Source of the DNA: Anaerolineales bacterium
GTDB taxonomy: Bacteria > Chloroflexota > Anaerolineae > Anaerolineales > UBA11579
Assembly: GCA_019637755.1 (NCBI GenBank)
Contig: JAHBVC010000001.1
Span: 1,268,480-1,332,479, forward strand
Reading direction: 5' to 3'
Length of the DNA: 64,000 bases
Shown: in pieces, positions 1 through 64,000 of the stretch
Layout of the letters: every line of letters begins with the position of its first letter
Position numbering within the stretch: the stretch's first letter is position 1
Position numbers and translations under genes: made by a program
Notes under the pieces: generated by a model
What the model saw: only the letters and a program-made list of their open reading frames with translations
What the model was told of the DNA's origin: nothing
Database searches by the model: none

Positions 1-1035
1 ACCAGAGAGTCGATGGTGCATGCGGCTGGCCAATAGATACAACAAGGCCGGAAACAACGCCAACACGAGCACCTGCAGTTGGATCACCTGCGCATAACTC
101 GGCAGCACACTTTCGGCGGCCGCCAGAAACATAACGTAGAGCGGCCGGCGGATGGCCACCGTGCCACCAAAGCGAAACCCCTCGCCGATCTGCACATTTT
201 GTGCGATGACATCATGGTTGAAGGCATCCGAGAGCGGATAGCTCTCGTAATTGGGCGCCGCCGGAACGCTGTTGTAATAGGTGGGCTGGGCTGGCTGCAG
301 CGTCCAGGCTGCAGCGGCCAGCAGCCACACCAAGGCGGCCAGCGCGGCATCAGCCCGGCGTAGCTGCAGCCGGGCACTGGCGGCCAGTAACGCGATGGCC
401 AGGCCCAGGGCCAACACACACTGAGTCAGCAAGATCGGCGCGTTGGGGGCGGCCCAGCGGGTTGCATCCTGCCCCAGGCCGACACGCGTGGTCAGGATAA
501 TGACAATCACCAACACCAACGCCAGGCAAACCCACAGGCTGCTGCGCACCAGGCTGCGGGCGGGTTGCCATGCGGCCCAGTCTGGCCGCTGGGCCACGGC
601 CCACAGCACCAGCCCCGCGGCGATCCAGGCCACCAGATAGCCAAAAACCGGCTGCAAGCGCTGCAGATACAGCGCCCATGAACCAAAAAATGTAATCAAC
701 CGCTCCAGCGGCAGCCACGCCAGGCCCAGTAGGCCTAACCCAGCCGCCCCCACCGCGATCCCCAGGCCTGCCGGCTGTGCACCCAGCCAAGCCAGCGCGG
801 CTTGGCGGCGCGGCTGCATCGCCCGACCGCGCGCCAACACCCACAACACGGCCAGGCCGGGCACGGCCACCAAGCCCGCCAGCAGTAAACGCTCTATAGA
901 AAAGCCCCACCATACGGCGTTCTCTGCCTGGCTGGGCTGGGCCAGCAAGCCTGCCAGCGCAGCCACCGCGCACAGCAGCAAGGCCAGCGCGAGGATACGC
1001 CAAATGATGTCAAGAATTTGTTGTGGAGTTTTCAT
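1..1035 (-). CDS. GT-C-like multi-spanning membrane protein (partial, C-terminus off the left edge)
   Basis: An open frame starts at the ATG at 1033-1035 (MKTPQQILDIIW...) and stays open to base 1, so only the N-terminal 345 residues are visible. The protein is very hydrophobic with about eight predicted membrane segments. The lumenal-type loop near residues 265-300 (NYESYPLSDAFNHD...) resembles the acidic first loop of lipid-linked sugar transferases of the GT39/GT-C fold. It is the last visible gene of the glycan operon, 44 nt after the preceding GT-C-like gene. A role in transferring sugars from polyprenyl-phosphate donors outside the membrane is inferred from topology and context. Other frames here are arginine- and proline-rich shadows without hydrophobic segments. 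Confidence 0.72.
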   Translation of the reverse strand, partial: MKTPQQILDIIWRILALALLLCAVAALAGLLAQPSQAENAVWWGFSIERLLLAGLVAVPGLAVLWVLARGRAMQPRRQAALAWLGAQPAGLGIAVGAAGLGLLGLAWLPLERLITFFGSWALYLQRLQPVFGYLVAWIAAGLVLWAVAQRPDWAAWQPARSLVRSSLWVCLALVLVIVIILTTRVGLGQDATRWAAPNAPILLTQCVLALGLAIALLAASARLQLRRADAALAALVWLLAAAAWTLQPAQPTYYNSVPAAPNYESYPLSDAFNHDVIAQNVQIGEGFRFGGTVAIRRPLYVMFLAAAESVLPSYAQVIQLQVLVLALFPALLYLLASRMHHRLSG

Positions 1036-1079
1036 GGGCCAAGGCGCGCCGCTGCTGCGCCCGCACCATCTTATCTTAA

Positions 1080-3110
1080 CTACGGGCAGCTAAAGCTGCG
1101 GCCGATGGGCATGAAGATCTCCACCCCGGCATCGCGAAAATCGTGGATCGATTGGTAATAGCGCAGCAAGGGCAGGCTGACCCAACGCTTCCAGGCATTG
1201 TTTTCCTCAGCCAGGCTGTCGCCGTATTGGGGGTTGCGCCCGCGGAACAGGGTGTCTTCCAGTTCGCCGACGATCAAGCTGTATTTGTGGGCAGCCAGAT
1301 CATCAACAAATGCCTCAAAGTAGGCGCGGTTGCCCGCTAAGGCCTGATCCATCACATATTTCTTTTCATACTCTGGGTTGAGCGCGATGGTTTGCTGGTA
1401 GCGGAAGGTGAGTAATTGGCGCTGATCCAAGAACAGCACCGGACCATAGTGGGCAGCACACAGGATGTTGCTATCCAAACGCTGCATGATGTAAGCCATG
1501 CGCTCATCATCAGGCAGGCTCAGCGGCGCGCCGGAATACAAGGGAAACAACGCCGGCACAACCAAGATCGCCAGCAGGCAGGCTTGTACCGCGGGCGTGG
1601 TCGCCAGCCATTCCCCCAGCCGCTGGTGCAGGCCCGCTTCCCACGCCACGCCGGCCAAGAGCACGCAGCTCACCAGCAGCATATCCAGGTTGTGCAGATC
1701 AGCGCCGCCGCCCACTTTGGCGCTGGCAATCAGGCCCACACCCAGGAAGGCGAGCAACCCGCCAACCACGGCGAAGTGTTGCAACTGCGTGGTCTTCCAA
1801 TAGCCCTTGCGCGCCAAGTAGATGCACAGCCAAGCCAAGGGCCCCACCGCGGCCAGCAGGCCGAGCAGGATGCCGGGCGGAAAAACATCATTGGGCAGCA
1901 TGCGCTGCCAGGCATACGGTTGGCTGGTCACCACCGCCTGCAGCCCCTGCACACTGGTCACCCCTTGGGCACCTGGCGTGCCATCTACCATTGGGCTGCT
2001 CACCGCTGGGGCCAGCAAGCTGTTGACGATGCCAGTAAGGATCGGCAACCCTTTGCTCCATAGGCCACTCAGCCCAAGGATGGCGGCGCGGGCCACATCC
2101 TGCACGCGCAGCCGCGGGTGCTGCAGCGCCGCATCCGAAAGCGCCAACATCACAGCCCAGATCGCCGGGGCGAACGACCAGGTGAAGCGGCTGGTGCCGG
2201 CATACACGCCGGCCAACGCGACCAGCGGAATGGATAGCCATAACGGCTTGCGCCGCGCGAACGCCACCAGAATAGCGCTGAGGATCAGCGGGGCGTAGAT
2301 CGGGCCTTGATTCAAAAACAGCAAGGCCCACAGGCCAGCCAGGAACCATTGGCGCCGGGCGCCGGGTAGCGGGCGAAAGGCAAACCAGCCCAGCAGGGCA
2401 TAGGGCAAAGTGGTCATCAACGCGCTCCAGGCGCGCGCCGCGGCAATCGTCAAATCAGCAGACAGGAAAGGCAGGCCCCACAGGGTCTGGCGCCCCGGGT
2501 CGATCCACACGAAGATCGGCTGATCAGCCGGGTAGGCGTAGCGGGCACGCCCAAACAGAATGGAATAATCCCACAGGCGATTGCCTTCAGACCAATGCAA
2601 GGCCAAGGGGTAATCCGTCACGCGCACGAAGGCATCGCCCAGCACCAACCCACAGCCCACGAGAAGCAGAGCCAGCAAGCTACTGCGCCAAGACAGCAAA
2701 GCCATGCCCGTGGGCGAGAGGCACAGCGCCGCACCGAGCACGGCCACGCTGTACAGCAGGCTGCGGGTGAACAACCCGGTAAACAAGCCACCCCAGGGCG
2801 AGTAATAGATAAAGACCCACGGCAGGAGCACAAACAGCAGGGCCAGAGTGAAGCGGACAAACGGCGGCAGCCAGGCGGCAATACGGTTGCGTTGCGCCAC
2901 ACTCCATTCAGGGGTGTTCAGGCTGCGGCGCACGATCCAAAGCAGTGCCGCCAGCCCGGCAGCAAATAACAGCAAGGTGATCAGCCATTTGGCGGAAAGC
3001 CGGCCGACGAAGAAACCAGAACCCCAGGCGATCTGGGTGGCTTCGGCAAAAGCACCGAGCGCAAGCGTCGCCGCCAGCCCCAAAAATAGATCGTGCTTGT
3101 GCTTAGCCAC
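1080..3110 (-). CDS. GT-C-like integral membrane protein
   Basis: A 676-residue membrane protein with about twelve hydrophobic segments. The GTG start at 3108-3110 (VAKHKHDLFLGL) is chosen because it gives an 8-nt overlap with the upstream stop (GTGGCTAA). The upstream ATG at 3221 would add a serine-rich non-homologous tail lying entirely inside the previous gene. The region LHWSEGNRLWDYSILF, after the first membrane segments, is an acidic loop typical of GT39/GT87-like polyprenyl-phosphate-sugar transferases. The soluble C-terminal 120 residues (LCAAHYGPVLFLDQRQLL...) resemble the periplasmic tail seen in such proteins. It probably adds a sugar on the outer face of the membrane. The substrate is unknown. 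Confidence 0.75.
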   Translation of the reverse strand: MAKHKHDLFLGLAATLALGAFAEATQIAWGSGFFVGRLSAKWLITLLLFAAGLAALLWIVRRSLNTPEWSVAQRNRIAAWLPPFVRFTLALLFVLLPWVFIYYSPWGGLFTGLFTRSLLYSVAVLGAALCLSPTGMALLSWRSSLLALLLVGCGLVLGDAFVRVTDYPLALHWSEGNRLWDYSILFGRARYAYPADQPIFVWIDPGRQTLWGLPFLSADLTIAAARAWSALMTTLPYALLGWFAFRPLPGARRQWFLAGLWALLFLNQGPIYAPLILSAILVAFARRKPLWLSIPLVALAGVYAGTSRFTWSFAPAIWAVMLALSDAALQHPRLRVQDVARAAILGLSGLWSKGLPILTGIVNSLLAPAVSSPMVDGTPGAQGVTSVQGLQAVVTSQPYAWQRMLPNDVFPPGILLGLLAAVGPLAWLCIYLARKGYWKTTQLQHFAVVGGLLAFLGVGLIASAKVGGGADLHNLDMLLVSCVLLAGVAWEAGLHQRLGEWLATTPAVQACLLAILVVPALFPLYSGAPLSLPDDERMAYIMQRLDSNILCAAHYGPVLFLDQRQLLTFRYQQTIALNPEYEKKYVMDQALAGNRAYFEAFVDDLAAHKYSLIVGELEDTLFRGRNPQYGDSLAEENNAWKRWVSLPLLRYYQSIHDFRDAGVEIFMPIGRSFSCP

Positions 3111-4251
3111 GCCAGAGCTTCTCGATGAGTTGTTGGTAGGCGGCGCCCATGGCAGCCGCTGTGTACTGCTGCTGGGCGACGCGCTGTGCCTGCTGGCCCA
3201 GGCGCTGCCGTAGGGCCGCATCGGCGGCGATGCGATCCAGAGCCTGCGCCATTACCTGAGGCTGCTCAGGGTCCACCAGCAGGCCGGTGCTTTCGTGCGC
3301 CAGCACCTCCGCCGTGGCGGGGATGCGCGTGGCCACGATCGGCAGGCCGGCAAACATCGCTTCCAGCAGGGCCAGCGACATTCCCTCCCACAGTGAAGGT
3401 TGCACAAATACATCGGCCACACTGAGCCATTGAGGCACATCGCTACGCACGCCTGCGAAGTGCACGCGGCTGGCGATGCCGAGGTGCTGCGCCTTGGCGC
3501 GCAACTCCGCATCTAGTGGGCCGTAGCCCACAAAGGCGAAGACCAGCTGCGCCTGGTTGGTTTGGGCAATCGCATCCAGCAAATAACTATGGCCCTTCTG
3601 CACAGTTAGGCGCCCCACGGTGAGGCACAGAGTTTGCTGCTCGCCGGCGCCCACACTGGCCCGCAGGCGCGCCCGCTCCGCCGCACTTAACGGTTGCGCC
3701 GCCACCGGCACAATGCCATTTTCAATCACCACCAGTTTGTCGGCTCGCGCGCCTTCATGGCGCAGGGCGCCACTGCGCACCGCATTGGAGACGCAGACCA
3801 TGCGCGTACACAACCGCGAATTGGTCAGCCAGCCGTGTACGCGGTCCAGCAGGGGTGAGCTGCCCTCCAAGCCGCTATGGTGGGTGCCCAGGCGTACTTT
3901 CACGCCGGCCAGCCAGGCGACCGGCAAGCCGAGCAAGTTGCTATGCGGGGTATAGGTAACAATGGCCCCTTTGCCGCGCAATACCGTCAACAAGCGCCAC
4001 AAGCCCGCCACAAAACGCAGCAGATTGGCAAAGATGAACCCGCCCGGCCGCCAGCCGTCCAGCGAGACCACCTGGAAAGGGTGCTCGCTTTGCCACGTGG
4101 CGGCCAGCGACTGCTTGTCGTAAAAAAACGCCACCTGTACCGCAAAGCCTTGCGCATACAGATACTCTGCCAGGAAGAACAGCACCCGTTGGGCGCCGGC
4201 CATTTCCATTTGCGTGCCTAGGAGCAGGATCGAGGGTTTTTGTGAGGCCAT
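3103..4251 (-). CDS. Glycosyltransferase family 4
   Basis: A 382-residue GT-B-fold retaining glycosyltransferase. The N-terminal half opens with a beta strand and glycine-rich loop (KPSILLLGTQMEMAGAQRV), as in GT4 enzymes. The C-terminal donor-binding half carries the E-x7-E motif inside EGMSLALLEAMFAGLPIVAT. The ATG at 4249-4251 is preferred to a GTG at 4305, which would add a non-conserved tail. A TATAAT-like hexamer lies just upstream at about 4271-4276, so an internal promoter is possible. It overlaps the next gene by 8 nt. It likely acts in the cytoplasm, building a lipid-linked glycan repeat unit. The sugar specificity cannot be read from sequence. Confidence 0.88.
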   Translation of the reverse strand: MASQKPSILLLGTQMEMAGAQRVLFFLAEYLYAQGFAVQVAFFYDKQSLAATWQSEHPFQVVSLDGWRPGGFIFANLLRFVAGLWRLLTVLRGKGAIVTYTPHSNLLGLPVAWLAGVKVRLGTHHSGLEGSSPLLDRVHGWLTNSRLCTRMVCVSNAVRSGALRHEGARADKLVVIENGIVPVAAQPLSAAERARLRASVGAGEQQTLCLTVGRLTVQKGHSYLLDAIAQTNQAQLVFAFVGYGPLDAELRAKAQHLGIASRVHFAGVRSDVPQWLSVADVFVQPSLWEGMSLALLEAMFAGLPIVATRIPATAEVLAHESTGLLVDPEQPQVMAQALDRIAADAALRQRLGQQAQRVAQQQYTAAAMGAAYQQLIEKLWRG

Positions 4252-4325
4252 TAGAAAACAACTGAAATGATTATAACGAGCCGAGCGGGGGGGGGCGAGC
4301 GCCACCCCAAAGACGCCAGAGTGGC

Positions 4326-5252
4326 TTAGAGCTCTTTATGCAAACGGGCATGCAGCCATTCCAGCAGGCCCAGGCGCGCCAGCAAACGGCGCAGCGCAAA
4401 GCGCAGGCGCCCTAGCAGCCACAGCGGTTGGCGCCTGCGCAAATACGCGTGCTGTTGTGGCCACAGCGCAGCCAGCGGCTGCCATTGCCCAAACGATTGC
4501 ACATGATCCAGGCGAAAGCTGGCCGCGGCGGCGCGCGGCTCTGCTTGCACTTTATCGAACACTCCATAGCGCAACTGCACCGCGGTGCGCTCGCGCGCCG
4601 GTAGCTCGCCCGCCCGCGTGCTGAGGCCTAACCCGGCCGCGGTGAAGTAGCCCAACACGCCATCCACGCGCCCCATTGGCAAGCGGTTAACGGCGATACG
4701 CAGGGAGTATTCCATGTCTGGAGCGATGCGAAACTGCTCGTCAAAATAGCCGATCTGCTCCGCCACGGCGCGGCGCAGCACCCAGAAAGCGCCGCCCTGA
4801 GCAAAGGCGCGGGCGAAATGTGCGGCCGAATACGCGGGCGTGTGGCGCACCACACCGGCTTCATCTCCATACTGCGCCACGGCCAGGTAATCGCCATAAC
4901 ACAGCGCCCACGGCGCGCGTTCCATGGCTTCCACCTGACGTTGCAACGAATCGGGGGTACGGCGATCATCGATGTTCCAAATCGCCAGCAGCGGGGCACG
5001 CGCCAACTGCCAGGCCCGGTTCCAGGATGCGCTCAGCGTCTCGCGCGGCACTTCGAGGATCTGCACCTGGGCCGGCCAGGCTTGCTGAAAGGTACGCAGG
5101 ATCTCCAGCTCTTCAGCCGAAGGCGCGTTGCACACAAAGATCACTTCGCACTGCGCAAAGAGGGTTTGGGATTGAAGCTCATCCAAGTAGGCCGGCAGGT
5201 ATGCCAACCCCTGATATACCGAAGCCAGGATGCTTAGGCGCGGCATGCTCAT
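4326..5252 (-). CDS. Glycosyltransferase family 2
   Basis: A 308-residue GT-A-fold inverting glycosyltransferase. The opening strand and loop (PRLSILASVYQGLAYLPAYL) is the nucleotide-binding start of GT2 enzymes. The metal-binding DxD equivalent is the IDD of WNIDDRR at residues 93-98. YFDEQFRIAPDMEYSLRI follows, the acceptor/catalytic region with an ED-like acidic pair. The last 60 residues are arginine- and leucine-rich and may be a membrane-associated amphipathic tail. The ATG overlaps the upstream stop by 4 nt (ATGA), indicating translational coupling. Donor and acceptor are unknown. Confidence 0.88.
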   Translation of the reverse strand: MSMPRLSILASVYQGLAYLPAYLDELQSQTLFAQCEVIFVCNAPSAEELEILRTFQQAWPAQVQILEVPRETLSASWNRAWQLARAPLLAIWNIDDRRTPDSLQRQVEAMERAPWALCYGDYLAVAQYGDEAGVVRHTPAYSAAHFARAFAQGGAFWVLRRAVAEQIGYFDEQFRIAPDMEYSLRIAVNRLPMGRVDGVLGYFTAAGLGLSTRAGELPARERTAVQLRYGVFDKVQAEPRAAAASFRLDHVQSFGQWQPLAALWPQQHAYLRRRQPLWLLGRLRFALRRLLARLGLLEWLHARLHKEL

Positions 5253-6418
5253 GCTTCACGCGCCTGATCTTGTGAATAGGTATCGAAAAAACGCAGCGCG
5301 CCGCGCACAAAATCATCCACTGTCCACGCTGCGGCGCGCTGGCGGCCGGCTTGCTGCAAGCGCTGGCGCAAAGGGGCATCGCGATGCAGGCGTTCCAGCG
5401 CTGCGGCGATAGCCGCTGGCTGAGTGGGATCGACCAACAGCGCGGCATCCGCCAACTGCTCCTCTGCCCCACTGACCCTGGCCGCCACCACCGGGCAGCC
5501 CAAGGCAAAAGCTTCCAGGGGTGGCAGGTTCTCAGGGCCAAAAAAGCTCACATAGGCCAGCGCCAACGCATGGCTATACAGTGCGTAGAGCGCCTCGCGC
5601 TCCACGAAGCCCAGCCATTTCACATAGGCTTGCAAATTGTGCTGGGCAATGCGTGCGCGAATGACGGCCGCGGCGCCGAAATCGGCACCGGTCAGCACCA
5701 GGGTTAGGCGCAGGCCACGCTGGTGCAAAAGCGCCAAGGCTTCGATGAGGTTAGCGTGATTCTTATGGCTCCACAGTTGCGCCGGGTAGAGCAGGTAGCC
5801 GGGCTCCAGCCCCCAGCGAGCCAGCTCGCTGACCGGAGCAGGCTGGTACTCCAACGCGGCTTGCGGCGTGGGGTGCGGCAAGCGCAGTATGCGCGCCGGG
5901 TCCACGCCGTAAAAGCGCTGGATCTCAGCCTGGCCGGCGCGCGTGCCGGCCACGATGGCGGTCGCTTGTGGCAGGGCGCGTCGATAATGTGCTTCGCGCA
6001 CGTGCCATTCACCCTTGGCGCTCACTTCGGGGAACTGCGGCTGCAAGCGGTGTTGCAAATCCAACACCAGTGGAATGAACGGCAAGCCCAAGGCGCGGAT
6101 GCGCGGGCTAAGGAACCACGCCAGCTCGATCCCTTCGGCGCGCAGGCGCTGCTCCAACGCCGAGCGCCAACCCAGCCAGGCTTCCAGGGCCGGCCAATAG
6201 CGAAACAACTTCAGTAATACACGCTCACTCAGCCGTGGCTTGGCGCAGCGATGCCATTCAACGCCAACACTGGCGTCGGCAGCTTGCGGAGCAAAGAAGA
6301 CAAATTCGTGCTGGCTGTGTAGCGCCAGCCGCGCTACGGCGTGGGCAAGCTCGGCCTGGAATGTAAAAGCCCCGCCATCATGCGACAGGTACTCATCCAG
6401 AACCACGGCGATCTTCAT
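5249..6418 (-). CDS. Glycosyltransferase family 4
   Basis: A 389-residue GT-B enzyme. It starts at the ATG 6416-6418 (MKIAVVLDEYLSHDGGAF), just after the upstream methyltransferase stop at 6427. The longer frame to 6505 would run inside that gene. The C-terminal domain contains GYLLYPAQLWSHKNH and FFGPENLPPLEAFALG. This is the variant EX7E region seen in a GT4 subgroup, where the first Glu position is Gly and a nearby Glu is shifted. It overlaps the next GT2 gene by 4 nt. It is predicted to be cytoplasmic and to add a sugar to the growing lipid-linked chain. Confidence 0.88.
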   Translation of the reverse strand: MKIAVVLDEYLSHDGGAFTFQAELAHAVARLALHSQHEFVFFAPQAADASVGVEWHRCAKPRLSERVLLKLFRYWPALEAWLGWRSALEQRLRAEGIELAWFLSPRIRALGLPFIPLVLDLQHRLQPQFPEVSAKGEWHVREAHYRRALPQATAIVAGTRAGQAEIQRFYGVDPARILRLPHPTPQAALEYQPAPVSELARWGLEPGYLLYPAQLWSHKNHANLIEALALLHQRGLRLTLVLTGADFGAAAVIRARIAQHNLQAYVKWLGFVEREALYALYSHALALAYVSFFGPENLPPLEAFALGCPVVAARVSGAEEQLADAALLVDPTQPAAIAAALERLHRDAPLRQRLQQAGRQRAAAWTVDDFVRGALRFFDTYSQDQAREA

Positions 6419-6426
6419 GCGCGCGC

Positions 6427-7194
6427 TCAGGCCGCCTTGCGGGCCACTACCATTACGTGCCAGGTATCCATTGTGATCGGCGCGGGTGTATACGCTGCCA
6501 GCCACTCCAGCGGGGTTAGGCCCGCGCTTTCAAGAAACAGGGCCATCTCCTGCACCAGAAAATAGCGATTGACCTGCGTTTCTTCAAGCTCAGTCACCAG
6601 GCTCCCATCGGCTGCCAACTCCCGCAGTGTGTAGTGCACTTCGGCCACCTGGCGCTCAATGTCTAGGCGCGTATCCGAGCTGCGTTCCAGGCGGCCGCCA
6701 GCGGGCAGCGGCCAACTGGCCTGGCGGTGCGGCTCGTAGCCGCGCAGCATGGCCGGGGCATGCCAGAACTCCAGGATGCACAAGCCATAGGGGCGCAAGG
6801 CGGTGTGGATGTTTTGCAGCACCTGCTGAACCGCGGCGTTGGTTTGCACATAGCCGATCGAGTCGAACAGGCAATAGACAGCATCCCATTGGCGCCCATC
6901 CAGATTCAGGGCGCGCATATCCTGCAATTCAAACTGCAGGTTGGCGGCGGTTGCGTTGGCACGAGCAACCGACAATAGGTCGGCGGAGTAATCGGTGGCC
7001 AGGATGGAGTAGCCGAGGGCGGCCAAGGCGGCCGCATGCCGCCCGGTGCCGCAGGCCAATTCCAACAATTGCTGCACGGGGCCATGTGCGTGACGCTGCA
7101 AGCTGGCATGCACAAATTCGGCTTCCTGTGCATAGGGCTTGTTGGCGTAGATTACGTTGTAGAACTCAGCATACTTGCCGAGGTACGAGCCCAT
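6427..7194 (-). CDS. Class I SAM-dependent methyltransferase
   Basis: A 255-residue Rossmann methyltransferase. Motif I is LELACGTGRHAAALA at about 44-58, followed by the acidic end of strand 2 (ILATDYSADLL). Motif III/IV is WDAVYCLFDSIGYV near residue 103. The C-terminal half is mostly beta strands, as in sugar and glycan methyltransferases. A GGAAGGG Shine-Dalgarno lies about 10 nt before the ATG at 7194. It sits between the DegT aminotransferase and a GT4 gene, so methylation of an amino sugar or capping of the glycan chain is the likeliest role. The exact substrate (O- or N-methylation) cannot be decided. Confidence 0.82.
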   Translation of the reverse strand: MGSYLGKYAEFYNVIYANKPYAQEAEFVHASLQRHAHGPVQQLLELACGTGRHAAALAALGYSILATDYSADLLSVARANATAANLQFELQDMRALNLDGRQWDAVYCLFDSIGYVQTNAAVQQVLQNIHTALRPYGLCILEFWHAPAMLRGYEPHRQASWPLPAGGRLERSSDTRLDIERQVAEVHYTLRELAADGSLVTELEETQVNRYFLVQEMALFLESAGLTPLEWLAAYTPAPITMDTWHVMVVARKAA

Positions 7195-7197
7195 ACA

Positions 7198-8316
7198 CTA
7201 CCCTTCCCAACGCGGCGCCTGGCGAATGGCATCACAGATCACATCGATCGTTTCGTCGCTCAAATTCCAGGTGGAGGGCAGATACAGGCCAGTCTCCCAC
7301 AGCGTATCGGCTACCGGGCAAGGCACTTCGCGGAAGCCTGGCATCTTCTCCAGCACGGGCTGCTGGTTCATCGGGCAGAAGAAGGTGCGCGTTTGGATGC
7401 CGCGCTCAGCCAATGCTTCCACCAGTTTGTTGCGGTCAATACCAAATTGTTGGGGGTCGACCGTGATCGCATACATCCAATAAACGTTCTTGGCCCATTC
7501 CAGCTCGGCAGGCAATTGCAGGCCGGGGATATCTTTGAGTTGTGCGTTGTAGCGCTGGGCCACGCGGCGCTTCTGCTCGACGATGTGCTCGATCTTGCGA
7601 AATTGCGCCAGCCCCAATGCCGCCACAAAGCCGGGCATACGAAAGTTGAACCCAGCCAATTCGTGTTTGAAGCGCGGCTGGGTGAAGGCCAGGTTACGCA
7701 GCAAGCGCACTCGCTCGGCGAAGGCATCATCATTGGTGGTCACCATACCGCCCTCACCCGTGGTGATGACTTTGTTGGCGTAGAAGCTAAAGCAGGCCAT
7801 GTGGCCAAAGCTGCCAGTCATGCGCCCGCGCACCGTGGCACCGTGCGATTCGGCACAATCTTCAATGACAATCAGGTTGTGGCGATTGGCGATCTCCATC
7901 AGGCGATCCATGTCCACCGGGTGGCCGTACAGATGCACCGGGATGATCGCTTTGGTGCGCGGCGTGATCAACCCCTCGATCAAGTCCAGATCCAGGTTCC
8001 AGGTGACATTCTCCGAATCGACGGGGACCGGTACGGCGCCATTGTGCAAAGCGGCCAACGCCGTGGCGATGTTGGTGCTGGAGCTCACCAGCACCTCATC
8101 GCCCGGCTGCAAGTCCAGCGCGGCCACGGCCAGATGCAAAGCCGAGGTGCCGCTATTGACGGCGATACCGTGCTTGCAGCCTGCATAGGCGGCGAACTCG
8201 CTTTCAAAGTCTTCGATGTAGCTGCCAAAAGTGCCGGAGACTTCGCCTTTGCGCAGCGCGTCTACTACTGCTTCAATCTCATCTTCGCTGATGACGGGTT
8301 CAAATACCGGGATCAT
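7198..8316 (-). CDS. DegT/DnrJ/EryC1-family PLP-dependent sugar aminotransferase
   Basis: A 372-residue fold-type I aminotransferase. With the ATG at 8314-8316 the landmarks are the phosphate-binding VNSGTSALHL (about 54-63), the PLP-ring aspartate in EDCAESHGA (D153) and the Schiff-base lysine in FSFYANKVITTGEGG (K182). This start follows a GAGGTGAAG ribosome site and overlaps the upstream cupin stop as ATGA. The 8385 alternative only adds a tail antisense in character to the family. These enzymes transfer an amino group from glutamate to a keto sugar nucleotide. With the cupin gene directly upstream, it likely makes an amino sugar for the glycan. Confidence 0.92.
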   Translation of the reverse strand: MIPVFEPVISEDEIEAVVDALRKGEVSGTFGSYIEDFESEFAAYAGCKHGIAVNSGTSALHLAVAALDLQPGDEVLVSSSTNIATALAALHNGAVPVPVDSENVTWNLDLDLIEGLITPRTKAIIPVHLYGHPVDMDRLMEIANRHNLIVIEDCAESHGATVRGRMTGSFGHMACFSFYANKVITTGEGGMVTTNDDAFAERVRLLRNLAFTQPRFKHELAGFNFRMPGFVAALGLAQFRKIEHIVEQKRRVAQRYNAQLKDIPGLQLPAELEWAKNVYWMYAITVDPQQFGIDRNKLVEALAERGIQTRTFFCPMNQQPVLEKMPGFREVPCPVADTLWETGLYLPSTWNLSDETIDVICDAIRQAPRWEG

Positions 8317-8726
8317 TGCTTCACCTCTACGAACACCTTGTCTTCCGCTTCGCCCAGGTACGGGCCCTGCTTGACGCTGATGCACTGCATATCTTCGACT
8401 ACGCGGATGGCATGCACCCCATGAATGAGCACGATGGCATCGCCCTGGGTAAGCTCCACTTCTTCGAGCAGCTCACCGGCGTCGCTATACAGTTCCACCA
8501 CCACCACGCCGCGTTGCACCACAAACATCTGCTGAAGATCAGAGATCATGCGCTCCACAGGCTTGTGAAAATGCGGTGGCTCGGTAAAGCCGGCTTCGTG
8601 GGCCAGCAACCCAAACTGAAAGGAAGATTCGGCCGGCGAAAAGAAGGTGGTCTTCTCCACGCGTTCGTTGGCCCGAATGACCTCGGCATACTTGATGTTG
8701 TTGTGCTCAATAATCTGAATACCCAT
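8313..8726 (-). CDS. Small cupin-fold protein (sugar isomerase/WbuC-like)
   Basis: A 137-residue single-domain beta-barrel protein. The metal-ligand pattern of cupins is visible as PPHFHKP (H52, H54) plus IHGVHAI (H102, H105). The length and the coupling to a DegT aminotransferase match small cupins of sugar-nucleotide pathways, such as 3,4-ketoisomerases and WbuC-like proteins. It lacks clear similarity to RmlC that would prove an epimerase. An AGGTGA ribosome-binding site precedes the ATG. The following aminotransferase starts inside its stop codon (ATGA), so the two are almost certainly made together. Isomerisation of the keto sugar before amination is the inferred role. Confidence 0.75.
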   Translation of the reverse strand: MGIQIIEHNNIKYAEVIRANERVEKTTFFSPAESSFQFGLLAHEAGFTEPPHFHKPVERMISDLQQMFVVQRGVVVVELYSDAGELLEEVELTQGDAIVLIHGVHAIRVVEDMQCISVKQGPYLGEAEDKVFVEVKQ

Positions 8727-8727
8727 C

Positions 8728-9759
8728 TCATTTCACCTTTTGGAGAAGATTCACAATCCCTTGACGCAGCGATTTCCATACTACTCGAATTGGCCAATAA
8801 AGCCACAAGAAAGCCCGCGCCAGGCGGGTTTGCAGGCGCATCCACGGCGAGTGCAGCAAGCGCTGAATGTCGGCTTGCGGGCGCAGGGGCTCGCTTACCC
8901 GCCCGGCGTGCAAATCGGCCCGCAGGGCTTGAATCGCCGCGGGGTGTTGGCCGCGAAAAGGCTCCAGCCACTGCAGGCCACCCAATTCGCCGAGGCGCAG
9001 GGGATTTTTTAACCGTAGATATTGCTGCTCATACCACTGCTGGTTCTTCTGAAACGCCGCCGACCAGGTTACCTGCGAATAGTAGCCTACCTTCTGCTGG
9101 GCCTGCTTAGGGAACACGTAAGAGTAGTGATACATATAGATCGGTTGGCCATGCGCTTGCGGGCCGGTGAGCCAATCCAGCGTATGCAGATCCTGCCCGT
9201 GCGCATTGAGGACGCGCGGTGGCCGGTGGGCGACATAACGGTAGCCCGGCCCCCATTTAAAGATGCGCAACACCTGCGGATACCCATAAAGGTGCCATTC
9301 GCCAGTAATGTAGCTATCAAAGCCACCAAAGAACTCAATATAGGGAAAAGACACCCCTGAGATCTCGGGCTGACTTTCCAGCAATTCCAGCACCGCGGCC
9401 ATATCGCCGGCCTGGTAGAACTCATCGCTATCCACTTGCCATAGCCAATCCCCGCTGGCACGCGTGGCATACGCCTGGGACATCTCTTCCTTCTCCGGCC
9501 AGAAACCCTCGCTGTAGCCTGCCTCCTGAGCCGTCACGACGACCAGCTTGCCCTGCGGATCCTGGCTGCGCTGAAACTCGCGCAGCATTTCAAACGTGCC
9601 ATCTTGCGAATGCCCATCGGGCCGCGCCAGGCTGCGGGCGGCCTGTGTGGCCCCTTCGACAACGATGATCTGGTGCGCAAAAGGGTACAACGCGGCAAGG
9701 TTGTAGCGCAGCAGCGGCTGGGCATTCAACGCCAGAATGCCAAACGTCACCTTAGGCAT
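8728..9759 (-). CDS. Glycosyltransferase family 2-like protein
   Basis: 343 residues beginning at the ATG 9757-9759 (MPKVTFGILALNAQPLLRYN), which overlaps the upstream GT4 stop by 8 nt. The longer frame to 9954 has a cysteine- and arginine-rich, out-of-family head. The GT-A core has the opening strand/loop and the metal-binding DSD within WLWQVDSDEFY (residues 110-112). It resembles GT2 proteins of the glycosyl-transferase-like type that read a neighbour-independent donor. The C-terminus is basic and hydrophobic (LWLYWPIRVVWKSLRQG), suggesting membrane association. The donor is unknown. Confidence 0.8.
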   Translation of the reverse strand: MPKVTFGILALNAQPLLRYNLAALYPFAHQIIVVEGATQAARSLARPDGHSQDGTFEMLREFQRSQDPQGKLVVVTAQEAGYSEGFWPEKEEMSQAYATRASGDWLWQVDSDEFYQAGDMAAVLELLESQPEISGVSFPYIEFFGGFDSYITGEWHLYGYPQVLRIFKWGPGYRYVAHRPPRVLNAHGQDLHTLDWLTGPQAHGQPIYMYHYSYVFPKQAQQKVGYYSQVTWSAAFQKNQQWYEQQYLRLKNPLRLGELGGLQWLEPFRGQHPAAIQALRADLHAGRVSEPLRPQADIQRLLHSPWMRLQTRLARAFLWLYWPIRVVWKSLRQGIVNLLQKVK

Positions 9760-10993
9760 GCGCACTCCGCCTGCCCAGCAAAACATCCAAATAGGCCGGC
9801 AGCACCTGCGCCGGGCCGAAGTGCTGGCGCGTATACGCCTGGGCGTGGCGCTTGCGTTGCGCCAGATCCGGTGTGTGCAGCCATTCCAGCGCCCGTGCCG
9901 CCAGGGCCTTGGCTTGCAGGCCGGGCACCAGCTGCCCATTGTGCCCATCGGCAATGATGTCGGCGTTGCCGCCGCGGCGGAAGGCCATCACCGGCACGCC
10001 CACGCTGGCCGCTTCTACGATCGCCATGCTGAAGTTTTCCATCAGCGCCGGCGAGATGGCCACGGCACAGGATTTGACATAACCAATATGTTGCGCATAG
10101 CTGAGCTGCCCGGCCAGCAAGATCTGCGTGGAGGCTGGGTGGGCCTGCAATGCGGCCAAGATGTGCGCATCGACCTCGCCAGGAATATAGAAGCCCAGGG
10201 GCCGCTGGGCCTGCGCCAACAGCGCATCCAGAATAGATAGCAAATACTCGCCGCCCTTGATGCGGATGCCGGCCGAAGGCAAATACACCACTTGTGCCCG
10301 CGCCGGTAGTTTGAGCCGGGGCTTGATCGCCCGGGCGGGGATCGCATCCACGGTGGATAGATCGATCAGATTAGGGATCACGTGCACGGGCCCACCAAAG
10401 TGATAGCTCTTTTGGAACCAGCGGCGCATGTAATGCGAGGGGCAGATCACCGCATCGACCTGCTTGAGCACGCGTTGCTCCAGCGCGATCGCCAGGCGCA
10501 CATCCGCGGCGGAAAAATCACCCAGGCCGGATTCGGCAGCCAGGCGCGCCGGATTGTGATGGGCCACTAAGACGAAGCGTTGCCCGCGGCGCTTGCGCAG
10601 CCACAGGCCCGGCGCGCCATGATCCGATAGCAGCACGATCTGCGGAGCAAACTGGCGAATGCTGCGCGCCATGCGCAATGCGCCGGGCGCGTTACGCAAT
10701 ATCTCCGCCGTGTGATAGGCCAGTTTACGCGGCTGTAGCAAGCGCCAGGGCAGGTTGAGCAGCACGAACAGGCGCTTGACCCATTGGGGGGCGGCGCCGT
10801 GGCGCACGATGCCATCCTCGCGGCGCGCGGCAACGCCGTTGTCATAGAAGGTAAACAATTTGGCAGGGTAGCCCTGTTGGCGCAGGGCGCGCCACAAGTT
10901 GTAATGCGCGCTGGCCACGCCGCCGGCCCCGTAGGGCGGTGCGCTGGCGGCCACCACGGCAATGCGCGGCAGATTGCGTTTTAGCGCAGCCAT
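9752..10993 (-). CDS. Glycosyltransferase family 4
   Basis: A 413-residue GT-B glycosyltransferase. The start is set at the ATG 10991-10993 (MAALKRNLPRIAVVAASAPP). The head includes the glycine-rich loop PPYGAGGVASAHYNLWRAL that binds the acceptor side. The donor domain includes VYLPSAGIRIKGGEYLL and SPALMENFSMAIVEAASVGVPVMAF, where E-x7-E spans ENFSMAIVE. It overlaps the upstream GT2 by 13 nt and the downstream GT2-like gene by 8 nt. Cytoplasmic assembly of the lipid-linked glycan is inferred from context. Confidence 0.88.
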   Translation of the reverse strand: MAALKRNLPRIAVVAASAPPYGAGGVASAHYNLWRALRQQGYPAKLFTFYDNGVAARREDGIVRHGAAPQWVKRLFVLLNLPWRLLQPRKLAYHTAEILRNAPGALRMARSIRQFAPQIVLLSDHGAPGLWLRKRRGQRFVLVAHHNPARLAAESGLGDFSAADVRLAIALEQRVLKQVDAVICPSHYMRRWFQKSYHFGGPVHVIPNLIDLSTVDAIPARAIKPRLKLPARAQVVYLPSAGIRIKGGEYLLSILDALLAQAQRPLGFYIPGEVDAHILAALQAHPASTQILLAGQLSYAQHIGYVKSCAVAISPALMENFSMAIVEAASVGVPVMAFRRGGNADIIADGHNGQLVPGLQAKALAARALEWLHTPDLAQRKRHAQAYTRQHFGPAQVLPAYLDVLLGRRSAHA

Positions 10994-11991
10994 GTAGCCT
11001 TTGCCCAGAAGATGGTTTTCTCCAGCGCATTGCGCCGGCCCGCGCGTGCCAATGCCGAGCTGGTGTATATGCGCCAGGCCTCTGCATTGTGCACGGCCGC
11101 GGCGCGGCAAGCCGCCCACCAGCGCTGCTCCAGAGTGGCTTGTAACGCCGCTGGATCATAGATCGAGGTGTGCGCGTTGGCACGCGCGATGGCGCTGAGC
11201 CAGGCTTCGACGCGGCGCAAGAAAGCGCTGTGAGTGGCAAATTGCCAAGTGGAGATCTGATTATGCAAAGCCAGCTCACGCGGGCTGGCGCCTAGCTTCA
11301 GACGCTGCAATTGGCGCGCTCGCACGATGGCGGCGGTGTGTGCCTGGGCAGCGCCGTGCTGCTGGCCCACCTGGGCCGGATGGATGCGGTAGCGCAGCAA
11401 CACCTTGGGGATATTGGCGAGTTGCAATGTATTGGCGGCCCGTTCCCAGAGCTCATAGTCCTGGGCGCGAGCGATTTTGGGGTTGTAGCGCAGGCGCTGT
11501 GCCAGGAAATCCTTGCGGCGTAACATCACCGCGCTGTGTACGAAGGCCGAATTGAACAACATCTCGGCGCGGGTAGCTTGCGGCGTTTGTGGCAGGCGCC
11601 ACACCTGCTCTTTGGACTGACCCAGCGTCTTGGCCCAAGCACCCACCAGGCTCACCTGCGGGTGCGTATCCAAGTATGCGGCCTGCAGCTCCAGCCGGCG
11701 CGGCAAGCTGATGTCATCGGCGTCCATGCGGGCCCAATAGGCGCCGCGCGCCAGGCGCAGGCCTTTGTTGAGGGTGGCGGCCAAGCCCTGCGGCTTGCGC
11801 TGGCGGATCACGCGCCAGCGCGGGTCTCGCACCGCTGCCAATAGCTCCGCACTGCCATCCGTTGAGCCATCGTCGATACAAATGCACTCATAGTCCGTCA
11901 GGCTTTGCGCCTGCAAGCTGGCAATCGCTTGCTGCAAGTAGGGCAGCCCGTTGCGCACGGGCAGCACCACACTAACCAGGGGAGTCTTCAC
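10981..11991 (-). CDS. Glycosyltransferase family 2
   Basis: A 336-residue classical GT2 enzyme. Visible motifs are the UDP-sugar-binding VSVVLPVRNGLPYL, ICIDDGSTDGS (residues 38-47), the metal-binding RMDADDIS (DAD at 90-92) and the acceptor region ARAQDYELWERA carrying the ED-type catalytic acid. The C-terminal 100 residues are helical and may mediate acceptor or membrane contact. The ATG overlaps the stop of the upstream GT4 gene (ATGA). It probably adds one sugar of the repeat unit. Confidence 0.92.
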   Translation of the reverse strand: MKTPLVSVVLPVRNGLPYLQQAIASLQAQSLTDYECICIDDGSTDGSAELLAAVRDPRWRVIRQRKPQGLAATLNKGLRLARGAYWARMDADDISLPRRLELQAAYLDTHPQVSLVGAWAKTLGQSKEQVWRLPQTPQATRAEMLFNSAFVHSAVMLRRKDFLAQRLRYNPKIARAQDYELWERAANTLQLANIPKVLLRYRIHPAQVGQQHGAAQAHTAAIVRARQLQRLKLGASPRELALHNQISTWQFATHSAFLRRVEAWLSAIARANAHTSIYDPAALQATLEQRWWAACRAAAVHNAEAWRIYTSSALARAGRRNALEKTIFWAKATWLR

Positions 11992-13082
11992 GCGGCCAAC
12001 CTGCGGAGCAGATCCAGTTCCATTTCAACGATGCGCTCGAGCGCGAAATTATTGACAATGTATTCACGCCCGGCTTGACCCAGGCGGGCGCGCAGCTCAG
12101 CGTCATCCAGCAGGCGTTGCAGCCCCGCCTTGATGCTGGTTGCATTGGTTTCGCACAGCAGTCCGTTCTCGCCATCGGTGATGATTTCCTGAATGCCGCT
12201 GACGCGCGTGCCCAGCGCGGGCAGCCCGCAAGCCATCGCCTCGAGCAAGGCTTTGGGGTGGCCTTCGTACAATGAGGGCATTACATAGAGATCGCACTGG
12301 TTGAGCAGTGCAGGGAGCTCACGATTGGGCACGTTGCCAATAAATTTGATCTGCGCCGTGGTGCCCTCAGCAAAGCGCTCGAGTTCGTCTTTCTGCGGCC
12401 CGTAGCCGATCAGCCACAACTCCACATCAAAATCCATCACAGCGCGGATGAGGTTGTGCAGGTTCTTTTCAATATCCAGCCGGCCCACGAAAGCAATGCG
12501 TAGTTTCGGGTTGGCTTCGCGCGCCACAGGCTTAAAGCGATCCACTTCTACGTAGTTGGGAATGATGCCAATCCGGGCAGGGTTGACTTTGTAGCGCTCT
12601 GCCACGCTCTCGGCAATCTTGTGGGTAGTCACCGTGATCCGATCGGCTTCTTTGTACACCTTGGCCTCCAGCTTGCGCGCCGCCTTCGCCTCACGCGAGC
12701 GTTGGCCATATTTTCGTTCCTGGTTGAGCGAGAGCATGTACCCACAGCGCGCAATGAACGGCACTTTGGCTTTACGTGCCGCGGCCAAGCCTACATCCGC
12801 CCCGGCCATCTGATTGCTCTTGTACACATCGGCAGGCGGCGGCTCTGCGATTAGCTGGCGCTCATAGGCCGCCAGCGACCGCGCCAGTTGGTTGGCGCGG
12901 ATCTCGACTCCGGGTAGTTCGCTGGCAAAAGCCAGATCCTCGGCGCCACCGTAGGTGACGAAGCTGATGCCCACACCTTTGTTTTGCAGCTGGCGATACA
13001 GCGCCACCTCGCGATCGAGCATACCTACGGTTTGCCAGGTTTTTAAAGAAACCCCTTGGGTAAAGAAGAGCGCTAGATTCAT
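11988..13082 (-). CDS. Glycosyltransferase family 4
   Basis: A 364-residue GT-B retaining glycosyltransferase. The donor-binding domain shows the family landmarks IAFVGRLDIEKNLHNLI, LWLIGYGPQKDELERF and SLYEGHPKALLEAMACGLPALGT (E-x7-E from EGHPKALLE). The glycine-rich N-terminal acceptor loop is weaker than usual. It overlaps both neighbours by 4 nt, so it sits in the middle of the coupled operon. The sugar added is not predictable. Confidence 0.9.
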   Translation of the reverse strand: MNLALFFTQGVSLKTWQTVGMLDREVALYRQLQNKGVGISFVTYGGAEDLAFASELPGVEIRANQLARSLAAYERQLIAEPPPADVYKSNQMAGADVGLAAARKAKVPFIARCGYMLSLNQERKYGQRSREAKAARKLEAKVYKEADRITVTTHKIAESVAERYKVNPARIGIIPNYVEVDRFKPVAREANPKLRIAFVGRLDIEKNLHNLIRAVMDFDVELWLIGYGPQKDELERFAEGTTAQIKFIGNVPNRELPALLNQCDLYVMPSLYEGHPKALLEAMACGLPALGTRVSGIQEIITDGENGLLCETNATSIKAGLQRLLDDAELRARLGQAGREYIVNNFALERIVEMELDLLRRLAA

Positions 13083-14170
13083 TTCAACACCGGGAGGAGA
13101 GGCTCATAAAGCTCGTGATAGTAGCGACCAGCGATCACCGCCCAGCCAAACTGCTGGATGCGCTGTAGCCCATTGGCGCGATATTGTTGGCGTAAGGCTG
13201 GCTCTTCGATCAGGCGCTCAAGGCCGGCGGCCAGCGCGGCCGGATCCTCAATGGCGCTGAGCAAGCCATCATGCCCATCGGTGATCACATCCGGCACCAG
13301 CCCCACCCGCGTGCCCACAAACGGCACACCCGAAGCCAGGGATTCGAGTACGCCTTTGGGGCCGCCCTCCTCGCGCGAGGCGAGCACATATGCATCCAGC
13401 GCGTCAAACAGGCGCGGGATGCGGTGAAAATCCTCTTCCACCACATGCACATAGGGGATGCCTGCCGCGTCGAGGCCTTGTTTTACATAGCCCCGCGCCG
13501 GGGCGCTTAGCAGTACAAAAATCTCCGGGTGGCGAGCGTGAATCTGTACGAGAGTCTCCACCAAGACATCCGGGCCTTTGATCAGCTTGGGCACCAGCCC
13601 CTCGGCCATGCCTTGGCCATCCTTGTGGAAAGAGCCGATACAAAAAGCACCGGCAGGAATGCCCAGCTCGGCGCGGCGTGCGGCGCGCGCTTCAGGCGCG
13701 GCAGGTTTGAAGCGCTCCAGATCTACGCCCAAGGGGATGTTGATCAGCTTATCGGCATGCACACCCCACTCCAGTAAGCGCGCGTACATGATCGAGCTGG
13801 CGGTGTGCAGCCGCGCAAAGCGATCCTGGTAGCGCAGCACCTTGTCTAGCGCATCATGAAATTCAGGGCTTTCGATCTGCCCGTGAAAGATGGTGCCGAT
13901 CACCGTGTTGCGGCGATTGTGTTTAGCATCGATGTTGGCCAGAATGTCCCACAGGGAACCGTAGTGCACCAACTGGCCAGAATAGTCCTTGGCCGATTTC
14001 ACCACCTGGGCGGCCAGGCCAAAACGCTCGCGCACATTGCGGGTGATGTAATACGCTTCCCAATCCAACACCCAGTTGACGAAGGGGGCTACATAGTACA
14101 AACCCGGCTGGTTGCGCAGGCGCGGGGCTGCCAACGAGAACAACGAGCGGATGCCGCGCGGAATGCTCAC
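13079..14170 (-). CDS. Glycosyltransferase family 4
   Basis: A 363-residue GT-B protein starting with GTG at 14168-14170, overlapping the ABC transporter's TAG by one base. It has INIPLGVDLERFKPAA between the two domains. The C-terminal donor site is ASREEGGPKGVLESLASGVPFVGT, where the EX7E motif reads EGGPKGVLE. The N-terminal domain diverges from typical GT4 (FVNWVLDWEAYYITRNV), so the acceptor may be unusual. The next gene starts within its stop (ATGA). Confidence 0.87.
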   Translation of the reverse strand: MSIPRGIRSLFSLAAPRLRNQPGLYYVAPFVNWVLDWEAYYITRNVRERFGLAAQVVKSAKDYSGQLVHYGSLWDILANIDAKHNRRNTVIGTIFHGQIESPEFHDALDKVLRYQDRFARLHTASSIMYARLLEWGVHADKLINIPLGVDLERFKPAAPEARAARRAELGIPAGAFCIGSFHKDGQGMAEGLVPKLIKGPDVLVETLVQIHARHPEIFVLLSAPARGYVKQGLDAAGIPYVHVVEEDFHRIPRLFDALDAYVLASREEGGPKGVLESLASGVPFVGTRVGLVPDVITDGHDGLLSAIEDPAALAAGLERLIEEPALRQQYRANGLQRIQQFGWAVIAGRYYHELYEPLLPVLK

Positions 14171-16038
14171 TACAGCACCTCCGCCTTTACGGCGTCGTTG
14201 GCCCCGAATTGCAGATCGCAGAAATGTTTATAGATCGCCGAGCGCGCGTACAGCTCGGCGTGCTTGCCCTGATCACTGATGCGGCCTTTTTCCATCACGA
14301 CGATGTTATCGGCATTGATCACCGTCGAGAGCCGGTGAGCAATCACCACTGCCGTGGTGTCTTTGGTGATGTTGTCGATCGCTTTTTGCACCTGGCGCTC
14401 GGCCTCGGTGTCCAGGGCACTGGTGGCTTCATCCAAGATCAGAATGCGCGGCCGGCTGTACACCGCCCGCGCGATGGTGATGCGTTGTTTCTGGCCACCC
14501 GAGAGCAGCACGCCGCGATCCCCCACCAGGGCCGCGTAGCCCAGGGGCAGCTTCTCGATGAAATCGCGCGCGTTGGCCACCTGGGCCGCCTGGCGCACCC
14601 GCGCCATGTCTGGCTCTTTTTCAGGGTAGGCAATGTTCTCGGCGATCGAGGCGTTGAAAAGAATGCTATCTTGCGAAACTACGCCGATCAAGCGGCGATA
14701 AGCCTCCAGATCCAGCGTGCGCAGATCGGCTCCATCAATCGTGATGCGCCCGGCATGGGGATCGTAAAAGCGCAGGATCAGATCGGTAATTGTGGATTTG
14801 CCGGCCCCGCTCTCGCCCACCAGGGCCACCATATGGCCGAGCGGGATTTGCAAGTCAATATTTTCCAGCACCGGCGCATCCGCATAGGCGAAGGAGACGT
14901 TTTCAAAAGCAATCCGCTGAGTGAAATCGGTCTTGACCATGCTGCCGCTCACCACGGAGGCCGATTCGCCAAACAGTTGCTGCACGCGTTCGCTGGTGGC
15001 CACCGTAGTTTGGATCACCTTGAGGGTGCGCGCCAAGCTGGTCAGCGGATCGAGCACAGTGCGCCCCACATAGAGGTAAAGGAAGAAACCAGTGGTACTC
15101 AAGCGCCCGGCGATGAATTCATTGGCTGCAAACAACAGCACGGCCACATTGACCGCTGAATTGATAATAAAGGTAACGGGTTCATCAATGTTCTTGAAGA
15201 AGCTGAAGCGCATGATGGCGTGAATGGCTCTTTTGGAAAGCTTAGCCAAGCGCTGGCTCTCATAGCCTTCAGCCACAAACGATTTCACAACCCGGATATT
15301 GGACACCACCTCTTGAAAATAAGACGAAAGCTCCGCCTGAATGTTAAATTGCTCGCGCACGCGCCGTTGCGTGGGTTTTTTAACCAGTTGCACGAAAACA
15401 TACTGCACCACCGCGGCAGCCACCACGAACAGGCTGAGGCGCAAACTGGTTTTGAGCAGCAAGCCGCCGTACAGCACCACCAGCACACTGGAGACCACCA
15501 GCGTGCGCACGATCGCCTCCAGCCCAAAGACCACCGCGTCGGTATCCTTCTCCAGGCGCGAGATCAGCTCCCCCGTGCGATTACGGTTGAAGAAATCGAG
15601 TGAGAGGCCGAGCACATGCGAGAATAGCGAAGCCTGCATGCTGCGCCCGGCGCGCACCCGGATCCAAATACCGAGCAAGTACACAAGGAAATTGAGCGTA
15701 TACAACGCCACAGAAACCACGAGATACAAAATGGCTACATTGACAATCACGTTCCAAGCGCCTACTTGCTGCGGAAAGAGCAGCTTGAGCAGGAATTGGC
15801 CAATGTTGTTGAGGTCTACATCTAACAGGCTCGTCGGTGCGCTCTGCGCCAACTGCTCGAAGGCTTGCGGCCCGTGCACAGCCACCTCGAGCACTGGCGC
15901 AGTCACCATCGGCTGGGCGGCGGTCAGCAGGCTGGCCACCAAATACAGCGTGAGCGATAGCAGCATTTGCGGCCAATACGGGCGCATGTATTTGCTGAGC
16001 AACTGAATTAATTGCCGGTACTCGTAATTGCGCTTCAT
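14170..16038 (-). CDS. MsbA-like ABC exporter (membrane and ATPase domains fused)
   Basis: A 622-residue half-transporter with six membrane segments in residues 20-330. A nucleotide-binding domain follows: Walker A GESGAGKST (408-416), signature LSGGQ (512-516), Walker B LILDEAT (533-539) and the H-loop histidine in VVIAHRLST. This is the architecture of homodimeric lipid, glycolipid and peptide exporters. Lying between glycosyltransferase and CMP-sugar genes, it probably flips the lipid-linked glycan made by the neighbouring enzymes, but a multidrug role cannot be excluded. The ATG overlaps the upstream stop by 4 nt. Confidence 0.93.
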   Translation of the reverse strand: MKRNYEYRQLIQLLSKYMRPYWPQMLLSLTLYLVASLLTAAQPMVTAPVLEVAVHGPQAFEQLAQSAPTSLLDVDLNNIGQFLLKLLFPQQVGAWNVIVNVAILYLVVSVALYTLNFLVYLLGIWIRVRAGRSMQASLFSHVLGLSLDFFNRNRTGELISRLEKDTDAVVFGLEAIVRTLVVSSVLVVLYGGLLLKTSLRLSLFVVAAAVVQYVFVQLVKKPTQRRVREQFNIQAELSSYFQEVVSNIRVVKSFVAEGYESQRLAKLSKRAIHAIMRFSFFKNIDEPVTFIINSAVNVAVLLFAANEFIAGRLSTTGFFLYLYVGRTVLDPLTSLARTLKVIQTTVATSERVQQLFGESASVVSGSMVKTDFTQRIAFENVSFAYADAPVLENIDLQIPLGHMVALVGESGAGKSTITDLILRFYDPHAGRITIDGADLRTLDLEAYRRLIGVVSQDSILFNASIAENIAYPEKEPDMARVRQAAQVANARDFIEKLPLGYAALVGDRGVLLSGGQKQRITIARAVYSRPRILILDEATSALDTEAERQVQKAIDNITKDTTAVVIAHRLSTVINADNIVVMEKGRISDQGKHAELYARSAIYKHFCDLQFGANDAVKAEVL

Positions 16039-17249
16039 GCAGTCACCAAATCAAGGATGCGCTCACTGGCGCGATGGTCGGCCGGGCCGTTGTAACGCGC
16101 CAGGTATTCTTCACGCGCGTGCGCGTCCATAGTCAAATCGGCCAAGCGTTGCTCCGGCAAAGTAGTGATCGCTTCGGGCAAACTCTGCCAAGACACCGCG
16201 CCGGGAAAGTTGTATGGCCCACCCAGGTGCGCCTGGCGCCACAGTTGATGCTTCACCGTATCGCGGTTCGGTCGGTCAATACACACCACCGGCACACCGG
16301 CATAAACGGCTTCTTGCACCGCGGTGCTGTAAAACAGGATGCATGCATCAGCGATCGCAATGGCTTCGTGCACCGTGGCTGGATAGTGCTGCTCATCATA
16401 AAAATTCAGGAAGGCGCGCGCGCGCCACGCTTCGCGGATTGGGTCCTTCTCGCGGCCCTTGAGCAACAAAACGGCGTTGTTGCGTTCGGCAAATTGTTTG
16501 ATCGCCTCAGCCAGCGCAGTGTCGTTCCACCCCTTGAGTGCCCACGGCCAGTATTGCCGGACAAAGCCGGGCTGCTTGCGCCCTTTGAGCAAATGCCGCA
16601 ATTGTGAAAGCCCTGTGCTTTGAAAGAAAGCTGGCCAAACGCCGGGCCACCCCATGAGATCGAGGGGCAGGGCCAACACCACCTTCTTGCCCTCCGGGAT
16701 CGCCCAACGAGCGCGCACGGCCTCACGATCAATATGAGCGAATACATCCATCTGTGGGAAGCCGGTGTAGACCACCTTATCAGCCAATTGCGCGGCGGCC
16801 GCCGCGGCATCGGTATCCGAAACCTGGGTGTAATACTGGGCGGCGTAATCCAACCAGGCAGGGGCATACAGACACAGATAATCAGAGCTGAGGTGCTCTT
16901 GCAGGGTTGCGATGGTGAACGTATCCACGTTGTATTGCAGCGTCAAAAAGCGCTCGTGGCCGGGCGCGGCCATGTAGCGGCTGCGCGGCAGAAGTGAAAT
17001 GATCGCATTCGGGCGCACCTGCTCATTCAGCCTGGCGACATCTGCAGGCTGCTCAAACTGGCGCACCCCCACGCGCGCCCCCCACTGTATGCTGATCAAT
17101 TCGGGCGGCACGCGCAGGTAGTCTTTGTCACCCATCGGCACATCATGTAGCCAGCACTCCACCTGCCAACCGCGCTGCAAGGCTGCATCGATGATCGGGC
17201 CGTACAGTTTGAGGTAATTGGCGCGATGAAAAACAAAGGCTACTTTCAT
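16035..17249 (-). CDS. Putative GT-B-fold transferase (CDP-glycerol glycerophosphotransferase-like)
   Basis: 404 residues from the ATG 17247-17249 (MKVAFVFHRANYLKLYG), which overlaps the upstream stop as ATGA. Two Rossmann-like halves are visible. The C-terminal part has VHEAIAIADACILFYSTAVQEA then GVPVVCIDRP, the pattern with which CDP-glycerol transferases and UDP-GlcNAc-epimerase-like GT-B proteins bind a nucleotide donor. No membrane segment is evident. It follows two cytidylyltransferase-type genes, so use of a CMP- or CDP-activated donor is plausible but is inference. I do not recognise a characterised orthologue. Confidence 0.6.
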   Translation of the reverse strand: MKVAFVFHRANYLKLYGPIIDAALQRGWQVECWLHDVPMGDKDYLRVPPELISIQWGARVGVRQFEQPADVARLNEQVRPNAIISLLPRSRYMAAPGHERFLTLQYNVDTFTIATLQEHLSSDYLCLYAPAWLDYAAQYYTQVSDTDAAAAAAQLADKVVYTGFPQMDVFAHIDREAVRARWAIPEGKKVVLALPLDLMGWPGVWPAFFQSTGLSQLRHLLKGRKQPGFVRQYWPWALKGWNDTALAEAIKQFAERNNAVLLLKGREKDPIREAWRARAFLNFYDEQHYPATVHEAIAIADACILFYSTAVQEAVYAGVPVVCIDRPNRDTVKHQLWRQAHLGGPYNFPGAVSWQSLPEAITTLPEQRLADLTMDAHAREEYLARYNGPADHRASERILDLVTA

Positions 17250-18619
17250 GCGCGGTCCATCTGCCATTGCTGGATCACCGGGCCGAGCAGTTGCAGCAGG
17301 CGCAGATCCTTGGGTTCGCGCACCTCGATCGCCGCAAACGGATCGGCCACTTCATACACCCCAATGCGCTTGCCCAGGCGCGAGCCCTGACGAATGAACT
17401 CTGCGTAAGTCACGCAGCCCAAGCTTAATAGCCCGATATACAAGGGAGTGCGCGCCTGGCGTGCCTGCGCATATTCTTCAGTGAGCACCACGCCATCGGT
17501 ATCTTTTTGCCAATACGGGCGGTGCTCAGCATGGGCGGCGATGGCGGTATCGAGGCCGTTCTCGGCTAACTTGCGCACCAGCGTATCGAGCATGCCAGCG
17601 GGGCGGAACGGATAGGTGACTTCGAGCGGCACGATCAGATCAGGAAAGTAGCCTGCGCCCTCAAGTTGTTGCAAGGAATAGCGCAGCACCTCATCGGCGC
17701 GCACGCCGGGTTGCGAAAGCGCTGCGGGGCGCACAAAGGGCGCTTCCACGCCCAGTGCCTCAGCCTGGCGCGCTAGCGCCGCATCATCACAAGCGAGGAT
17801 GATGCGATCGATGTATGCCGACGCCTGGGCAGCTTGCACACTCTTCTCGATCAGCGCCATATTCGCATCGACGCTACCGGCAAGGCTGCGCACCGGCAGG
17901 ATCGCCGCCACTTCCAGCGTATGCGGATCGAGCGGCGGGTTCTCATGCTCTGCGGCAGGTTGCTCCAGCACTTCCATTACGCGCACGGCGCCCTGCACGC
18001 GGCGCTCATCGTTGTTCTGGTAGATGCCGTGATAGTGATATACCGCAGCTTCAGGCTCGTACACCAGCACATAGCCTGCGTCGATCACTTGCTTGGCCCA
18101 CACGCGATCCTCGATGTTGGGCACCTGCTCATCAAACGGAAACTGCTCCCATAGCGCACGCCGAATCAGGCTGTTGGCATTGTGGAAGAAGAGGTCTTTC
18201 TTTTGAATGCGCTTATCCAGGCCGAAAGTTACCAACAGGTCGCGCTTGTCTTGTGGGCTGGAGTAGCTGGTGGGGATTTGGCGGCCATACACTCCGGCCA
18301 CCTGGGGGTCTTCACAGTTGGCGATCAGAGTGGCCAGCCAATCATCCTTCACCGGCAGGCAATGTGCCGAGAGGATGGCGATGTACTCGCCCTGGGCGGC
18401 ACGAATACCCGCATTGATCGCCAAGCCAGGCAAGTACTCCTCTATCGTTACCAGCTTGATCTCAGGGTAGACCTGGCGGGCGCGGGCCACGGTTTGATCC
18501 GTGCTGCGATTGTCAACCAGGATGATCTCTACGTCTTGGATCGTCTGCTGCTGGATACGACGCAAGCACTCGCGGATCCAGCGCTCTTCGTTGTGAGTGC
18601 GGATGATGATAGAGATCAC
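17246..18619 (-). CDS. Fusion of a GT2 glycosyltransferase domain with a degenerate cytidylyltransferase-like domain
   Basis: 457 residues, starting with GTG at 18617-18619 so that GTGA overlaps the previous stop. Residues 1-225 are a GT-A domain: VISIIIRTHNEERWI, ILVDNRSTDQT, and ILSAHCLPV at the usual DxD position. Residues 235-450 follow the fold of CMP-acylneuraminate synthetases (strand AAILPVRSLAGSVDANM, a helical repeat, then VPLEVTYPFRPAGMLDTLV). The nucleotide-binding GGSKGIPRKN loop of active enzymes is missing, with only the Arg kept. The second domain may therefore bind a nucleotide sugar without making it. It lies next to an intact cytidylyltransferase at 19437-20135. Confidence 0.75.
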   Translation of the reverse strand: MISIIIRTHNEERWIRECLRRIQQQTIQDVEIILVDNRSTDQTVARARQVYPEIKLVTIEEYLPGLAINAGIRAAQGEYIAILSAHCLPVKDDWLATLIANCEDPQVAGVYGRQIPTSYSSPQDKRDLLVTFGLDKRIQKKDLFFHNANSLIRRALWEQFPFDEQVPNIEDRVWAKQVIDAGYVLVYEPEAAVYHYHGIYQNNDERRVQGAVRVMEVLEQPAAEHENPPLDPHTLEVAAILPVRSLAGSVDANMALIEKSVQAAQASAYIDRIILACDDAALARQAEALGVEAPFVRPAALSQPGVRADEVLRYSLQQLEGAGYFPDLIVPLEVTYPFRPAGMLDTLVRKLAENGLDTAIAAHAEHRPYWQKDTDGVVLTEEYAQARQARTPLYIGLLSLGCVTYAEFIRQGSRLGKRIGVYEVADPFAAIEVREPKDLRLLQLLGPVIQQWQMDRA

Positions 18620-19440
18620 GCTGAGGCTCCCTGTGGCCGCGCCTGCCATTCGGCGCCATTGTCTTGCGGCTGGTAGCCTAGCTGCTGGCGCGCATATTCA
18701 ATATCTAACCAGCGCGCGTCGTTATTGCTCACTCCATAAAAAATATCAAAGGCCGGCCCGTCATACTCAAGGCAGCGCGCCACCAATTGCAGCGCATCGC
18801 GGCGTGAGAGCCACAACGCCTTCTGGCGCCTGACCTTGAGCTCGTACATTGCATCGCCACGCGTGCAGGCGCCGGCACGCAGCAGGCCTTCGGCCTCCGC
18901 ATACGGATGGTCATGCTCAGCGGCGTGTAGCGAACCGATGCGCAGTGCATAAAAGCGCGGCCCACCGTGTTCGGCGTAGTAGCGGCCCAGATTCTCGCCC
19001 AGCAGCTTGCTCACGCCGTAGTACGAATCCGGCCGTGGCTCCGCATGCTTGGTGAGCATGATGCCGTGCCCTGCTTCATAGATATGTGGGGCGTTCTCAA
19101 GCTCCACCATGCCCACCGTGTGATTGGTGCTGGCAAAAATCACGCGCTCCACACCGTGGGCACGCGCCGCTTCCAGCAAGGTGTGCATGGCAGCCACGTT
19201 GTGCTCCTGCACCTGCGACCAACTGCTATCCACTGCCGGGCTGGCGGCCAGGTGCACAATGGCGCGGCAACCCTGCAGCGCCTGCGCCAAAATGGCTTCA
19301 TCTTGCACGTAGCCTTGAACGGCGTGGGGCTGGCCGGCTGGTACAGCAGCGTCCATTAGCACTTTATCGCCAGGCAGGTCTGCCAGCGCGGTGCCTACCT
19401 TGCCAAACGCACCAGTAATAAGGGTGTGGCCGTGGCTCAT
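18616..19440 (-). CDS. NAD-dependent epimerase/dehydratase (extended SDR)
   Basis: A 274-residue Rossmann protein. The dinucleotide-binding TLITGAFGKVGTAL lies at 6-19. The adenine-binding acidic region is around VQDEAIL, then VHLAASPAV, and the catalytic YxxxK is in SYYGVSKLLGE. The compact size, TGAFGKVG variant and RIGSL region resemble uronate-dehydrogenase-like SDRs more than UDP-sugar epimerases. It is translationally coupled (4-nt overlaps) to the cytidylyltransferase and the GT2 fusion. Oxidation or epimerisation of the sugar acid activated by CTP is the inferred job. Confidence 0.83.
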   Translation of the reverse strand: MSHGHTLITGAFGKVGTALADLPGDKVLMDAAVPAGQPHAVQGYVQDEAILAQALQGCRAIVHLAASPAVDSSWSQVQEHNVAAMHTLLEAARAHGVERVIFASTNHTVGMVELENAPHIYEAGHGIMLTKHAEPRPDSYYGVSKLLGENLGRYYAEHGGPRFYALRIGSLHAAEHDHPYAEAEGLLRAGACTRGDAMYELKVRRQKALWLSRRDALQLVARCLEYDGPAFDIFYGVSNNDARWLDIEYARQQLGYQPQDNGAEWQARPQGASA

Positions 19441-20135
19441 TCCAAGCCTCGCACTTCAAACAGTTTACGTACCAGCTCCAAATCCTCCGGCTTGTCGACA
19501 TCTACCGAGCGCCACTTGGGCATCTCCACATAGCCAATCGTGCCGCCCAGGCGGCAGCCCGTGTTCATTAGCAAATCACGCCGGAAGGCATATACGGCTT
19601 TGTTCTCGCCCCACTGGTTCCAGTGTTCCTTTTGGCGCGGCCCGCGCGTTTTGGGGTCGTAGTTGGTGGGTGCAGCAGTCTCGCCATCTATGCGCCACAG
19701 ATAGGTGGTGTCCTCAAACAGCGAGAGCACCGAGTCGTAGCCGCCTTCGGCCACCATGCTGACGGCCTTGTCAATCGTCTCTACTTGGCGCAGTGGCGAG
19801 GTGGAGTAGAGCAACACGCCAATATCAATGCGGTGGCCCTGGCGCTCCAGCTCGCCAATCGTCCATTGCAGCAGGCGGTCAACCTCCTGCACGCTGTTGT
19901 CGTGAAAGAACTCCTCAGGGCGGCTGATCACATCGGCGCCATAGTGGGCCGCCACAGTGCGAATTTCTTCGTCTTCACTATTCACGAAGACGCGGTCAAT
20001 CCACTGGCTGGCCTTTGCATGCGCAATTGTGTGTGCCACCAGCGGTTTTCCGGCTAAGTCTGCCAAATTTTTGCGTGGGATACCCTTAGAACCGCCGCGC
20101 GCCGGGATGAAGGCGTACACGTTGGGCTTGCTCAT
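19437..20135 (-). CDS. CMP-sugar-acid synthetase (acylneuraminate cytidylyltransferase family)
   Basis: A 232-residue single-domain cytidylyltransferase. The CTP-binding signature FIPARGGSKGIPRKN is intact at residues 9-23, followed by LAGKPLVAHTIAHA and the substrate-side VNSEDEEI. LLYSTSPLRQVETIDKA and SVDVDKPEDLELV complete the family pattern. Members couple CMP to nonulosonic or other 2-keto-3-deoxy acids. No NeuB-type synthase is visible in the window, so the acid it activates is unknown. It lies between the SDR and the Ldh-type dehydrogenase with ATGA overlaps. Confidence 0.88.
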   Translation of the reverse strand: MSKPNVYAFIPARGGSKGIPRKNLADLAGKPLVAHTIAHAKASQWIDRVFVNSEDEEIRTVAAHYGADVISRPEEFFHDNSVQEVDRLLQWTIGELERQGHRIDIGVLLYSTSPLRQVETIDKAVSMVAEGGYDSVLSLFEDTTYLWRIDGETAAPTNYDPKTRGPRQKEHWNQWGENKAVYAFRRDLLMNTGCRLGGTIGYVEMPKWRSVDVDKPEDLELVRKLFEVRGLE

Positions 20136-21193
20136 TGCAAAGCTCCAATCCCGAGGCGCAGGCCGAGCGCATTGAGCGCATCTACGTCACTTACGAACAA
20201 GGGGATACCGTTAGCAGCATAGTCTTGCTGGGTGCGCTTCTCAGGGTCACCGGCCACTTGCATGGGCACGCTAGGGTCCAGGGCAGGTTCATTGCGCAGA
20301 TCATCCGCCAGCTTTTGCATCCGCGTTTTGAAGGTGGCCACATCCTCAAAGGCGTCGATGCGAATAGCGCCAAAGAAATGGCCTAGGTAGCGCTTCTTTG
20401 ATAGAGGGTCGCCAAACATGTTGCTCACTTCGCCGCCAACCGGCATGCCCGTGAGCAGACCACAGAGAATATCCACCATCAGCGAGAGGCCAAAGCCCTT
20501 ATAGTCGCCGATGGGCAGGAGCTGCTCCGCTGCATTGGGATCTTGCGTCATGTGCCCATCTTTGTCCGCAGCCACATTCGGCGGCAGCTGCAAGCCTTGC
20601 TGGCGATACTGTTTCACCTTGTTGAAGCTAAACGGCGTAGGCGCGCTGTCAAAACAAAAGGGCTCTTCGTTGGCCATCGGCGCGGCGAAGCACAGCGGGT
20701 TGGTACCCAAGAAGGCGCGGCGCCCATTAGGCGTGCGCATGCGCGCCGTGGCGTGCGTGTAGGCCATGCCCAGCATATCGTGGGCGCACGCCTCCAACGC
20801 ATAGATAGCCATAGCCCCACAATGGCTGGAGTTGTATACGGAAACGAAGCCCACCCCAGCTTCCTGCGCCAACTGGATGGCATGGTGCATGGCTTGCATG
20901 CCGGCGGCATGGCCCAGGCTGTGGTCAGCGTCCAGGCGGCCGGTAGAGGCGGCGGTTTGCTCAAACACAAAATTGGGCGTGGGGTTCAGGCGCCCGCCTT
21001 CGAGCGCGGCCACGTAATGCGGCAGCAAGCGCATGCCGTGGCTGTCTACGCCGCGCAAGCTGGTGAGCCACAAGGCACGCGCGGTTTCCTCGGCCACCTT
21101 GGCATCCACCCCTACGGCGAGGAAGGCTTCTTGGGCAAACTGGCGCAGCGCGCCGGCGGGCACACGGATCTGGGTCGGTTCGGCGCTACTCAT
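20132..21193 (-). CDS. Ldh-family (malate/L-lactate/sulfolactate-type) NAD(P)-dependent dehydrogenase
   Basis: 353 residues of the non-Rossmann Ldh fold. Typical blocks are WLTSLRGVDSHGMRLLPHYV (about 46-65), the SSHCGAMAIYAL active-site region and GTNPLCFAAP, then IGDYKGFGLSLMVDILCGLLTG near the C-terminus. Relatives oxidise 2-hydroxy acids or reduce 2-oxo acids with NAD(P). It is placed directly before a CMP-acid synthetase in the glycan operon. It probably makes or consumes a 2-oxo or 2-hydroxy acid precursor, not a central metabolite. Coupled by ATGA to the regulator gene upstream. Confidence 0.85.
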   Translation of the reverse strand: MSSAEPTQIRVPAGALRQFAQEAFLAVGVDAKVAEETARALWLTSLRGVDSHGMRLLPHYVAALEGGRLNPTPNFVFEQTAASTGRLDADHSLGHAAGMQAMHHAIQLAQEAGVGFVSVYNSSHCGAMAIYALEACAHDMLGMAYTHATARMRTPNGRRAFLGTNPLCFAAPMANEEPFCFDSAPTPFSFNKVKQYRQQGLQLPPNVAADKDGHMTQDPNAAEQLLPIGDYKGFGLSLMVDILCGLLTGMPVGGEVSNMFGDPLSKKRYLGHFFGAIRIDAFEDVATFKTRMQKLADDLRNEPALDPSVPMQVAGDPEKRTQQDYAANGIPLFVSDVDALNALGLRLGIGALQ

Positions 21194-21678
21194 GCTATTT
21201 TTCGGCTTCCATTTCCAGCAGGGCGCATGCGTTCCAGCGAATAGGCGCCGTTGCGCATGCGCAGAATGTATTTCTCAGGCTGCTCATCCAGCGCGGGGTG
21301 GCCGGTCTCGAGGCAACTCAAGCGGAAGATATCCAACTCTGGGTCGCTACCATCCAGGTAGACGTGCTCAATTCCGTTGGCCTGCATCTCAGCGATCAGC
21401 TGCTTGGCCTGCTGGCGCAGCCCGTGATAGACCTTGAGCGAATCTTTGACGTATTGAGTGGCATTGCGTTGGAAGGCGCGCATACCTTCCCCGGTGAGGT
21501 TGTAGCGCAGCCGGGTACGGTCCATGCGTGTGGCCTTGATGTAGCCGCGGCTGATCAGCCGTTTGATGTACCAGTTAACACTGCCGATCGCCATGCCCAG
21601 GCTGTTGGCCAGCCCGGCTTGGGTAATCGTTTCGTCTTCGGCAATCGCTTCAAGTAGGCGGTATTCGCGCTGTTTCAT
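21190..21678 (-). CDS. MarR-like winged-helix regulator, first gene of the glycan operon
   Basis: 162 residues. Residues 1-75 are a winged helix (REYRLLEAIAEDETITQAGLANSLG, then recognition helix IGSVNWYIKRL and wing SRGYIKATRMDRTRLRYNLT). This matches regulators found at the head of exopolysaccharide operons. The C-terminal 85 residues are an extra domain (IEHVYLDGSDPELDIFRLS) that may sense a nucleotide sugar; this is inference. It is preceded by a sigma70-like promoter and followed without gaps by the Ldh, cytidylyltransferase and SDR genes. It probably controls the whole 21-kb operon, perhaps including its own promoter. Confidence 0.8.
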   Translation of the reverse strand: MKQREYRLLEAIAEDETITQAGLANSLGMAIGSVNWYIKRLISRGYIKATRMDRTRLRYNLTGEGMRAFQRNATQYVKDSLKVYHGLRQQAKQLIAEMQANGIEHVYLDGSDPELDIFRLSCLETGHPALDEQPEKYILRMRNGAYSLERMRPAGNGSRKIA

Positions 21679-21700
21679 GGCACCAGCTTTCAGGAAATGA

Positions 21701-21730
21701 ATTCTGACACGCGCGCGGCAAAAGTGTCAA
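21701..21730 (-). promoter_or_regulatory. Promoter of the glycan operon
   Basis: On the minus strand TTGACA (21725-21730) is followed after 18 bp by CAGAAT (21701-21706), a good housekeeping -35 and an acceptable -10. The expected start lies about 15 nt before the regulator ATG. The segment just downstream, TCAG-N10-CTGA (about 21689-21706), is a weak dyad that could be an operator for the regulator. Confidence 0.55.
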
Positions 21731-21746
21731 TAGACGCTTAGGCTGT

Positions 21747-22841
21747 TCAGCTCAATTTTTCGAACAAAATGGCTTCGATACGCTCGGCGGTGCGCCCATC
21801 CCACAGGTCAGGCTGTTGCGGCGGCGTCTTTTGGCCGCTCAGGGCGCGGTAGCCAGCCAGGATGCCCTCAGGGCTGTTCCCTACCAGGCGGTTACCGCCC
21901 ATCTGCAAGGTGATCGGGCGCTCGGTGTTCTCACGCGCCGTGAGACACGGCACACCCAGCACGGTGCTCTCTTCTTGGATGCCGCCCGAATCGGTGAGGA
22001 TGAATTGCGCTTGCGTCATCAGGCTCACAAACTCCAAATAGCCCACCGGCCCCAGCAGGCGAACACCGCTGGCCTGCAGCGCATCCAGCAAGCCCCACTC
22101 CGCCATGCGGGCGCGCGTGCGCGGGTGCACGGGGAAGATGAGCTGTACGCTGCGCTGGATCTCCACCAGCGCCTGCACGATGCCACTGAGCGCGGCTTGC
22201 TCGTCTACGTTGGAGGGGCGGTGCAGCGTCACCACGCCATACTGGCCGGGGGCTAGGGCATGCGCTTCCCAAGCCGCCAACTGCTCGGCGGCGGGCTTGA
22301 AGCGCAGCAAGCTATCCACCATGATGTTGCCTACGCGGTAAATGCGCTCAGCAGGGATACCCGCGGCAGCCAAATTCTCGTCCGCATCCGGCGAAGGGGT
22401 GAACAAATAATCCGCCAGCACATCCGCCACAATGCGATTGTGCTCCTCCGGCATCTCGCGGTCAAAGCTGCGCAGACCCGCTTCCACATGCGCCAAGGGA
22501 ATAGCGAGCTTGTTGGCTGCGATGGAAGCGGCCAAGGTGGAGTTCACATCGCCAAACACCACGACCATATCGGGGCGGTTGGCAGTGAATTCAGCATCTA
22601 AGGCCAGAATGGTGCGCGCTACTTGCTCATTGACGCTGCCACCGTGAATATCCAGATACAAGTCAGGCTCGGCCATCTGCAGCTGCGTGAAGAACACATC
22701 TGACATGTTGGCGTCAAAGTGTTGGCCGGTATGGATCAAGCGCGCCGTCAAACGCCCTTTGGCCTGCACGACTGCCATCAGCGGCGCGGCCTTCATAAAG
22801 TTGGGGCGTGCCCCCACCACCAAGGCCAATTGCTTGTTCAT
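21747..22841 (-). CDS. wecB: UDP-N-acetylglucosamine 2-epimerase (non-hydrolysing)
   Basis: 364 residues from the ATG 22839-22841 (MNKQLALVVGARPNFMKAAP), which overlaps the upstream oxidase stop (ATGA). The GT-B-like epimerase fold is clear: LIHTGQHFD, the catalytic aspartate in VFGDVNSTLA, the HVEAGLRSFDREMPEEHNR block with two catalytic glutamates, and the UDP-binding DSGGIQEE. It interconverts UDP-GlcNAc and UDP-ManNAc, supplying ManNAc units or nonulosonic acid precursors. It ends 68 nt before the glycan operon's regulator and is transcribed the same way. It probably serves that operon although the operon has its own promoter. Confidence 0.93.
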   Translation of the reverse strand: MNKQLALVVGARPNFMKAAPLMAVVQAKGRLTARLIHTGQHFDANMSDVFFTQLQMAEPDLYLDIHGGSVNEQVARTILALDAEFTANRPDMVVVFGDVNSTLAASIAANKLAIPLAHVEAGLRSFDREMPEEHNRIVADVLADYLFTPSPDADENLAAAGIPAERIYRVGNIMVDSLLRFKPAAEQLAAWEAHALAPGQYGVVTLHRPSNVDEQAALSGIVQALVEIQRSVQLIFPVHPRTRARMAEWGLLDALQASGVRLLGPVGYLEFVSLMTQAQFILTDSGGIQEESTVLGVPCLTARENTERPITLQMGGNRLVGNSPEGILAGYRALSGQKTPPQQPDLWDGRTAERIEAILFEKLS

Positions 22842-24046
22842 GCGCGCATCAACTCCGCCGCCTGGGCAGCCACATGCTGGCCGATGGCCAAGCTGGCCGT
22901 AGCCCCAGGCGAGGGCGCATTGAGTACATGCAGCCAACCATCACCGTAGGCAAAGCGGAAGTCTTCCACCAGCTTGCCATCCTTATCCACGGCCTGGGCG
23001 CGCACCCCCGCCCGCGCCGGCAGCAGATCGCCCGCCTGGATGGCGGGCATCATCTTCTGCACATCACGCGCAAACACGCGCACGCTGCCCGAGCGCACCA
23101 GCTCACCCAGGCCGGCACGCAGGTTGGGCAGCACCAGCCGCCAGAAGCCGCTGTAACTCAGCGACTCTAGCGTCTCGCCCAGATCAAAATCACGGCTGAA
23201 ATAGCCTTCGCGCCGCAAACTAAAGACTGCATTGGGGCCTACCAGCACTTCGCCATCGGTCATACGCGTCAAGTGCACGCCAAGGAAGGGAAAGCGCGGG
23301 TCCGCCAAGGGGTAGACCATGCCGCGCACCAGATGCTGTGCCTCAGGGCGCAGGCGGAAGTATTCGCCACGGAACGGCACGATACGCAAGCCGGGGTCAA
23401 CGCCGGTTTGGCGCGCCAGCCGGTCACTATACAAACCGCCGCAGTTTACAGCAATACGCGTTTGCACCTCACCATTGCTGGTTTTTAGGTGCAATACGCC
23501 ATTTTTGCGCTCGAAGCGCTGTAATTTGGCGCCCAAGCGCACATCTGCGCCCGCCTTGGCCAGTTCTGCCGCCAACGTGCGCGCCACCTGCTTGTAATCT
23601 ACAATGCCTGCTTGCGGCACCCAGATGGCTTGCAGGGCGGTGACATGCGGCTCAATCTCAGCAATGCGCTCCGGCCCCACAATCTCCAACGCCAGGCCGT
23701 TCTCGGTGCCGCGCGCATACAGGGGCTGCAAGCGCGGCAGTTCCTCCTCGCTAGTGGCGACGATGAGCTTGCCGGTCATCTGATACGTGATCTTGTGCTC
23801 ATCACAGAAGGCCAGCATCGCGGTGCGCCCGGCGGCGGTGAGCTGTGCCTTAAGGCTGCCCTGCTTGTAGTAGATGCCGGAGTGCAGCACGCCGCTATTG
23901 CGGCCCGATTGGTGCGCGGCTACCTCAGGCTCCTTCTCCAACACAGCCAATGAGCTGCCGGGGTATTTTTGCAGCAGGGCACGCGCCGTAGCCAGGCCGA
24001 TCAGGCCGCCGCCAATGACTGCAAAGTCATACACTTTGGTTTGCAT
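22838..24046 (-). CDS. lhgO: FAD-dependent L-2-hydroxyglutarate oxidase-like protein
   Basis: 402 residues from the ATG 24044-24046 (MQTKVYDFAVIGGGLIGLATA). The FAD-binding GGGLIGLATARAL is at 11-23, then LEKEPEVAAHQSGRNSGVLHSGIYY, which is diagnostic of the LhgO/YgaF family. Other family blocks are VNCGGLYSDRLA, RGEYFRL and AGVRAQAV. These enzymes oxidise L-2-hydroxyglutarate to 2-oxoglutarate, passing electrons to the quinone pool. ATG codons at 24058 and a TTG at 24073 are alternatives. The chosen start lies 10 nt after a TATCAT hexamer (24057-24062), consistent with a leaderless mRNA. Pairing with an epimerase gene is unusual. Confidence 0.88.
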   Translation of the reverse strand: MQTKVYDFAVIGGGLIGLATARALLQKYPGSSLAVLEKEPEVAAHQSGRNSGVLHSGIYYKQGSLKAQLTAAGRTAMLAFCDEHKITYQMTGKLIVATSEEELPRLQPLYARGTENGLALEIVGPERIAEIEPHVTALQAIWVPQAGIVDYKQVARTLAAELAKAGADVRLGAKLQRFERKNGVLHLKTSNGEVQTRIAVNCGGLYSDRLARQTGVDPGLRIVPFRGEYFRLRPEAQHLVRGMVYPLADPRFPFLGVHLTRMTDGEVLVGPNAVFSLRREGYFSRDFDLGETLESLSYSGFWRLVLPNLRAGLGELVRSGSVRVFARDVQKMMPAIQAGDLLPARAGVRAQAVDKDGKLVEDFRFAYGDGWLHVLNAPSPGATASLAIGQHVAAQAAELMRA

Positions 24047-24075
24047 ACTAGGCAGCATGATAACCCAGCCCAAAC

Positions 24076-24104
24076 TTGACGCAGGTGTGCCGACACACTA
24101 AAAT
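24076..24104 (+). promoter_or_regulatory. Promoter of the B12-uptake operon
   Basis: TTGACG (24076-24081), a 17-bp spacer and TAAAAT (24099-24104) make a strong housekeeping promoter. Transcription would start near 24111, about 15 nt before the first stem of the cobalamin aptamer. It faces away from the lhgO-like gene. Confidence 0.7.
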
Positions 24105-24125
24105 CGCGGGGTTCATTAACATGCA

Positions 24126-24239
24126 ACTGGGTGGTTGTTTGTCGTACGACAAACACAACTGCGAAGCCGGTGAGACTCCGGCGCTGTCGCGCAACTGTGA
24201 TCCGTCAGCTTAGACGGTAAGCCAGGTCGCCGGCCCAGC
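24126..24239 (+). promoter_or_regulatory. Cobalamin (B12) riboswitch aptamer
   Basis: The conserved core is readable: GAAGCCGGTGAGACTCCGG (24163-24181), then GCTGTCGCGCAACTGTGA (24183-24200) and the B12-box-like AGCCAGGTCGCC (24220-24231). Closing stem P1 is CTGGG at 24127-24131 with CCCAG at 24234-24238. An internal arm is formed by the perfect 18-bp palindrome at 24137-24154. It precedes btuF, so binding of a cobalamin should repress B12 uptake genes. The terminator at 24310 indicates transcriptional control. Confidence 0.92.
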
Positions 24240-24309
24240 TTGCGCAAGCACAATCCTCGACGATGGGAGGTGCCGTACCGCTCAAGCCCACTTGCTTGAC
24301 AGTTGCCCC

Positions 24310-24338
24310 TTCCCTGCCGCGTGCAGGGAATTTTGTTT
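24310..24338 (+). terminator. Intrinsic terminator of the riboswitch expression platform
   Basis: TTCCCTGC (24310-24317), loop CGCGT, GCAGGGAA (24323-24330), then TTTTGTTT. It lies between the aptamer and the btuF ribosome-binding site and would stop transcription when cobalamin is bound. A competing hairpin TCAAGC/GCTTGA (about 24282-24299) just upstream may be part of the switch. Confidence 0.85.
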
Positions 24339-24362
24339 AATCTGATCACTAAGGAGTTTAAC

Positions 24363-25328
24363 GTGAAGAAACGTATCCTCAGCAGCTTGCTGCTTGTAGC
24401 CCTGCTTGCCGCCTGCGCGCCGGCTGCTGCCGCAGTCACCGAGGCGCCCGCCGCGGTAGTCGCCGCTACCGAAGCGCCTGCCGTAATCGACACCAGCATT
24501 AACCTGGTGGATGACCTCGGCCGCGAAGTGAGCCTGGCGGCCCCGGCGGCACGCATCGTCTCGCTGGCGCCCTCCAACACCGAATTGCTGTTCGCAGTGG
24601 GCGCCGGTGAGCAGGTGGTGGGCCGTGACCCGTATTCCAACTTCCCTGAAGAAGCCAGCAGCATCGCTGACATTGGCGACACCTACGCCAGCCTGAACAC
24701 GGAATTCATCCTCAGCCTGGAGCCCGACCTGGTGCTGGCGGCGGGCATTACGCCGCCCGAACAGGTAGAGCAGCTTGAGCAGGTCGGCATCACCGTCTAC
24801 TGGCTCGGTAACCCGACGGACCTGGAAGGCTTGTACCGTAACCTGGAAACTGTCGGCCTGCTCACCGGCCACGAGACTGAGGCGCTTGCCGCGGTGGACG
24901 CACTGAGTGCGCGTGCCGAAGCCGTGCTCAGCAAAGTAGCCACCGTCACCGAGAAACCCACGGTCTTCTATGAAGTCGATGGCCAAACCGATCCCAACGC
25001 GCCGTTCACGGCGGGCGCCGGTAGCTTCATTGACTTGATCATCAACCTGGCGGGCGGTAGCAACGTCGCCGGCGAGGTGGAAGGCTACTTCCCCTTCAGC
25101 ATCGAGGATCTATTGGTCGCTGACCCGGATGTAATCCTGCTGGGCGATTTTGCCTGGGGCGCCACCGTCGAATCCGTGGCGGCGCGTGCCGGTTGGGGCA
25201 GCCTGTCTGCCGTCACCAACGGGCAGGTCTATCCCTTCAATGATGACCACATGACCCGCCCCGGCCCGCGTTTGATCAACGCCCTGGAAGAGCTGGCCGT
25301 TCTGCTGCACCCCGATCTGTTTGAGTAA
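24363..25328 (+). CDS. btuF: Cobalamin ABC transporter substrate-binding lipoprotein
   Basis: 321 residues from the GTG at 24363, six bases after AAGGAG (24351-24356). An upstream frame start at 24303 would lie within the terminator and is rejected. A lipoprotein signal ends in LLAAC (Cys18), followed by an alanine- and threonine-rich linker. The class III binding-protein fold is shown by ARIVSLAPSNTELLFAVGAGEQVVGRDPYS and LEPDLVLAAG, then ADPDVILLGDFAWG. The B12 riboswitch upstream and btuCD-type genes downstream support cobalamin over haem or siderophore as ligand. Confidence 0.93.
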   Translation: MKKRILSSLLLVALLAACAPAAAAVTEAPAAVVAATEAPAVIDTSINLVDDLGREVSLAAPAARIVSLAPSNTELLFAVGAGEQVVGRDPYSNFPEEASSIADIGDTYASLNTEFILSLEPDLVLAAGITPPEQVEQLEQVGITVYWLGNPTDLEGLYRNLETVGLLTGHETEALAAVDALSARAEAVLSKVATVTEKPTVFYEVDGQTDPNAPFTAGAGSFIDLIINLAGGSNVAGEVEGYFPFSIEDLLVADPDVILLGDFAWGATVESVAARAGWGSLSAVTNGQVYPFNDDHMTRPGPRLINALEELAVLLHPDLFE

Positions 25329-25337
25329 CTACTGAAC

Positions 25338-25373
25338 GCCTGGATGGCAGGGCTCCCCACCTGCCATCCAGGC
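25338..25373 (+). repeat. Perfect 14-bp hairpin between btuF and btuC
   Basis: Arms 25338-25351 and 25360-25373 are exact reverse complements, with an 8-nt loop. No T-run follows, so it is not a standard terminator. Its position after the btuF stop suggests protection of the btuF message 3' end, giving more binding protein than permease. That role is inference. Confidence 0.75.
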
Positions 25374-25381
25374 AACTTACG

Positions 25382-26395
25382 ATGAAAGCTTTTATCCGCC
25401 GCCACCCCTTCCTGATCACCAGCTTGCTGCTAGCTAGCGCGTTCATCCTCAGCGTAGCGCTTGGCTCGGTACTCATCCCGCCGCTGCACATCCTCAACTC
25501 CTTGCTGGGCTTTGAAAGCCTGCAAAGCACCTTTGCTACCATCCTGTACGAGATCCGTTTGCCGCATGCCGTGCTGGTACTGCTGACCGGCGCGGCGTTA
25601 GCCGCCAGTGGCACCGCCTACCAGGGCCTGTTCCGCAACCCGCTGGCCGATCCGTACTTGATCGGCGTGGCCTCCGGCGCCGGGCTGGGCGCCATTACCA
25701 TGATGGCGCACGATTGGCCCAAGGATTGGCTGGGCTTCTACAGCGTGCCCGCGGCGGCCTTTGCCGGCGCGCTGCTAACGGTAGCCGTCGTCTATTGGGT
25801 GGCCCGCCTGGGCAAGACCCTGCCAGTCACTACGTTGATCCTGGCTGGTGTGGCGGTAAGCACTTTTGCCACTTCATTGAGCTCATTCCTGATGTTGCAA
25901 TCCGAAAGCGAGCTGCGCCGGGCGATCGCCTGGCTGCTCGGTGGGGCAACCTTGAGCGGTTGGCAACCCGTGCTGGCGATGCTGCCCTATGTGGTGGTGG
26001 GCGTGGTGGTGCTACTGCTCTCCGGGCACCAACTCAACGTGTTGCAAACCGGCGAAGAGCAGGCCGAGCAGCTCGGCTTGCCCGTGGAACGCTTGAAGCT
26101 ACTCCTGATCGTGGCCGCCTCGCTGGCGGCTGCCGCGGCGGTGGCCTTTTCGGGGATGATCGGCTTCATCGGCCTGGTGATCCCGCATACTCTGCGCCTG
26201 ATCTGGGGCGGTGACCATCGCCGCCTGTTGCCGCTCTCCTTATTGGGCGGCGGCGCAGCGCTGCTGCTTTCCGATGCCGTGGCGCGCACCGTGCTTTCTC
26301 CGCAAGTGGTGCCCGTGGGCATCGTCACCGCGTTGGTAGGGGTGCCCTTCTTTTTATGGCTGCTGCGCCGCGCCAAGGCGCAGTTGTATTGGTGA
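25382..26395 (+). CDS. btuC: Cobalamin ABC transporter permease (FecCD family)
   Basis: 337 residues with about ten membrane segments. Family blocks are IRLPHAVLVLLTGAALAASGTAYQ, FRNPLADPYLIGVASGAGLGA and GFIGLVIPHTLRLIWGGDHR, the last being the cytoplasmic loop that contacts the ATPase. Like BtuC it would form a homodimeric channel for vitamin B12. It starts 53 nt after btuF, separated by a hairpin, and ends 4 nt before btuD. Ligand identity rests on the riboswitch, because FecCD permeases for iron chelates look the same. Confidence 0.92.
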   Translation: MKAFIRRHPFLITSLLLASAFILSVALGSVLIPPLHILNSLLGFESLQSTFATILYEIRLPHAVLVLLTGAALAASGTAYQGLFRNPLADPYLIGVASGAGLGAITMMAHDWPKDWLGFYSVPAAAFAGALLTVAVVYWVARLGKTLPVTTLILAGVAVSTFATSLSSFLMLQSESELRRAIAWLLGGATLSGWQPVLAMLPYVVVGVVVLLLSGHQLNVLQTGEEQAEQLGLPVERLKLLLIVAASLAAAAAVAFSGMIGFIGLVIPHTLRLIWGGDHRRLLPLSLLGGGAALLLSDAVARTVLSPQVVPVGIVTALVGVPFFLWLLRRAKAQLYW

Positions 26396-26399
26396 TGCC

Positions 26400-27173
26400 A
26401 TGCTGAGCATCCACGATCTGCATCTGGCGTATGGCCCGCACACTGTCTTGCAGGGGCTCAATCTCTCGTTGGCCCCCGGCGAGATCCTCGGCTTGATCGG
26501 GCCGAATGGCGCCGGCAAGAGCAGCTTGATCCGCGCCCTGAGCGGAGTGCACAAGCCACAGCAAGGAAAGATCCAAATCAACCGGGAAGACCTTGCTGAT
26601 CTGTCCGCCGCCCAACGGGCACGCTGGATCAGTGTGGTGCCGCAATCCACACAATTGCCCCCGGCGTTTACCGTCTACGAATGTGTGGCGCTCGGGCGCA
26701 CCCCGCACCTGAACTGGCTGGGCCAGCTCGGCCGGCGCGATCGCGAGAAAGTGGCCTGGGCGCTGGAGACCACCGAGATGGCTGCGCTGCAAGACCGCCG
26801 CGCCGGTGAACTCTCCGGCGGTGAACAGCAGCGCGTGCTGCTGGCGCGCGCCCTGGCACAGGATTGTCCGATCGTGCTGCTGGATGAGCCCACCGCCCAC
26901 CTGGACTTGCACCATCAAGTGGCCATTCTGAGCGTGGTGCGCCAACTGGCTCAGCAGCGCCAATTGGCGGTGGTGGCCGCGCTGCACGATCTCAACCTGG
27001 CCGCCATGTTCGCCCAGCGGCTGGCCTTGCTGCACCAGGGGCGCCTGCAAGCCATCGGCACCCCGCACGAAGTGCTGACTGAAGCACGCCTGGCCGCAGC
27101 CTACGGCGTGGGCACCCGCATCCTCACCACACCGCAGGATGGGCGGCCCTGGGTGATCCTGCAAGACAGCTAA
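26400..27173 (+). CDS. btuD: Cobalamin ABC transporter ATPase
   Basis: A 257-residue ABC ATPase of the FepC/BtuD class. Walker A is GPNGAGKSS (34-42), the Q-loop is VVPQSTQLP, the signature is LSGGEQQRVLLARAL and Walker B is IVLLDEPTAHLD. The H-loop is in VAALHDLNLAAMFA. It couples ATP hydrolysis to B12 import through BtuC. It follows btuC by 4 nt and ends the operon. A short AT-rich gap follows before the next gene. Confidence 0.93.
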   Translation: MLSIHDLHLAYGPHTVLQGLNLSLAPGEILGLIGPNGAGKSSLIRALSGVHKPQQGKIQINREDLADLSAAQRARWISVVPQSTQLPPAFTVYECVALGRTPHLNWLGQLGRRDREKVAWALETTEMAALQDRRAGELSGGEQQRVLLARALAQDCPIVLLDEPTAHLDLHHQVAILSVVRQLAQQRQLAVVAALHDLNLAAMFAQRLALLHQGRLQAIGTPHEVLTEARLAAAYGVGTRILTTPQDGRPWVILQDS

Positions 27174-27229
27174 TTTCAGCTATAAATTTCACGGCGCGCT
27201 GGGCGGCGCATGCGTACAATGCGCGCATA

Positions 27230-28210
27230 GTGGCCAAACACATTCTCATCGTTGAAGAGCAGGCGCAAACCGCCAACGCACTGCTGGAAGGGCTGAGCAG
27301 CCTGGGCCCGGCGGTACACGCCGAGCAGGTCAGCTCAGCCGCGGCGGCTTTGCAGGTCCTGGCGCAGCGTGCCCCCGACTTGTTGATCGCCGATCTGTTG
27401 CTGCCCGGCATCTCTGGCCTGGAGCTGATGGCGCGCTTTCGCCAGCAGCAGCCCGCGGTGGGCGTGATCCTGCTGAGCCAGGCGCATGACGAAGCGTTGC
27501 GCAGCCAGGCTGCGCGCAGCGGTGCCAATGGCTTTTTCTTCAAGCCCTTTGAGCTGGCCGATGTCCTGGATGCGGTCGAGCGACACCTGGGCCTGGTGAA
27601 AACCAGCCTGCCGGCTGAGCTGGCCGTGATCGCCGAGGCCGCCGCAGACGCCGATACCGCTCACCTGCTCGCCGAGCTACGTCAGACGCTACAAGCCTAT
27701 TGCGTTGCCTTGCTTTCGGCGCGCGGCCAGGTGTTGGCGCGCGCCGGGGTGCTGCCCAACCCGCAACTCGAAGCCGAGTTGTTGCCATATCTGCTGAACG
27801 CCCGGCGCGCCGCCCAGCACATGGCCCGCGTACTGGGAAGCGCCGCGCCAGATGATCTGCTCACCATCCGGGGCGCGCAGGAGCACCTGCACCTGGCCAA
27901 CCTGGCGGATGGACGCGGCCTGTGCATCCTCACCCGTCCACTCAGCGCGGCCCGCACAGCCGCGCTGGCGCAAGCGCTGCAACGCAGCGCGCGGCAACTG
28001 GCCGGCGCCAGCCCACTGCCCACCCCCGCCGGCCCGGCGCACACGGAAACTGACCCCGAACTGGAGCAATTATTGACGCAGGCGGACACCCGCCCGACCC
28101 CGGTGGCCGCCGAACGCTTTTGGCAGCCCACCGAACTCAACGCGCGCCCGTTGGCCGGTGCGCTCAGCTATGCCCAGGCGGCCCAGATCGGCCTGACGCC
28201 ACAGCAATAG
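27230..28210 (+). CDS. Response-regulator receiver protein with a C-terminal domain of unknown type
   Basis: 326 residues starting with GTG 27230-27232, nine bases after TACAAT (27215-27220), so the mRNA may be leaderless. Residues 1-118 are a receiver domain: acidic pair E9/E10, phospho-acceptor D55 in LLIADLLLPG, S83 and K105 in FFFKPF. Residues 140-265 (LRQTLQAYCVALLSARGQVLARAG, then LHLANLADGRGLCILTRP) have an alternating strand-helix pattern like roadblock/LC7 or GAF domains. A proline-rich tail follows. No histidine kinase or DNA-binding domain is present. It probably signals by protein contact. Confidence 0.72.
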   Translation: MAKHILIVEEQAQTANALLEGLSSLGPAVHAEQVSSAAAALQVLAQRAPDLLIADLLLPGISGLELMARFRQQQPAVGVILLSQAHDEALRSQAARSGANGFFFKPFELADVLDAVERHLGLVKTSLPAELAVIAEAAADADTAHLLAELRQTLQAYCVALLSARGQVLARAGVLPNPQLEAELLPYLLNARRAAQHMARVLGSAAPDDLLTIRGAQEHLHLANLADGRGLCILTRPLSAARTAALAQALQRSARQLAGASPLPTPAGPAHTETDPELEQLLTQADTRPTPVAAERFWQPTELNARPLAGALSYAQAAQIGLTPQQ

Positions 28211-28221
28211 CGCTGTGGGCA

Positions 28222-28230
28222 TGTTACAAT
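28222..28230 (+). promoter_or_regulatory. Extended -10 element upstream of tRNA-Gln
   Basis: TGT-TACAAT is an extended -10 (TGn-TACAAT), 25 nt before the tRNA. No convincing -35 is visible at 17 bp. It may drive the tRNA and possibly glmU behind it. Confidence 0.45.
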
Positions 28231-28255
28231 TTTGCGCCTTCGGCTAGCCGAACGC

Positions 28256-28326
28256 TGGGGCGTGGTGCAATGGCAGCACACCGGACTTTGAATCCGTGGA
28301 TCCTGGTTCGAGTCCAGGCGCCCCGA
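28256..28326 (+). tRNA. tRNA-Gln (anticodon UUG)
   Basis: A 71-nt cloverleaf. The acceptor arm TGGGGCG (28256-28262) pairs with CGCCCCG (28319-28325), leaving a U1-G72 wobble end pair, and the discriminator is A. The anticodon arm CCGGA-CTTTGAA-TCCGT gives anticodon TTG. The T arm is CCTGG-TTCGAGT-CCAGG. CCA is not encoded. Confidence 0.95.
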
Positions 28327-28418
28327 CTTGCCGTTTCAAACATGCAAGCCTCAGAAGACCCTCTCCCTGATTCTTCATTTCACTATGTAGCCTCTCACCC
28401 TGCCAAGGAGTGGGCGGA

Positions 28419-29771
28419 ATGAGCATACGCATCATCATCCTGGCGGCTGGCAAGGGCACGCGCATGCGCTCGCGCAGGGCCAAGATTCTGCACCCCATCG
28501 GCGGCCGCCCGATGGTGCAGTACGCCCTGGATGCAGCACGCCAAGCCAGCGCGCAGCCCCCGGTACTGGTCATCGGCCATCAGGCGGATCACATTCGCCA
28601 GGCGGTCGGCGCCCAGGCCGAATACGTTGAGCAGCTCGAGCAGAAGGGCACCGGCCACGCCGTACTGCAGGCCAAAGAGCTGCTGGACGGGCAAGCTGAG
28701 CACATTCTGGTTACCAACGCGGATCTACCGCTGCTGCGCGGCGAAACTCTGGCCGCGTTAGCCGCTGCGCATACCCAGGGCCACGCCACCATCACATTGC
28801 TCACCCTGAAGCAGCGCCCGGCGCGTGGCTTTGGGCGCATCCAGCGCCAGGCTGGCCAGCCCGTAGCGATCATCGAAGAGGCCGAGGCTACGCCAGAGCA
28901 GTTACAGATCGAAGAGCTCAACGTGGGCACCTATTGCTTCGAGGCCCATTGGCTATGGGCCGCCTTGCCCCAATTGGCGCCTTCGGCCCAAAAGGGCGAG
29001 TATTACCTCACCGATCTATTGGCCCTGGCCGTAGCGCAGGGCAAGCACATCCACACCCTGGAGCTGCAAGACCCCAGCGAAGCCATCGGCATCAATACGC
29101 GCGAGCACCTGGCCGAAGCCGAGCTGGCACTGCGTCAGCGCATTAACCGGCAATGGATGCTGGCCGGCGTCACCATTCAAGACCCATTGAGCACCTATAT
29201 CGAGCCGGGCGTCACCATCGGGCAAGATACCACCGTGCTGCCGAATACGATGCTGCTGGGGGATACCCAGATCGGCGAAGAGTGCTTTATCGGCCCCAAC
29301 ACCTCCATTCGTGACAGCCGGGTGGGCAACCTGTGCACGATCCAGGCTGCGGTGGTGGAGCACGCCATCATCGAAAACCAGGTGGATATCGGGCCCTTCG
29401 CTCACCTGCGCAAAGGTGCCCACTTGGAAGACCATGTACATATGGGCAATTTTGGTGAGATCAAAAATTCGCGCCTGGCGCCCGGGGTCAAGATGGGGCA
29501 CTTCTCCTACATTGGGGATGCCACCATCGGCCGCAATGTCAATATCGGCGCGGGCACGATCACGGCCAACTATGACGGCCAAAACAAAAATCCTACGGTG
29601 ATCGAAGAAGATGTCTTTATCGGCAGCGACACCATGTTGGTGGCGCCGCTACACATCGGCAAAGGTGCCCGCACGGGGGCCGGCGCCGTGGTCACCAAGG
29701 ACGTAGCGCCAAATACGGTGGTGGTGGGCATTCCGGCCCGCGCCATTCGCAAACGGGAAGGTTCTGATTAG
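28419..29771 (+). CDS. glmU: Bifunctional UDP-GlcNAc pyrophosphorylase / GlcN-1-P acetyltransferase
   Basis: 450 residues from the ATG at 28419, eight bases after AAGGAG. The N-terminal uridylyltransferase domain has LAAGKGTRMRSRRAKILH (residues 8-25), with Ala replacing the usual Pro before the Lys. It continues with GTGHAVLQA and NADLPLL. The C-terminal half is a left-handed beta-helix with hexapeptide repeats and AGTITANYDGQNKNPT, the acetyl-CoA region, near the end. It makes UDP-GlcNAc for the cell wall and for the glycan genes in this window. The length matches the usual 450-460. Confidence 0.96.
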   Translation: MSIRIIILAAGKGTRMRSRRAKILHPIGGRPMVQYALDAARQASAQPPVLVIGHQADHIRQAVGAQAEYVEQLEQKGTGHAVLQAKELLDGQAEHILVTNADLPLLRGETLAALAAAHTQGHATITLLTLKQRPARGFGRIQRQAGQPVAIIEEAEATPEQLQIEELNVGTYCFEAHWLWAALPQLAPSAQKGEYYLTDLLALAVAQGKHIHTLELQDPSEAIGINTREHLAEAELALRQRINRQWMLAGVTIQDPLSTYIEPGVTIGQDTTVLPNTMLLGDTQIGEECFIGPNTSIRDSRVGNLCTIQAAVVEHAIIENQVDIGPFAHLRKGAHLEDHVHMGNFGEIKNSRLAPGVKMGHFSYIGDATIGRNVNIGAGTITANYDGQNKNPTVIEEDVFIGSDTMLVAPLHIGKGARTGAGAVVTKDVAPNTVVVGIPARAIRKREGSD

Positions 29772-31035
29772 TCCGCTCATCGCTTTACTTATCGTATTAC
29801 TCGCTTTGGATTTAGTGGTCACCGCCACCCGCGCCAGCCTCATCACGGTTCGCCAAACTCGCCTGGTCTCATTGGAAGACGAGCTGGGCGCCAAGGCTGC
29901 CCGCACCCTGGAACTCCTCAAGCATCGCCAAAACCTGCGCGATGCGTTGCAACTCACCCTGGCCTTGCTGCGTTTTTTGCTGGCGGGCATCGTGCTGGAT
30001 TTCCTCATCCCCACCTCGCAAGGCAGCGCCTCGGCAATTAACCTTGGCGGCCTGGTGGCGGTGGGCTTTGCCATCTGGCTGGCAGAATTCTTCGTCGAGC
30101 GCCATGTGCTCAAGGATCCCGAGCGCTGGGCGCTGCGCCTTAGCGGGGTGGCGCGCGTAGTCAACACGCTGATGTACCCAATCCTCTTTGTGCTCACCCG
30201 CCTCAGCGCCCAGGAACCGAACGCCGCTCAAATGGAAACCATCACCGAGGATGAGTTGAAATCCTTCGTGGATGCCAGCGAACAGCAGGGCGTGCTGGAG
30301 CAAGACGAGCACGAGATGATCATGTCGATCGTGGAGCTGGGCGATACGCTGGTACGCGAAGTGATGGTGCCGCGTATTGACGTGTTTGCGCTCGATGTAG
30401 ACACGCCACTGGAGGAGGCGCGCAACGCCATTGTGGAATCTGGCTATTCGCGTATTCCGGTCTACGAAGATACCGTGGATAACATCCTCGGCCTGCTCTA
30501 TATCAAAGACATCCTCAAAGTCTGGGGCGCCAACCCGCCGGCGCCCTCTTTGCGCCAACTGCTGCGCCAGCCCTACATGGTGCCGGAATCGAAGAAGTTG
30601 AATGAGCTGCTCGCCGAAATGCAGGGCACGCGTATTCACATGGCCATTGTTGTCGATGAGTATGGGGGCGTGGCGGGCCTGGTGACGCTTGAAGATATTG
30701 TGGAAGAGATCGTGGGCGAGATCCAGGACGAGACCGACCTGGGCGAAGAGCAACCCTTCCAAAAGATCTCGGAGGATGAATATCTTTTCCCCGGGCGCAT
30801 TTCGCTGGCCGAGTTCAACGAGATCATGGATGCCGATCTGAGCACAGAAAACGCTGACACGTTAGGCGGCTTTTTGTTCAGTGAGCTCGGCCGCTTGCCG
30901 CGCGCCGGTGAGCAAGTCAAGCAAGATGGCATCTTATTCACAGTAGAATTAATCAACAGCCGCCGTATTCGCCGCGTGCGTGCCGTGCGCACTACGCGCA
31001 CCGTTGCGGAAGAGGAACAAGATGCCCAAGCATGA
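29767..31035 (+). CDS. corC: CorC/HlyC-type membrane protein (DUF21 plus CBS pair)
   Basis: A 422-residue reading frame if translation begins at ATT 29767-29769, inside the glmU stop region (GATTAG). A strong GGGAAGG (29755-29761) precedes it by 5 nt. The first ATG-like alternative, TTG at 29806, would delete most of the first membrane segment (SPLIALLIVLLALDLVVTA), so the upstream start is preferred; CTG at 29764 is also possible. Three N-terminal membrane segments are followed by the linker EQDEHEMIMSIVELGDTLVREVMVPR. Two CBS motifs (SGYSRIPVYEDTVDNILGLLYIKD; MAIVVDEYGGVAGLVTLEDI) and a CorC_HlyC domain complete it. Linked to Mg/Co ion efflux in relatives. Confidence 0.85.
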   Translation: MSPLIALLIVLLALDLVVTATRASLITVRQTRLVSLEDELGAKAARTLELLKHRQNLRDALQLTLALLRFLLAGIVLDFLIPTSQGSASAINLGGLVAVGFAIWLAEFFVERHVLKDPERWALRLSGVARVVNTLMYPILFVLTRLSAQEPNAAQMETITEDELKSFVDASEQQGVLEQDEHEMIMSIVELGDTLVREVMVPRIDVFALDVDTPLEEARNAIVESGYSRIPVYEDTVDNILGLLYIKDILKVWGANPPAPSLRQLLRQPYMVPESKKLNELLAEMQGTRIHMAIVVDEYGGVAGLVTLEDIVEEIVGEIQDETDLGEEQPFQKISEDEYLFPGRISLAEFNEIMDADLSTENADTLGGFLFSELGRLPRAGEQVKQDGILFTVELINSRRIRRVRAVRTTRTVAEEEQDAQA

Positions 31036-31420
31036 GTTAGTTCAAGCGGCCCAACAAGCCCAGCAGGCGGCCTATGCCCCCTACTCGCAGTATCGCGTGG
31101 GGGCGGCCTTGCGCACCAAAGCCGGCAAGGTATATCTGGGCGCCAATATCGAAAATGCGGCCTACCCCGATAGCATCTGTGCCGAACGCGTCGCCATCTT
31201 CACGGCCATCATGCAGGGTGAGCGCGAATTTGATGCGATCGCCGTGGTGACCCGTGATGGTGGCTCGCCCTGCGGTTCGTGCCGACAGGTACTGGCGGAG
31301 TTCGCCTTGCACGCTGAGGTGATCCTGGCCACCGAGGCCGGGGCGATCGTGCACGAATCCAGTGTAGACAAATTACTGCCGGGGGCCTTTCTTCCCAGCA
31401 ATCTCGATGTAAAGCCGTAA
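31022..31420 (+). CDS. cdd: Cytidine deaminase
   Basis: 132 residues from the ATG at 31022, seven bases after GAGG and overlapping the corC stop by 14 nt. This is the small homotetrameric form. Substrate loop YRVGAALRTKAGKVYLGANIEN is followed by SICAERVA, with a zinc Cys and the proton-shuttling Glu, and by PCGSCRQVL with the other two zinc Cys. It deaminates cytidine and deoxycytidine to uridine forms for pyrimidine salvage. The corC-cdd order is common near essential-gene clusters. Confidence 0.95.
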   Translation: MPKHELVQAAQQAQQAAYAPYSQYRVGAALRTKAGKVYLGANIENAAYPDSICAERVAIFTAIMQGEREFDAIAVVTRDGGSPCGSCRQVLAEFALHAEVILATEAGAIVHESSVDKLLPGAFLPSNLDVKP

Positions 31421-31427
31421 CGTTTGC

Positions 31428-32150
31428 ATGCGCATCCTGGTGCTTAGTGACATCCATGCCAACCTTACCGCGCTGCAGGCCGTGTTGGCCCACGCCGGGG
31501 CAGTGGATGCGGTGTGGTGCCTGGGCGACGTAGTTGGCTACGGGCCAGATCCGAACGAGTGTATTGATTGCCTGGCAGCGCTGCCCAACCTGGTGTGCTT
31601 GCAAGGCAACCACGATGCCGCCGCCATCGGCCAGTTGCCGCTGGGCAGCTTCAATGCGGAGGCGCGCACCTCAATGGAATGGCTGCGCGAAAACCTGGCC
31701 GCCGATTCGCTGGCGTTTTTAACCGGCCTAGAACCCCTGCGATTGGAGCACGGCACCACCCTGGCGCACGCCAGCCCGCGCCAGCCGGTCTTGGAATATC
31801 TATTGGATAGTTACTCCGCCCTAGAGAACTTCGATTTCTTTGATACGCCGTTCTGCTTTGTGGGCCATACGCATGTGCCAGTTTTGTTTACCAAGCACGG
31901 CGTGGGCGTCAACTTGCAGGTGCCCGAGAATGATGCCGAGTTCGTGCTGCAAGAACGCTGCATTGCCAACCCGGGCTCAGTAGGCCAACCGCGCGATCGC
32001 GATCCGCGCGCCGCCTATGCCTTGTTCGACCCCGAGACAGCGGTATGGCAGCACCTGCGCGTGCCCTACGCCATCGCCGAGGTGCAAGCGCGCATGCAGG
32101 CGGCTGGCCTGCCCGAACGCCACGTCAGCCGCCTAGAGGGTGGCTGGTAA
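31428..32150 (+). CDS. Calcineurin-like metallophosphoesterase
   Basis: 240 residues. All metal-binding motifs are present: SDIHANLTAL (D8, H10), LGDVVGYGPDP, QGNHDAAA, ASPRQPVLEYL and FVGHTHVP. The GYGPDP and NPGSVGQPRDRDPRAAYAL blocks place it with the YfcE/diadenosine-tetraphosphatase-like group of small two-metal phosphoesterases. The substrate (cyclic nucleotide, phosphodiester or phosphoprotein) cannot be told. It starts 7 nt after cdd, so it is co-transcribed. Confidence 0.9.
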   Translation: MRILVLSDIHANLTALQAVLAHAGAVDAVWCLGDVVGYGPDPNECIDCLAALPNLVCLQGNHDAAAIGQLPLGSFNAEARTSMEWLRENLAADSLAFLTGLEPLRLEHGTTLAHASPRQPVLEYLLDSYSALENFDFFDTPFCFVGHTHVPVLFTKHGVGVNLQVPENDAEFVLQERCIANPGSVGQPRDRDPRAAYALFDPETAVWQHLRVPYAIAEVQARMQAAGLPERHVSRLEGGW

Positions 32151-32209
32151 GTAGTGGAACTTTTGCCCGGCCGCTTGCGTTATATGGGTGAACCTTCAAG
32201 GAGAAGATC

Positions 32210-33148
32210 ATGAAACTACGCACCCCTCTTTTGGCTTCCCTGTTGTTTGCCTTGCTGTTCAGCGCCTGCAGCAGCGCGGCGGCCGCCCCCAGTGATTACG
32301 ATCGCGGCTACAGCGAGGCGCCAATGGCCGTGGCGCAGAACCAATCCTTCGAAATGTCTGCCGATTCGGCGGCTTCGGGGGGTGCTATGGCGCCGCAAAA
32401 CACCAGCGCCGAGCGCCTGGTGATCCAAAACGCCAGCATCGCCATTGTGGTCGATCAGCCCGAAGCGAGCATGGAGGCCATTTCGCAAATGGCGGAGCGC
32501 TTCGGCGGCTTCGTGGTTGACTCGTACCTGTACCAACAATCGCTCAGCAGCGGCCTGCAAGTGCCTTACGGCAGCATCACCGTTCGCGTGCCAGCTGAGC
32601 GCTTGCAGGAAGCGCTGGGATTGATCGAAGACGGCGCCAAGACCGTGCAGAGCAAGAACCTCTCCGGCCAGGATGTAACTGCCGAATACACGGATTTGCA
32701 ATCGCGCCTGCGCAACCTGCAGGATGCTGAAGTTTTGCTGCGCCAGATCATGCAAGATGCAGTGGATTCAGAAGACATCCTCACCGCCTTCAACCAGTTA
32801 AACAACATCACCGAGCAAATCGAAGTGCTCAAGGGCCAGATCAAGTACTACGAAGAAGCTGCCGCCCTCTCGGCGATCAGTGTGGAATTGACTGCCAGCC
32901 AGGCCGTGCAGCCGATCACCATTGCCGGCTGGGAGCCGGTGGGAGTGGCCAAGGATGCGATCCAGGCGCTGATCAGCGCCATGCAAGGCATAGTGAATGC
33001 GGTGATCTGGTTGGTGCTGTATGCCCTGCCGATCCTGTTGGTGCTCGGCTTGCCGCTCTACTTCCTGGTGCGCTGGCTGCGCCGCCGCCGTGCCGCAGCC
33101 AAGCCCGCCGCTCGCAAAACCGCGCCGCGGGGTAAACGCACCCGCTAA
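32210..33148 (+). CDS. DUF4349 membrane-anchored lipoprotein
   Basis: 312 residues after AAGGAGAAG. The lipoprotein signal ends in LFSAC (Cys20), followed by a serine-, alanine- and methionine-rich linker. Residues 65-230 are the DUF4349 domain: RLVIQNASIAIVVDQPEAS, FVVDSYLY and SITVRVPAERLQEAL, with the heptad-rich coiled coil DLQSRLRNLQDAEVLLRQIM. One membrane segment lies near 262-290, ending in an Arg/Lys-rich tail. It would be anchored at both ends outside the cytoplasm. Function in the family is not established. It ends at the bidirectional terminator. Confidence 0.88.
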   Translation: MKLRTPLLASLLFALLFSACSSAAAAPSDYDRGYSEAPMAVAQNQSFEMSADSAASGGAMAPQNTSAERLVIQNASIAIVVDQPEASMEAISQMAERFGGFVVDSYLYQQSLSSGLQVPYGSITVRVPAERLQEALGLIEDGAKTVQSKNLSGQDVTAEYTDLQSRLRNLQDAEVLLRQIMQDAVDSEDILTAFNQLNNITEQIEVLKGQIKYYEEAAALSAISVELTASQAVQPITIAGWEPVGVAKDAIQALISAMQGIVNAVIWLVLYALPILLVLGLPLYFLVRWLRRRRAAAKPAARKTAPRGKRTR

Positions 33149-33163
33149 CAATAAAGGATAAAT

Positions 33164-33192
33164 AAAAAAGCCCGGCATAGCCGGGCTTTTTT
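33164..33192. terminator. Bidirectional intrinsic terminator
   Basis: A6-GCCCGGC (33170-33176), loop ATA, GCCGGGC-T6 (33180-33192). It separates the convergent DUF4349 gene and the CitE-like gene, and its T-run overlaps the latter's stop codon (33191-33193). Confidence 0.93.
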
Positions 33193-34051
33193 ATTCGCCG
33201 GCACGCGCCAGCACACGCTGCGCCGCTTTCACCAGAGGCATATCGATCATCTTGCCGTCCAGCGCAAAGGCTCCGCGGCCGGCAGCGGCGTGCTCGCTGT
33301 AGCCGGCCACCACGCGCCGCGCCCAGCTGATCGCTTCGTCGCTCGGCGTGAACGCCGCTTGCACCGGGGCAATCTGCGCCGGGTGCACGATCTGCATGCC
33401 GCTGTAGCCCAGTTGCGCACCCTGGGTCGCCAACCGGGTCAAGCCGGCACTGTCCTTGAAATCCACATGGAGCATATCGATGGCCTGCAACCCGTGAGCG
33501 GCGGCATAGGTCACCACCGCGCTGCGTGCGTAAAAGACTTCATCTGCGCCGGGAGTGCGAATAGCACCGACATCGCTGGCGAAATCTTCGGAACCGAAAA
33601 CAAGCGCCACCAAGTGTGCTTCAGCACTGGCAATCGCTTGCAAATTCACTACGCCACGCGCACTTTCGATCTGAGCAAACAGGCTAAGTGTGTTGGGCGC
33701 CAACCCGCGCTGCGCTTCGGCTTGTGCCAACACCGCACCCAGCGCGCCCAGATCGGCGGCCGCGGCGGCTTTGGGCAACACCACGCCCTCCAGCTGTGGG
33801 TGCTGCACCAGCGCCAGGTCCTCGGCATGTTCGCGGCTATCGGCAGCATTGACGCGTAGCAAGCGTTCACTGGTACCAAAATCCAGCTCGCTGAGCGCTT
33901 TGGCTATCAGGCGGCGCGCCTCGGCTTTGCTGCTGGGCGCCACGCCATCTTCCAGGTCCAAACATACGCAATCGGCGCCCAGGCCAGCGGCCTTCACCAT
34001 CTTGGGCCAATCGCTGCCCGGAACGTATAGCAGGGTGCGGCGCGGGCGCAT
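33191..34051 (-). CDS. CitE-like CoA-ester lyase (HpcH/HpaI family)
   Basis: A 286-residue TIM-barrel lyase. TLLYVPGSDWPKMVKAAGLGADCVCLDLEDGV is the opening block with the CoA/phosphate region. Metal-binding acids are in LFAQIESARGVVN and VFGSEDFASDVGAIRT. The lid helix includes YSGMQIVHPAQIAPVQAAF. Relatives cleave citramalyl-, malyl- or beta-methylmalyl-CoA to acetyl-CoA or propionyl-CoA plus a 2-oxo acid. Together with the MaoC-type hydratase that overlaps it by one base, a hydratase-lyase pair acting on mesaconyl/citramalyl-type CoA esters is plausible. The substrate is inferred from neighbours only. Confidence 0.88.
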   Translation of the reverse strand: MRPRRTLLYVPGSDWPKMVKAAGLGADCVCLDLEDGVAPSSKAEARRLIAKALSELDFGTSERLLRVNAADSREHAEDLALVQHPQLEGVVLPKAAAAADLGALGAVLAQAEAQRGLAPNTLSLFAQIESARGVVNLQAIASAEAHLVALVFGSEDFASDVGAIRTPGADEVFYARSAVVTYAAAHGLQAIDMLHVDFKDSAGLTRLATQGAQLGYSGMQIVHPAQIAPVQAAFTPSDEAISWARRVVAGYSEHAAAGRGAFALDGKMIDMPLVKAAQRVLARAGE

Positions 34052-34506
34052 CAGGCGGCCTCACGCTTTAGGAACATGACTGTGCGCTCAATCTCCACGG
34101 CCACCTCGCCAGTCTGCTTATAGGCCACATGGCGCAGGCGCACCAGGCCGCGGTCGGGCTTGCTGGTAGAGGGGCGCATCTCGAGCACTTCACTCTCCAC
34201 TCGCAAGGTGTCACCGGCAAAGACCGGGGTTGGATGATTAACCCTTTCGTAGCCCAGGTTGGCAACGATCGTGCCTGCCGTCAGCTCTGAGACGGTGATG
34301 CCCACCGTGAGGCCAAAGGTAAAAATGCCGTTGACAATGCGGCGGCCAAAAGCAGTTTGCTTGGCAAATTCCTCATCCATGTGCAGGGGCTGCGTATTCA
34401 TCGTCAGCCCGCTGAAGAGCACATTATCGGCCTCGGTCACCGTGCGCGTGGCCGCGTGCACAAAGCGCTGGCCAACTTGCAGGTCTTCAAAGTATTTACC
34501 CGCCAT
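34051..34506 (-). CDS. MaoC-family hot-dog-fold acyl-CoA hydratase
   Basis: 151 residues of a single hot-dog domain. YFEDLQVGQRFVHAATRTVTEADNVLFSGLTMNTQPLHMDEEFA holds the D-x-H-type catalytic region, and FGRRIVNGIFTFGL is the hot-dog helix. It resembles beta-methylmalyl-CoA/mesaconyl-CoA hydratases and other (R)-specific enoyl-CoA hydratases. It overlaps the BCCP gene upstream by 11 nt and the lyase downstream by 1 nt. It likely hydrates an unsaturated product of the carboxylase pathway before cleavage by the lyase. Confidence 0.88.
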   Translation of the reverse strand: MAGKYFEDLQVGQRFVHAATRTVTEADNVLFSGLTMNTQPLHMDEEFAKQTAFGRRIVNGIFTFGLTVGITVSELTAGTIVANLGYERVNHPTPVFAGDTLRVESEVLEMRPSTSKPDRGLVRLRHVAYKQTGEVAVEIERTVMFLKREAA

Positions 34507-34987
34507 CTTCAGGCTCCAATTCCACTAGGATTTGCTCTTTATCCACGTTCTGGCCCTCAGAAACCGCAATCTGCGCCACTTTTGCAGCCTGGTTGGCCAC
34601 AATACGCACTTCCATCTTCATCGCTTCCAGTAACACCAGCACGGCGCCGGCGGCAACCATCTCGCCGGGCTGCACCAGCACTTTGCGCACCTGGCCCGGC
34701 ATCGGCGCGCGCAGGCTGCGTTCGGCGCCCCCAGTAGGCCCGGCACTGTGCTGGCCGGGGCTGCGGCGCAGCAGGTAGGTGTGGCCAAGCAGGTGCAGCC
34801 AAATAGCGCGGCCATCGCGGGCCCAGCGCACCGGCACAGACTGCCCGCCCACCTGCAGCCACAACGGCTGCGCATGGCCAGGCTCGGCGCGCAGCAACTC
34901 CCCGTTGATCGTCATTTCCAGTGTAGTAGCCAGGCTCAGTACTTCAACGGTTTGCACCTGGCCACGATAGTCAAACGAAAACTTCAT
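34496..34987 (-). CDS. Biotin carboxyl carrier protein, C-terminal part of a split acyl-CoA carboxylase alpha subunit
   Basis: 163 residues. The C-terminal 75 residues form a biotinyl domain: LRAPMPGQVRKVLVQPGEMV and the biotin lysine K124 in LLEAMKMEV. Residues 1-75 are a beta-rich stretch (YRGQVQTVEVLSL, then WLQVGGQSVPVRW) like the BT domain that, in methylcrotonyl- and propionyl-CoA carboxylase alpha subunits, links carboxylase and carrier. Added to the adjacent biotin carboxylase (499 aa) it gives 662 residues, the size of a one-piece MccA. The ATG overlaps the upstream stop by 4 nt. Confidence 0.88.
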   Translation of the reverse strand: MKFSFDYRGQVQTVEVLSLATTLEMTINGELLRAEPGHAQPLWLQVGGQSVPVRWARDGRAIWLHLLGHTYLLRRSPGQHSAGPTGGAERSLRAPMPGQVRKVLVQPGEMVAAGAVLVLLEAMKMEVRIVANQAAKVAQIAVSEGQNVDKEQILVELEPEDGG

Positions 34988-36483
34988 TTCCGCTCACCAC
35001 TCATACGAAAGCCGCTAGGGTGCGCCCACGGAGAATAAGGGTCTACGCCCCCCGCGGCAGTTTGGGTTTCCGCTGGCAACGATAGCAAGGTGGCCGCCAA
35101 CAACGCGGCACTGGGCAACTCGGCCGCAGGCTGCCAGTGGGCGAAATCGCGTTCGAGTGTTTGCGTATCAAAATTGCCCGCGGTTACCCCGGGGTGCGCC
35201 AACACCGCCTGCAAAAAGTCGATGTTATGGCCCACGCCCAGCAGCACCGTGTGGGCCAGAGCGGCCTGCATGGCGGCCAGTGCTTGCTGGCGGTCTGCGG
35301 CGTGCACACTCAGTTTGGCGAGCAGCGGGTCATAGTGGACGCTAACTGGCTGGCCCTCGATGACGCCAGCATCTACGCGGCTCTCCGCCGGCCACTGCAA
35401 ATGCAACACGCGCCCAGCCTGCGGCAGGAAACCGGCGGCCGGGTCTTCCGCATAAATGCGGCATTCGATGGCATGGCCACGCTGGGCCAGCTCGGCTTGG
35501 CTGAATGGCAGCGCTTCCCCCGCGGCCACGCGCAGCTGCCACTCCACAATATCCAATCCCGTAGTGAGTTCGGTGATCGGATGCTCGACCTGTAAGCGCG
35601 TGTTCATCTCTAGAAAATAGAATTCACGCGTAGCAGGGTCTACCAAGAATTCCACCGTGCCGGCATTGGTGTAACCTACTGCCGCGGCGGCCGCCAGCGC
35701 GGCGGCGCACATTGCCTGGCGTAGCGTGTTATCCAGCAGGGGCGAGGGCGTTTCTTCTACCACTTTTTGCCGCCGGCGCTGCAATGAGCATTCACGCTCA
35801 AACAAGTGCAGCAGCGTGCCATGCTGATCGCCGAGCACTTGCACTTCCACATGGCGGGCGACCGCCAGATATTTTTCCAACACCAGGCGCTGATCACCAA
35901 AGGCGTTGGCGGCTTCACGCCGTGCCGCGGCCATGGCTTGCGCCAACTCTTCGGCGGCCACTACCACGCGCTGGCCCACGCCGCCGCCCCCAGCCGCAGC
36001 CTTCACCAGCAATGGATAGCCAATCTCTGCTGCGGCAGCTTGCAGCGCGGCATCACTGTCTTCGCCCTGGTATCCCGGCAAAACCGGCACGCCCGCTTGC
36101 AGCATCAGTTGGCGCGCTTGGGCTTTATCACCCATGGCGCGCATCGCTGCCGGTGGTGGGCCAACCCACACCAAGCCGGCATCTATCACCGCCTGGGCAA
36201 ACTCAGCATTCTCAGCCAGAAAGCCATAGCCGGGGTGCAGCGCATCAGCGCCGCTTTGCTTGGCGGCCTGCAATAGCTTGCTGGCATCTAAATACGATTG
36301 CTGCGCGGCCGCGGGGCCCAGGGGTAGCGCGGCATCGGCCACTTGGGTATGCAAGGCGCCCTCATCCGCAGCGGAATAGACCGCCACACTGCCCAGGCCC
36401 AGCTTCTTGCAGGCCTGCGCAATGCGCACGGCAATCTCGCCGCGGTTGGCGATCAGCACTTTTGTGAATGGAAATGCGGGCAT
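34984..36483 (-). CDS. Biotin carboxylase subunit (MccA/AccC type)
   Basis: 499 residues from the ATG 36481-36483 (MPAFPFTKVLIANRGEIAV). A TATACT hexamer (36490-36495) six bases upstream suggests a leaderless mRNA; GTG 36489 is the alternative. The ATP-grasp enzyme has KAAAGGGGVGQRVV, FLEMNTRLQVEHPITE and the C-terminal RIYAEDPAAGFLPQAG block. Residues 460-499 extend beyond a housekeeping AccC and match the start of the MccA linker region. It carboxylates biotin with bicarbonate and ATP for the MccB-like carboxyltransferase at 38696-40306. Confidence 0.92.
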   Translation of the reverse strand: MPAFPFTKVLIANRGEIAVRIAQACKKLGLGSVAVYSAADEGALHTQVADAALPLGPAAAQQSYLDASKLLQAAKQSGADALHPGYGFLAENAEFAQAVIDAGLVWVGPPPAAMRAMGDKAQARQLMLQAGVPVLPGYQGEDSDAALQAAAAEIGYPLLVKAAAGGGGVGQRVVVAAEELAQAMAAARREAANAFGDQRLVLEKYLAVARHVEVQVLGDQHGTLLHLFERECSLQRRRQKVVEETPSPLLDNTLRQAMCAAALAAAAAVGYTNAGTVEFLVDPATREFYFLEMNTRLQVEHPITELTTGLDIVEWQLRVAAGEALPFSQAELAQRGHAIECRIYAEDPAAGFLPQAGRVLHLQWPAESRVDAGVIEGQPVSVHYDPLLAKLSVHAADRQQALAAMQAALAHTVLLGVGHNIDFLQAVLAHPGVTAGNFDTQTLERDFAHWQPAAELPSAALLAATLLSLPAETQTAAGGVDPYSPWAHPSGFRMSGERK

Positions 36484-36520
36484 GCCCACAGTATAACGAA
36501 GCGCGTCGCGGCTGCCCGGA

Positions 36521-38569
36521 TTAGCGGCACTCCAGGGCCTGGCGAGCCTCGGCCACTACCGTGGGCATGGCTCCGGCACGCTCGATCCGCTGCCACAGCG
36601 CGCACAACAGCGGCCGCAAGAGCGGATCGGCCTGCTGGACGCGCTGGGTAAGCTGCAAAGCCTGCTCCCCATCGCCCAGATGTGCATACGCCTCGATGAA
36701 GGGCGTGTATTCGGCGGCGAAGTTGGGCGCCAGGCCGGCAGCAAACGCGGCCTGCCCCAGCGCGGCCACCTGCGGCCAGTCGTGCAACTGGCGCGCCAGG
36801 TCCGCCTGCTCAAAGTAGTAGCACCAGGTTTCCTGCGGCGCCACACTCCAAAACGGGAAGCGTGCTGCGAAATCGATGGTCTCAGGCAGGATCAATGCCT
36901 GGTTACTGAGGGCAGCAATTGGTTTGAGTTCCAGGGATAAGCCTGGATTCCACACGTCGATCTCAGGATCAATGACGCGCAGGCAGGCCGGCGGCTGGTA
37001 GCCAAAGGTCAGCTCGATCACTTGCTCGCGCGTGGCCTGATAGGGCACCAGATCATAGGCCCCATAGATCGGCTCCCCGGTTTGCAGGCCGCGCAAGCGT
37101 GTGCGGCCACGCAACTCGGCATAGAAAAATAGATGGTTGAGTTGCTGCTGGTACTGGGGAACGTCGTTGGGTGTATACAGCCAATTCACCAAACCTGTCA
37201 GAGAGTTATCAGTGTTGAAGTTCAAGGCGCGCAGTTGCGGGCTGATCACACCGGTATTGGGCGCCAGGCTGGGAATGCGCCAGGTAAGCTGGCGCGAGAA
37301 ATCCTGCATGCGCAACCACTCTGCCCGGTATTGGTTGGCCATGTTGAAGTGGAACGCCACACACAAGCCCAGCAGGATCGATAGGCTGGCAAATTTAAAA
37401 CGTGGCGCCACCCGCCACAAGGTCCACAGCCCTGCCAGCAGCAGGCTGGCGCCCACCATCATAGAGATGGTGAAGCGGTCATACGGAAAGGTGAGCGCGA
37501 AGGGTAGCGCCGCCACCCAGAAAGACGCACCGGAGACCAGCAAGGTCAGCAAGCCCCCCAGCACCATCCCCTTGGCGTCGCCCGCCGCGGCGCGCGTGCC
37601 TGCGGTAGCCCGAAGCACAAAAGTGCACGCGCCGATCGCCAGGACCAGCAGCGCCAGATACATATAGGTGGAGATAGCGCCTATGCGCAGTTCATTGAAG
37701 GCTTCGAGCACGCGCAGCCAGGCGCCCAAACCACCCAAGGTCACATCGCGCACCACGCTGTGGAACAGCGTCTGTAGCGTCGGCCAGAAAGACACCGCCA
37801 GGCGCCCAAACAAGACCGGATGGTACAGCGCCCCTTCCTGCTGGCTGGCCCAGTTGCGCCACAGGAATACCCCGGCAAACATGGCCGCATAGGGCAGCCA
37901 CAAGCCGAGGGCGCGGCGCCAGGCGCCCCAGCGCTTGGGCTGCAGCAGCCACACGATTATCAAGGGGCGCAGCAGCTCCAGCCCATAGAAATACTCGGTG
38001 CTGAGCATGGTAGCCACCGCCAGCACGATCGAAGCGAGCACATACCCCCACACCGGGCGCCGGCCTTTGACCGCCAGCACCATCAGCGCCAGCGAGCAGA
38101 GGAACAGGGCGTAATATACGAAATAGACGCTGTAGGTGACGGCAATGCTCATTTGGCTGAAGCCAGGGTACAGCAGGAATAGCAGGGCAGCCACGCGGGC
38201 GCTCTGTTTCTCCCCCGGCCACACCAGGCGCAGCACCCAATAGAAGGCCAGCATACTGAGCCAGCGCGCCAGCAAGGTGTAGATGTGCCAGGCTACCAAG
38301 TTCATGCCTAGCGCAGAGAAGGAAAAATAATAGATCCAGCCAGAAATGGGGCGGTAGGCGGGGTAGCCCTGATAAAGCTCAGCGCCGAACTGGTGATAGA
38401 TCCAACTGACCGGCCAGTCATCCCAATACATGCCCAACCAGGGGATGAGCAAGCCATAGGCAAGGAAAGCCAGCAGCAAGCTGAGCAGCGCGAATTGGTA
38501 ACGGCCGAGGCGCGCGGCGAACTGCAAACCTGTATCCACTGAGCGCGATGCAAACTTTCGAACGCTCAT
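36521..38569 (-). CDS. GT-C-like membrane protein with helical C-terminal domain
   Basis: 682 residues from the ATG 38567-38569, six bases after GGGGA. About eleven membrane segments occupy residues 20-430. The first external loop carries MYWDDWP, the acidic motif expected in polyprenyl-phosphate-sugar transferases, then AYRPISGWIYY. The soluble C-terminus ends in paired helices (LARQLHDWPQVAALGQAAFAAG; YAHLGDGEQALQLTQRVQQ) resembling TPR units. It lies between the two carboxylase genes without an obvious functional link. I cannot name its substrate. Confidence 0.72.
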   Translation of the reverse strand: MSVRKFASRSVDTGLQFAARLGRYQFALLSLLLAFLAYGLLIPWLGMYWDDWPVSWIYHQFGAELYQGYPAYRPISGWIYYFSFSALGMNLVAWHIYTLLARWLSMLAFYWVLRLVWPGEKQSARVAALLFLLYPGFSQMSIAVTYSVYFVYYALFLCSLALMVLAVKGRRPVWGYVLASIVLAVATMLSTEYFYGLELLRPLIIVWLLQPKRWGAWRRALGLWLPYAAMFAGVFLWRNWASQQEGALYHPVLFGRLAVSFWPTLQTLFHSVVRDVTLGGLGAWLRVLEAFNELRIGAISTYMYLALLVLAIGACTFVLRATAGTRAAAGDAKGMVLGGLLTLLVSGASFWVAALPFALTFPYDRFTISMMVGASLLLAGLWTLWRVAPRFKFASLSILLGLCVAFHFNMANQYRAEWLRMQDFSRQLTWRIPSLAPNTGVISPQLRALNFNTDNSLTGLVNWLYTPNDVPQYQQQLNHLFFYAELRGRTRLRGLQTGEPIYGAYDLVPYQATREQVIELTFGYQPPACLRVIDPEIDVWNPGLSLELKPIAALSNQALILPETIDFAARFPFWSVAPQETWCYYFEQADLARQLHDWPQVAALGQAAFAAGLAPNFAAEYTPFIEAYAHLGDGEQALQLTQRVQQADPLLRPLLCALWQRIERAGAMPTVVAEARQALECR

Positions 38570-38695
38570 CGATATCCCCGTGAGGGTTAATTTCAATCGA
38601 AGTTGGTGTGGAGCACGTTGTTGGGTAGCCACGAGTAACTAACGTGCCGCACGCTCGGCTTGTTAGCCCACAGTACCTGCCAATAAAATACTAGA

Positions 38696-40306
38696 TTACA
38701 TGCGGAAGACGCCAAACCCGGCGCCCTGGCGCGGCGCCTTGAGCACCACCGAGAGCGCCAACCCCAGTACGGTGCGCGTCTCGGCCGGGTCCAGCACGCC
38801 ATCATCCCACAAGCGCGCCGTGGAGTAATACGGGTGGCCCTCATGCTCATACTTGTCCAAGATCGGCTGCTTGAGCGCTGCCGCCTCGGCCTCATTCAAG
38901 GCGGGCTTGCCCTCGCGGGTCAACTGGTCTTGCTTAATGGTGAGCATGACGTTGGCAGCCTGCTCACCGCCCATTACGCTGATGCGCGCGTTGGGCCACA
39001 TCCACAAGAAGCGCGCATCATAGGCACGGCCGGCCATGCCGTAATTTCCGGCCCCAAACGACCCGCCGATGATGACCGTGAGCTTAGGCACCGTGGTCGT
39101 CGCCACGGCGTGCACCAACTTGGCGCCATCCTTGGCAATGCCGCCAGCTTCGTATTCGCGACCCACCATGAAGCCAGTGATGTTCTGCAAAAACAGCAAG
39201 GGGATGCCGCGCTGCTCACACAACTCAATAAAGTGAGCCCCTTTCAGCGCGCTCTCACTGAATAGCACCCCATTGTTACCGAGGATGCCCACCGGGTAGC
39301 CGTGGATGCGGGCAAAGCCACACACCAGCGTTTCGCCGTAGCGCGCCTTGAACTCGCGGAAGCGGCTGCCATCGACCAGGCGGGCGATCACCTCGCGCAC
39401 GTCATAACTCTCACGGAAGGTAATCGGCAGCACGCCGTACAGCTCCTCTGGCGAATAGAGCGGCTCCTCCGGCGGGCTGGCGGGCACTTGCAGCGTGCGC
39501 CGGTCAGGCAGGCTCTCGACGATCTCGCGCAAGATAGCAATGGCGTGTTGATCGTCTTCCGCAAAGTGGTCAGCCACGCCGCTGAGCCGTGTGTGCACGT
39601 CCGCTCCGCCCAGATCTTCGGCACTCACATCTTCTCCGGTGGCAGCCTTCACCAGCGGCGGGCCGCCGAGAAAGATCGTGCCGGTACCTTTGACGATGAT
39701 CGTCTCGTCGCTCATTGCCGGCACATAGGCGCCACCCGCGGTGCACGAGCCCATTACCGCGGCGATCTGGGGGATGCCCATGGCGCTCATTTGCGCCTGG
39801 TTGTAGAAGATGCGCCCAAAGTGCTGCTCGCCAGGGAACACTTGGTCTTGCATGGGCAAGAAGGCACCGCCCGAATCCACCAGGTAGAGGCAGGGCAGAT
39901 GGTTTTGCATGGCGATCTGTTGGGCGCGCAAATGCTTGCTGACGGTGAGCGGGTAGTACGAGCCGCCTTTGACGGTGGCGTCATTGGCCACGATCATCAC
40001 TTCGCGGCCCGCAACGCGGCCGATGCCGGCCACGATCCCGGCGCCGGGCGCCTCACCGGCATAGATGCCATCGGCCGCCAGGGCTGAGAGTTCCAAAAAT
40101 GGGGAGCCAACATCCAGCAGCTGTTCAATGCGCTGGCGCACGAACAGCTTGCCGCGCTGCTCATGGCGGCTACGCGCCTCAGCGCCGCCGCCGGCCTGCA
40201 CCGCCGCCACCTTATCGCGCAGCTCGGCGGCCAGGGCGCGGTGATGCGCGGCGTTGGCTTTGAATTCTGTGGAATTGGGATCGATGCGGCTGGCGAGAGA
40301 GTCCAT
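38696..40306 (-). CDS. mccB: Methylcrotonyl-CoA carboxylase-type carboxyltransferase (beta subunit)
   Basis: 536 residues, the usual MccB length. The two crotonase-like halves are clear: [20 protein letters not shown] and [18 protein letters not shown] in the N-terminal half, with [17 protein letters not shown]. In the C-terminal half are [25 protein letters not shown] and [16 protein letters not shown]. It transfers CO2 from carboxybiotin to methylcrotonyl-CoA, a step of leucine degradation; a close acyl-CoA substrate is possible. The ATG lies eight bases after TATAAT (40315-40320), with no Shine-Dalgarno, suggesting a leaderless mRNA. Confidence 0.93.
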
Positions 40307-40348
40307 ATATAGGATTATAGACTTTGCCGCGACGCCGTGCGAGCGGCC

Positions 40349-42712
40349 TTAGCGAAAATAGGCGACAGTGACGCCTTCGCCGCCTTCGTGCGGGTTGGCA
40401 AAATCGTAATGCTCGATGTAGTCACGTTTGCGCAACATGTCGCGCGCCATTTCGCGCAGCGTGCCCGTGCCCTTGCCGTGGATCACACGCGCCGAGCGCA
40501 AGCCTGAAGCGTAGGCAGCATCTAGGTAGGCATCCAGCTTGTTGTAAGCGTCTTCAAAACGCATACCGCGCAGTGAAACCTCACCTGGCACCGCCGCGGG
40601 CAATTGCAGCGTGCCCTGCCATTCACTGGGCTTATCCTCGCTTTTCTCGTCGAGTAGCTCCAGATCCGTAAGGCGTGCCCGCGCCCGCAGCGCGCCGACT
40701 TGCAACTCAGCCTCTTCTGCGCTCAGACCGATCACGATGCCGCGTGCCCCCAGGCTGCGCACGCGCACCGCATCGCCCAGGCGCAAGGGGCGCCCGGGGG
40801 CGGATTCGGGCACCACTTGGCGCCGCACCGGTTCGGCGACCTGCTCTTCGAGGGCTTCGGCCGCTTGCCTCAGCGCCTGCACTTTTTCCAGCGGTTGGCG
40901 CTCACGCGCCAGGTCCGCCCGCAGCCGGCCGGCCTGCGATTTGATGGTGTGTAATTCGTCTTTGGCTTGTTGGCGCGCCTGCTCCAACACCTGCACGCGC
41001 TCATCTTCTATTTGCTCCAAACGCTCGGCCAATTCGGCGCGCAGGCGCTCGGCGGCACGCTCGGCCTCGGCGGCGCGCGCGTGGGCTTGCTCGGCGCGCT
41101 GGCGCTCACGGTGAATATCATCCAGCAAGTCTTCAGCCTTCAGATCCGCGGGGTCAATGCCGCTGCGCGCCTGGGCCAGAATATCCTCCGCCAGGCCAAG
41201 CCGCTTGGCGATGGCCAGCGCATTGGAGCGCCCCGGCAAACCCACAGTGAGGCGGTAGGTAGGCGCCAGCGTCTTTAGATCAAATTCCACGCTGGCATTC
41301 ACCACGCCGCGGGTGCCCTGGGCATAGGCTTTGAGTTCGGAGTAGTGCGTGGCCACCAGAGTGGTGATGCCGCGCCGCACCAGCCAATCCAACAGCGCCC
41401 GCGCCAGCGCAGCCCCCTCTTGCGGGTCCGTGCCGGCCCCGAGTTCATCGAAGATCACCAGGGAACGCGCGTCGGCCTGGCCGAGAATGCGCACAATGTT
41501 GGTGATATGGCCGGAAAACGTGGATAGTGACTGCTCAATCGATTGCTCATCACCAATATCTGCATATACCGACTCAAAAAATGAGAGTTGGCTGCCCGCT
41601 GCGGCGGGAATGTGCAAGCCACTCTGTCCCATCAGTGCCAGTAGGCCCACCGTTTTGAGCGTGACCGTTTTGCCACCGGTATTGGGCCCGGTAATCACCA
41701 GGCAATAGTTCTCTGGAAATAACTCAATATCCGAAGAGACGACTTTTTCGGGGTCCAGCAATGGGTGGCGCGCGTCAAATAGGCGCAGGGTAACGCCGGG
41801 GTGCGGGCCGGGCGCATGCGGCTGCAGCGGCACCAGCTCCGGGGCATGGGCACGCAACTGCTCGGCATACTTGGCGCAGGCAAAAACCAGGTCCAGCGCC
41901 GCCAGGCCATCCAACGCGCTGGCGATGGTTTCGGCGTGGGTTTGTACCAGGGCGGTGAGCGCCAGCAGGATGCGGCGCTCCTCTTCGCGCTCAGCCAGTT
42001 GCAGTTCGCGCCAGGTGTTGTTGAGCTCCACCACTCCCAGCGGCTCAATGAACAAGGTGGCGCCACTGGCGGATTGATCGTGCACCACGCCTTTAACGCG
42101 GCTGCGCTCTTCAGCGCGGATCGGCAGCACATAGCGCCCCTCGCGCTGGGTGAAGATCGGCTCTTGCAATGCCTTGGTATACGGTTCGCTACTCAGCATC
42201 TTCTGCATACGGCTGAGCAGGCGTTCATGGGCCACCGCCAACTGGCTGCGGATCTCGCCCAGCGCATCCGAAGCACTATCCAGAATCTGGCCGCGCTCGG
42301 AGATGGCCTGGCTGATCGCATCCACCAGCCCCTGCGGTTGCGGCATCTGCGCGGCCAGTTCAGCCAACAGTGGGTAGCTGGCCTCGGCATCTTGCAATTG
42401 GCGCGCCAAAGTGCGCGCCGCCACCAAGGTGCCTTTGATATCCAGCAACTCGGCGGCAGTCAGTGCCATGCCGCGCCGGGCGTTGCCCAGCGCCGGGCGC
42501 ACATCGCGGGCACCGCCCACGCCCAGCTTGGGCTGCGTTTCCAGCAGGGCGCGCGCCTCCGCGGTCTCGGCCAGGCGGCGACGCGCCGCGGCAATATCCG
42601 CCGCCGGGCGCAGCGCCAGGGCACGCTCGTGCGATACGCTAAATCCGCAGTGCTCGGCCAGGCGCGCCAAGACCTTGGGAAACTCCAGCGTTTGTAGGGC
42701 TTTTTCGTCCAT
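40349..42712 (-). CDS. mutS2: MutS2 family ATPase/endonuclease
   Basis: 787 residues from the ATG 42710-42712 (MDEKALQTLEFPKVLARLAEH). The lever and clamp helices precede the ATPase core: Walker A GPNTGGKTVTLKTVGLL and Walker B VIFDELGAGTDPQEG with the MutS signature. A long coiled coil (residues about 520-620) and an Smr endonuclease domain at the end (VIHGKGTGTLREMARDML) follow. MutS2 acts on recombination intermediates and in ribosome rescue in different bacteria, not in mismatch repair. A TACACT hexamer seven bases before the ATG suggests a leaderless message. Confidence 0.95.
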   Translation of the reverse strand: MDEKALQTLEFPKVLARLAEHCGFSVSHERALALRPAADIAAARRRLAETAEARALLETQPKLGVGGARDVRPALGNARRGMALTAAELLDIKGTLVAARTLARQLQDAEASYPLLAELAAQMPQPQGLVDAISQAISERGQILDSASDALGEIRSQLAVAHERLLSRMQKMLSSEPYTKALQEPIFTQREGRYVLPIRAEERSRVKGVVHDQSASGATLFIEPLGVVELNNTWRELQLAEREEERRILLALTALVQTHAETIASALDGLAALDLVFACAKYAEQLRAHAPELVPLQPHAPGPHPGVTLRLFDARHPLLDPEKVVSSDIELFPENYCLVITGPNTGGKTVTLKTVGLLALMGQSGLHIPAAAGSQLSFFESVYADIGDEQSIEQSLSTFSGHITNIVRILGQADARSLVIFDELGAGTDPQEGAALARALLDWLVRRGITTLVATHYSELKAYAQGTRGVVNASVEFDLKTLAPTYRLTVGLPGRSNALAIAKRLGLAEDILAQARSGIDPADLKAEDLLDDIHRERQRAEQAHARAAEAERAAERLRAELAERLEQIEDERVQVLEQARQQAKDELHTIKSQAGRLRADLARERQPLEKVQALRQAAEALEEQVAEPVRRQVVPESAPGRPLRLGDAVRVRSLGARGIVIGLSAEEAELQVGALRARARLTDLELLDEKSEDKPSEWQGTLQLPAAVPGEVSLRGMRFEDAYNKLDAYLDAAYASGLRSARVIHGKGTGTLREMARDMLRKRDYIEHYDFANPHEGGEGVTVAYFR

Positions 42713-42773
42713 CCTGCGCAGTGTATCACGCAGGCTATGTACGTTTTTGCACGAAGTCGGCAGGCGGGTTGAG

Positions 42774-42802
42774 TTGCCCGCCATTCTATATTCCAGTATT
42801 AT
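42774..42802 (+). promoter_or_regulatory. spoVS promoter
   Basis: TTGCCC (42774-42779), 17-bp spacer, TATTAT (42797-42802). Transcription would begin near 42809, giving a 5' UTR of about 65 nt that contains the hairpin at 42816-42858. Confidence 0.55.
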
Positions 42803-42815
42803 CGGGGTTGAGGGT

Positions 42816-42858
42816 GCGCCGTTAGTTGACGCTTCCTATCCTCTCGGCCTAACGGCGC
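42816..42858 (+). promoter_or_regulatory. 5' UTR hairpin of spoVS
   Basis: GCGCCGTTAG (42816-42825) and CTAACGGCGC (42849-42858) are exact complements with a 23-nt loop. The stem ends three bases before the GAAGGG ribosome-binding site (42861-42866). It could modulate translation or stabilise the message. It does not carry a T-run. Confidence 0.6.
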
Positions 42859-42875
42859 GTGAAGGGCCAGACAAA

Positions 42876-43172
42876 ATGGACGTTATCAAGGTTTCAGGTG
42901 CTTCGCGCACCGCAGCAGTAGCAGGCGCTATTGCTGGGGTGTTCAGAGAACACAGGCGGGCTGAAGTACAAGCCATTGGAGCTGGCGCAGTCAACCAGGC
43001 GTTAAAAGCGATGGTGTTGGCTCGGGGCTATCTACTCGCCGATGGCTATAGCATTTTTTGCACACCGGAGTTTGCCGACGTGGAGATTGATGGCAAGGTG
43101 CGCACGGCGATCAAGCTGGTTGTAGAGTGCCATCCGGTGACCGTCTCAGAAAACGAAAACGCCGCTGAATAG
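42876..43172 (+). CDS. spoVS: SpoVS-family nucleic-acid-binding protein
   Basis: 98 residues, slightly longer than the usual 86. Nearly the whole chain matches the family: MDVIKVSGASRTAAVAGAIAG, VQAIGAGAVNQALKAMVLARGYL and EIDGKVRTAIKLVVE. The ATG at 42876 follows GAAGGG by nine bases; a longer upstream frame covers the antisense of mutS2. SpoVS proteins have an Alba-like fold and affect stage V sporulation and cell division in Bacillus, but occur in many non-sporulating phyla. It is the only plus-strand gene between 33 and 57 kb, divergent from mutS2 and with its own promoter and terminator. Confidence 0.95.
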   Translation: MDVIKVSGASRTAAVAGAIAGVFREHRRAEVQAIGAGAVNQALKAMVLARGYLLADGYSIFCTPEFADVEIDGKVRTAIKLVVECHPVTVSENENAAE

Positions 43173-43182
43173 CGGCGTTTTT
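43158..43182 (+). terminator. spoVS terminator
   Basis: AACGCCGCT (43158-43166), loop GAAT, AGCGGCGTT (43171-43179) followed by TTTATTTT. The stem includes the spoVS stop codon. It may also serve the convergent kinase operon. Confidence 0.88.
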
Positions 43183-43200
43183 ATTTTCTCTCTTTTACGT

Positions 43201-43878
43201 TTATTCGTGCATCGTGTAACTTGCGAAAGTTTCCACTTCTTCAGGCAGGAAGACAACCTCTTCTTTGCCCATCAACTTCTCACTCATTTTAAGTTTGACC
43301 AGTTCCACCAGGCCATCATGGGTAACGAAGTTCATGTTGTCCGTGGGCACAGTCAGCACCGGGCATAAGGTGAAGTTGGTCACCCAATCTTCGTACAAGC
43401 CATTCAGTTGCTCCAGATACTCAGTGCTGATCTTGGCTTCAAAATCACGGCCACGTTGGGCAATGCGGCGCTGCAATGTGGGCACTGAAGCCCGCAGGTA
43501 GATCACCAGGTCAGGCGGGCGCAGCAGATCGCACAGCAAGCGGTACAGATCGCGGTACGAGGCGTAATCGCGCTCATCCATCTGGCCTGAGAGGTACAAG
43601 TTCTTGGCGAAGATCTCGGCGTCTTCGTAGACCGAACGGTCCTGGATCACGGAGTTGGGATCGGCCAGCAGGCCAAGGTGCATGCTGAGGCGGTGACGCA
43701 AAAAGAATACTTGGGATTGGAAGGCCCAGCTACGCATATCGGTATAGAAATCTTCAAGATACGGATTCTCTGCTACCGGTTCGTAGTACGGGTTCCATTG
43801 CAAATGTGTGGCGAGCTTCCCCACCAAGGTCGATTTTCCGACGCCAATGTTTCCAGCCACCGCCACAAAATGCTTCAT
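43201..43878 (-). CDS. Deoxynucleoside kinase (dGK/dAK family)
   Basis: 225 residues. The P-loop GNIGVGKST is at 9-17, base-selective EPVAENPYLEDFY at 33-45, DRSVYEDAEIF with the DRS motif at 80-82, and the lid RRIAQRGRDFE. This is the pattern of bacterial deoxyadenosine/deoxyguanosine kinases. It salvages purine deoxynucleosides to monophosphates. Its ATG overlaps the stop of the ATP-grasp protein gene by 4 nt, so the two are co-translated; the reason for this pairing is unclear. Confidence 0.93.
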   Translation of the reverse strand: MKHFVAVAGNIGVGKSTLVGKLATHLQWNPYYEPVAENPYLEDFYTDMRSWAFQSQVFFLRHRLSMHLGLLADPNSVIQDRSVYEDAEIFAKNLYLSGQMDERDYASYRDLYRLLCDLLRPPDLVIYLRASVPTLQRRIAQRGRDFEAKISTEYLEQLNGLYEDWVTNFTLCPVLTVPTDNMNFVTHDGLVELVKLKMSEKLMGKEEVVFLPEEVETFASYTMHE

Positions 43879-46202
43879 TCGTTCTTGCTCTCCTCTTCGA
43901 AAAATGCCACAGTGCGCCCCGCTTCGGAGTCCATTATAAGCTCCAGTACCTGGCCAGGCGCACTATCCTCAACGTGTAACAACCTTAAAGTGTTCTGCAA
44001 TCCTTCCAATTCGGGCGCCCAATCCAGCAGATGGTTGCGGCCTTCATAAAAGAAGCTGCGATTGAAGATCGCGTCGGCGTCATCCAGGTGCACCGCCAGC
44101 GGATAGATGCGCGATTCGATCAAATCCTGGAAAAAATGGGTGCCATACGAGGGTTCGGGCGCCGGCCCCAACCCCGCCCCGGAGAGTTCTACCAGGGCCC
44201 GCGTGTTGTAAATGTCCGCATAGCTGACGCTGACCCCCAGATCAGGCGTGCTGGTGCCCCAGCGGCCCGGGCCCACACAGATGAACTCCTCCCCTTCCAA
44301 CAGCTTATTGATCTTGCTGATCGCACGGGTCAGCTCGCCGCGTGCCTGGCTGTTGGGCAGGCCGTAATAGCCTTCGGGCGTCACAAACAGGGCGTAGCGA
44401 ATGCCGCTGGCGCGCCCGTGCAAGGCGGCCTTGCTGGTGGAGAAGACAATGCGCTGCTTATCCATCAGCTCGGGCAGGCGCACTGCCACCTCATTCAGGT
44501 GGCTTTGTGGGCGGCACTGCAAGATAAATAACTCAATTTCCGGCTTTGCGTCGCGCGTGTGCACGCGCAGGGTGAATTCCATATCCACTGGCGAGCTGTA
44601 TTTCTTTTCGAGATGCGCCAGAATGCGCCGCATGCGCTCGGCAAAGGGCGTATTGCGCACCACCCCATCAAAGGTCAGCACCAATTGGCTCTCCGGCGCC
44701 AGGCTGGAGCGGATCGGGCTCAGATCGCCGTCCTTGTATTGCGAAGCCGCCAGGCGCAGGTGCGGGTAGCGCCCATCCAGCACCTCGCCGACCGGCAGGG
44801 TCTTGAAGGCATTGTCTTGCAGGTCGATCACGTCAATAAAATGCTGCGAATAGACGTTGATATCGCGCGGATCGCGCTGGGCGCGCAGTTCCGGGTGGCT
44901 CAGCGCCACCAAGCGCGGGTAATCATTGCCGACCTGGTCAACCGCCCGCGTGCCCATGCCGGCCACCAGGCGCACAAAGCCGGCATGGCGTTTGATCTGC
45001 GGCGACCAGCGGAACATGTTACGGCTGAAGGCCACCCCGGCGAAGTGCGGAAAGTAATAGTGGCCATAGGCTTCGCCCTGCACCACCTGGATCAGTACGG
45101 CCAGGCGCTCGTCGTAATCCTCCAGGCCATGCGAACGGCGGTAGAGCAGCGCATCGGGGTTGAGCGCGCTGGCGTACACCGCGGCGATCGCCTGGGTCAG
45201 GGCGCGCAGGTTCTCGGCATGGCTGGCCTGGTTGGGGCAGAAGAAGCTGGCGTACTTGCCAGCAAAGGAGGAGCCAAAGTTGTCTTCCAGCAGGCTGCTG
45301 GAGCGCACGATGATGGGTTGCTTGCCGATCTTCTCCAACATGATCGAAAGCTCGGTCAAGATATCTTCAGGAAAGCTGCCCGCAGCGTATTCCTGTTGGA
45401 TCTGCTCAAATTCATTGTGAATTTGGTCTTCGTCTTTGTATTTTTGATCGGCCCAGTGCATCATGCCGTTGTTGGACATGAAGGCATACATCACGTCGGC
45501 CCCCAGAAAGTACGAATCAGGAATATCCACCGAGGCGACGATGTCTTCCTCAGCCACTGCCTGCAAGATGCGCAAGGCCAGCAGCATGCCGGCGGCCTTG
45601 CCGCCCACTTTGCCCTTGCCGATCTTGTAGCGGCGGATCTCCAGCAGATCATCCAGGGTGAACCAATCTTTGGCGATGTTGATGTAGGCCAATTGGTCGG
45701 AGATCATCGATTTGAGCAGCACCACTTTGATCTCACGCTCGCGCGCCTCATGGCGGCGGCGCTGTTCGGGCGCCATGCGTGAGATCGCCTGGGCCTGCTC
45801 AAACAACGCCTCTTGCGAGGCCAGTTCCGGGTTGAAGGTGCGCAGCAGGTCTTCGCTCTCGGCACCGCGCTCGGCCAGCACGTCTTTCACCAGGCGCTCA
45901 AAGATGTCAAAGGGCAGATTGTTGGCAAAACTCAGATCGGTCAGCTGGTCGCGCACCACATCCAGGCGCAGCTTCCATTCCTCGGGCGCCTCATCGCTGA
46001 GCGCATCCACCACGCCTTCGCGTTGCTGTGAATCGATGGCCTGGTGGCGCACCATCTCCTCAAACGCCGCCGAGGTGAGGATGCCGCGTTCGAAGAGCTC
46101 ATTGCGCATCTTGGTGCGGATGCGCCGGCGCAGGGTGGGATACTGCGCCAGGGTGAGATAGATGCGATAGGCGGGATCGATCGAGTTGAGCGGCAGCGTC
46201 AT
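43875..46202 (-). CDS. PEP-synthase/PPDK N-terminal ATP-grasp domain protein of unknown function
   Basis: 775 residues. Residues 1-190 are helical and unlike PEP synthase. From about 195 a PEP/pyruvate-binding ATP-grasp domain appears: KGKVGGKAAGMLLALRIL, QPIIVRSSSLLEDNFGSSFAGKYASFF and VEFTLRVHTRDAKPEIELFILQCRPQS-like residues at 550-575. The phospho-histidine and PEP/pyruvate barrel domains of real PEP synthase are absent. Instead there is a C-terminal region containing FICVGPGRWGTSTPDLGV. It may phosphorylate something other than pyruvate. No Shine-Dalgarno is visible. Coupled to the deoxynucleoside kinase by ATGA. Confidence 0.8.
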   Translation of the reverse strand: MTLPLNSIDPAYRIYLTLAQYPTLRRRIRTKMRNELFERGILTSAAFEEMVRHQAIDSQQREGVVDALSDEAPEEWKLRLDVVRDQLTDLSFANNLPFDIFERLVKDVLAERGAESEDLLRTFNPELASQEALFEQAQAISRMAPEQRRRHEAREREIKVVLLKSMISDQLAYINIAKDWFTLDDLLEIRRYKIGKGKVGGKAAGMLLALRILQAVAEEDIVASVDIPDSYFLGADVMYAFMSNNGMMHWADQKYKDEDQIHNEFEQIQQEYAAGSFPEDILTELSIMLEKIGKQPIIVRSSSLLEDNFGSSFAGKYASFFCPNQASHAENLRALTQAIAAVYASALNPDALLYRRSHGLEDYDERLAVLIQVVQGEAYGHYYFPHFAGVAFSRNMFRWSPQIKRHAGFVRLVAGMGTRAVDQVGNDYPRLVALSHPELRAQRDPRDINVYSQHFIDVIDLQDNAFKTLPVGEVLDGRYPHLRLAASQYKDGDLSPIRSSLAPESQLVLTFDGVVRNTPFAERMRRILAHLEKKYSSPVDMEFTLRVHTRDAKPEIELFILQCRPQSHLNEVAVRLPELMDKQRIVFSTSKAALHGRASGIRYALFVTPEGYYGLPNSQARGELTRAISKINKLLEGEEFICVGPGRWGTSTPDLGVSVSYADIYNTRALVELSGAGLGPAPEPSYGTHFFQDLIESRIYPLAVHLDDADAIFNRSFFYEGRNHLLDWAPELEGLQNTLRLLHVEDSAPGQVLELIMDSEAGRTVAFFEEESKNE

Positions 46203-46204
46203 AA

Positions 46205-46249
46205 TTCAAAAAGCCGCACTCGCTTGCGCGGCGCGGCATCCTTTTTGAA
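46205..46249. terminator. Terminator between dnaN and the ATP-grasp gene
   Basis: An inner stem GCCGCAC (46213-46219)/GCGCGGC (46231-46237) with one G-U pair is flanked by TTCAAAAAG and CTTTTTGAA. On the minus strand the inner hairpin is followed by TTTTT, as expected for ending the dnaN transcript. The downstream gene starts 3 nt away, so read-through may also occur. Confidence 0.6.
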
Positions 46250-46269
46250 GCATGTAAAGAGCGTGAAAC

Positions 46270-47403
46270 TTATTTGCCCAGATGCATGGGCATGATGACA
46301 TGCAGAAAATCATCATTGCCCATCGGGCGCAACACCCCCGGGGCGGCCGCGGCGGTGGTTTCCAGCGCCACGTTGGGGGCCTTCATGGCTTCCAGCGCTT
46401 CGCGCAGGTAACGCACGTTGAAGGCGATCAAGACCGAATTGCCTTCCACTGTGGCGTCCACCTTGCTGTCGTTGGAGCCGGTTTCCTCGGCAGTCGCCGA
46501 GATGTCCACCACCCCCGGCGAATTGCCCTCGCCCGGCTTGATGTCTAACCGTGTGATGTGCGAGCTTTCGCGGGCGAAGATCTCCGCCTGGCGCGCCGCC
46601 TTCAAAAAGGCATCCGTGGCAACCACGGTGCGCGTCTTGAAGCTGGTCGGCACGATCTGTTGGATCTCAGGGAAGGCGCCTTCCACCAGTTGGCAGCGCA
46701 GCTCGGCATTCTTCATGCTGAAGATCACCTGGCCGCGGCCCGGGGGCATCACCATGCTGATGTTGTCTTTGTCATCGGTGGCAATGCGCGCCACTTCACT
46801 CAGCGCGCGTGCCGGAATGATGGCACGCATCGCCTGGTCTGCCTTGCTGCCCAGCTTGGCCTTACGAATCGAAAGGCGGAAGCCATCGGCGGCCACCAGG
46901 CTGAGGTCATTGCCTTCAACGGTAGTGAGCACGCCGGTGAGCACGGGGCGGGCGTCATCCTTCGAGGCGGCAAACACCACCTGTTGGATCATTTCTTTGA
47001 AATCACCGGCGGGCAATTCAATGCCGCTGGCTTTGTCGGGTTCGGGCATCGGCGGGAATTCTTGCGCATCGATGCCTTTGATCTCTGCTTTGGCGCGGCC
47101 GGCCTTGATGTGCAGGGTCTGCGTACGCACCGCCAGGTCCAGCTCGATCGTCTCACCAGGGAAGGTGGACACCAGGTCGATCAGGGTGCGCGCCGGCACC
47201 GTGGTGGCGCCTTCCTCACTGATCTTGGCGTTGATCCAGCAGGTAATGCCCATCTCGCGGTCCGTCGCCGACAGTTTTAGGCGCCCGTTCTCGGCAGAAA
47301 TGAGCACATTCGCCAAAACAGGGTAGGTGCTGCGCGAGGAAACGGCGCGCGAGACGATGTTGAGGCCCTGGGCCAGATTCTCTTGAGGAACGGAGACTTT
47401 CAT
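46270..47403 (-). CDS. dnaN: DNA polymerase III beta subunit (sliding clamp)
   Basis: 377 residues from the ATG 47401-47403 (MKVSVPQENLAQGLNIVSRAV), nine bases after GGGAG. Three repeated clamp folds are visible. Clear blocks are TYPVLANVLISAENGRLKLSATDREMGI in domain 1, DARPVLTGVLTTVEGNDLSLVAADGFRLS in domain 2 and IAFNVRYLREALEAMKAPNVALET with PMGNDDFLHVIMPMHL at the C-terminus. It tethers polymerase to DNA. dnaA is not adjacent and is not in the window, but a DnaA-box cluster lies 10 kb away. Monocistronic by its flanking terminators. Confidence 0.97.
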   Translation of the reverse strand: MKVSVPQENLAQGLNIVSRAVSSRSTYPVLANVLISAENGRLKLSATDREMGITCWINAKISEEGATTVPARTLIDLVSTFPGETIELDLAVRTQTLHIKAGRAKAEIKGIDAQEFPPMPEPDKASGIELPAGDFKEMIQQVVFAASKDDARPVLTGVLTTVEGNDLSLVAADGFRLSIRKAKLGSKADQAMRAIIPARALSEVARIATDDKDNISMVMPPGRGQVIFSMKNAELRCQLVEGAFPEIQQIVPTSFKTRTVVATDAFLKAARQAEIFARESSHITRLDIKPGEGNSPGVVDISATAEETGSNDSKVDATVEGNSVLIAFNVRYLREALEAMKAPNVALETTAAAAPGVLRPMGNDDFLHVIMPMHLGK

Positions 47404-47454
47404 GGGCACAAACTCCCGATAGAGCAAAAAATGCAGGGGTTACCCGCTGAATGG

Positions 47455-47460
47455 AGTATA
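47455..47460 (-). promoter_or_regulatory. Probable -10 element of dnaN
   Basis: TATACT on the minus strand, 51 nt before the ATG. No convincing -35 element is present at 17 bp. It is the only good -10 between the upstream terminator and dnaN. Confidence 0.35.
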
Positions 47461-47515
47461 CACGACAGTGCGCCCCAACGGCTGGATTCGCCCAAAATGG
47501 CCCGTTTGGGGGACG

Positions 47516-47543
47516 AAAAAGCGGGCCGTACGGCCCGCTTTTT
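47516..47543. terminator. Terminator of glutamate dehydrogenase
   Basis: A perfect 28-bp palindrome, A5-GCGGGCCGTACGGCCCGC-T5, 20 nt after the gdhA stop. It works on either strand. Confidence 0.95.
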
Positions 47544-47563
47544 ATCTGTGTTACCCGGTGGGC

Positions 47564-48850
47564 CTACAGCCAGCCGCGCAGCTGCATGGCCTCGACTACC
47601 GAGCTGATCGCTACCATGTAGGCGGCATCGCGCATGCGCACCTTCTCATTGAGTGACATCTTGAGCACTTTGCCGAAGGCTTCGGTCATCTTCATATCCA
47701 GACGCTGGATGACTTCTTCCTGCGACCAGTAGTAGTTCATGTCGTTCTGCACGCCCTCAAAGTACGAGACGGTAACGCCACCACTGTTGCACAAGAAATC
47801 CGGGATCACGAAGATCTCGCGCTTCTGCAACTCATCATCGCCTTCCAAAGTGGTGGGGCCATTGGCGCCCTCAGCTACGATCTTGACCGCATCACTGATG
47901 TGCTTGGCGCTCTCGCCGTTGATCTGGCCTTCTAGTGCCGCGGGGATGAGCACGTCTACATCTTGCGAGATCCAGTCGCCCCCATCGCTGATGGTGTAGC
48001 CAGCTTCCTGCGCTTTGGCTTTGTTGATCGAGCCATACTCGTCAGTGATGTTCTGCAGGAACTGGATATCCAGCCCCTTCTTGCTGATCACACTCAGCGA
48101 GGCCTTCTCTTCGCGATCCCAATACGAAACACACACCACTTTGCCACCCAACACTTCGGAGAAGCCGCGCCCAGCAAATTGGGCCACGTTGCCAAAACCC
48201 TGAATCGCCGCGCTGGTCTTGCTCGGATCGATCTTGAGGTGCTTCATCGCTTCGCGCACGTTATAGATCACACCATAGCCGGTGGCTTCCTTGCGGCCCT
48301 TGGAGCCGCCGCCGCCTACCGGTTTGCCGGTGATGACACCGGGGGTGTATTGGCCGGCCAGCTTGGAGTACTCATCCATCATCCAGCCCATCATTTGCGG
48401 GGTGGTGCCCACATCCGGGGCGGGCACGTCGACGCGCGGGCCGAGGTTGTGATGGATCTGCCCGACCCAGCCGCGGCACAGGTTCTCTTTCTCGCGTACG
48501 GAGAGCGAAGATGAGTCAACCGCCACACCTCCCTTGGCACCCCCCAGAGGAATATCCGCTACGGCACATTTCCAGGTCATCCACATCGCCAGGGCGCGCA
48601 CCGTATCCATCGTTTCGGACTGATGGAAGCGAATGCCGCCCTTCGTGGGGCCGCGCGAGTCGTTGTGCTGAACGCGATAGCCAAAGAACACCTTCTGGCT
48701 GCCATCGTCCATACGCACCGGAATTTGGAACTTGAACTCGCGGCGCGGCCAACGCAACTGCTCAGCCACATCGGCATCCAGATGCAGCATGCTGGCCACG
48801 TTATCAAACTGAGCCTGGGCGATGCTAAATGCGTTTGTTGTTTCGGACAT
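47564..48850 (-). CDS. gdhA: Glu/Leu/Phe/Val dehydrogenase (NAD(P)-glutamate dehydrogenase)
   Basis: 428 residues from the ATG 48848-48850 (MSETTNAFSIAQAQFDNV) after AGGAGAG. The substrate-binding lysines sit in GPTKGGIRFH (K70), WKCAVADIPLGGAKGGV (K94, K106) with the catalytic aspartate in VDVPAPDVGT. The Rossmann domain has AAIQGFGNVAQFAG. It reversibly aminates 2-oxoglutarate with NAD(P)H and ammonium. The hexameric short-type length is normal. It is separated from neighbours by a terminator and a 223-nt leader region. Confidence 0.95.
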   Translation of the reverse strand: MSETTNAFSIAQAQFDNVASMLHLDADVAEQLRWPRREFKFQIPVRMDDGSQKVFFGYRVQHNDSRGPTKGGIRFHQSETMDTVRALAMWMTWKCAVADIPLGGAKGGVAVDSSSLSVREKENLCRGWVGQIHHNLGPRVDVPAPDVGTTPQMMGWMMDEYSKLAGQYTPGVITGKPVGGGGSKGRKEATGYGVIYNVREAMKHLKIDPSKTSAAIQGFGNVAQFAGRGFSEVLGGKVVCVSYWDREEKASLSVISKKGLDIQFLQNITDEYGSINKAKAQEAGYTISDGGDWISQDVDVLIPAALEGQINGESAKHISDAVKIVAEGANGPTTLEGDDELQKREIFVIPDFLCNSGGVTVSYFEGVQNDMNYYWSQEEVIQRLDMKMTEAFGKVLKMSLNEKVRMRDAAYMVAISSVVEAMQLRGWL

Positions 48851-48906
48851 TACTCTCCTGACAATAGGGTGGGTGCTTACGGCACAGAAAGGCCGGTTAA
48901 ACAACT

Positions 48907-48936
48907 ATGCGGACACCTCGGGCTGGCTGTCCGCAT
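48907..48936 (-). repeat. Inverted repeat in the gdhA leader region
   Basis: ATGCGGACA (48907-48915) and TGTCCGCAT (48928-48936) are exact complements with a 12-nt loop, 57 nt before the gdhA ATG. It could be an operator or a leader hairpin. The rest of 48851-49073 shows no gene; a TTGAGA/GAATAA-type promoter is possible but weak. Confidence 0.5.
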
Positions 48937-49073
48937 GTACTACTGACTACTGCTGGTTTCAGACCGTTCAGGCGCTTATTCACGTCCAGATTGACCCTGA
49001 TTCTCAACAGGCCTATACCGTATCAGAGAGTTGCTTACCCGTCAAGCAAAGGCGGCGCGTACAAACGCAGCGG

Positions 49074-49628
49074 CTAGCGGCGCACGTCGTGTGCCAGGCG
49101 CACGGTCACCTGCTCGCCGCGCTGGATCACGCCAGCCTTCTCGACCCAGGCCACCAGGCCGCGTTTGCCGAGGGCATGCTTGGGAAACAGCGTGCGCAGC
49201 TCCTCGCGGCCGGGCGTTTGCGCTGCCAGGCTGCCACCGGCGATCACACAGGGCATATTCTCGCCCTCGATCACCAGGCCGGCCCCGCCTTCAAAGTACA
49301 CGCGGCTGCCGCCCGGCAACTGGGTCAGCTCCGGCACCCCGGCCAACATCAGGTTGGCGCCGATCCAGGTGGGTTCGATGACTGGCAGCGCCAACCGCTG
49401 GGCTACTTCAGCCAACTCTTCGGCGGAGACGATGGAAAGCTGGCGCACGTTGCGCACCTGGGTGCCCTTGGGATAGGGCGCCTGGGCGCGATTGGCCTTC
49501 ATCGTCGGCCCAAAATGCTTGTCGCCTACCGCGCCATCCAGTTGCAGCTCCAGACGCTCAACCGCAGTGCCGGGAAGCTCGCCGGCGGTAACCGCCAGCG
49601 CGGCCACCCAGCCCACAAGGTCGGCCAT
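49074..49628 (-). CDS. MOSC-domain protein
   Basis: 184 residues. The MOSC beta-barrel pattern is visible: DGAVGDKHFGPTMKANR, NVRQLSIVSAEEL, IGANLMLAGV, and VEKAGVIQRGEQVTVR at the end. MOSC proteins bind the molybdenum cofactor or related sulfur species and support thiol or N-hydroxylated compound metabolism. The usual nucleophilic cysteine may be the one in GENMPCVIAGG. It overlaps gatB by one base (TAATG). A Moco-enzyme-like gene lies nearby at 55556-56200, which may be relevant. Confidence 0.82.
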   Translation of the reverse strand: MADLVGWVAALAVTAGELPGTAVERLELQLDGAVGDKHFGPTMKANRAQAPYPKGTQVRNVRQLSIVSAEELAEVAQRLALPVIEPTWIGANLMLAGVPELTQLPGGSRVYFEGGAGLVIEGENMPCVIAGGSLAAQTPGREELRTLFPKHALGKRGLVAWVEKAGVIQRGEQVTVRLAHDVRR

Positions 49629-51091
49629 TAGCTTGCCTCCGCGTTCAGTTGAGCTTGGAGCTCGCTACGTACAGCGGCGGGGTTGGCTTTGCCGCCCGCT
49701 TTTTGCATCACCTGCCCAAATAAGAAGTTGAACAGGGGAGCATTGCCGGCCAGGTAGGCGGCGGCCTGCTCAGGGTGCTGCGCCAGCACTTCGCTCACCC
49801 AACTGCGCAATTGGCCAGGGTCGGAGATCTGTTGCAAGCCGCGGGCGGCAACGATCGTCGCCGGGGCGCCCCCTTCGGCAAACAGCACGTCCAGCACCTC
49901 GCGTGCGCCGGCGGCATTCACCGCGCCCCCGGCGATCAGGTCACACAGCGCGGCCAACTGGGCCGCGTCGAAACGCAATTCATTGATATCGAGATGGCTT
50001 TCGTTGATCAGGCCAAACAAGGGGCCAGTAAGCCAGTTGGCCACCAGTTTGGCATCGGCCGTTTGGGCGGCGGCCACGGCAGCTTCGTAAAAATCGGCCA
50101 CGGCACGCTCGGCCACCAGCACATCGGCGTCATACGCCTTCAAGCCATACGCGCTCACAAAGCGCTGGCGGCGTGCATGCGGCAGCTCAGGCAAGGCTTG
50201 GCGCACCTGCTCTACCCAGGCCGCTTCCAGCACCAGCGGCGGCAGATCCGGCTCAGGAAAGTAGCGGTAATCTTCGGCAAATTCTTTGGAGCGTTGGGGC
50301 ACGGTGGTGCCGCGATCATCATCCCAACCCATCGTCTGCTGTTGCACATGGCCGCCCGCTTCGACCAACTGCTCCTGGCGCGCCAGCTCATAGGCCGTGG
50401 CGCGCTCTAGTGAGCGGAAGCTATTGAGGTTTTTGATCTCGGCTCGTGTGCCAAACTCTGTGCTGCCCAAGGGGCGAATGGAGATATTGGGCTCAATGCG
50501 CATCAAGCCTTTCTCCAGATTACCTGAATTCACGCCCACATAACGCAAGATGCTGCGCAGGGCATAGGCGCAATTGCGCACAGCCTCTACGGAATGCAGC
50601 TCGGGCTCAGTGACAATTTCCAGCAGAGGTACACCGCTGCGATTTAGATCCACCAACGAATACCGCTGGCCCTCTTTGTGGATATGGGTCAGTTTGCCGG
50701 TGTCTTCTTCCATATGCACGCGGCGAATCGCCACACGCTGCGGGCCATCGGCGGTTTCGATATCCAGCCAGCCGTTTTGGGCCAATGGCTGCTCGTATTG
50801 TGAGATCTGAAAACCCTTGGGCAGATCAGGGTAGAAGTAGCTCTTGCGCGCAAAGATACTGGTGAGGTTGATGCTGCAATTCAAAGCCAGTGCTACGCGC
50901 AGCGCATACTCCACTGCCGCCTGGTTGATCACCGGTAGCATGCCGGGCATGCCAGCGCAGACCGGGCACACGGCGATGTTGGGCTCGCCCACGGTGGAAT
51001 CCACCACCGGGCAACTGCAAAACATCTTGCTGCGCGTTTCCAGCACTGCATGCACTTCAAGGCCGATCACGGGTTGGTAGCGAAGCGTCAT
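49628..51091 (-). CDS. gatB: Asp/Glu-tRNA(Asn/Gln) amidotransferase subunit B
   Basis: 487 residues from the ATG 51089-51091 (MTLRYQPVIGLEVHAVL), overlapping the upstream stop (ATGA). The zinc-type cysteines C25, C27, C42 and C45 are present, as are YPDLPKGFQISQYEQPLA, RVHMEEDTGK, DLNRSGVPLLEIVTEPEL and KGLMRIEPNISI. The C-terminal tRNA-binding YqeY-like tail is intact. It phosphorylates and amidates misacylated Glu-tRNA(Gln) and/or Asp-tRNA(Asn) with ammonia from GatA. Two unrelated genes sit between it and gatA. Confidence 0.96.
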   Translation of the reverse strand: MTLRYQPVIGLEVHAVLETRSKMFCSCPVVDSTVGEPNIAVCPVCAGMPGMLPVINQAAVEYALRVALALNCSINLTSIFARKSYFYPDLPKGFQISQYEQPLAQNGWLDIETADGPQRVAIRRVHMEEDTGKLTHIHKEGQRYSLVDLNRSGVPLLEIVTEPELHSVEAVRNCAYALRSILRYVGVNSGNLEKGLMRIEPNISIRPLGSTEFGTRAEIKNLNSFRSLERATAYELARQEQLVEAGGHVQQQTMGWDDDRGTTVPQRSKEFAEDYRYFPEPDLPPLVLEAAWVEQVRQALPELPHARRQRFVSAYGLKAYDADVLVAERAVADFYEAAVAAAQTADAKLVANWLTGPLFGLINESHLDINELRFDAAQLAALCDLIAGGAVNAAGAREVLDVLFAEGGAPATIVAARGLQQISDPGQLRSWVSEVLAQHPEQAAAYLAGNAPLFNFLFGQVMQKAGGKANPAAVRSELQAQLNAEAS

Positions 51092-52116
51092 CCCGCCTGC
51101 TCCATCGCGCCACGCACACTGGAATCGTCGCCCACATTCACCTGGCCGCGCACACCGCATACCCGGCTGCGCTCACCGATCAGCGAGTGTTTGAGCTGGC
51201 TATCCTCCACGGTGACCTCGCGCTCCAGCACGGCATCCTCAATCGTGCTATTGCGCACCGCGGACCCCGCGCCCACCGAGACATACGGCCCGAGGGTGCT
51301 ATTTTCCACCGTAGCGCTGGGGTGTACATACACCGGGGGGCGCAGCGTAACGCCATTGAGCGCAGAGAGTTCGCCGCTGTTGTCGCGGCCCTTCTCCAGC
51401 AATTTTTGATTGGTTTCCAGCACGGTATCTGGTAGGCCCGCGTCCAGCCATTCGCCTACCACTTCGGTGCGCATGCGCAGCCCCTTCTTTAGCATGATGT
51501 CAATCGCATCGGCCAGGAAGTATTCGTTCTTGGTCAGCACTCCCTTTTCCATCTGTTCATCGATGGCCGCCATCAAATCTTCGCCGCGCTTGAAGTAGTA
51601 AATGCCCACCACGGCCAGATTGTTGGCCATATCATCCGGCTTCTCGATCAAACCGCTCACCAGGCCATCGGCGCCTAGCGCTGCCACCCCAAAACGGCGC
51701 GGGTCAGGCACGGGTTTCACCCAGGCCACCGCGTCCACCGCTTCCTGATCCAGGCCGGAGAAATCCGTCTCCACTACTGTATCGACAAAGATCACCAGCG
51801 TTGGCCCGTGCATGAATTCGCGCGCCTGGGCCAGCGCATGGGATTGGCCTTTCATTTCCTTTTGTTGCACAAAGTGCGCCTTCACTTTGGGGTGCTCAGC
51901 CTGCATGTAGGCTTGCACCTGTTCGCCCAGCCAGCCAACAATGAAGACCATCTCCGCCTGCTCGGCGCCGGGGGCCGTTTGCAACAGCTTGAGCACATGG
52001 CCCAGGATCGTATCGCCGGCGGCACTGAGCAGCGGCTTAGGGCGGCTCCAGGTGTGCGGACGTAAGCGGGTGCCAAAACCAGCCATGGGCACAATGATCT
52101 TCAATGGTTCACTCAT
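51088..52116 (-). CDS. Sugar-phosphate nucleotidylyltransferase with C-terminal beta-helix
   Basis: 342 residues from the ATG 52114-52116 (MSEPLKIIVPMAGFGTRLRP). The nucleotidyltransferase signature GFGTRLRPHTWSRPKPLL is at 13-30, with VDTVVETDFS and NEYFLADAIDIML. From about 262 hexapeptide repeats (VYVHPSATVENSTLGPYVSVGAGSAV) form a left-handed beta-helix. This matches long-type glucose-1-phosphate thymidylyl/uridylyltransferases. The exact sugar is uncertain. It is translationally coupled inside the gatCAB operon. Confidence 0.88.
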   Translation of the reverse strand: MSEPLKIIVPMAGFGTRLRPHTWSRPKPLLSAAGDTILGHVLKLLQTAPGAEQAEMVFIVGWLGEQVQAYMQAEHPKVKAHFVQQKEMKGQSHALAQAREFMHGPTLVIFVDTVVETDFSGLDQEAVDAVAWVKPVPDPRRFGVAALGADGLVSGLIEKPDDMANNLAVVGIYYFKRGEDLMAAIDEQMEKGVLTKNEYFLADAIDIMLKKGLRMRTEVVGEWLDAGLPDTVLETNQKLLEKGRDNSGELSALNGVTLRPPVYVHPSATVENSTLGPYVSVGAGSAVRNSTIEDAVLEREVTVEDSQLKHSLIGERSRVCGVRGQVNVGDDSSVRGAMEQAG

Positions 52117-52727
52117 GACATCTCCCGTTTTACGCACACTAGCAAGCCCTTGCCCACGGGTAAGACCGTGGCGCGCACGCGGGCGTCATCCAGCGCGTGC
52201 TGCAGAAACGCGTCCATTTCCTGGGCGTGGCTGATGGCGTTATCGGCCACCAGCAGGCCGCCTGCAGCCAGCCGCGGCACGATGGCTTCATACAACTCAG
52301 GATACATTTCTTTTTCGCAGTCAATAAAGGCAAAGCCGATCTCGTTATAGCTAGCGAGATGGCCGCGGGCATCGCCGCGCACCAATTGCACCTTGTTGCC
52401 GATCTGGGCCTTTTCAAAGGTTTCGGCGGCCAGCTCGGCTTTATCCGGCAGCAATTCAAAGGTCACCAGTTGCACGCCGGGGCGCTGGATCGCTTGGCTG
52501 ATCCACAAGGCAGAATAACCGGCACTGGTGCCGACTTCCAGGAGTGGCCCCTCAGGGGCACTGCTCGCCAGCAGCGCCAGCAACATACCCGTTTCGGGTG
52601 GGATCTGGCGCAGGCGCTTATGTTTGGCCGTGCCATCCTGGCGGTCTTGCTGGTCGCGCTGCTCCAGGTAGGCCATGCGCTCTTGCACCGGCTTGGGCAA
52701 CTGCATCAGCACATCGCGCAGGCTCAT
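52113..52727 (-). CDS. O-methyltransferase (class I, caffeoyl-CoA OMT-like)
   Basis: 204 residues from the ATG 52725-52727 (MSLRDVLMQLPKPVQERMAY). Motif I is LLEVGTSAGYSALWI at 62-76; the metal/substrate region is FAFIDCEKEMYPELY, and LLVADNAISH follows. This is the pattern of cation-dependent O-methyltransferases of the TrmR/CCoAOMT group, some of which methylate tRNA wobble 5-hydroxyuridine. Its position between gatA and gatB makes a tRNA-related substrate attractive, but this is inference. ATGA overlaps on both sides. Confidence 0.85.
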   Translation of the reverse strand: MSLRDVLMQLPKPVQERMAYLEQRDQQDRQDGTAKHKRLRQIPPETGMLLALLASSAPEGPLLEVGTSAGYSALWISQAIQRPGVQLVTFELLPDKAELAAETFEKAQIGNKVQLVRGDARGHLASYNEIGFAFIDCEKEMYPELYEAIVPRLAAGGLLVADNAISHAQEMDAFLQHALDDARVRATVLPVGKGLLVCVKREMS

Positions 52728-54193
52728 AATGCCGGCCCCCGTTGGTGCCAATCGGTGACGCTTTGGTAGGCGGCGGCCACCGCCAGCAAACGTTCATCGG
52801 CAAAGTGGGGCGCCAGCAACTGCAAGCCGATCGGTAGCCCTTGCGCATCAAAGCCGGCGCACAGGCTCAGCCCGGGCACCCCGGCCAGGTTGGCCGGCAG
52901 GGTAAATACATCTTCCAGGTACATTTCGAGGGGATCACTACCGTGCGCCCCGATGCGAAATGCCGTGCTGGGAGTGGCTGGCGCGGCGATCAAGTCCACT
53001 TTTGTGAACACATTGTCAAAATCCTGGCGGATGAGGGCGCGCACCTTTTGCGCCTGGCCGTAGTAGGCATCGTAATACCCAGCGGAGAGGGCATAGGCGC
53101 CAATCATGATACGGCGCTTGACCTCTGGGCCAAAGCCTTCGCCGCGGGTGTGGGTGAACATATCCATTAAATCTGCCTGAGGGGCGCGCAGGCCGTAGCG
53201 CACGCCGTCAAAGCGCGCCAGGTTGGCGGAGGCCTCCGCCGGGGCGATGATGTAATACACCGGCAGCGCGTATTCCGTGTGCGGCAGGCTTACTGGCAGC
53301 ACCTCAGCGCCTAGCGCTTCAAGCTGGGCAATGGCGACGCGTACACTGGTTTCCACTTCGGCCGAGAGCCCCTCAATAAAGTATTCCTGCGGCACGCCGA
53401 TCTTGAGCCCCGCCAGTGAATTGCCGGCGGGTGCGGCCAAGTTGGGGATCTCTTCCACGGTGGTGGCATCGCGAGGGTCATAGCCGCCCATTACATCCAA
53501 AATGAGGTGCGCATCGCCGGCCTCGCGCGCTAGCACGCCCACCGTATCCAGCGAGGAGCCAAACGCCACCAAACCGTAGCGCGAGACGCGGCCATAGGTG
53601 GTCTTGAGCCCGGTGAGGCCACAAAACGCCGCGGGTTGGCGCACACTGCCGCCGGTATCAGTGCCGAGCGCCACCGGCGCCAGGCGGGCGGCCACGGCGG
53701 CGGCGCTGCCACCGCTGCTGCCGCCGGGGACGCGGCTTTCATCCCAGGGATTTAGCGTCACGCCATAGGCCGAGTTCTCGGTGGAGGAGCCCATGGCAAA
53801 TTCATCGGTATTGGTTTTGCCCAGAATTACCACTCCCGCATCCAGCAGGCGTTGTACGCTGGTGGCGGTGTAACTCGGCACAAACTGTTCGAGTATGCGC
53901 GAGCCACAAGTCGCCGGCATGCCCGCCACGGCGAGCACATCTTTCACGGCAATCGGCAGGCCGAGCAACGGCGGCGTTGTGGCGCCCGTGCGGCGCGCCG
54001 CAGTGTACTGGCGATCAGCGTCCGCCGCGGCCTGCAAGGCGCTCTCGGCGGCTACATACAGGTAGGCGTTCAAGCGCGCATTGTGATTGGCGATGCGCTC
54101 CAGGTAGGCGCGGGTCAACTCTTCGCTGGAGAAGTCTCCGGCGCGCAGGCCGGCCAACGCGGCGGTGGCGTTCAGTTCGTGCAGCGCACTCAC
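52724..54193 (-). CDS. gatA: Asp/Glu-tRNA(Asn/Gln) amidotransferase subunit A
   Basis: 489 residues starting with GTG (54191-54193) that overlaps the gatC stop (GTGA). The amidase-signature triad is complete: K84 in IAVKDVLAV, cis-Ser S159 in VPGGSSGGSAAAVAA and nucleophile S183 in DTGGSVRQPAAFCG, with the canonical 75- and 24-residue spacings. It releases ammonia from glutamine for GatB. Length is normal. Confidence 0.97.
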   Translation of the reverse strand: MSALHELNATAALAGLRAGDFSSEELTRAYLERIANHNARLNAYLYVAAESALQAAADADRQYTAARRTGATTPPLLGLPIAVKDVLAVAGMPATCGSRILEQFVPSYTATSVQRLLDAGVVILGKTNTDEFAMGSSTENSAYGVTLNPWDESRVPGGSSGGSAAAVAARLAPVALGTDTGGSVRQPAAFCGLTGLKTTYGRVSRYGLVAFGSSLDTVGVLAREAGDAHLILDVMGGYDPRDATTVEEIPNLAAPAGNSLAGLKIGVPQEYFIEGLSAEVETSVRVAIAQLEALGAEVLPVSLPHTEYALPVYYIIAPAEASANLARFDGVRYGLRAPQADLMDMFTHTRGEGFGPEVKRRIMIGAYALSAGYYDAYYGQAQKVRALIRQDFDNVFTKVDLIAAPATPSTAFRIGAHGSDPLEMYLEDVFTLPANLAGVPGLSLCAGFDAQGLPIGLQLLAPHFADERLLAVAAAYQSVTDWHQRGPAL

Positions 54194-54486
54194 GCGTCAC
54201 CGTCCAAAACCGGCGGCACTTTAAACTGCTGCTCAGCCGCCTCGGGGGCGTTGGCCAGCAGGTCGGTGCGCGGCATGGCCGCCGCCGGCTCGTCTGGCCG
54301 CAGGCGGCTTTGCGGCACGACAATACTGGCCATCGCCGGCACATCCGTGGTGTCGAGTTCCTGCAATTTGCTCACATGATCGAGGATGTCAGAGAGCTGC
54401 TGGCGATAGCGCTCCTGCTCTTCGTCACTTAAATGCAAGCGCGCTAATTGCGCAATGTGGTCTACATCTTGTTTAGATAACGGCAT
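54190..54486 (-). CDS. gatC: Asp/Glu-tRNA(Asn/Gln) amidotransferase subunit C
   Basis: 98 residues matching GatC throughout: LSKQDVDHIAQLARLHLSDEE, ILDHVSKLQELDTTDV and FKVPPVL near the C-terminus. It stabilises the GatA-GatB complex. The ATG lies nine bases after TATAAT with no Shine-Dalgarno, suggesting a leaderless start for this first gene of the operon. Confidence 0.95.
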   Translation of the reverse strand: MPLSKQDVDHIAQLARLHLSDEEQERYRQQLSDILDHVSKLQELDTTDVPAMASIVVPQSRLRPDEPAAAMPRTDLLANAPEAAEQQFKVPPVLDGDA

Positions 54487-54495
54487 AACAGGCCA

Positions 54496-54524
54496 ATTAT
54501 AGAGGGGAAACGGTGCACAGCCAA
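54496..54524 (-). promoter_or_regulatory. Promoter of the gatCAB operon
   Basis: Minus-strand TTGGCT (54519-54524), 17-bp spacer, TATAAT (54496-54501). The predicted start is at or within a few bases of the gatC ATG (54486). Confidence 0.65.
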
Positions 54525-54533
54525 ATCAGCGGG

Positions 54534-55493
54534 TTACCAATCCCGCGCGTACCAGCGCAAATACTGCTCTACATGGCGGCTCCAGTACGCTTCACTGTGA
54601 TCGCCGCTGAACAGATACCACTCATGTGCAATGCTGCGCTCACTGAGCAATGCCTCGAACCACACGGCGGAATCCATGATGGCGCGCTGATCGTTCTCGC
54701 CAATATCCAGCCACAGCCGTGGCCAACTGGCCGGGTCGCGTGCGTCCAGCCAACTGCGCACTTGCGGTGCATCTTCCTGGAACACGGGCGGGCTGTGGCC
54801 GCCCACCGCGGCGAACAGATCCGGCTGGGTGAGCCCAAAGTGCAGCGCCCACGAGGCGCCCCGCGACAGCCCGCCGATGGCGCGGCTGGCACGCGTGGCC
54901 TGGGTGCGATAGTGGGCTTCCACCCAGGGCATCAGCTCCTGCAAGAATGCCTCGCCAAAGGGATCGTGGGCGGGCTGGTTGGACGAGCGGTCATACGGCA
55001 TCACGATCAGGAAGGGCGGCAGCTCGCCGGAGGCGATCAGCGCACTGGCGGCCTCATCGGCGCCCAAGCGATCCCATTGGTCATCGTTGTAGGTTTGCCC
55101 ATGCACCAGATACAGCACCGGGTAGCGCTGTGCGCTCTGGGCATAACAGGGCGGGGTGTATACGCGAAAACGCAGCCCGTAATCCAGGTGGGCGGAGGGC
55201 AGCGCATACATTTCAATCTGCCCGCCAGCATCCAGGCACTCAGCTTTCTCCAACTCGGCGGAGAGCACGCTGGGCGCGGTGCCGCCTTTCTCGAGCAGCG
55301 CGGCCGCGCTGGGCGTGGGAACGGAGCTAAGCGTCGGCGCCGCTGCCGCCGCCGTGGGCGTTGCCGGCGACGCAGGGCTGGCGGGCAGCGGCATGCAGGC
55401 GGCCAGCCCGACGCACAAGGCGAGCGCTAATAGCTTGATCGCGCGGCGTTTATGCCACCGCCTAAAAAGATAGCTGGGTCTGTTTGTGTCCAT
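54534..55493 (-). CDS. Lipoprotein esterase (alpha/beta-hydrolase, esterase-D-like)
   Basis: 319 residues from the ATG 55491-55493 (MDTNRPSYLFRRWHKRR). The basic N-region and hydrophobic stretch end in LAAC (Cys33), a lipoprotein site, followed by a Pro/Ala/Thr-rich linker to about residue 70. The hydrolase domain has YPVLYLVHGQTYNDDQW, the nucleophile elbow GGLSRGAS (S210), LWLDIGENDQ and GDHSEAYW with the catalytic His. It resembles the putative esterase family of feruloyl/enterochelin-type esterases. An extracytoplasmic ester hydrolase is likely. Confidence 0.85.
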   Translation of the reverse strand: MDTNRPSYLFRRWHKRRAIKLLALALCVGLAACMPLPASPASPATPTAAAAAPTLSSVPTPSAAALLEKGGTAPSVLSAELEKAECLDAGGQIEMYALPSAHLDYGLRFRVYTPPCYAQSAQRYPVLYLVHGQTYNDDQWDRLGADEAASALIASGELPPFLIVMPYDRSSNQPAHDPFGEAFLQELMPWVEAHYRTQATRASRAIGGLSRGASWALHFGLTQPDLFAAVGGHSPPVFQEDAPQVRSWLDARDPASWPRLWLDIGENDQRAIMDSAVWFEALLSERSIAHEWYLFSGDHSEAYWSRHVEQYLRWYARDW

Positions 55494-55505
55494 GTATAGA
55501 TAACC

Positions 55506-55532
55506 AAAACGGGAGCTGATGCCAGCTCCCGT
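55506..55532 (-). terminator. Terminator of the sulfite-oxidase-like gene
   Basis: On the minus strand ACGGGAGCTG, loop GCAT, CAGCTCCCGT, then TTTTGG. It lies 24 nt after the stop of the upstream gene and 13 nt before the esterase ATG. Confidence 0.88.
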
Positions 55533-55555
55533 TAGCTTACATCGTCTGCGCTTTT

Positions 55556-56200
55556 CTAGCCGCGGGCGAAGCGTTCTTCTTTCCATACGTTGGCGCGGTT
55601 GTGATAGCCGGCCTGTTCCCAGAAGCCTTGCTGGTCTTCGGCTAGAAATTCCAGGCCGCGCAACCACTTGGCACCTTTCCATAGGTAGGGCGTCTCTAAA
55701 TCTTCGCGGCCGCGCAGATACCCAACGATGCCACGCAACGGCAGGCCGTGATCAGGATCGAGCGACTGCCCGTTAAAGGTATCTGCCAGCAGGAAGTTAT
55801 CGGCCAGGGCTACTTCTATAGGGATGTTGACGGTGAAGCCATACTCGGCGTGCTGCAGCAGGTGTTTGGCGCTCGGCTTGAGCTTGATCAGGCCCGCCGC
55901 TACCAGATCCTTCAGGGCCACACCTTCCCACTCCGTATCGAACTTGCTCCAGCGCGTAACGCAGTGCAGATCCATCACCACTTTGCGGCGCGGCAGCTTG
56001 CGGAACTCATCCCAGCTCCAGCGCTGCTCGGTCTCCACCTCGCCCCACACGCGCAGATCCCAGGTTTGCGGGTCGAAGCGCGGCACCGGGCCGTAATGCA
56101 AGACCGGGAACTTCTGCGTCAGCGATTGGCCCGGGGGCAGGCGGCCTTCGCTACGCACGCGGGCTTCTTCTTCTCGGCGATCTTTGGAGAGGTCGAACAT
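55556..56200 (-). CDS. Sulfite-oxidase-fold molybdopterin oxidoreductase
   Basis: 214 residues of the SUOX-fold Moco-binding domain: VLHYGPVPRFDPQTWDLRVWGEVE, the Mo-ligating cysteine C80 in DLHCVTRWS, WEGVALKDLVAAG and GFTVNIPIEVALADNFLLA with PLRGIVGYLRG at the C-terminal side. There is no signal peptide or dimerisation domain, so it is a short cytoplasmic relative of YedY/MsrP and sulfite oxidase. The substrate is unknown. TATACT (56207-56212) ends six bases before the ATG, suggesting a leaderless mRNA. Confidence 0.88.
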   Translation of the reverse strand: MFDLSKDRREEEARVRSEGRLPPGQSLTQKFPVLHYGPVPRFDPQTWDLRVWGEVETEQRWSWDEFRKLPRRKVVMDLHCVTRWSKFDTEWEGVALKDLVAAGLIKLKPSAKHLLQHAEYGFTVNIPIEVALADNFLLADTFNGQSLDPDHGLPLRGIVGYLRGREDLETPYLWKGAKWLRGLEFLAEDQQGFWEQAGYHNRANVWKEERFARG

Positions 56201-56245
56201 CGTTTTAGTATAGGGCTTTTCTCTGCCGCAGAAAATGAGTGCGGC

Positions 56246-56926
56246 TTAAATCTCCAGCGTATCGCCGGGCTGCATCAGGAAGGCCTGTGCATCCGTCTCG
56301 GCGTTGACGCGGGCCACCCAGGCGGGCTCGTCTTGCTTGATCACTTCCCAGGTGGAGGAGTGGTACGGTATGACGCGCCTGGGGCGCAAGAGCTTGACCG
56401 CTTTGAGCGCATCGTCTGGCCCCATGGTGAAGTTATCGCCGATGGGCAGGGCGGCGAAATCCACGCCTTCGTCGCCAATCAGCGCCATATCGCCAAACAG
56501 GCCCGTATCGCAGGCCAGGTACACCTTCTTGCCCTCCGGGGTGCTGAGCAGGAAGCCGCTGGCCGTGCCACCGGGGAAGCCATCCGGAAAGCCGGAGCCG
56601 TGGGCGGCATGGGTGAGCTTCAGGTAGCCAAACGGATGATGATAGCCGCCGCCAATGTGCTGGCCGTGCGTTTTGTAGCCCTTGGCGGCATAGTAGCGCG
56701 CAATCTCATCATTGGCAATGATCATCGCCCCGGTGCGCTGCACGATCGGCTCCACATCCCCGGAGTGGTCCCAGTGGCCGTGGCTTACTAACACGTAATC
56801 GGCGGGCACGTCCTCCATTGCGATGCTAGCCTGGGCGTTTTGGCGAAAGAAGGGATCGACAACAATATGCAGACCATTGATCTCAAAGCCACAGGTGGCG
56901 TGGCCATACCAGGTAAATGTGGTCAT
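56246..56926 (-). CDS. UPF0173 metal-dependent hydrolase (metallo-beta-lactamase fold)
   Basis: 226 residues. The MBL metal motif is SHGHWDHSGD (H49, H51, D53, H54), with FTWYGHATCGFEINGLHIVVDPFF at the start, CDTGLFGDMALIG in the middle and VIPYHSSTWEVI at the end. This is the UlaG-like UPF0173 group, whose biochemical role is mostly unknown. A strong AAGGAG precedes the ATG. It is the last gene before the DnaA-box region. Confidence 0.93.
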   Translation of the reverse strand: MTTFTWYGHATCGFEINGLHIVVDPFFRQNAQASIAMEDVPADYVLVSHGHWDHSGDVEPIVQRTGAMIIANDEIARYYAAKGYKTHGQHIGGGYHHPFGYLKLTHAAHGSGFPDGFPGGTASGFLLSTPEGKKVYLACDTGLFGDMALIGDEGVDFAALPIGDNFTMGPDDALKAVKLLRPRRVIPYHSSTWEVIKQDEPAWVARVNAETDAQAFLMQPGDTLEI

Positions 56927-56979
56927 ACTGCTCCTTGGAGTTAAGCGGGGTCTCTTGCTATAAACCCAAAACCCTCCCT

Positions 56980-57330
56980 TAGTTATTCATGGATTTTTAC
57001 TTACGTATTAATAATAGAGGCGGTGGATATGTGGATAAGAGCGCCGTTGTCAACAAGTGCCCATAGATGCGCTGCAGATAGGCTGGGAAGGCCCTGTATG
57101 TGCCTAAAAATCAGCGAATAAATATCCTCTACGTACGTGGGGATAGATTCTGGGTAAATAGCGCTGAGTGGGGATGCTGTGATTCCTGGCCGGGTTGTGC
57201 ATACTTATCCCCAGCGCCTTGCGCAAACCGTGCGGATAGATTCAGGCGAAGCTAGCCGGGCAACGCACAAGATACTATCCACAAACCCCCAGAGTTATCC
57301 ACAGAAATAGGCGGAGTTGTCCACAAAAGT
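56980..57330. other. Candidate replication origin (oriC): DnaA-box cluster next to an AT-rich stretch
   Basis: In 56927-57395, which has no gene other than the tRNA edge, an AT-rich block (about 56980-57020) is followed by DnaA boxes. Perfect TTATCCACA is at 57030-57038 (minus) and 57295-57303 (plus). Single-mismatch boxes are TTATCCCCA at 57205-57213, CTATCCACA at 57275-57283 and TTGTCCACA at 57317-57325. The last three plus-strand boxes are spaced 20-22 bp, two helical turns. GGATAG-type relatives lie at 57141 and 57234. Genes mostly point left on the left side and right on the right side, as expected at an origin. dnaA itself is not in the window. Confidence 0.72.
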
Positions 57331-57358
57331 GGCAGCTACACGTACGCAGGATGCCGGT

Positions 57359-57384
57359 AAAAGAATACGCCCGTGAGGGCGCAT
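57359..57384 (-). terminator. Terminator of tRNA-Leu
   Basis: Minus-strand ATGCGCCC, loop TCAC, GGGCGTAT (one G-U pair), followed by TCTTTT. It lies 12 nt after the tRNA 3' end. Confidence 0.75.
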
Positions 57385-57395
57385 GCTTTTATGAG

Positions 57396-57477
57396 TGCCG
57401 AAGGTGGGAATCGAACCCACACTCCCAAGGGAACGCGATTTTGAGTCGCGCGCGTCTGCCAGTTCCGCCACTTCGGC
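57396..57477 (-). tRNA. tRNA-Leu (anticodon CAA)
   Basis: An 82-nt class II tRNA. The acceptor GCCGAAG pairs with CTTCGGC and the discriminator is A. The anticodon arm CGCGA-CTCAAAA-TCGCG gives CAA, reading UUG. A variable arm (TTCCCTTGGGAGT) precedes the T arm GTGGG-TTCGATT-CCCAC. CCA is not encoded. Confidence 0.95.
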
Positions 57478-57493
57478 TTATGCTGAGCGCCAA

Positions 57494-57522
57494 AGTATAA
57501 TCCACCATCCACCGCGCGGCAA
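57494..57522 (-). promoter_or_regulatory. tRNA-Leu promoter
   Basis: Minus-strand TTGCCG (57517-57522), 17 bp, TATACT (57494-57499), 16 nt before the tRNA 5' end. Confidence 0.65.
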
Positions 57523-57542
57523 CCACGCTTGGGCCTCTGGGT

Positions 57543-57565
57543 TCATCTGTGTTTATCTGCGGCTA
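57543..57565 (+). repeat. CTGTGTTTATCTGYGG intergenic repeat, copy 1
   Basis: The core CTGTGTTTATCTGCGGCTA recurs at 61361-61379 with one change (CTGTGTTTATCTGTGGTA). Both copies lie just upstream of plus-strand genes (ychF and pepF). Confidence 0.6.
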
Positions 57566-57591
57566 AATCAGGTTCATAAGGACAGTACAGC

Positions 57592-58650
57592 ATGAAGTTA
57601 GGCATCATTGGCCTGCCGCAGGCCGGCAAGACCACTATTTTTAACGCCCTCACCCACAGCAATCGCCCGCTCGCCATGAGCGCCGGGCGCATTGAAGTCA
57701 CCACCGCGGTGGTAGACGTGCCCGATGAGCGCCTACTCAAGCTGGCGGCGCTGTTCAGCTCCAAGAAGATCGTGCACGCCCAGATATCCTTTGCGGATGT
57801 GGCCGGCATGGGCTCCAGCGAGGCGGGCCAGGGACTCAGCGGCCAACTGCTGAACGCGCTGAGCGGCATGGATGGCTTGCTCATTGTGCTACGTGCCTTT
57901 GAGGATGATAGCGTGGCGCACCCGGCGCTCACCGTGGACGCGGCGCGTGACCTGCGCTCGATCGAAGACGAGCTGCTGCTGAATGACCTGATCATCGTGG
58001 AGCGCAAGCTGCAGAAGCTCAAGGAAGAGCGCAGCAAAGGCGGCCGCGATATTGCTGCCCTGGACCGCCAGATCGCGCATTTCGAGAAATTGCACGCCGC
58101 CCTATCAGATAACAAGCCGCTGCGCGTCGCCGGCCTGACGGAAGACGAACAGACCGCTAGCGCCGGCATCGGCCTGCTGACCCTGAAGCCGATCCTGGCC
58201 GTGGTCAACCTGGGCGAAGGCCAGGATCAGCCCGCCTTCGATACCCTGCTGCCGGTGCTCGCCCTGCAAGGGAAGCTGGAGATGGAGCTGGCGCAGCTGC
58301 CCGCCGATGAGCAGTCCATGTTCCTGCAAGAATATGGCTTGCAAGAGCCCGGCTCGCTGCGCATCATCCGTGCCGCCTATGATTTGATGGACACGCAGAC
58401 CTTCTACACCGTCGGCGAGCCCGAAGCACACGCCTGGATGCTGCGCAAGCACGCCAGCGCCCTGGATGCTGCCGGCGCCATCCACTCCGATATTGCCCGC
58501 GGCTTCATCCGCGCTGAGATCGTGGCCGGCGATGAGCTCCTCGAGCTCGGCGGTATGGCGCAAGCGCGTGACAAGGGCCGCCTGCGCCTGGAGGGCAAGG
58601 AGTACAAGATGGCCGACGGCGACATCATCAATGTTAGGTTTAATGTGTGA
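57592..58650 (+). CDS. ychF: YchF/OLA1-type ATPase
   Basis: 352 residues. The P-loop is GLPQAGKTTIFNAL (7-20), with DVAGMGSSEAGQGLSGQLLNAL as the G3/switch II region. The base-specificity motif reads NLGE instead of NKxD, which is why this family prefers ATP. A helical insertion (LIIVERKLQKLKEERSKGG) and the C-terminal TGS domain (RGFIRAEIVAGDELLELGG ... KMADGDIINVRFNV) complete it. It binds the ribosome and acts in stress responses. It is the first gene on the right side of the candidate origin. Confidence 0.95.
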   Translation: MKLGIIGLPQAGKTTIFNALTHSNRPLAMSAGRIEVTTAVVDVPDERLLKLAALFSSKKIVHAQISFADVAGMGSSEAGQGLSGQLLNALSGMDGLLIVLRAFEDDSVAHPALTVDAARDLRSIEDELLLNDLIIVERKLQKLKEERSKGGRDIAALDRQIAHFEKLHAALSDNKPLRVAGLTEDEQTASAGIGLLTLKPILAVVNLGEGQDQPAFDTLLPVLALQGKLEMELAQLPADEQSMFLQEYGLQEPGSLRIIRAAYDLMDTQTFYTVGEPEAHAWMLRKHASALDAAGAIHSDIARGFIRAEIVAGDELLELGGMAQARDKGRLRLEGKEYKMADGDIINVRFNV

Positions 58651-58667
58651 CCGAGAAAATACTTACT

Positions 58668-59774
58668 CTAACTATCGACTGACAATTTATATTCATCATC
58701 GTCTAGTTCAGCTAGCCTTGATGCCATTGGTGCAATTCTATTCTCTAACAGAGACCGCTCAGGAGTTTCAGGCTCTAAGAAATTCTTAGGAACCTGCTGC
58801 GCCCCAACAGTTGAAATTAGAGTTTGTCGAAGGCTGTTGGCAAGCTCCTGATTCTCGTGCTGGTTTAGCTTTTCAGAAACCGATAGCGCCTTCTCTATCA
58901 ACTCTACCTTTGCCTGTTTAGCGGCAGTCTCCACGAGTTCTGTTTCAGCAATTCTCTTCCTTCGCGTTAGGAGCAAATATCCAAAATTATCAATTAGGAG
59001 CTTGATGGTTTCTGCTACACCAAGATCGACCTTTATAGGAGCTTCGCCAGGAGAATGAAACTCGATCGATTCTAGGTAGGGCTTGGCAAGAATTACCTCC
59101 TGCCCCGTTCTTTTGGCTACCGTATAAATTAGATTTTCTACTGCGATGATTAACTGATTAGTTCGATTTAGAACATCGGTAAATTTCTGCCAATCTAGTT
59201 GACCTTCGCCTGTTCTAACTACAGCAACTCTACCAAGAGGCCTCGGCTTGGTAATTGCGACAACTTCTGCGTTTTTGTATTTATGGATGTAATTGTCAGC
59301 TCGCACCCCAAAACGAGTCAGAGGCCCTTGTTGTTTGCTCCAGGCAAGGTGACCTGGTACATCAGCATGATTTTTGAGCCGAACAAATAGAGGGGTCAGC
59401 GGTTTCCTGTCAAAGACAGAGCTACTTACTATTCCAAAGCCTATGCTGGACACGTCCGTTGTCGCAGCTCTATGCCAAATAACGGTATCAAACGAATACT
59501 CTAAAGTTTCCCCGCCTTCCTCTCGGTGAAACCGTCTTCGCTCTGCGGTTAATCTATCGCCGCCCAAAGAAAGATATACGTCAAGATGATTAATAGGCAC
59601 ATAGTACCTAAAACCATGAATGTAAAGTCTGCGGTAATGGTCAAAGGTTCTTAGTGCAATCTCCCTTCGGCCCGATTTTGCAAGAAAGTTGTTAATTTCG
59701 CGGAAAGAGATATGTCCACCTTTTCTAAGGTAGAGCAAGTAACCTTCTAAAGCATCTTCCGTTTTAGCAGCCAA
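58668..59774 (-). CDS. Uncharacterised protein in a low-GC insert
   Basis: 368 residues starting with TTG 59772-59774, five bases after GGGGAGG; TATAAT lies at 59797-59802. GC content is about 40-45% by eye, far below its neighbours, and codon use shifts to A/T endings, pointing to recent transfer. The N-terminal 80 residues (GYLLYLRKGGHISFREINNFLAKSGRREIALRTFDHYRRLYIHGF) look helical, possibly a wHTH-like module. The middle is beta-rich, residues 225-260 are hydrophobic-helical, and residues 280-330 form a charged coiled coil. No catalytic motif is recognised. It stands divergently next to a DNA methyltransferase. Confidence 0.8.
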   Translation of the reverse strand: MAAKTEDALEGYLLYLRKGGHISFREINNFLAKSGRREIALRTFDHYRRLYIHGFRYYVPINHLDVYLSLGGDRLTAERRRFHREEGGETLEYSFDTVIWHRAATTDVSSIGFGIVSSSVFDRKPLTPLFVRLKNHADVPGHLAWSKQQGPLTRFGVRADNYIHKYKNAEVVAITKPRPLGRVAVVRTGEGQLDWQKFTDVLNRTNQLIIAVENLIYTVAKRTGQEVILAKPYLESIEFHSPGEAPIKVDLGVAETIKLLIDNFGYLLLTRRKRIAETELVETAAKQAKVELIEKALSVSEKLNQHENQELANSLRQTLISTVGAQQVPKNFLEPETPERSLLENRIAPMASRLAELDDDEYKLSVDS

Positions 59775-59913
59775 TTATCCTCCCCAGAGATATAAGATTA
59801 TAAGCCCATGACATTCTATGGGGCCTTACCTTTATCTGGCCTCGACTCTTCGCGCGGGTCGCAGAGGAGCCCTGTAAGAATGCACTGCCCACATGAACGT
59901 TTGCGGAAGGGGC

Positions 59914-59967
59914 TTGGGGAAACCAACTTTGGTTTCCCCAACGGGGTCGCAGGGGCAGCGCCCCTGC
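59914..59967. repeat. Tandem pair of strong palindromes
   Basis: TTGGGGAAACCA (59914-59925)/TGGTTTCCCCAA (59930-59941), a 12-bp stem with 4-nt loop. GCAGGGGC (59949-59956)/GCCCCTGC (59960-59967) follows, an 8-bp stem with 3-nt loop. No T-run follows on either strand. The pair looks like a REP-type mobile palindrome. The rest of 59775-60087 holds the promoter of the low-GC gene and no other convincing gene. Confidence 0.7.
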
Positions 59968-60087
59968 AAAAGACTCACGATTGCAAGCACCCTGTGTATT
60001 TCTGCATAGCAGACCATTCTGCCGGCCCCTCTCGCCAGCACAAATTCGCCCCCTTCTCCATAATAGGCGCTGGAGATCCACGCGCCC

Positions 60088-61185
60088 ATGCCTCGCGATG
60101 CAACGTTGCCCCTCAACACCATCCTCCACGGCGATTGTCTGGATGAGCTTGCTAAGCTCCCCGCCAACTCAGTAGACCTCGTCTTCGCTGACCCGCCCTA
60201 CAACCTGCAGCTCGGCGGTGAGCTGCGCCGCCCCAACAACAGCAAGGTGCGCGGTGTGCAGGAGGCCTGGGACCGCTTCGATGACTTCGCCGCCTACGAT
60301 GAGTTCACGCGTGCCTGGCTGGCCGCCTGCCGCCGCGTGCTGAAGCCAACCGGCACCCTGTGGGTCATCGGCAGCTATCACAACATCCACCGCGTCGGCA
60401 ACGTACTGCAAGACCTGGGCTACTGGCTGCTCAACTCCATCGTGTGGGTCAAAGCCAACCCCACGCCCAACTTCCGCGGCACGCGCTTCACCAACGCCCA
60501 CGAGACGCTGCTGTGGGCGCAGAAGGAGCACGGCGCGCCCTACACCTTCAACTATCACGCCATGAAATCGCTCAACGAGGAGAAGCAGATGCGCAGCGAT
60601 TGGCTGCTGCCCATCGCCTCCGGCGGTGAGCGCCTGCGTGCCGATGGAGAGTCGGCCCACCCGACCCAGAAGCCAGAATCGCTGCTCTATCGCGTGCTGC
60701 TCTCCAGCTCGAATCCAGGTGACGTCGTGCTCGACCCCTTTTTCGGCTCCGGCACCACCGGCGCCGTGGCCAAGCGCCTGCACCGTAACTGGATCGGTAT
60801 TGAGCGCGATGCCAACTACGTCCGCATCGCCCGCCGCCGCATCGGCCAGATTGAGCCGGTGGCCTACGAGAATGAGCTATTCGAATCCTACGAGCCGCGC
60901 CGTGAACCGCGTGTGCCCTTTGGCAACCTGCTCGAGGCTGGCCTGCTGGAAGCTGGCCAGCGCCTCTACCTGGGCGAGAAGGGCCGCGAGAGCGCCCGCA
61001 TCCTCGCCGACGGCTCACTCAAGTTCAACGGCCGCCGCGGCTCCATCCACCAGCTCGCCAAAGACGCGCTGGATGGCCCGGCCAACGGCTGGCAGCACTG
61101 GTACTACAATGACCCGCATAGCGGCCAGCGCCGCCCGATCGACGACCTGCGCCAGCGCCTGCGTCAGGCGACAAAAGTGAAGTAA
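60088..61185 (+). CDS. CcrM-like DNA adenine-N6 methyltransferase (predicted GANTC specificity)
   Basis: 365 residues. It is a beta-class methyltransferase: catalytic ADPPYNLQLGGELRRPNNSK (DPPY at 35-38) precedes the SAM-binding LDPFFGSGTTGAVAKRLHR (216-234). VIGSYHNIHRVGNVLQDLGYWLLN, TRFTNAHETLLWA and SAHPTQKPESLLYRVLLSS match Caulobacter CcrM almost block for block. So does the C-terminal domain (RVPFGNLLEAGLLEAGQRLY ... GSIHQLAKD ... NGWQHWYYND) that CcrM uses for GANTC recognition. No restriction enzyme is recognisable nearby, so it may be an orphan. The ATG at 60088 is chosen; a GGAG lies 12 nt upstream. Confidence 0.92.
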   Translation: MPRDATLPLNTILHGDCLDELAKLPANSVDLVFADPPYNLQLGGELRRPNNSKVRGVQEAWDRFDDFAAYDEFTRAWLAACRRVLKPTGTLWVIGSYHNIHRVGNVLQDLGYWLLNSIVWVKANPTPNFRGTRFTNAHETLLWAQKEHGAPYTFNYHAMKSLNEEKQMRSDWLLPIASGGERLRADGESAHPTQKPESLLYRVLLSSSNPGDVVLDPFFGSGTTGAVAKRLHRNWIGIERDANYVRIARRRIGQIEPVAYENELFESYEPRREPRVPFGNLLEAGLLEAGQRLYLGEKGRESARILADGSLKFNGRRGSIHQLAKDALDGPANGWQHWYYNDPHSGQRRPIDDLRQRLRQATKVK

Positions 61186-61194
61186 TGATGGAGA

Positions 61195-61231
61195 GAGATT
61201 GCGAAGCAATCTCCCGCGCCGCTTGCGGCGC
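61195..61231. repeat. Two adjacent hairpins after the methyltransferase gene
   Basis: GAGATTGC (61195-61202)/GCAATCTC (61206-61213), then GCGCCGC (61216-61222)/GCGGCGC (61225-61231). They may end the transcript without a T-run. Remnants of the CATTCCGAGCG/GCGAGGAATCC repeat follow at 61234-61244 and 61282-61295. Confidence 0.6.
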
Positions 61232-61360
61232 AACATTCCGAGCGGGTATTAGAATCAGCACCAGACCGCCAAGCCCTGACCAGCGAGGAATCCTTCACCC
61301 GATGTATTCCGAACAACGCGAGCCGTCGGCCTAGCCGTGTTTGTCTTTTATCTGTGCCCA

Positions 61361-61379
61361 GCTGTGTTTATCTGTGGTA
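61361..61379 (+). repeat. CTGTGTTTATCTGYGG intergenic repeat, copy 2
   Basis: Matches copy 1 at 57543-57565 over CTGTGTTTATCTG-GG-TA. It lies 29 nt before the pepF ATG. A shorter relative (TTTATCTGTG) is at 61347-61356. Confidence 0.6.
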
Positions 61380-61407
61380 ATTTTCCTGCTAAGAAAGGTA
61401 CACCCTT

Positions 61408-63177
61408 ATGACTGAATACACCCTTAGCCGTTGGTCCCTGGCTGACCTCTTCCCCGGTGCAGACAGCGCCGAGATGAAGGCGGCCATCAAGAAGCTGGAG
61501 AGCAACGTGGCCGCGTTTGAAAAACAGCGCGAGAAGCTCACCGATGCGATCAGCGTTGATGACTTCAAAGCCATCATCACGCAGATGGAGCAAAACACCC
61601 GCCTGGCGGTGCGCATCGATCAGTTCGCCGGCCTGTGGTTCAGCGAGGACACGCAGAATCAAGAGGCGCAAGCCTTCCAGGCACGCGTAGACCAGCTGAT
61701 GGCGGAGTTGAGCAACAAAACGCTCTTCTTCAGCATCTGGTGGAAGGCGCTGGATGAGCCTATCGCCGCCAAACTGCAAGCCAGCGCCGGGGCCGAGTTT
61801 GAGTACTGGTTACGCCAGATCCGTAACTTCAAGCCGTACACGCTCACCGAAGCCGAAGAGAAGATCATCAACCTCAAAGACGTCACCGGGGCCAAGGCAA
61901 TGCAGGCGCTGTACTCCGCCATCACCGATCGCTACGTCTTCAAAGTAGAGGTAGACGGCGAGAGCAAAGAGTTCACGCGTGGCGAGCTGATGAAGCTGGT
62001 CTACAGCCCCAACCCCGACCATCGCCGCGATGCCTACCAGGAGCTCTACCGCGTCTATGCCAACGATGCGCCCATCCTCGGCCAGATGTACCAAACGGTC
62101 ACGCGTGACTGGAAGTCTGAGAATCTCGATCTGCGCAAATTCAATAGCGCCATCTCGGTGCGCAACCTCAGCAACGACATCTCCGATGAGGTCGTCGATA
62201 CCCTGCTGGGCGTATCTGAAGAGAATACGCGTATCTTCCAGCGCTTCTTCAAAATGAAAGCCAAGCTGCTCGGCATGGAGAAGCTGCGCCGCTACGATAT
62301 CTATGCCCCGGTGGCCGCTTCCACCAAGGAATTCTCCTACAACAAAGCCGTAGAGCTCACCCTGGAATCCTTCGGCAACTTTGACCCGCGGTTGGCTGAG
62401 ATTTCGCGCCGTATCTTTGACGCAGGCCACGTGGATAGCGAAGTGCGCAAGGGCAAGCGCGGCGGGGCCTTCTGCTCCTCAGCTGACCCGGCCAACCTGC
62501 CCTGGGTGCTGATCAACTACACCGGCGCCGCCCGCGATGTCTCCACCCTGGCGCACGAGTTCGGCCACGCCGTGCACGCCGTGCTGGCAGAGAAGCACAA
62601 CGTGTTCAACTTCCATTCCTCGTTGCCGCTGGCCGAAACCGCCTCCACCTTCGGCGAGATGCTGCTCATCGAACGCCTGCTGGAGGAGGAGACTGACCCG
62701 GCCGTGCGCCGAGACATCCTCTTCGGCCAGGTGGATGACGCCTACGCCACGATCATGCGCCAGGTGGGTTTTGCGCTCTTCGAGCGCCAGGCCCACGCCA
62801 TGGTCAGCCAGGGCGCCAGTGTGGATGATCTCTCGGCCGCCTACATGGCCAATTTGAACAACCAGTTTGGCGATGCGCTGGAGATCGCCGACGAGTTCAA
62901 GTACGAGTGGGTTTCCATCCCGCACATCTTCTATTATCCCTTCTACGTGTATGCCTATTCCTTCGGCCAACTGCTGGTGTTCTCGCTGTACCAGCAATAC
63001 AAGGCCGAGGGGGATGCGTTCAAGCCGCGCTACATCCAATTGCTGTCTGCGGGCGGCTCGGACTCGCCGGAGAACATCCTCAAGAACGCCGGCGTAGACA
63101 TCAAAGACCCAGCCTTCTGGCAGGGTGGCTACGATGTCGTTTCCAATATGGTCGATCAGCTCGAGAAACTGGCCTAA
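61408..63177 (+). CDS. pepF: Oligoendopeptidase F (M3 family metallopeptidase)
   Basis: 589 residues, the normal PepF length. The zinc site is HEFGHAVH (H383, E384, H387), with the third ligand Glu in LAETASTFGEMLLIE. The helical N-terminal cap (RWSLADLFPGADSAEMKAAIKKLE) and KRGGAFCSSADPANLPWVLINYTG, lining the active-site channel, match the family. IPHIFYYPFYVYAYSFGQLL is the conserved C-terminal substrate region. It degrades short peptides in the cytoplasm. An AAAGG element precedes the ATG. Confidence 0.95.
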   Translation: MTEYTLSRWSLADLFPGADSAEMKAAIKKLESNVAAFEKQREKLTDAISVDDFKAIITQMEQNTRLAVRIDQFAGLWFSEDTQNQEAQAFQARVDQLMAELSNKTLFFSIWWKALDEPIAAKLQASAGAEFEYWLRQIRNFKPYTLTEAEEKIINLKDVTGAKAMQALYSAITDRYVFKVEVDGESKEFTRGELMKLVYSPNPDHRRDAYQELYRVYANDAPILGQMYQTVTRDWKSENLDLRKFNSAISVRNLSNDISDEVVDTLLGVSEENTRIFQRFFKMKAKLLGMEKLRRYDIYAPVAASTKEFSYNKAVELTLESFGNFDPRLAEISRRIFDAGHVDSEVRKGKRGGAFCSSADPANLPWVLINYTGAARDVSTLAHEFGHAVHAVLAEKHNVFNFHSSLPLAETASTFGEMLLIERLLEEETDPAVRRDILFGQVDDAYATIMRQVGFALFERQAHAMVSQGASVDDLSAAYMANLNNQFGDALEIADEFKYEWVSIPHIFYYPFYVYAYSFGQLLVFSLYQQYKAEGDAFKPRYIQLLSAGGSDSPENILKNAGVDIKDPAFWQGGYDVVSNMVDQLEKLA

Positions 63178-63196
63178 TCACAAGACTAAGCATTCA

Positions 63197-63231
63197 AAAA
63201 AAAGGCCGGTGCATTGCACCGGCCTTTTTTT
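63197..63231. terminator. pepF terminator
   Basis: A7-GGCCGGTGC (63204-63212), loop ATT, GCACCGGCC (63216-63224)-T7. Strong on both strands. Confidence 0.95.
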
Positions 63232-63251
63232 ATGCAGAGCAGAAGAGTGTA

Positions 63252-63518
63252 GGGGGCGCAGCATGCTGCGCTCTTATAGTGCCAAGCCGTCATTCCGAGC
63301 GTAGCGAGGAATCCTTTAGGGCATAGCATGCTAAGCCTGTTTGTAATGCCCTAAAGGATTCCTCCTCGCGGCTACGCCGCTCGTTCGGAATGACAGCCTA
63401 CATGGAGTAGTCTAAAGCCTGTTTGCGCCTGCACTTGTGATTGCTTCGTTGTTCAGTGGCTGCGCCGCTTTACGGCCTCGCAATGACGGGCTGGGGTAGG
63501 GCGCAGCATGCTGCCCCC
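63252..63518. repeat. Composite palindromic repeat, MITE-like
   Basis: GCGCAGCATGCTGCGC (63256-63271) and GGGCGCAGCATGCTGCCCCC (63499-63518) bracket a central inverted repeat. Its arms are 63289-63324 (GTCATTCCGAGCG...TTTAGGGCAT) and 63346-63394 (ATGCCCTAAAGGATTCC...CGGAATGAC). A second partial module ends in CTCGCAATGACG (63477-63488). No gene is visible in 63232-63524; the stretch is built from these repeats. Confidence 0.75.
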
Positions 63519-63524
63519 AGCGCA

Positions 63525-64000
63525 CTAGTCAAGCCGCCAATACCACAAGTCGTCGATGCGATAGGTGTAGTCGCCCGGTGCGCCGCCGTTGGCATAAAGG
63601 CCAAAGCGGCCACCGCTAAAGTGCCCGTCTTGGATCTCGTCAATTTCAAACTGGTTGGCGTACAGCGTGATCACATCGCCGATCAAGCGGATGCCGAGGA
63701 TATTGGTCTCCTGGCTTCCGCGGCGGATGTGATCGCTTTCCGTCCACGCGATCAGCTCGGTCTTTACATAGGGTGATGTCGAATCCAACCGGTCCAAGCG
63801 GTAACTGCCGTCGCAGGCAAAGGCCACGATGTAGCCGTGCGCCCCAGTACCGCTGCCGGCCCGCGGCCCGCGCACGATCAACCCGTAGGCTTGCTTGCCG
63901 CTGCAATTATCGGTCTTCACGGTCATTTGCAGGAACAGATCATTGGGGGTGGGCGCAGTGAACCACCAGGTATCAAAGCCGGCTTGCTTACCGGTTACGC
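63525..64000 (-). CDS. C-terminal part of a LamG/concanavalin-like domain protein (start off the right edge)
   Basis: The frame is open from base 64000 to a stop at 63525, giving at least 158 C-terminal residues (VTGKQAGFDTWWFTAPTP...). It is a beta-sandwich repeat pattern: NDLFLQMTVKTDNCSGKQAYG, YIVAFACDGSYRLDRLD, ILGIRLIGDVITLYANQFEID and SGGRFGLYANGG, ending YRIDDLWYWRLD. This resembles the jelly-roll domain (3-keto-disaccharide-hydrolase/LamG-like) found at the end of secreted or kinase-linked Chloroflexota proteins. The N-terminal domains are outside the window, so the overall function is unknown. Confidence 0.75.
   Translation of the reverse strand, partial: VTGKQAGFDTWWFTAPTPNDLFLQMTVKTDNCSGKQAYGLIVRGPRAGSGTGAHGYIVAFACDGSYRLDRLDSTSPYVKTELIAWTESDHIRRGSQETNILGIRLIGDVITLYANQFEIDEIQDGHFSGGRFGLYANGGAPGDYTYRIDDLWYWRLD

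What the first reader, a model, noticed from the sequence alone, without database searches (positions are those of the whole stretch)
56980..57330. Probable chromosomal origin without dnaA next to it
Two perfect DnaA boxes and several single-mismatch ones flank an AT-rich block in the largest gene-free gap of the window. Plus-strand boxes at 57275, 57295 and 57317 are two helical turns apart. Transcription direction mostly diverges from here. dnaN is 10 kb away and dnaA is not visible, so the usual dnaA-dnaN arrangement is broken.
Basis: partly seen in the sequence, partly recalled or inferred. Interest (0 to 1): 0.7.

Follow-up and report, generated by a model that had tools for sequence, protein, structure and literature searches.

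The report
Chromosomal replication origin far from dnaA
This gap between two genes is almost certainly where the bacterium (an Anaerolineales member of the Chloroflexota) starts copying its chromosome; the origin has the standard, widely conserved design, but the gene for the starter protein DnaA lies 114,000 bases away instead of beside it.

Summary
The 468-bp gap 56927-57394 (between a metallo-hydrolase gene and tRNA-Leu/ychF) holds five DnaA boxes with at most one mismatch in 300 bp; shuffled windows never exceed two per 400 bp. No other cluster of this kind was found in the genome, and there are no boxes at dnaA, 114 kb away. The layout is conserved across the class Anaerolineae: one or two boxes pointing into an AT-rich stretch, a short spacer and DnaA-trio repeats (the known basal unwinding system), then, usually 200-265 bp away, three same-strand boxes 20 and 21-22 bp apart. 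Two perfect parS sites lie 10.5 kb away, at the same distance in relatives. Third-codon-position skew sampled from a closed relative chromosome (CP075367.1) places the origin at 300-360 kb in 57 of 60 bootstraps; the homologous site is at 321.5 kb, dnaA at 454 kb. Corrections: the unwinding block is at the left edge, outside the boxes, and raw GC skew shows no local switch. dnaA flanks the origin in some related families, so the two have become separated in this lineage, as is known in other bacteria. Verdict: a real oriC of a known kind.

The parts
56927..57394 (.). oriC intergenic region (468 bp) between the metallo-hydrolase gene and tRNA-Leu
   Evidence: ORFs, tRNA, box cluster, same gap in relatives
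56960..57017 (.). AT-rich DNA-unwinding element
   Evidence: 68% AT, highest in the gap; 40-60% of columns invariant in 4 genomes versus 5-35% in the middle of the gap
57006..57017 (+). DnaA-trios, + strand TAT-TAA-TAA-TAG (3'-GAT AAT AAT TAT-5'); counterpart of the conserved CTACTACGATTACTA on the box strand in relatives
   Evidence: sequence; class-wide comparison; published rule of >=3 NAN trios within 16 bp of a box (PMC8287927)
57018..57029 (-). 12-nt spacer with GC-rich part between box and trios
   Evidence: sequence; published peak 10-13 bp
57022..57030 (-). weak second DnaA box ATATCCACC (2 mismatches), in tandem with the next
   Evidence: sequence; the tandem second box is present in relatives
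57030..57038 (-). perfect DnaA box TTATCCACA (unwinding-module box)
   Evidence: conserved as C/TTATCCACA in relatives
57205..57213 (+). DnaA box TTATCCCCA (1 mismatch), position not conserved exactly
57275..57283 (+). DnaA box CTATCCACA, first of the triad
57295..57303 (+). perfect DnaA box TTATCCACA, second of the triad
57317..57325 (+). DnaA box TTGTCCACA, third of the triad
57395..57477 (-). tRNA-Leu(CAA), right border of the origin gap
56246..56926 (-). metallo-beta-lactamase-fold hydrolase gene, left border
   Evidence: Pfam PF12706/PF13483
57592..58650 (+). ychF, first protein gene to the right
   Evidence: PF06071; TIGR00092
46270..47427 (-). dnaN, about 9.6 kb left of the origin

Best explanation
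This is the chromosomal origin oriC. DnaA, encoded 114 kb away, acts in trans. It binds the three same-strand boxes at 57275-57325 and the minus-strand tandem at 57022-57038. From the latter it is passed onto the adjacent DnaA-trios (57006-57017), forms a filament on that strand and melts the AT-rich stretch 56960-57017, where helicase and replisome load and forks leave in both directions. Shown by sequence: boxes, layout, conservation, parS proximity, skew position in a relative. Inferred: DnaA binding, melting at that side, bidirectional firing. The separation from dnaA reflects movement of dnaA or of the origin after the class arose; the origin kept dnaN within 10 kb.
For: Box cluster far above chance and the only one of its kind found in the genome; no boxes at dnaA here or in CP075367.1. 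Phylogenetic footprint: boxes and AT block conserved in four genomes while the middle of the gap drifts to 5-35% identity. The same minus box + spacer + trio module and + triad occurs across families of the class, with a spacer of 12 nt and >=3 trios, meeting the published BUS rules. Two perfect parS sites 10.5 kb to the right, at the same distance in three relatives; perfect parS also lies 3-7 kb from the homologous origin in three more distant genomes. Sampled third-position skew in closed CP075367.1 puts the origin at 300-360 kb in 57/60 bootstraps; the homologous site is at 321.5 kb, dnaA at 454 kb (flip test p=0.007 for GC3). In G300 and G262 the same type of cluster directly flanks dnaA. 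DnaA is full length with the GGRDHTTVMHG box-binding signature.
Against: Raw GC skew shows no sign change at the site. The best skew fit is 30-45 kb to the right of the site. Gene-strand bias is local only. No dif was found with an E. coli-type core. No binding, melting or marker-frequency data. The genome is a two-contig assembly of unknown order.
Confidence: 0.94

Rival explanations
1. The cluster is not the origin but a DnaA titration or reactivation locus (datA/DARS/DBC-like), and the true origin is elsewhere.
For: DnaA-box clusters outside oriC exist in E. coli and B. subtilis, and this genome has another conserved box pair 110 kb to the left.
Against: An unwinding module with trios and an AT-rich block is present; parS and skew point here; no better cluster was found in the genome.
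Confidence: 0.03
2. Boxes regulate transcription of the divergent flanking genes (hydrolase, ychF); replication starts at dnaA.
For: DnaA is also a transcription factor, and the flanking protein genes diverge.
Against: No boxes at dnaA. The cluster stays with the hydrolase while other genes lie between it and ychF in relatives (L008, L016). In G262 and G300 the homologous layout sits by dnaA with other neighbours. Skew excludes dnaA in 59 of 60 bootstraps.
Confidence: 0.02
3. The true start is the box pair at C1:1215260, or an undetected origin in sequence missing from the assembly.
For: Two perfect boxes 21 bp apart, conserved in five genomes; the genome is 96.8% complete.
Against: That pair lies in a roughly 30-bp gap between two genes, with no AT-rich element or trios seen; it has only two boxes.
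Confidence: 0.01

Closest known systems
DnaA-dependent oriC with basal unwinding system (B. subtilis BUS; Pelliciari et al. 2021, PMC8287927)
   Same: DnaA-box tandem, short GC-rich spacer, DnaA-trios with 3'-GAT-5' nearest the box, adjacent AT-rich DNA
   Different: Window copy of the trios is degenerate after the first three; not next to dnaA
Synechococcus elongatus PCC 7942 oriC (PMC7198777)
   Different: Different phylum; there oriC was located experimentally; here dnaN is 9.6 kb from the origin
E. coli-type oriC between gidA and mioC (as described in PMC10225481)
   Same: Origin detached from dnaA; R1-type box facing the unwinding element (orientation from general knowledge)
   Different: Different neighbours; no Dam/SeqA evidence was looked for here; triad of same-strand boxes 20-22 bp apart
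Origins beside dnaA in other Anaerolineae families (G262, G300, G020)
   Same: Boxes in the same class, including the + triad 20 and 21-22 bp apart in G262
   Different: dnaA directly adjacent there; here 114 kb away

Membership tests
Bacterial chromosomal oriC (DnaA-dependent) | Cluster of DnaA boxes above chance, in an intergenic region | tested here: met
   5 in 400 bp against a maximum of 2 in 200 shuffles; only such site found genome-wide
Bacterial chromosomal oriC (DnaA-dependent) | AT-rich unwinding element next to boxes | tested here: met
   68% AT at 56970-57030 in 40-bp windows, against 39% in the window as a whole; conserved
Bacterial chromosomal oriC (DnaA-dependent) | Lies at the replication-strand composition switch | tested here: met
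   In the closed relative CP075367.1, within sampling error of 20-45 kb; raw local skew alone shows nothing
Bacterial chromosomal oriC (DnaA-dependent) | Adjacent to dnaA (common but not defining) | tested here: not met
   dnaA 114 kb away; E. coli and cyanobacterial origins also lack this
Bacterial chromosomal oriC (DnaA-dependent) | parS centromere sites in the neighbourhood (common but not defining) | tested here: met
   two perfect sites 10.5 and 11.5 kb to the right, same distance in relatives
Bacterial chromosomal oriC (DnaA-dependent) | Replication actually initiates here; autonomous replication of the fragment | not testable with these tools
   needs read depth or a minichromosome assay
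Basal unwinding system (BUS) | DnaA box (<=2 mismatches), spacer 0-16 bp, at least three NAN trios | tested here: met
   box 57030-57038, spacer 12, trios GAT/AAT/AAT/TAT read 3'-5'; conserved in the class
Basal unwinding system (BUS) | DnaA separates the strands at the trios | not testable with these tools
   needs purified DnaA and a strand-separation assay
CcrM/GANTC-controlled origin | GANTC enriched in the origin and tied to presence of CcrM | tested here: inconclusive
   3 GATTC in the window origin, but 0-1 in four close relatives; origins of genomes without CcrM (G132, G088) have 2 and 0

The most novel reading that the evidence does not exclude
The origin region of this Anaerolineales lineage could belong to a replication-timing circuit not described for the phylum: a DnaA gene separated from oriC by about 114 kb on one side, a conserved two-box DnaA site 105-111 kb on the other side acting as a titration or timing locus, and an orphan CcrM-family GANTC methylase gene 2.8 kb from oriC, in 19 of 20 genomes sampled in the order, adding methylation control. 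Only the positions and their conservation are shown; the control function is speculation.
Probability: 0.12. Interest if true: 0.65.

Novelty: new member of a known kind. Interest (0 to 1): 0.4.

Why it matters
It gives a firm, testable origin for a group of uncultured Chloroflexota from which I found no origin described in the papers searched. It shows that searching beside dnaA would miss it: the class keeps one origin layout while dnaA is adjacent in some families and 0.1-1.5 Mb away in others. That fixes the origin for coverage-based growth-rate estimates from metagenomes and offers a natural series of dnaA-oriC separations to study.

Tried and rejected
Origin beside dnaA: rejected, no box within 4 kb of dnaA. 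Raw GC skew along the window and in genome samples: uninformative, noisy, no sign switch at the site; replaced by third-position skew on a closed relative. Global leading-strand gene bias: absent. dif site with an E. coli-type core, up to 3 mismatches: no hit in five genomes, so the terminus was not fixed independently. GANTC enrichment of the origin linked to CcrM: not supported across relatives. Strong single-strand fold of the origin: none, z 0.93. Literature on Anaerolineae origins: nothing found; DoriC itself could not be queried.

Full report
Setting. The window is G000:C1:1268480-1332479 of a 2.26-Mb, two-contig assembly. Close relatives found through ychF are Anaerolineales MAGs: L008 (95% identical YchF), the closed chromosome CP075367.1 (L009 = G002), L010 and L011.

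Observation. The gap 56927-57394 lies between a metallo-beta-lactamase-fold gene (minus strand) and tRNA-Leu(CAA), followed by ychF (plus strand). It holds perfect boxes at 57030 (-) and 57295 (+) and one-mismatch boxes at 57205, 57275 and 57317 (+). Five such boxes in 400 bp compare with a maximum of two in 200 shuffles. Genome-wide exact search for TTRTCCACA finds 27 sites, three of them here and no other triple. dnaN is 9.6 kb to the left; dnaA is 114 kb to the right. A 12-kb stretch around dnaA has one weak site 5 kb off, and the same stretch in CP075367.1 has none.

Footprint. Aligning the gap among four genomes leaves two conserved islands in an otherwise drifting sequence: the left AT-rich block with the minus-strand box, and the three plus-strand boxes. 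Searching 298 genomes of the class for paired boxes gave hits in 140, with one reversed-pattern match in each of two genomes. Reading the surroundings of 15 of these hits, with eight loci from near relatives, shows a shared layout in most: one or two minus-strand boxes, a short spacer often ending in GCCC, then CTACTACGATTACTA-like repeats, and usually 200-265 bp away a plus-strand triad 20 and 21-22 bp apart. Exceptions are L121 (no trio motif beside its minus-strand box), L119, L128 and L017 (no minus-strand box in range) and L127 (shorter spacing). The repeats match DnaA-trios (3'-GAT-5' on the opposite strand), and the module meets the published rules for the basal unwinding system: box, spacer up to 16 bp (peak 10-13), at least three NAN trios (PMC8287927). 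In the window the trios are GAT-AAT-AAT-TAT (read 3'-5') at 57006-57017, 12 nt from the box. The melting side is therefore the left edge, not the space between the boxes.

Independent position evidence. Two perfect parS sites lie at C1:1336175 and 1337141, 10.5 and 11.5 kb to the right; relatives have sites at the same distance. Perfect parS also occurs 3-7 kb from the homologous origin in L117, L120 and L135. Raw GC skew is noisy and does not switch at the site. Modelling third-codon-position G/C and A/T in genes of about 30% of CP075367.1, the best origin is 350-370 kb and the best terminus about 1.5 Mb; 57 of 60 block bootstraps give 300-360 kb. The homologous site is at 321.5 kb and dnaA at 454 kb. 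A strand-flip test on the smaller sample gives p = 0.007 for GC3 with the origin at this site.

dnaA separation. In G300 (same order) and in G262 and G020 (same class) the box cluster lies directly beside dnaA. In closed genomes of another family in the same order, dnaA is about 1.5 Mb (G038) and 0.7 Mb (G224) from the cluster. In the window's own group the distances are 114-133 kb. Which element moved is not resolved. DnaA here is full length (TIGR00362) with the usual GGRDHTTVMHG box-reading signature.

Mechanism. DnaA supplied in trans loads on the triad and the tandem, extends along the trios and melts the AT-rich block, followed by helicase loading. Box positions, layout and conservation are shown; binding, melting and firing are inferred from B. 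subtilis and related work.

Side findings. A second pair of perfect boxes at C1:1215260, in the short gap before a DUF92 gene, is conserved in all five close genomes about 105-111 kb left of the origin. A CcrM-family methylase gene lies 2.8 kb from the origin, at the same place in two relatives checked, and the family is present in 19 of 20 sampled genomes of the order, though not always near the origin. GANTC is under-represented in the genome (observed/expected 0.70-0.81; control palindromes 0.92-1.12), but a special link to the origin is not supported. CcrM homologues in some Chloroflexi were already noted in 2014 (PMC3973325).

Verdict. A genuine oriC of known type; the detached dnaA is a variation already known in E. 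coli and cyanobacteria. Its value is a firm origin for a little-studied class and a warning against searching only beside dnaA.

Noticed in passing
60088-61185 (+): CcrM-family adenine methylase (6pbd, E 1e-135; RAMA domain), probably GANTC-specific, next to the origin and in 19 of 20 sampled Anaerolineales genomes; no partner restriction gene was identified beside it. GANTC is under-represented in the genome.
   Followed up: partly
L185:5260-5289 (G000:C1:1215260-1215289): Two perfect DnaA boxes 21 bp apart in a roughly 30-bp gap before a DUF92 gene, conserved in five genomes about 105-111 kb left of oriC while the spacer between them drifts; possible DnaA titration or regulatory site.
   Followed up: partly
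58668-59774 (-): 368-aa ORF with no Pfam or NCBIfam match in a low-GC patch (about 52%), found between ychF and the CcrM-type gene here but absent at that place in CP075367.1; looks like an insertion.
   Followed up: partly
G000:C1:1224565 (outside window): A parS-like site with one mismatch (AGTTTCACGTGTAACA), also present in three relatives, about 95-101 kb left of oriC in this genome and CP075367.1.
   Followed up: no
24115-24250 (+): Cobalamin riboswitch (RF00174, 48 bits).
   Followed up: no
43201-43878 (-) and L067:8013-8648: Two deoxynucleoside-kinase genes within 15 kb on either side of the origin; the right-hand one is also near the box cluster in other families (L117, L118, L125-L127).
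   Followed up: no

Follow-up and report, generated by a model that had tools for sequence, protein, structure and literature searches.

The gene at positions 58668-59774 on the minus strand of the 64,000-nucleotide stretch of DNA analysed here (the window) encodes, as judged by sequence comparison, a member of a rare family that has no description and carries a predicted HTH-like domain at its N terminus. It sits as single-gene cargo in a small, defence-prone exchange slot between a ychF-type gene and a conserved methyltransferase gene, and we regard the chances as about even that this acquired gene has a defence role itself.

RESULTS

An intact gene of foreign composition

The open reading frame (ORF) at 58668-59774(-) is intact over 368 codons and starts at TTG, with a ribosome-binding site (GGGGAGG, 59779-59785, minus strand) 4 nt upstream; this start is supported by the N termini of the relatives described below, which align with it. 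When the 45 non-overlapping ORFs of the window that reach 150 aa are ranked, its GC content (0.443) and GC3 (0.388) are the lowest, relative to window ORF means of 0.613 and 0.733 (z of -4.4 and -5.0, respectively). When the interval 58651-60087 was shuffled 2000 times, the longest ORF obtained was 257 aa, versus 368 aa in the real sequence. The gene ends 17 bp from the ychF-type gene, and on its other side 313 bp separate it from the divergent methyltransferase gene on the plus strand. The sharp contrast in composition, the TTG start with its ribosome site and the divergent arrangement, all pointed out in a preliminary description of this DNA, are thus borne out. The second most AT-rich window ORF (43201-43878) has a GC content of 0.53 and a near-normal GC3 of 0.67. 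A perfect 13-bp inverted repeat (59914-59941) lies between the gene and the methyltransferase gene; one further, partial copy was found elsewhere in the same genome, and a related palindrome occupies the same place in the genus genome G006.

No family in Pfam, PHROGs or NCBIfam matched the protein even at an E-value of 10, and PDB sequence and profile searches yielded nothing credible. The gene was absent from 100 other close genomes and, by a family profile at an E-value of 0.001, from 399 other genomes of the phylum; within the genus, it is present in 1 of 11 genomes. Neither the whole protein nor fragments of it found a relative among viral contigs, phages and plasmids, and a viral scan for the family motif gave 10 loci, none of which encoded a relative by tblastn. 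Weak matches in the phylum search spanned E-values of 0.007 to 1; the two that we inspected (L002 and L003) were judged spurious, as they read as cyclase-like and nucleotidyltransferase-like proteins. The foreign composition, together with the absence from the close and phylum genomes, supports horizontal acquisition, as the preliminary description had proposed. A gene that had decayed, or that was a passenger with no function in its host, would also show such a composition and a presence in only one genus genome, but this reading is quite unlikely in view of the full-length frame, the good ribosome site and relatives that align from the first residue.

Three relatives define a rare family

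A first scan of genome_contigs returned no relative. Searching genome_contigs for the pattern Y(V/I/M)PINx(L/F)DV (residues 58-66) gave 23 loci, and tblastn on these loci identified three that encode relatives, namely, L147 from an Acidimicrobiia metagenome-assembled genome (MAG) (E 2e-16), L140 from an Actinobacteria MAG (E 1e-11) and L150 from a Bacillota MAG (E 4e-10). N-terminal fragments of 84-85 residues from these relatives share 38-42% identity with the candidate, the first ~66 residues being conserved. One further match (L167) was an 85-aa frame across a long repeat protein and was judged spurious. The gene is therefore not the orphan that it had been called, even though its family looks rare: among 396 genomes sampled from the phylum to which L147 belongs, the only convincing match was in the genome of L147 itself.

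Because MAFFT misplaces the C-terminal parts when the four full proteins are aligned, we compared regions pairwise against shuffled sequences. For the N-terminal domain, 0/1000 shuffles reached the score in any of the six pairs of the four proteins. For the middle region, the score was reached by 8/1000 shuffles for candidate-L147, by 472/1000 for candidate-L140 and by 539/1000 for candidate-L150. For the C-terminal region, the corresponding counts were 1/1000 for candidate-L147 and 0/1000 for L140-L150, and similarity was not significant for candidate-L140 (266/1000) or candidate-L150 (655/1000). These scores support full-length homology for candidate-L147 and for L140-L150, and suggest that beyond the N-terminal domain the family comprises two such branches, weakly joined via L147.

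A predicted HTH-like N-terminal domain

The conserved N-terminal domain (residues 1-70; 59565-59774, minus strand) is marked in the alignment of the relatives by the motif ..EIN..L...G...S.RTF.HY.RL...GF..Y(VI)PIN.LDV. An AlphaFold model, built from a 4-row alignment of 172 residues, has pLDDT values of about 80-96 for residues 1-60, 68 for residues 61-70 and <50 from residue 72 on, and predicts four helices (residues 5-17, 24-33, 41-52 and 61-69). Among 264 chains aligned with VIA-align, the best fold match of this domain was the SETMAR DNA-binding domain at Z 4.1, a value that, according to VIA-align's own notes, may reflect merely a common arrangement; Myb, Mu transposase, Lrp-type and phage small-terminase chains followed at Z 2.7-3.4, among unrelated chains, and many of these weak matches were to DNA-binding HTH chains. 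Residues 1-70 are thus probably HTH-like and may bind DNA. The likeness to Lrp/Myb/transposase-type HTH domains consists of a helical N-terminal domain and a weak structural match (best Z 4.1); it differs from a family relationship in that no sequence relation to the candidate was found, and the comparison covers the N-terminal domain only. Foldseek searches of PDB and BFVD with the fragment model gave no match at E ≤ 0.001, and the structural comparison of residues 1-70, the comparable part of the protein, turned up no housekeeping family. A single-sequence fold of the full-length protein had a mean pLDDT of 37.5 and was left out of structure searches. The earlier statement that no domain is recognisable hence stands for the library searches, but not for the N terminus, where an HTH-like helical domain is predicted.

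The middle and C-terminal regions

PilZ c-di-GMP receptors (PF07238) are defined by RxxxR and [D/N]xSxxG motifs and fold as a six-stranded barrel. In the middle region of the candidate (residues 77-165; 59280-59546, minus strand), RxxxR (R80-R84) is followed by DxSxxG (D107-G112), in order and in register, raising the possibility of a PilZ-like beta domain; both motifs also occurred in order in 1867 of 200000 shuffles. In hhalign comparisons with 28 PilZ domains taken from this phylum, residues 73-175 outscored 299 of 300 shuffles, whether the alignment was local or global. In the full-length comparison the candidate outscored every one of 48 pieces cut from other window proteins, two of which came within 1.3 score units of it. 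With a HMMER PilZ profile, the candidate ranked 294th of 3013 reported sequences, the remainder being its own shuffles; the Pfam PilZ profile did not detect it, and none of the three relatives gave a PilZ signal. A PilZ-like c-di-GMP-binding middle domain, confined to the candidate among the family members, is thus weakly supported. If such a domain bound c-di-GMP through R80xxxR84 and D107xSxxG112, the protein might act as a c-di-GMP-gated effector or regulator, and the seven GGDEF domain matches of the host genome, which has no PF07238 match, would agree with this as do the ordered motifs and the hhalign scores. The likeness to PilZ receptors ends at these motifs, however: the failure of the Pfam profile, the HMMER rank, the two window proteins that score nearly as high, the relatives without a signal and the low pLDDT of the middle region all weigh against c-di-GMP gating, which we consider unlikely.

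For the C-terminal region (residues 195-325; 58800-59192, minus strand), similarity to L147, hydropathy and the model point to a SPGE hairpin, a hydrophobic helix and a long helix. The most hydrophobic 19-residue stretch falls in the same region in all four family proteins (mean 1.23 at position 251 in the candidate, 2.10 at 225 in L147, 1.88 at 253 in L140 and 1.14 at 259 in L150), and a low-confidence single-sequence model places C-terminal helices at residues 280-305 and 309-323. E-values against defence models were unconvincing for the candidate and its relatives alike. The sole PADLOC match of the candidate was a weak one of residues 230-332 to PD-T4-10_B (E 0.01), a model that matched none of the three relatives at an E-value of 0.1. 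PD-T4-10B is described as a toxin that is neutralised by PD-T4-10A, the two ORFs overlapping (PMC9519451). Likeness to that defence pair, as described there, is limited to the weak match to its toxin component, and the candidate differs from it in lacking an overlapping antitoxin gene and standing alone between the ychF-type and methyltransferase genes; the match is too weak for the candidate to be counted as a member.

An exchange slot beside a conserved methyltransferase

The left wall of the slot is the gene at 57592-58650 (plus strand), which from its protein sequence we take to encode a ychF-type GTPase. Its right wall (60088-61185, plus strand) encodes a CcrM-type adenine methyltransferase with N6_N4_Mtase and RAMA domains. 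The methyltransferase is present in 22 of 24 family genomes and retains pepF as its neighbour. The candidate gene, found in 1 of 101 close genomes, does not co-occur with it as a restriction-modification accessory would, and is a newcomer beside a conserved methyltransferase. Nearness to the methyltransferase, which the preliminary description had given as its reason for suspecting a defence function, therefore loses its force.

In 10 of the 11 genomes of the genus both walls share a contig, and in all 10 they flank the slot; the eleventh (G005) is a fragmented assembly with no ortholog-level methyltransferase match. In the nine genus genomes measured besides the window, the ychF-methyltransferase interval was 1155 bp (G006), 3262 bp (G004), 1108 bp (G008), 1040 bp (G007), 784 bp (G001), 150 bp (G003), 776 bp (G010), 2737 bp (G002) and 779 bp (G009), versus 2-185 bp for the methyltransferase-pepF interval in the same genomes. 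In the five genus genomes where the moco-UPF0173 interval was found, it was 45-57 bp; the UPF0173-ychF interval, likewise measured in five, was 1743 bp in G006 and 691-752 bp in the other four, and is therefore also somewhat variable. A tRNA-Leu gene lies inside the latter interval in the window and in all five measured genomes. For the rest of the family, 10 of 12 further methyltransferase loci were fetched and ychF was found in six, with intervals of 10, 11, 53, 162, 535 and 2502 bp; the methyltransferase-pepF pair was interrupted in two loci outside the genus (G016, 777 bp; G021, 1868 bp).

Five of the nine other genus genomes carry different AT-rich cargo in the slot, with defence-type domains in three of them. 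More specifically, G004 carries a SIR2-like gene (SIR2_2, E 3.4e-9; PADLOC SIR2/Aga_SIR2) and an AAA_25 gene, G008 a MrcB_N-HNH gene (MrcB_N, E 2.2e-49), and G002 a D12 methylase (E 3.9e-53), a DndB-like protein (DndB, E 4.9e-7; PADLOC DpdB) and one unknown. The cargo of G006 (232 aa) and G007 (236 aa) consists of unknown proteins with hydrophobic segments, neither of which matched a defence model. G001, G009 and G010 carry lipoprotein-like genes, the slot of G003 is empty, and in a sister genus a TetR-led cluster occupies the slot. Cargo GC content was 0.38-0.46 in six genomes including that of the window, the exceptions being the AAA_25 gene (0.65) and the lipoproteins (0.50-0.60). The ychF-methyltransferase interval is thus a small exchange slot that has been filled repeatedly with AT-rich, often defence-type genes. 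If about 5% of accessory genes were of defence type, an assumed value, finding such genes in at least three of five cargo loci would have a probability of ~0.001; on these small numbers and this assumed background rate, the slot is a site enriched in defence genes. Scanning the slot cargo revealed no recognisable integrase or transposase, and no direct repeats bounding the window insert were found.

Chromosomal hotspots with exchangeable defence cargo have been described for the E. coli pan-genome (PMC10121019) and for the Listeria immigration control region (PMC10059834). The slot resembles these hotspots, as described there, in its fixed position and its variable, defence-rich content, but differs from them in usually holding one to three genes, in having no recognised integrase or transposase inside and in adjoining a conserved solitary methyltransferase.

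Several further features were observed at these loci. The SIR2-like gene of G004 (interval positions 45-1439, L066) has an extra N-terminal region. In four genus genomes (L069, L071, L072 and L073), a CCCCATTrTCCATAATGGGG-like hairpin, possibly an operator or a terminator, directly precedes the methyltransferase gene. In a sister genus, HigA-like HTH and RelE/HigB-like genes, named by eye, lie between the methyltransferase gene and pepF (L097:8220-8895), indicating that the far side of the methyltransferase gene also receives cargo.

Genomic contexts of the relatives

One of the three relatives, L147, clearly lies in a defence island, and this dense acidimicrobial island spans L168:1-19000. 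It contains a Fic protein (SoFic, E 1.7e-85), an Xre-type HTH gene, a tyrosine integrase, a C5 methylase 1.2 kb from the relative, Shedu SduA (E 7e-15) at ~4 kb, a PemK-type toxin, a kinase-HD gene resembling PD-T4-6 kinases and a fragment similar to SNF2-type defence helicases. The strand of the relative also carries, 11 bp downstream of it, a HEPN-like gene with an RNEIVH motif, which scores 19.0 bits against Pfam RiboL-PSP-HEPN, less than the cut-off of 28.4. The L140 relative (L140/L169) lies at the end of a contig, next to a tyrosine integrase and two insertion-sequence genes. The L150 relative lies downstream of a RelA/SpoT-like gene and a methyltransferase-like gene, and no established defence system was found at its locus; the RelA/SpoT-like protein (L150:2654-4006) matches the PADLOC candidate model PDC-S33 (E 7e-10) and has RNRLVH near its C terminus. 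The preliminary description had held that homologues never found near methylase or defence genes would speak against its proposal. L147, close to the C5 methylase and Shedu, does not show that pattern; L140 is beside an integrase, and L150 beside a gene that matches a candidate-defence model.

DISCUSSION

The link to defence that had been drawn for this gene survives on a different footing: it is carried not by the nearby methyltransferase, but by the defence-type cargo in three of the five other AT-rich slot loci and by the defence island around L147, which together suggest a defence role. On this basis, we judge that the gene could equally well prove to be defence-related or not. As an acquired gene of a rare family in a slot whose swapped genes include several known antiviral ones, it is a reasonable candidate for a putative new defence-related gene. 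Against such a role, the cargo elsewhere is partly non-defence (the two unknowns, the lipoprotein type in three genomes and the TetR-led cluster), and there are only three relatives, of which L150 has no established defence system nearby and L140 lies at a contig end. The unconvincing matches to defence models, the low Z of the HTH-like domain, and middle and C-terminal regions without significant similarity to L140 and L150 also count against it.

The same evidence bears on an acquired one-component transcription regulator outside defence, in which the HTH would bind DNA, the middle region would bind a small ligand and the slot would tolerate any cargo. The HTH-like N terminus, the lack of a nuclease or NADase domain recognised by Pfam or PADLOC, and the lipoproteins and TetR-led cluster hosted by the slot would all suit such a protein, but the defence-type cargo and the relative within a dense defence island do not favour it, and we consider it a possible though less probable explanation.

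Under the defence reading, the N-terminal domain encoded by this horizontally acquired single-gene cargo would bind DNA, the variable middle region would sense a signal, and the C-terminal part would act as, or control, an effector when a phage or plasmid invades. The gene might provide defence on its own or regulate a toxic partner, for which the HEPN-like gene 11 bp from L147 offers a possible model. A bolder and distinctly improbable extension is a new class of compact defence protein, in which an HTH, a second-messenger sensor (PilZ-like here) and a helix/coiled-coil effector or control module would travel as single-gene cassettes in a recombinase-free slot. In a literature search, we recognised no paper on a link between PilZ and defence, on the family of the candidate or on the ychF slot, which is not proof of absence.

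A low-GC ORF that was formerly uninformative has thereby become part of a small family with testable relatives. The compact exchange slot could be searched for defence genes not yet known, with the cargo of G006 and G007 as possible examples, and, if the family is defensive, the HEPN-like gene neighbouring L147 would hint at its mode of action.
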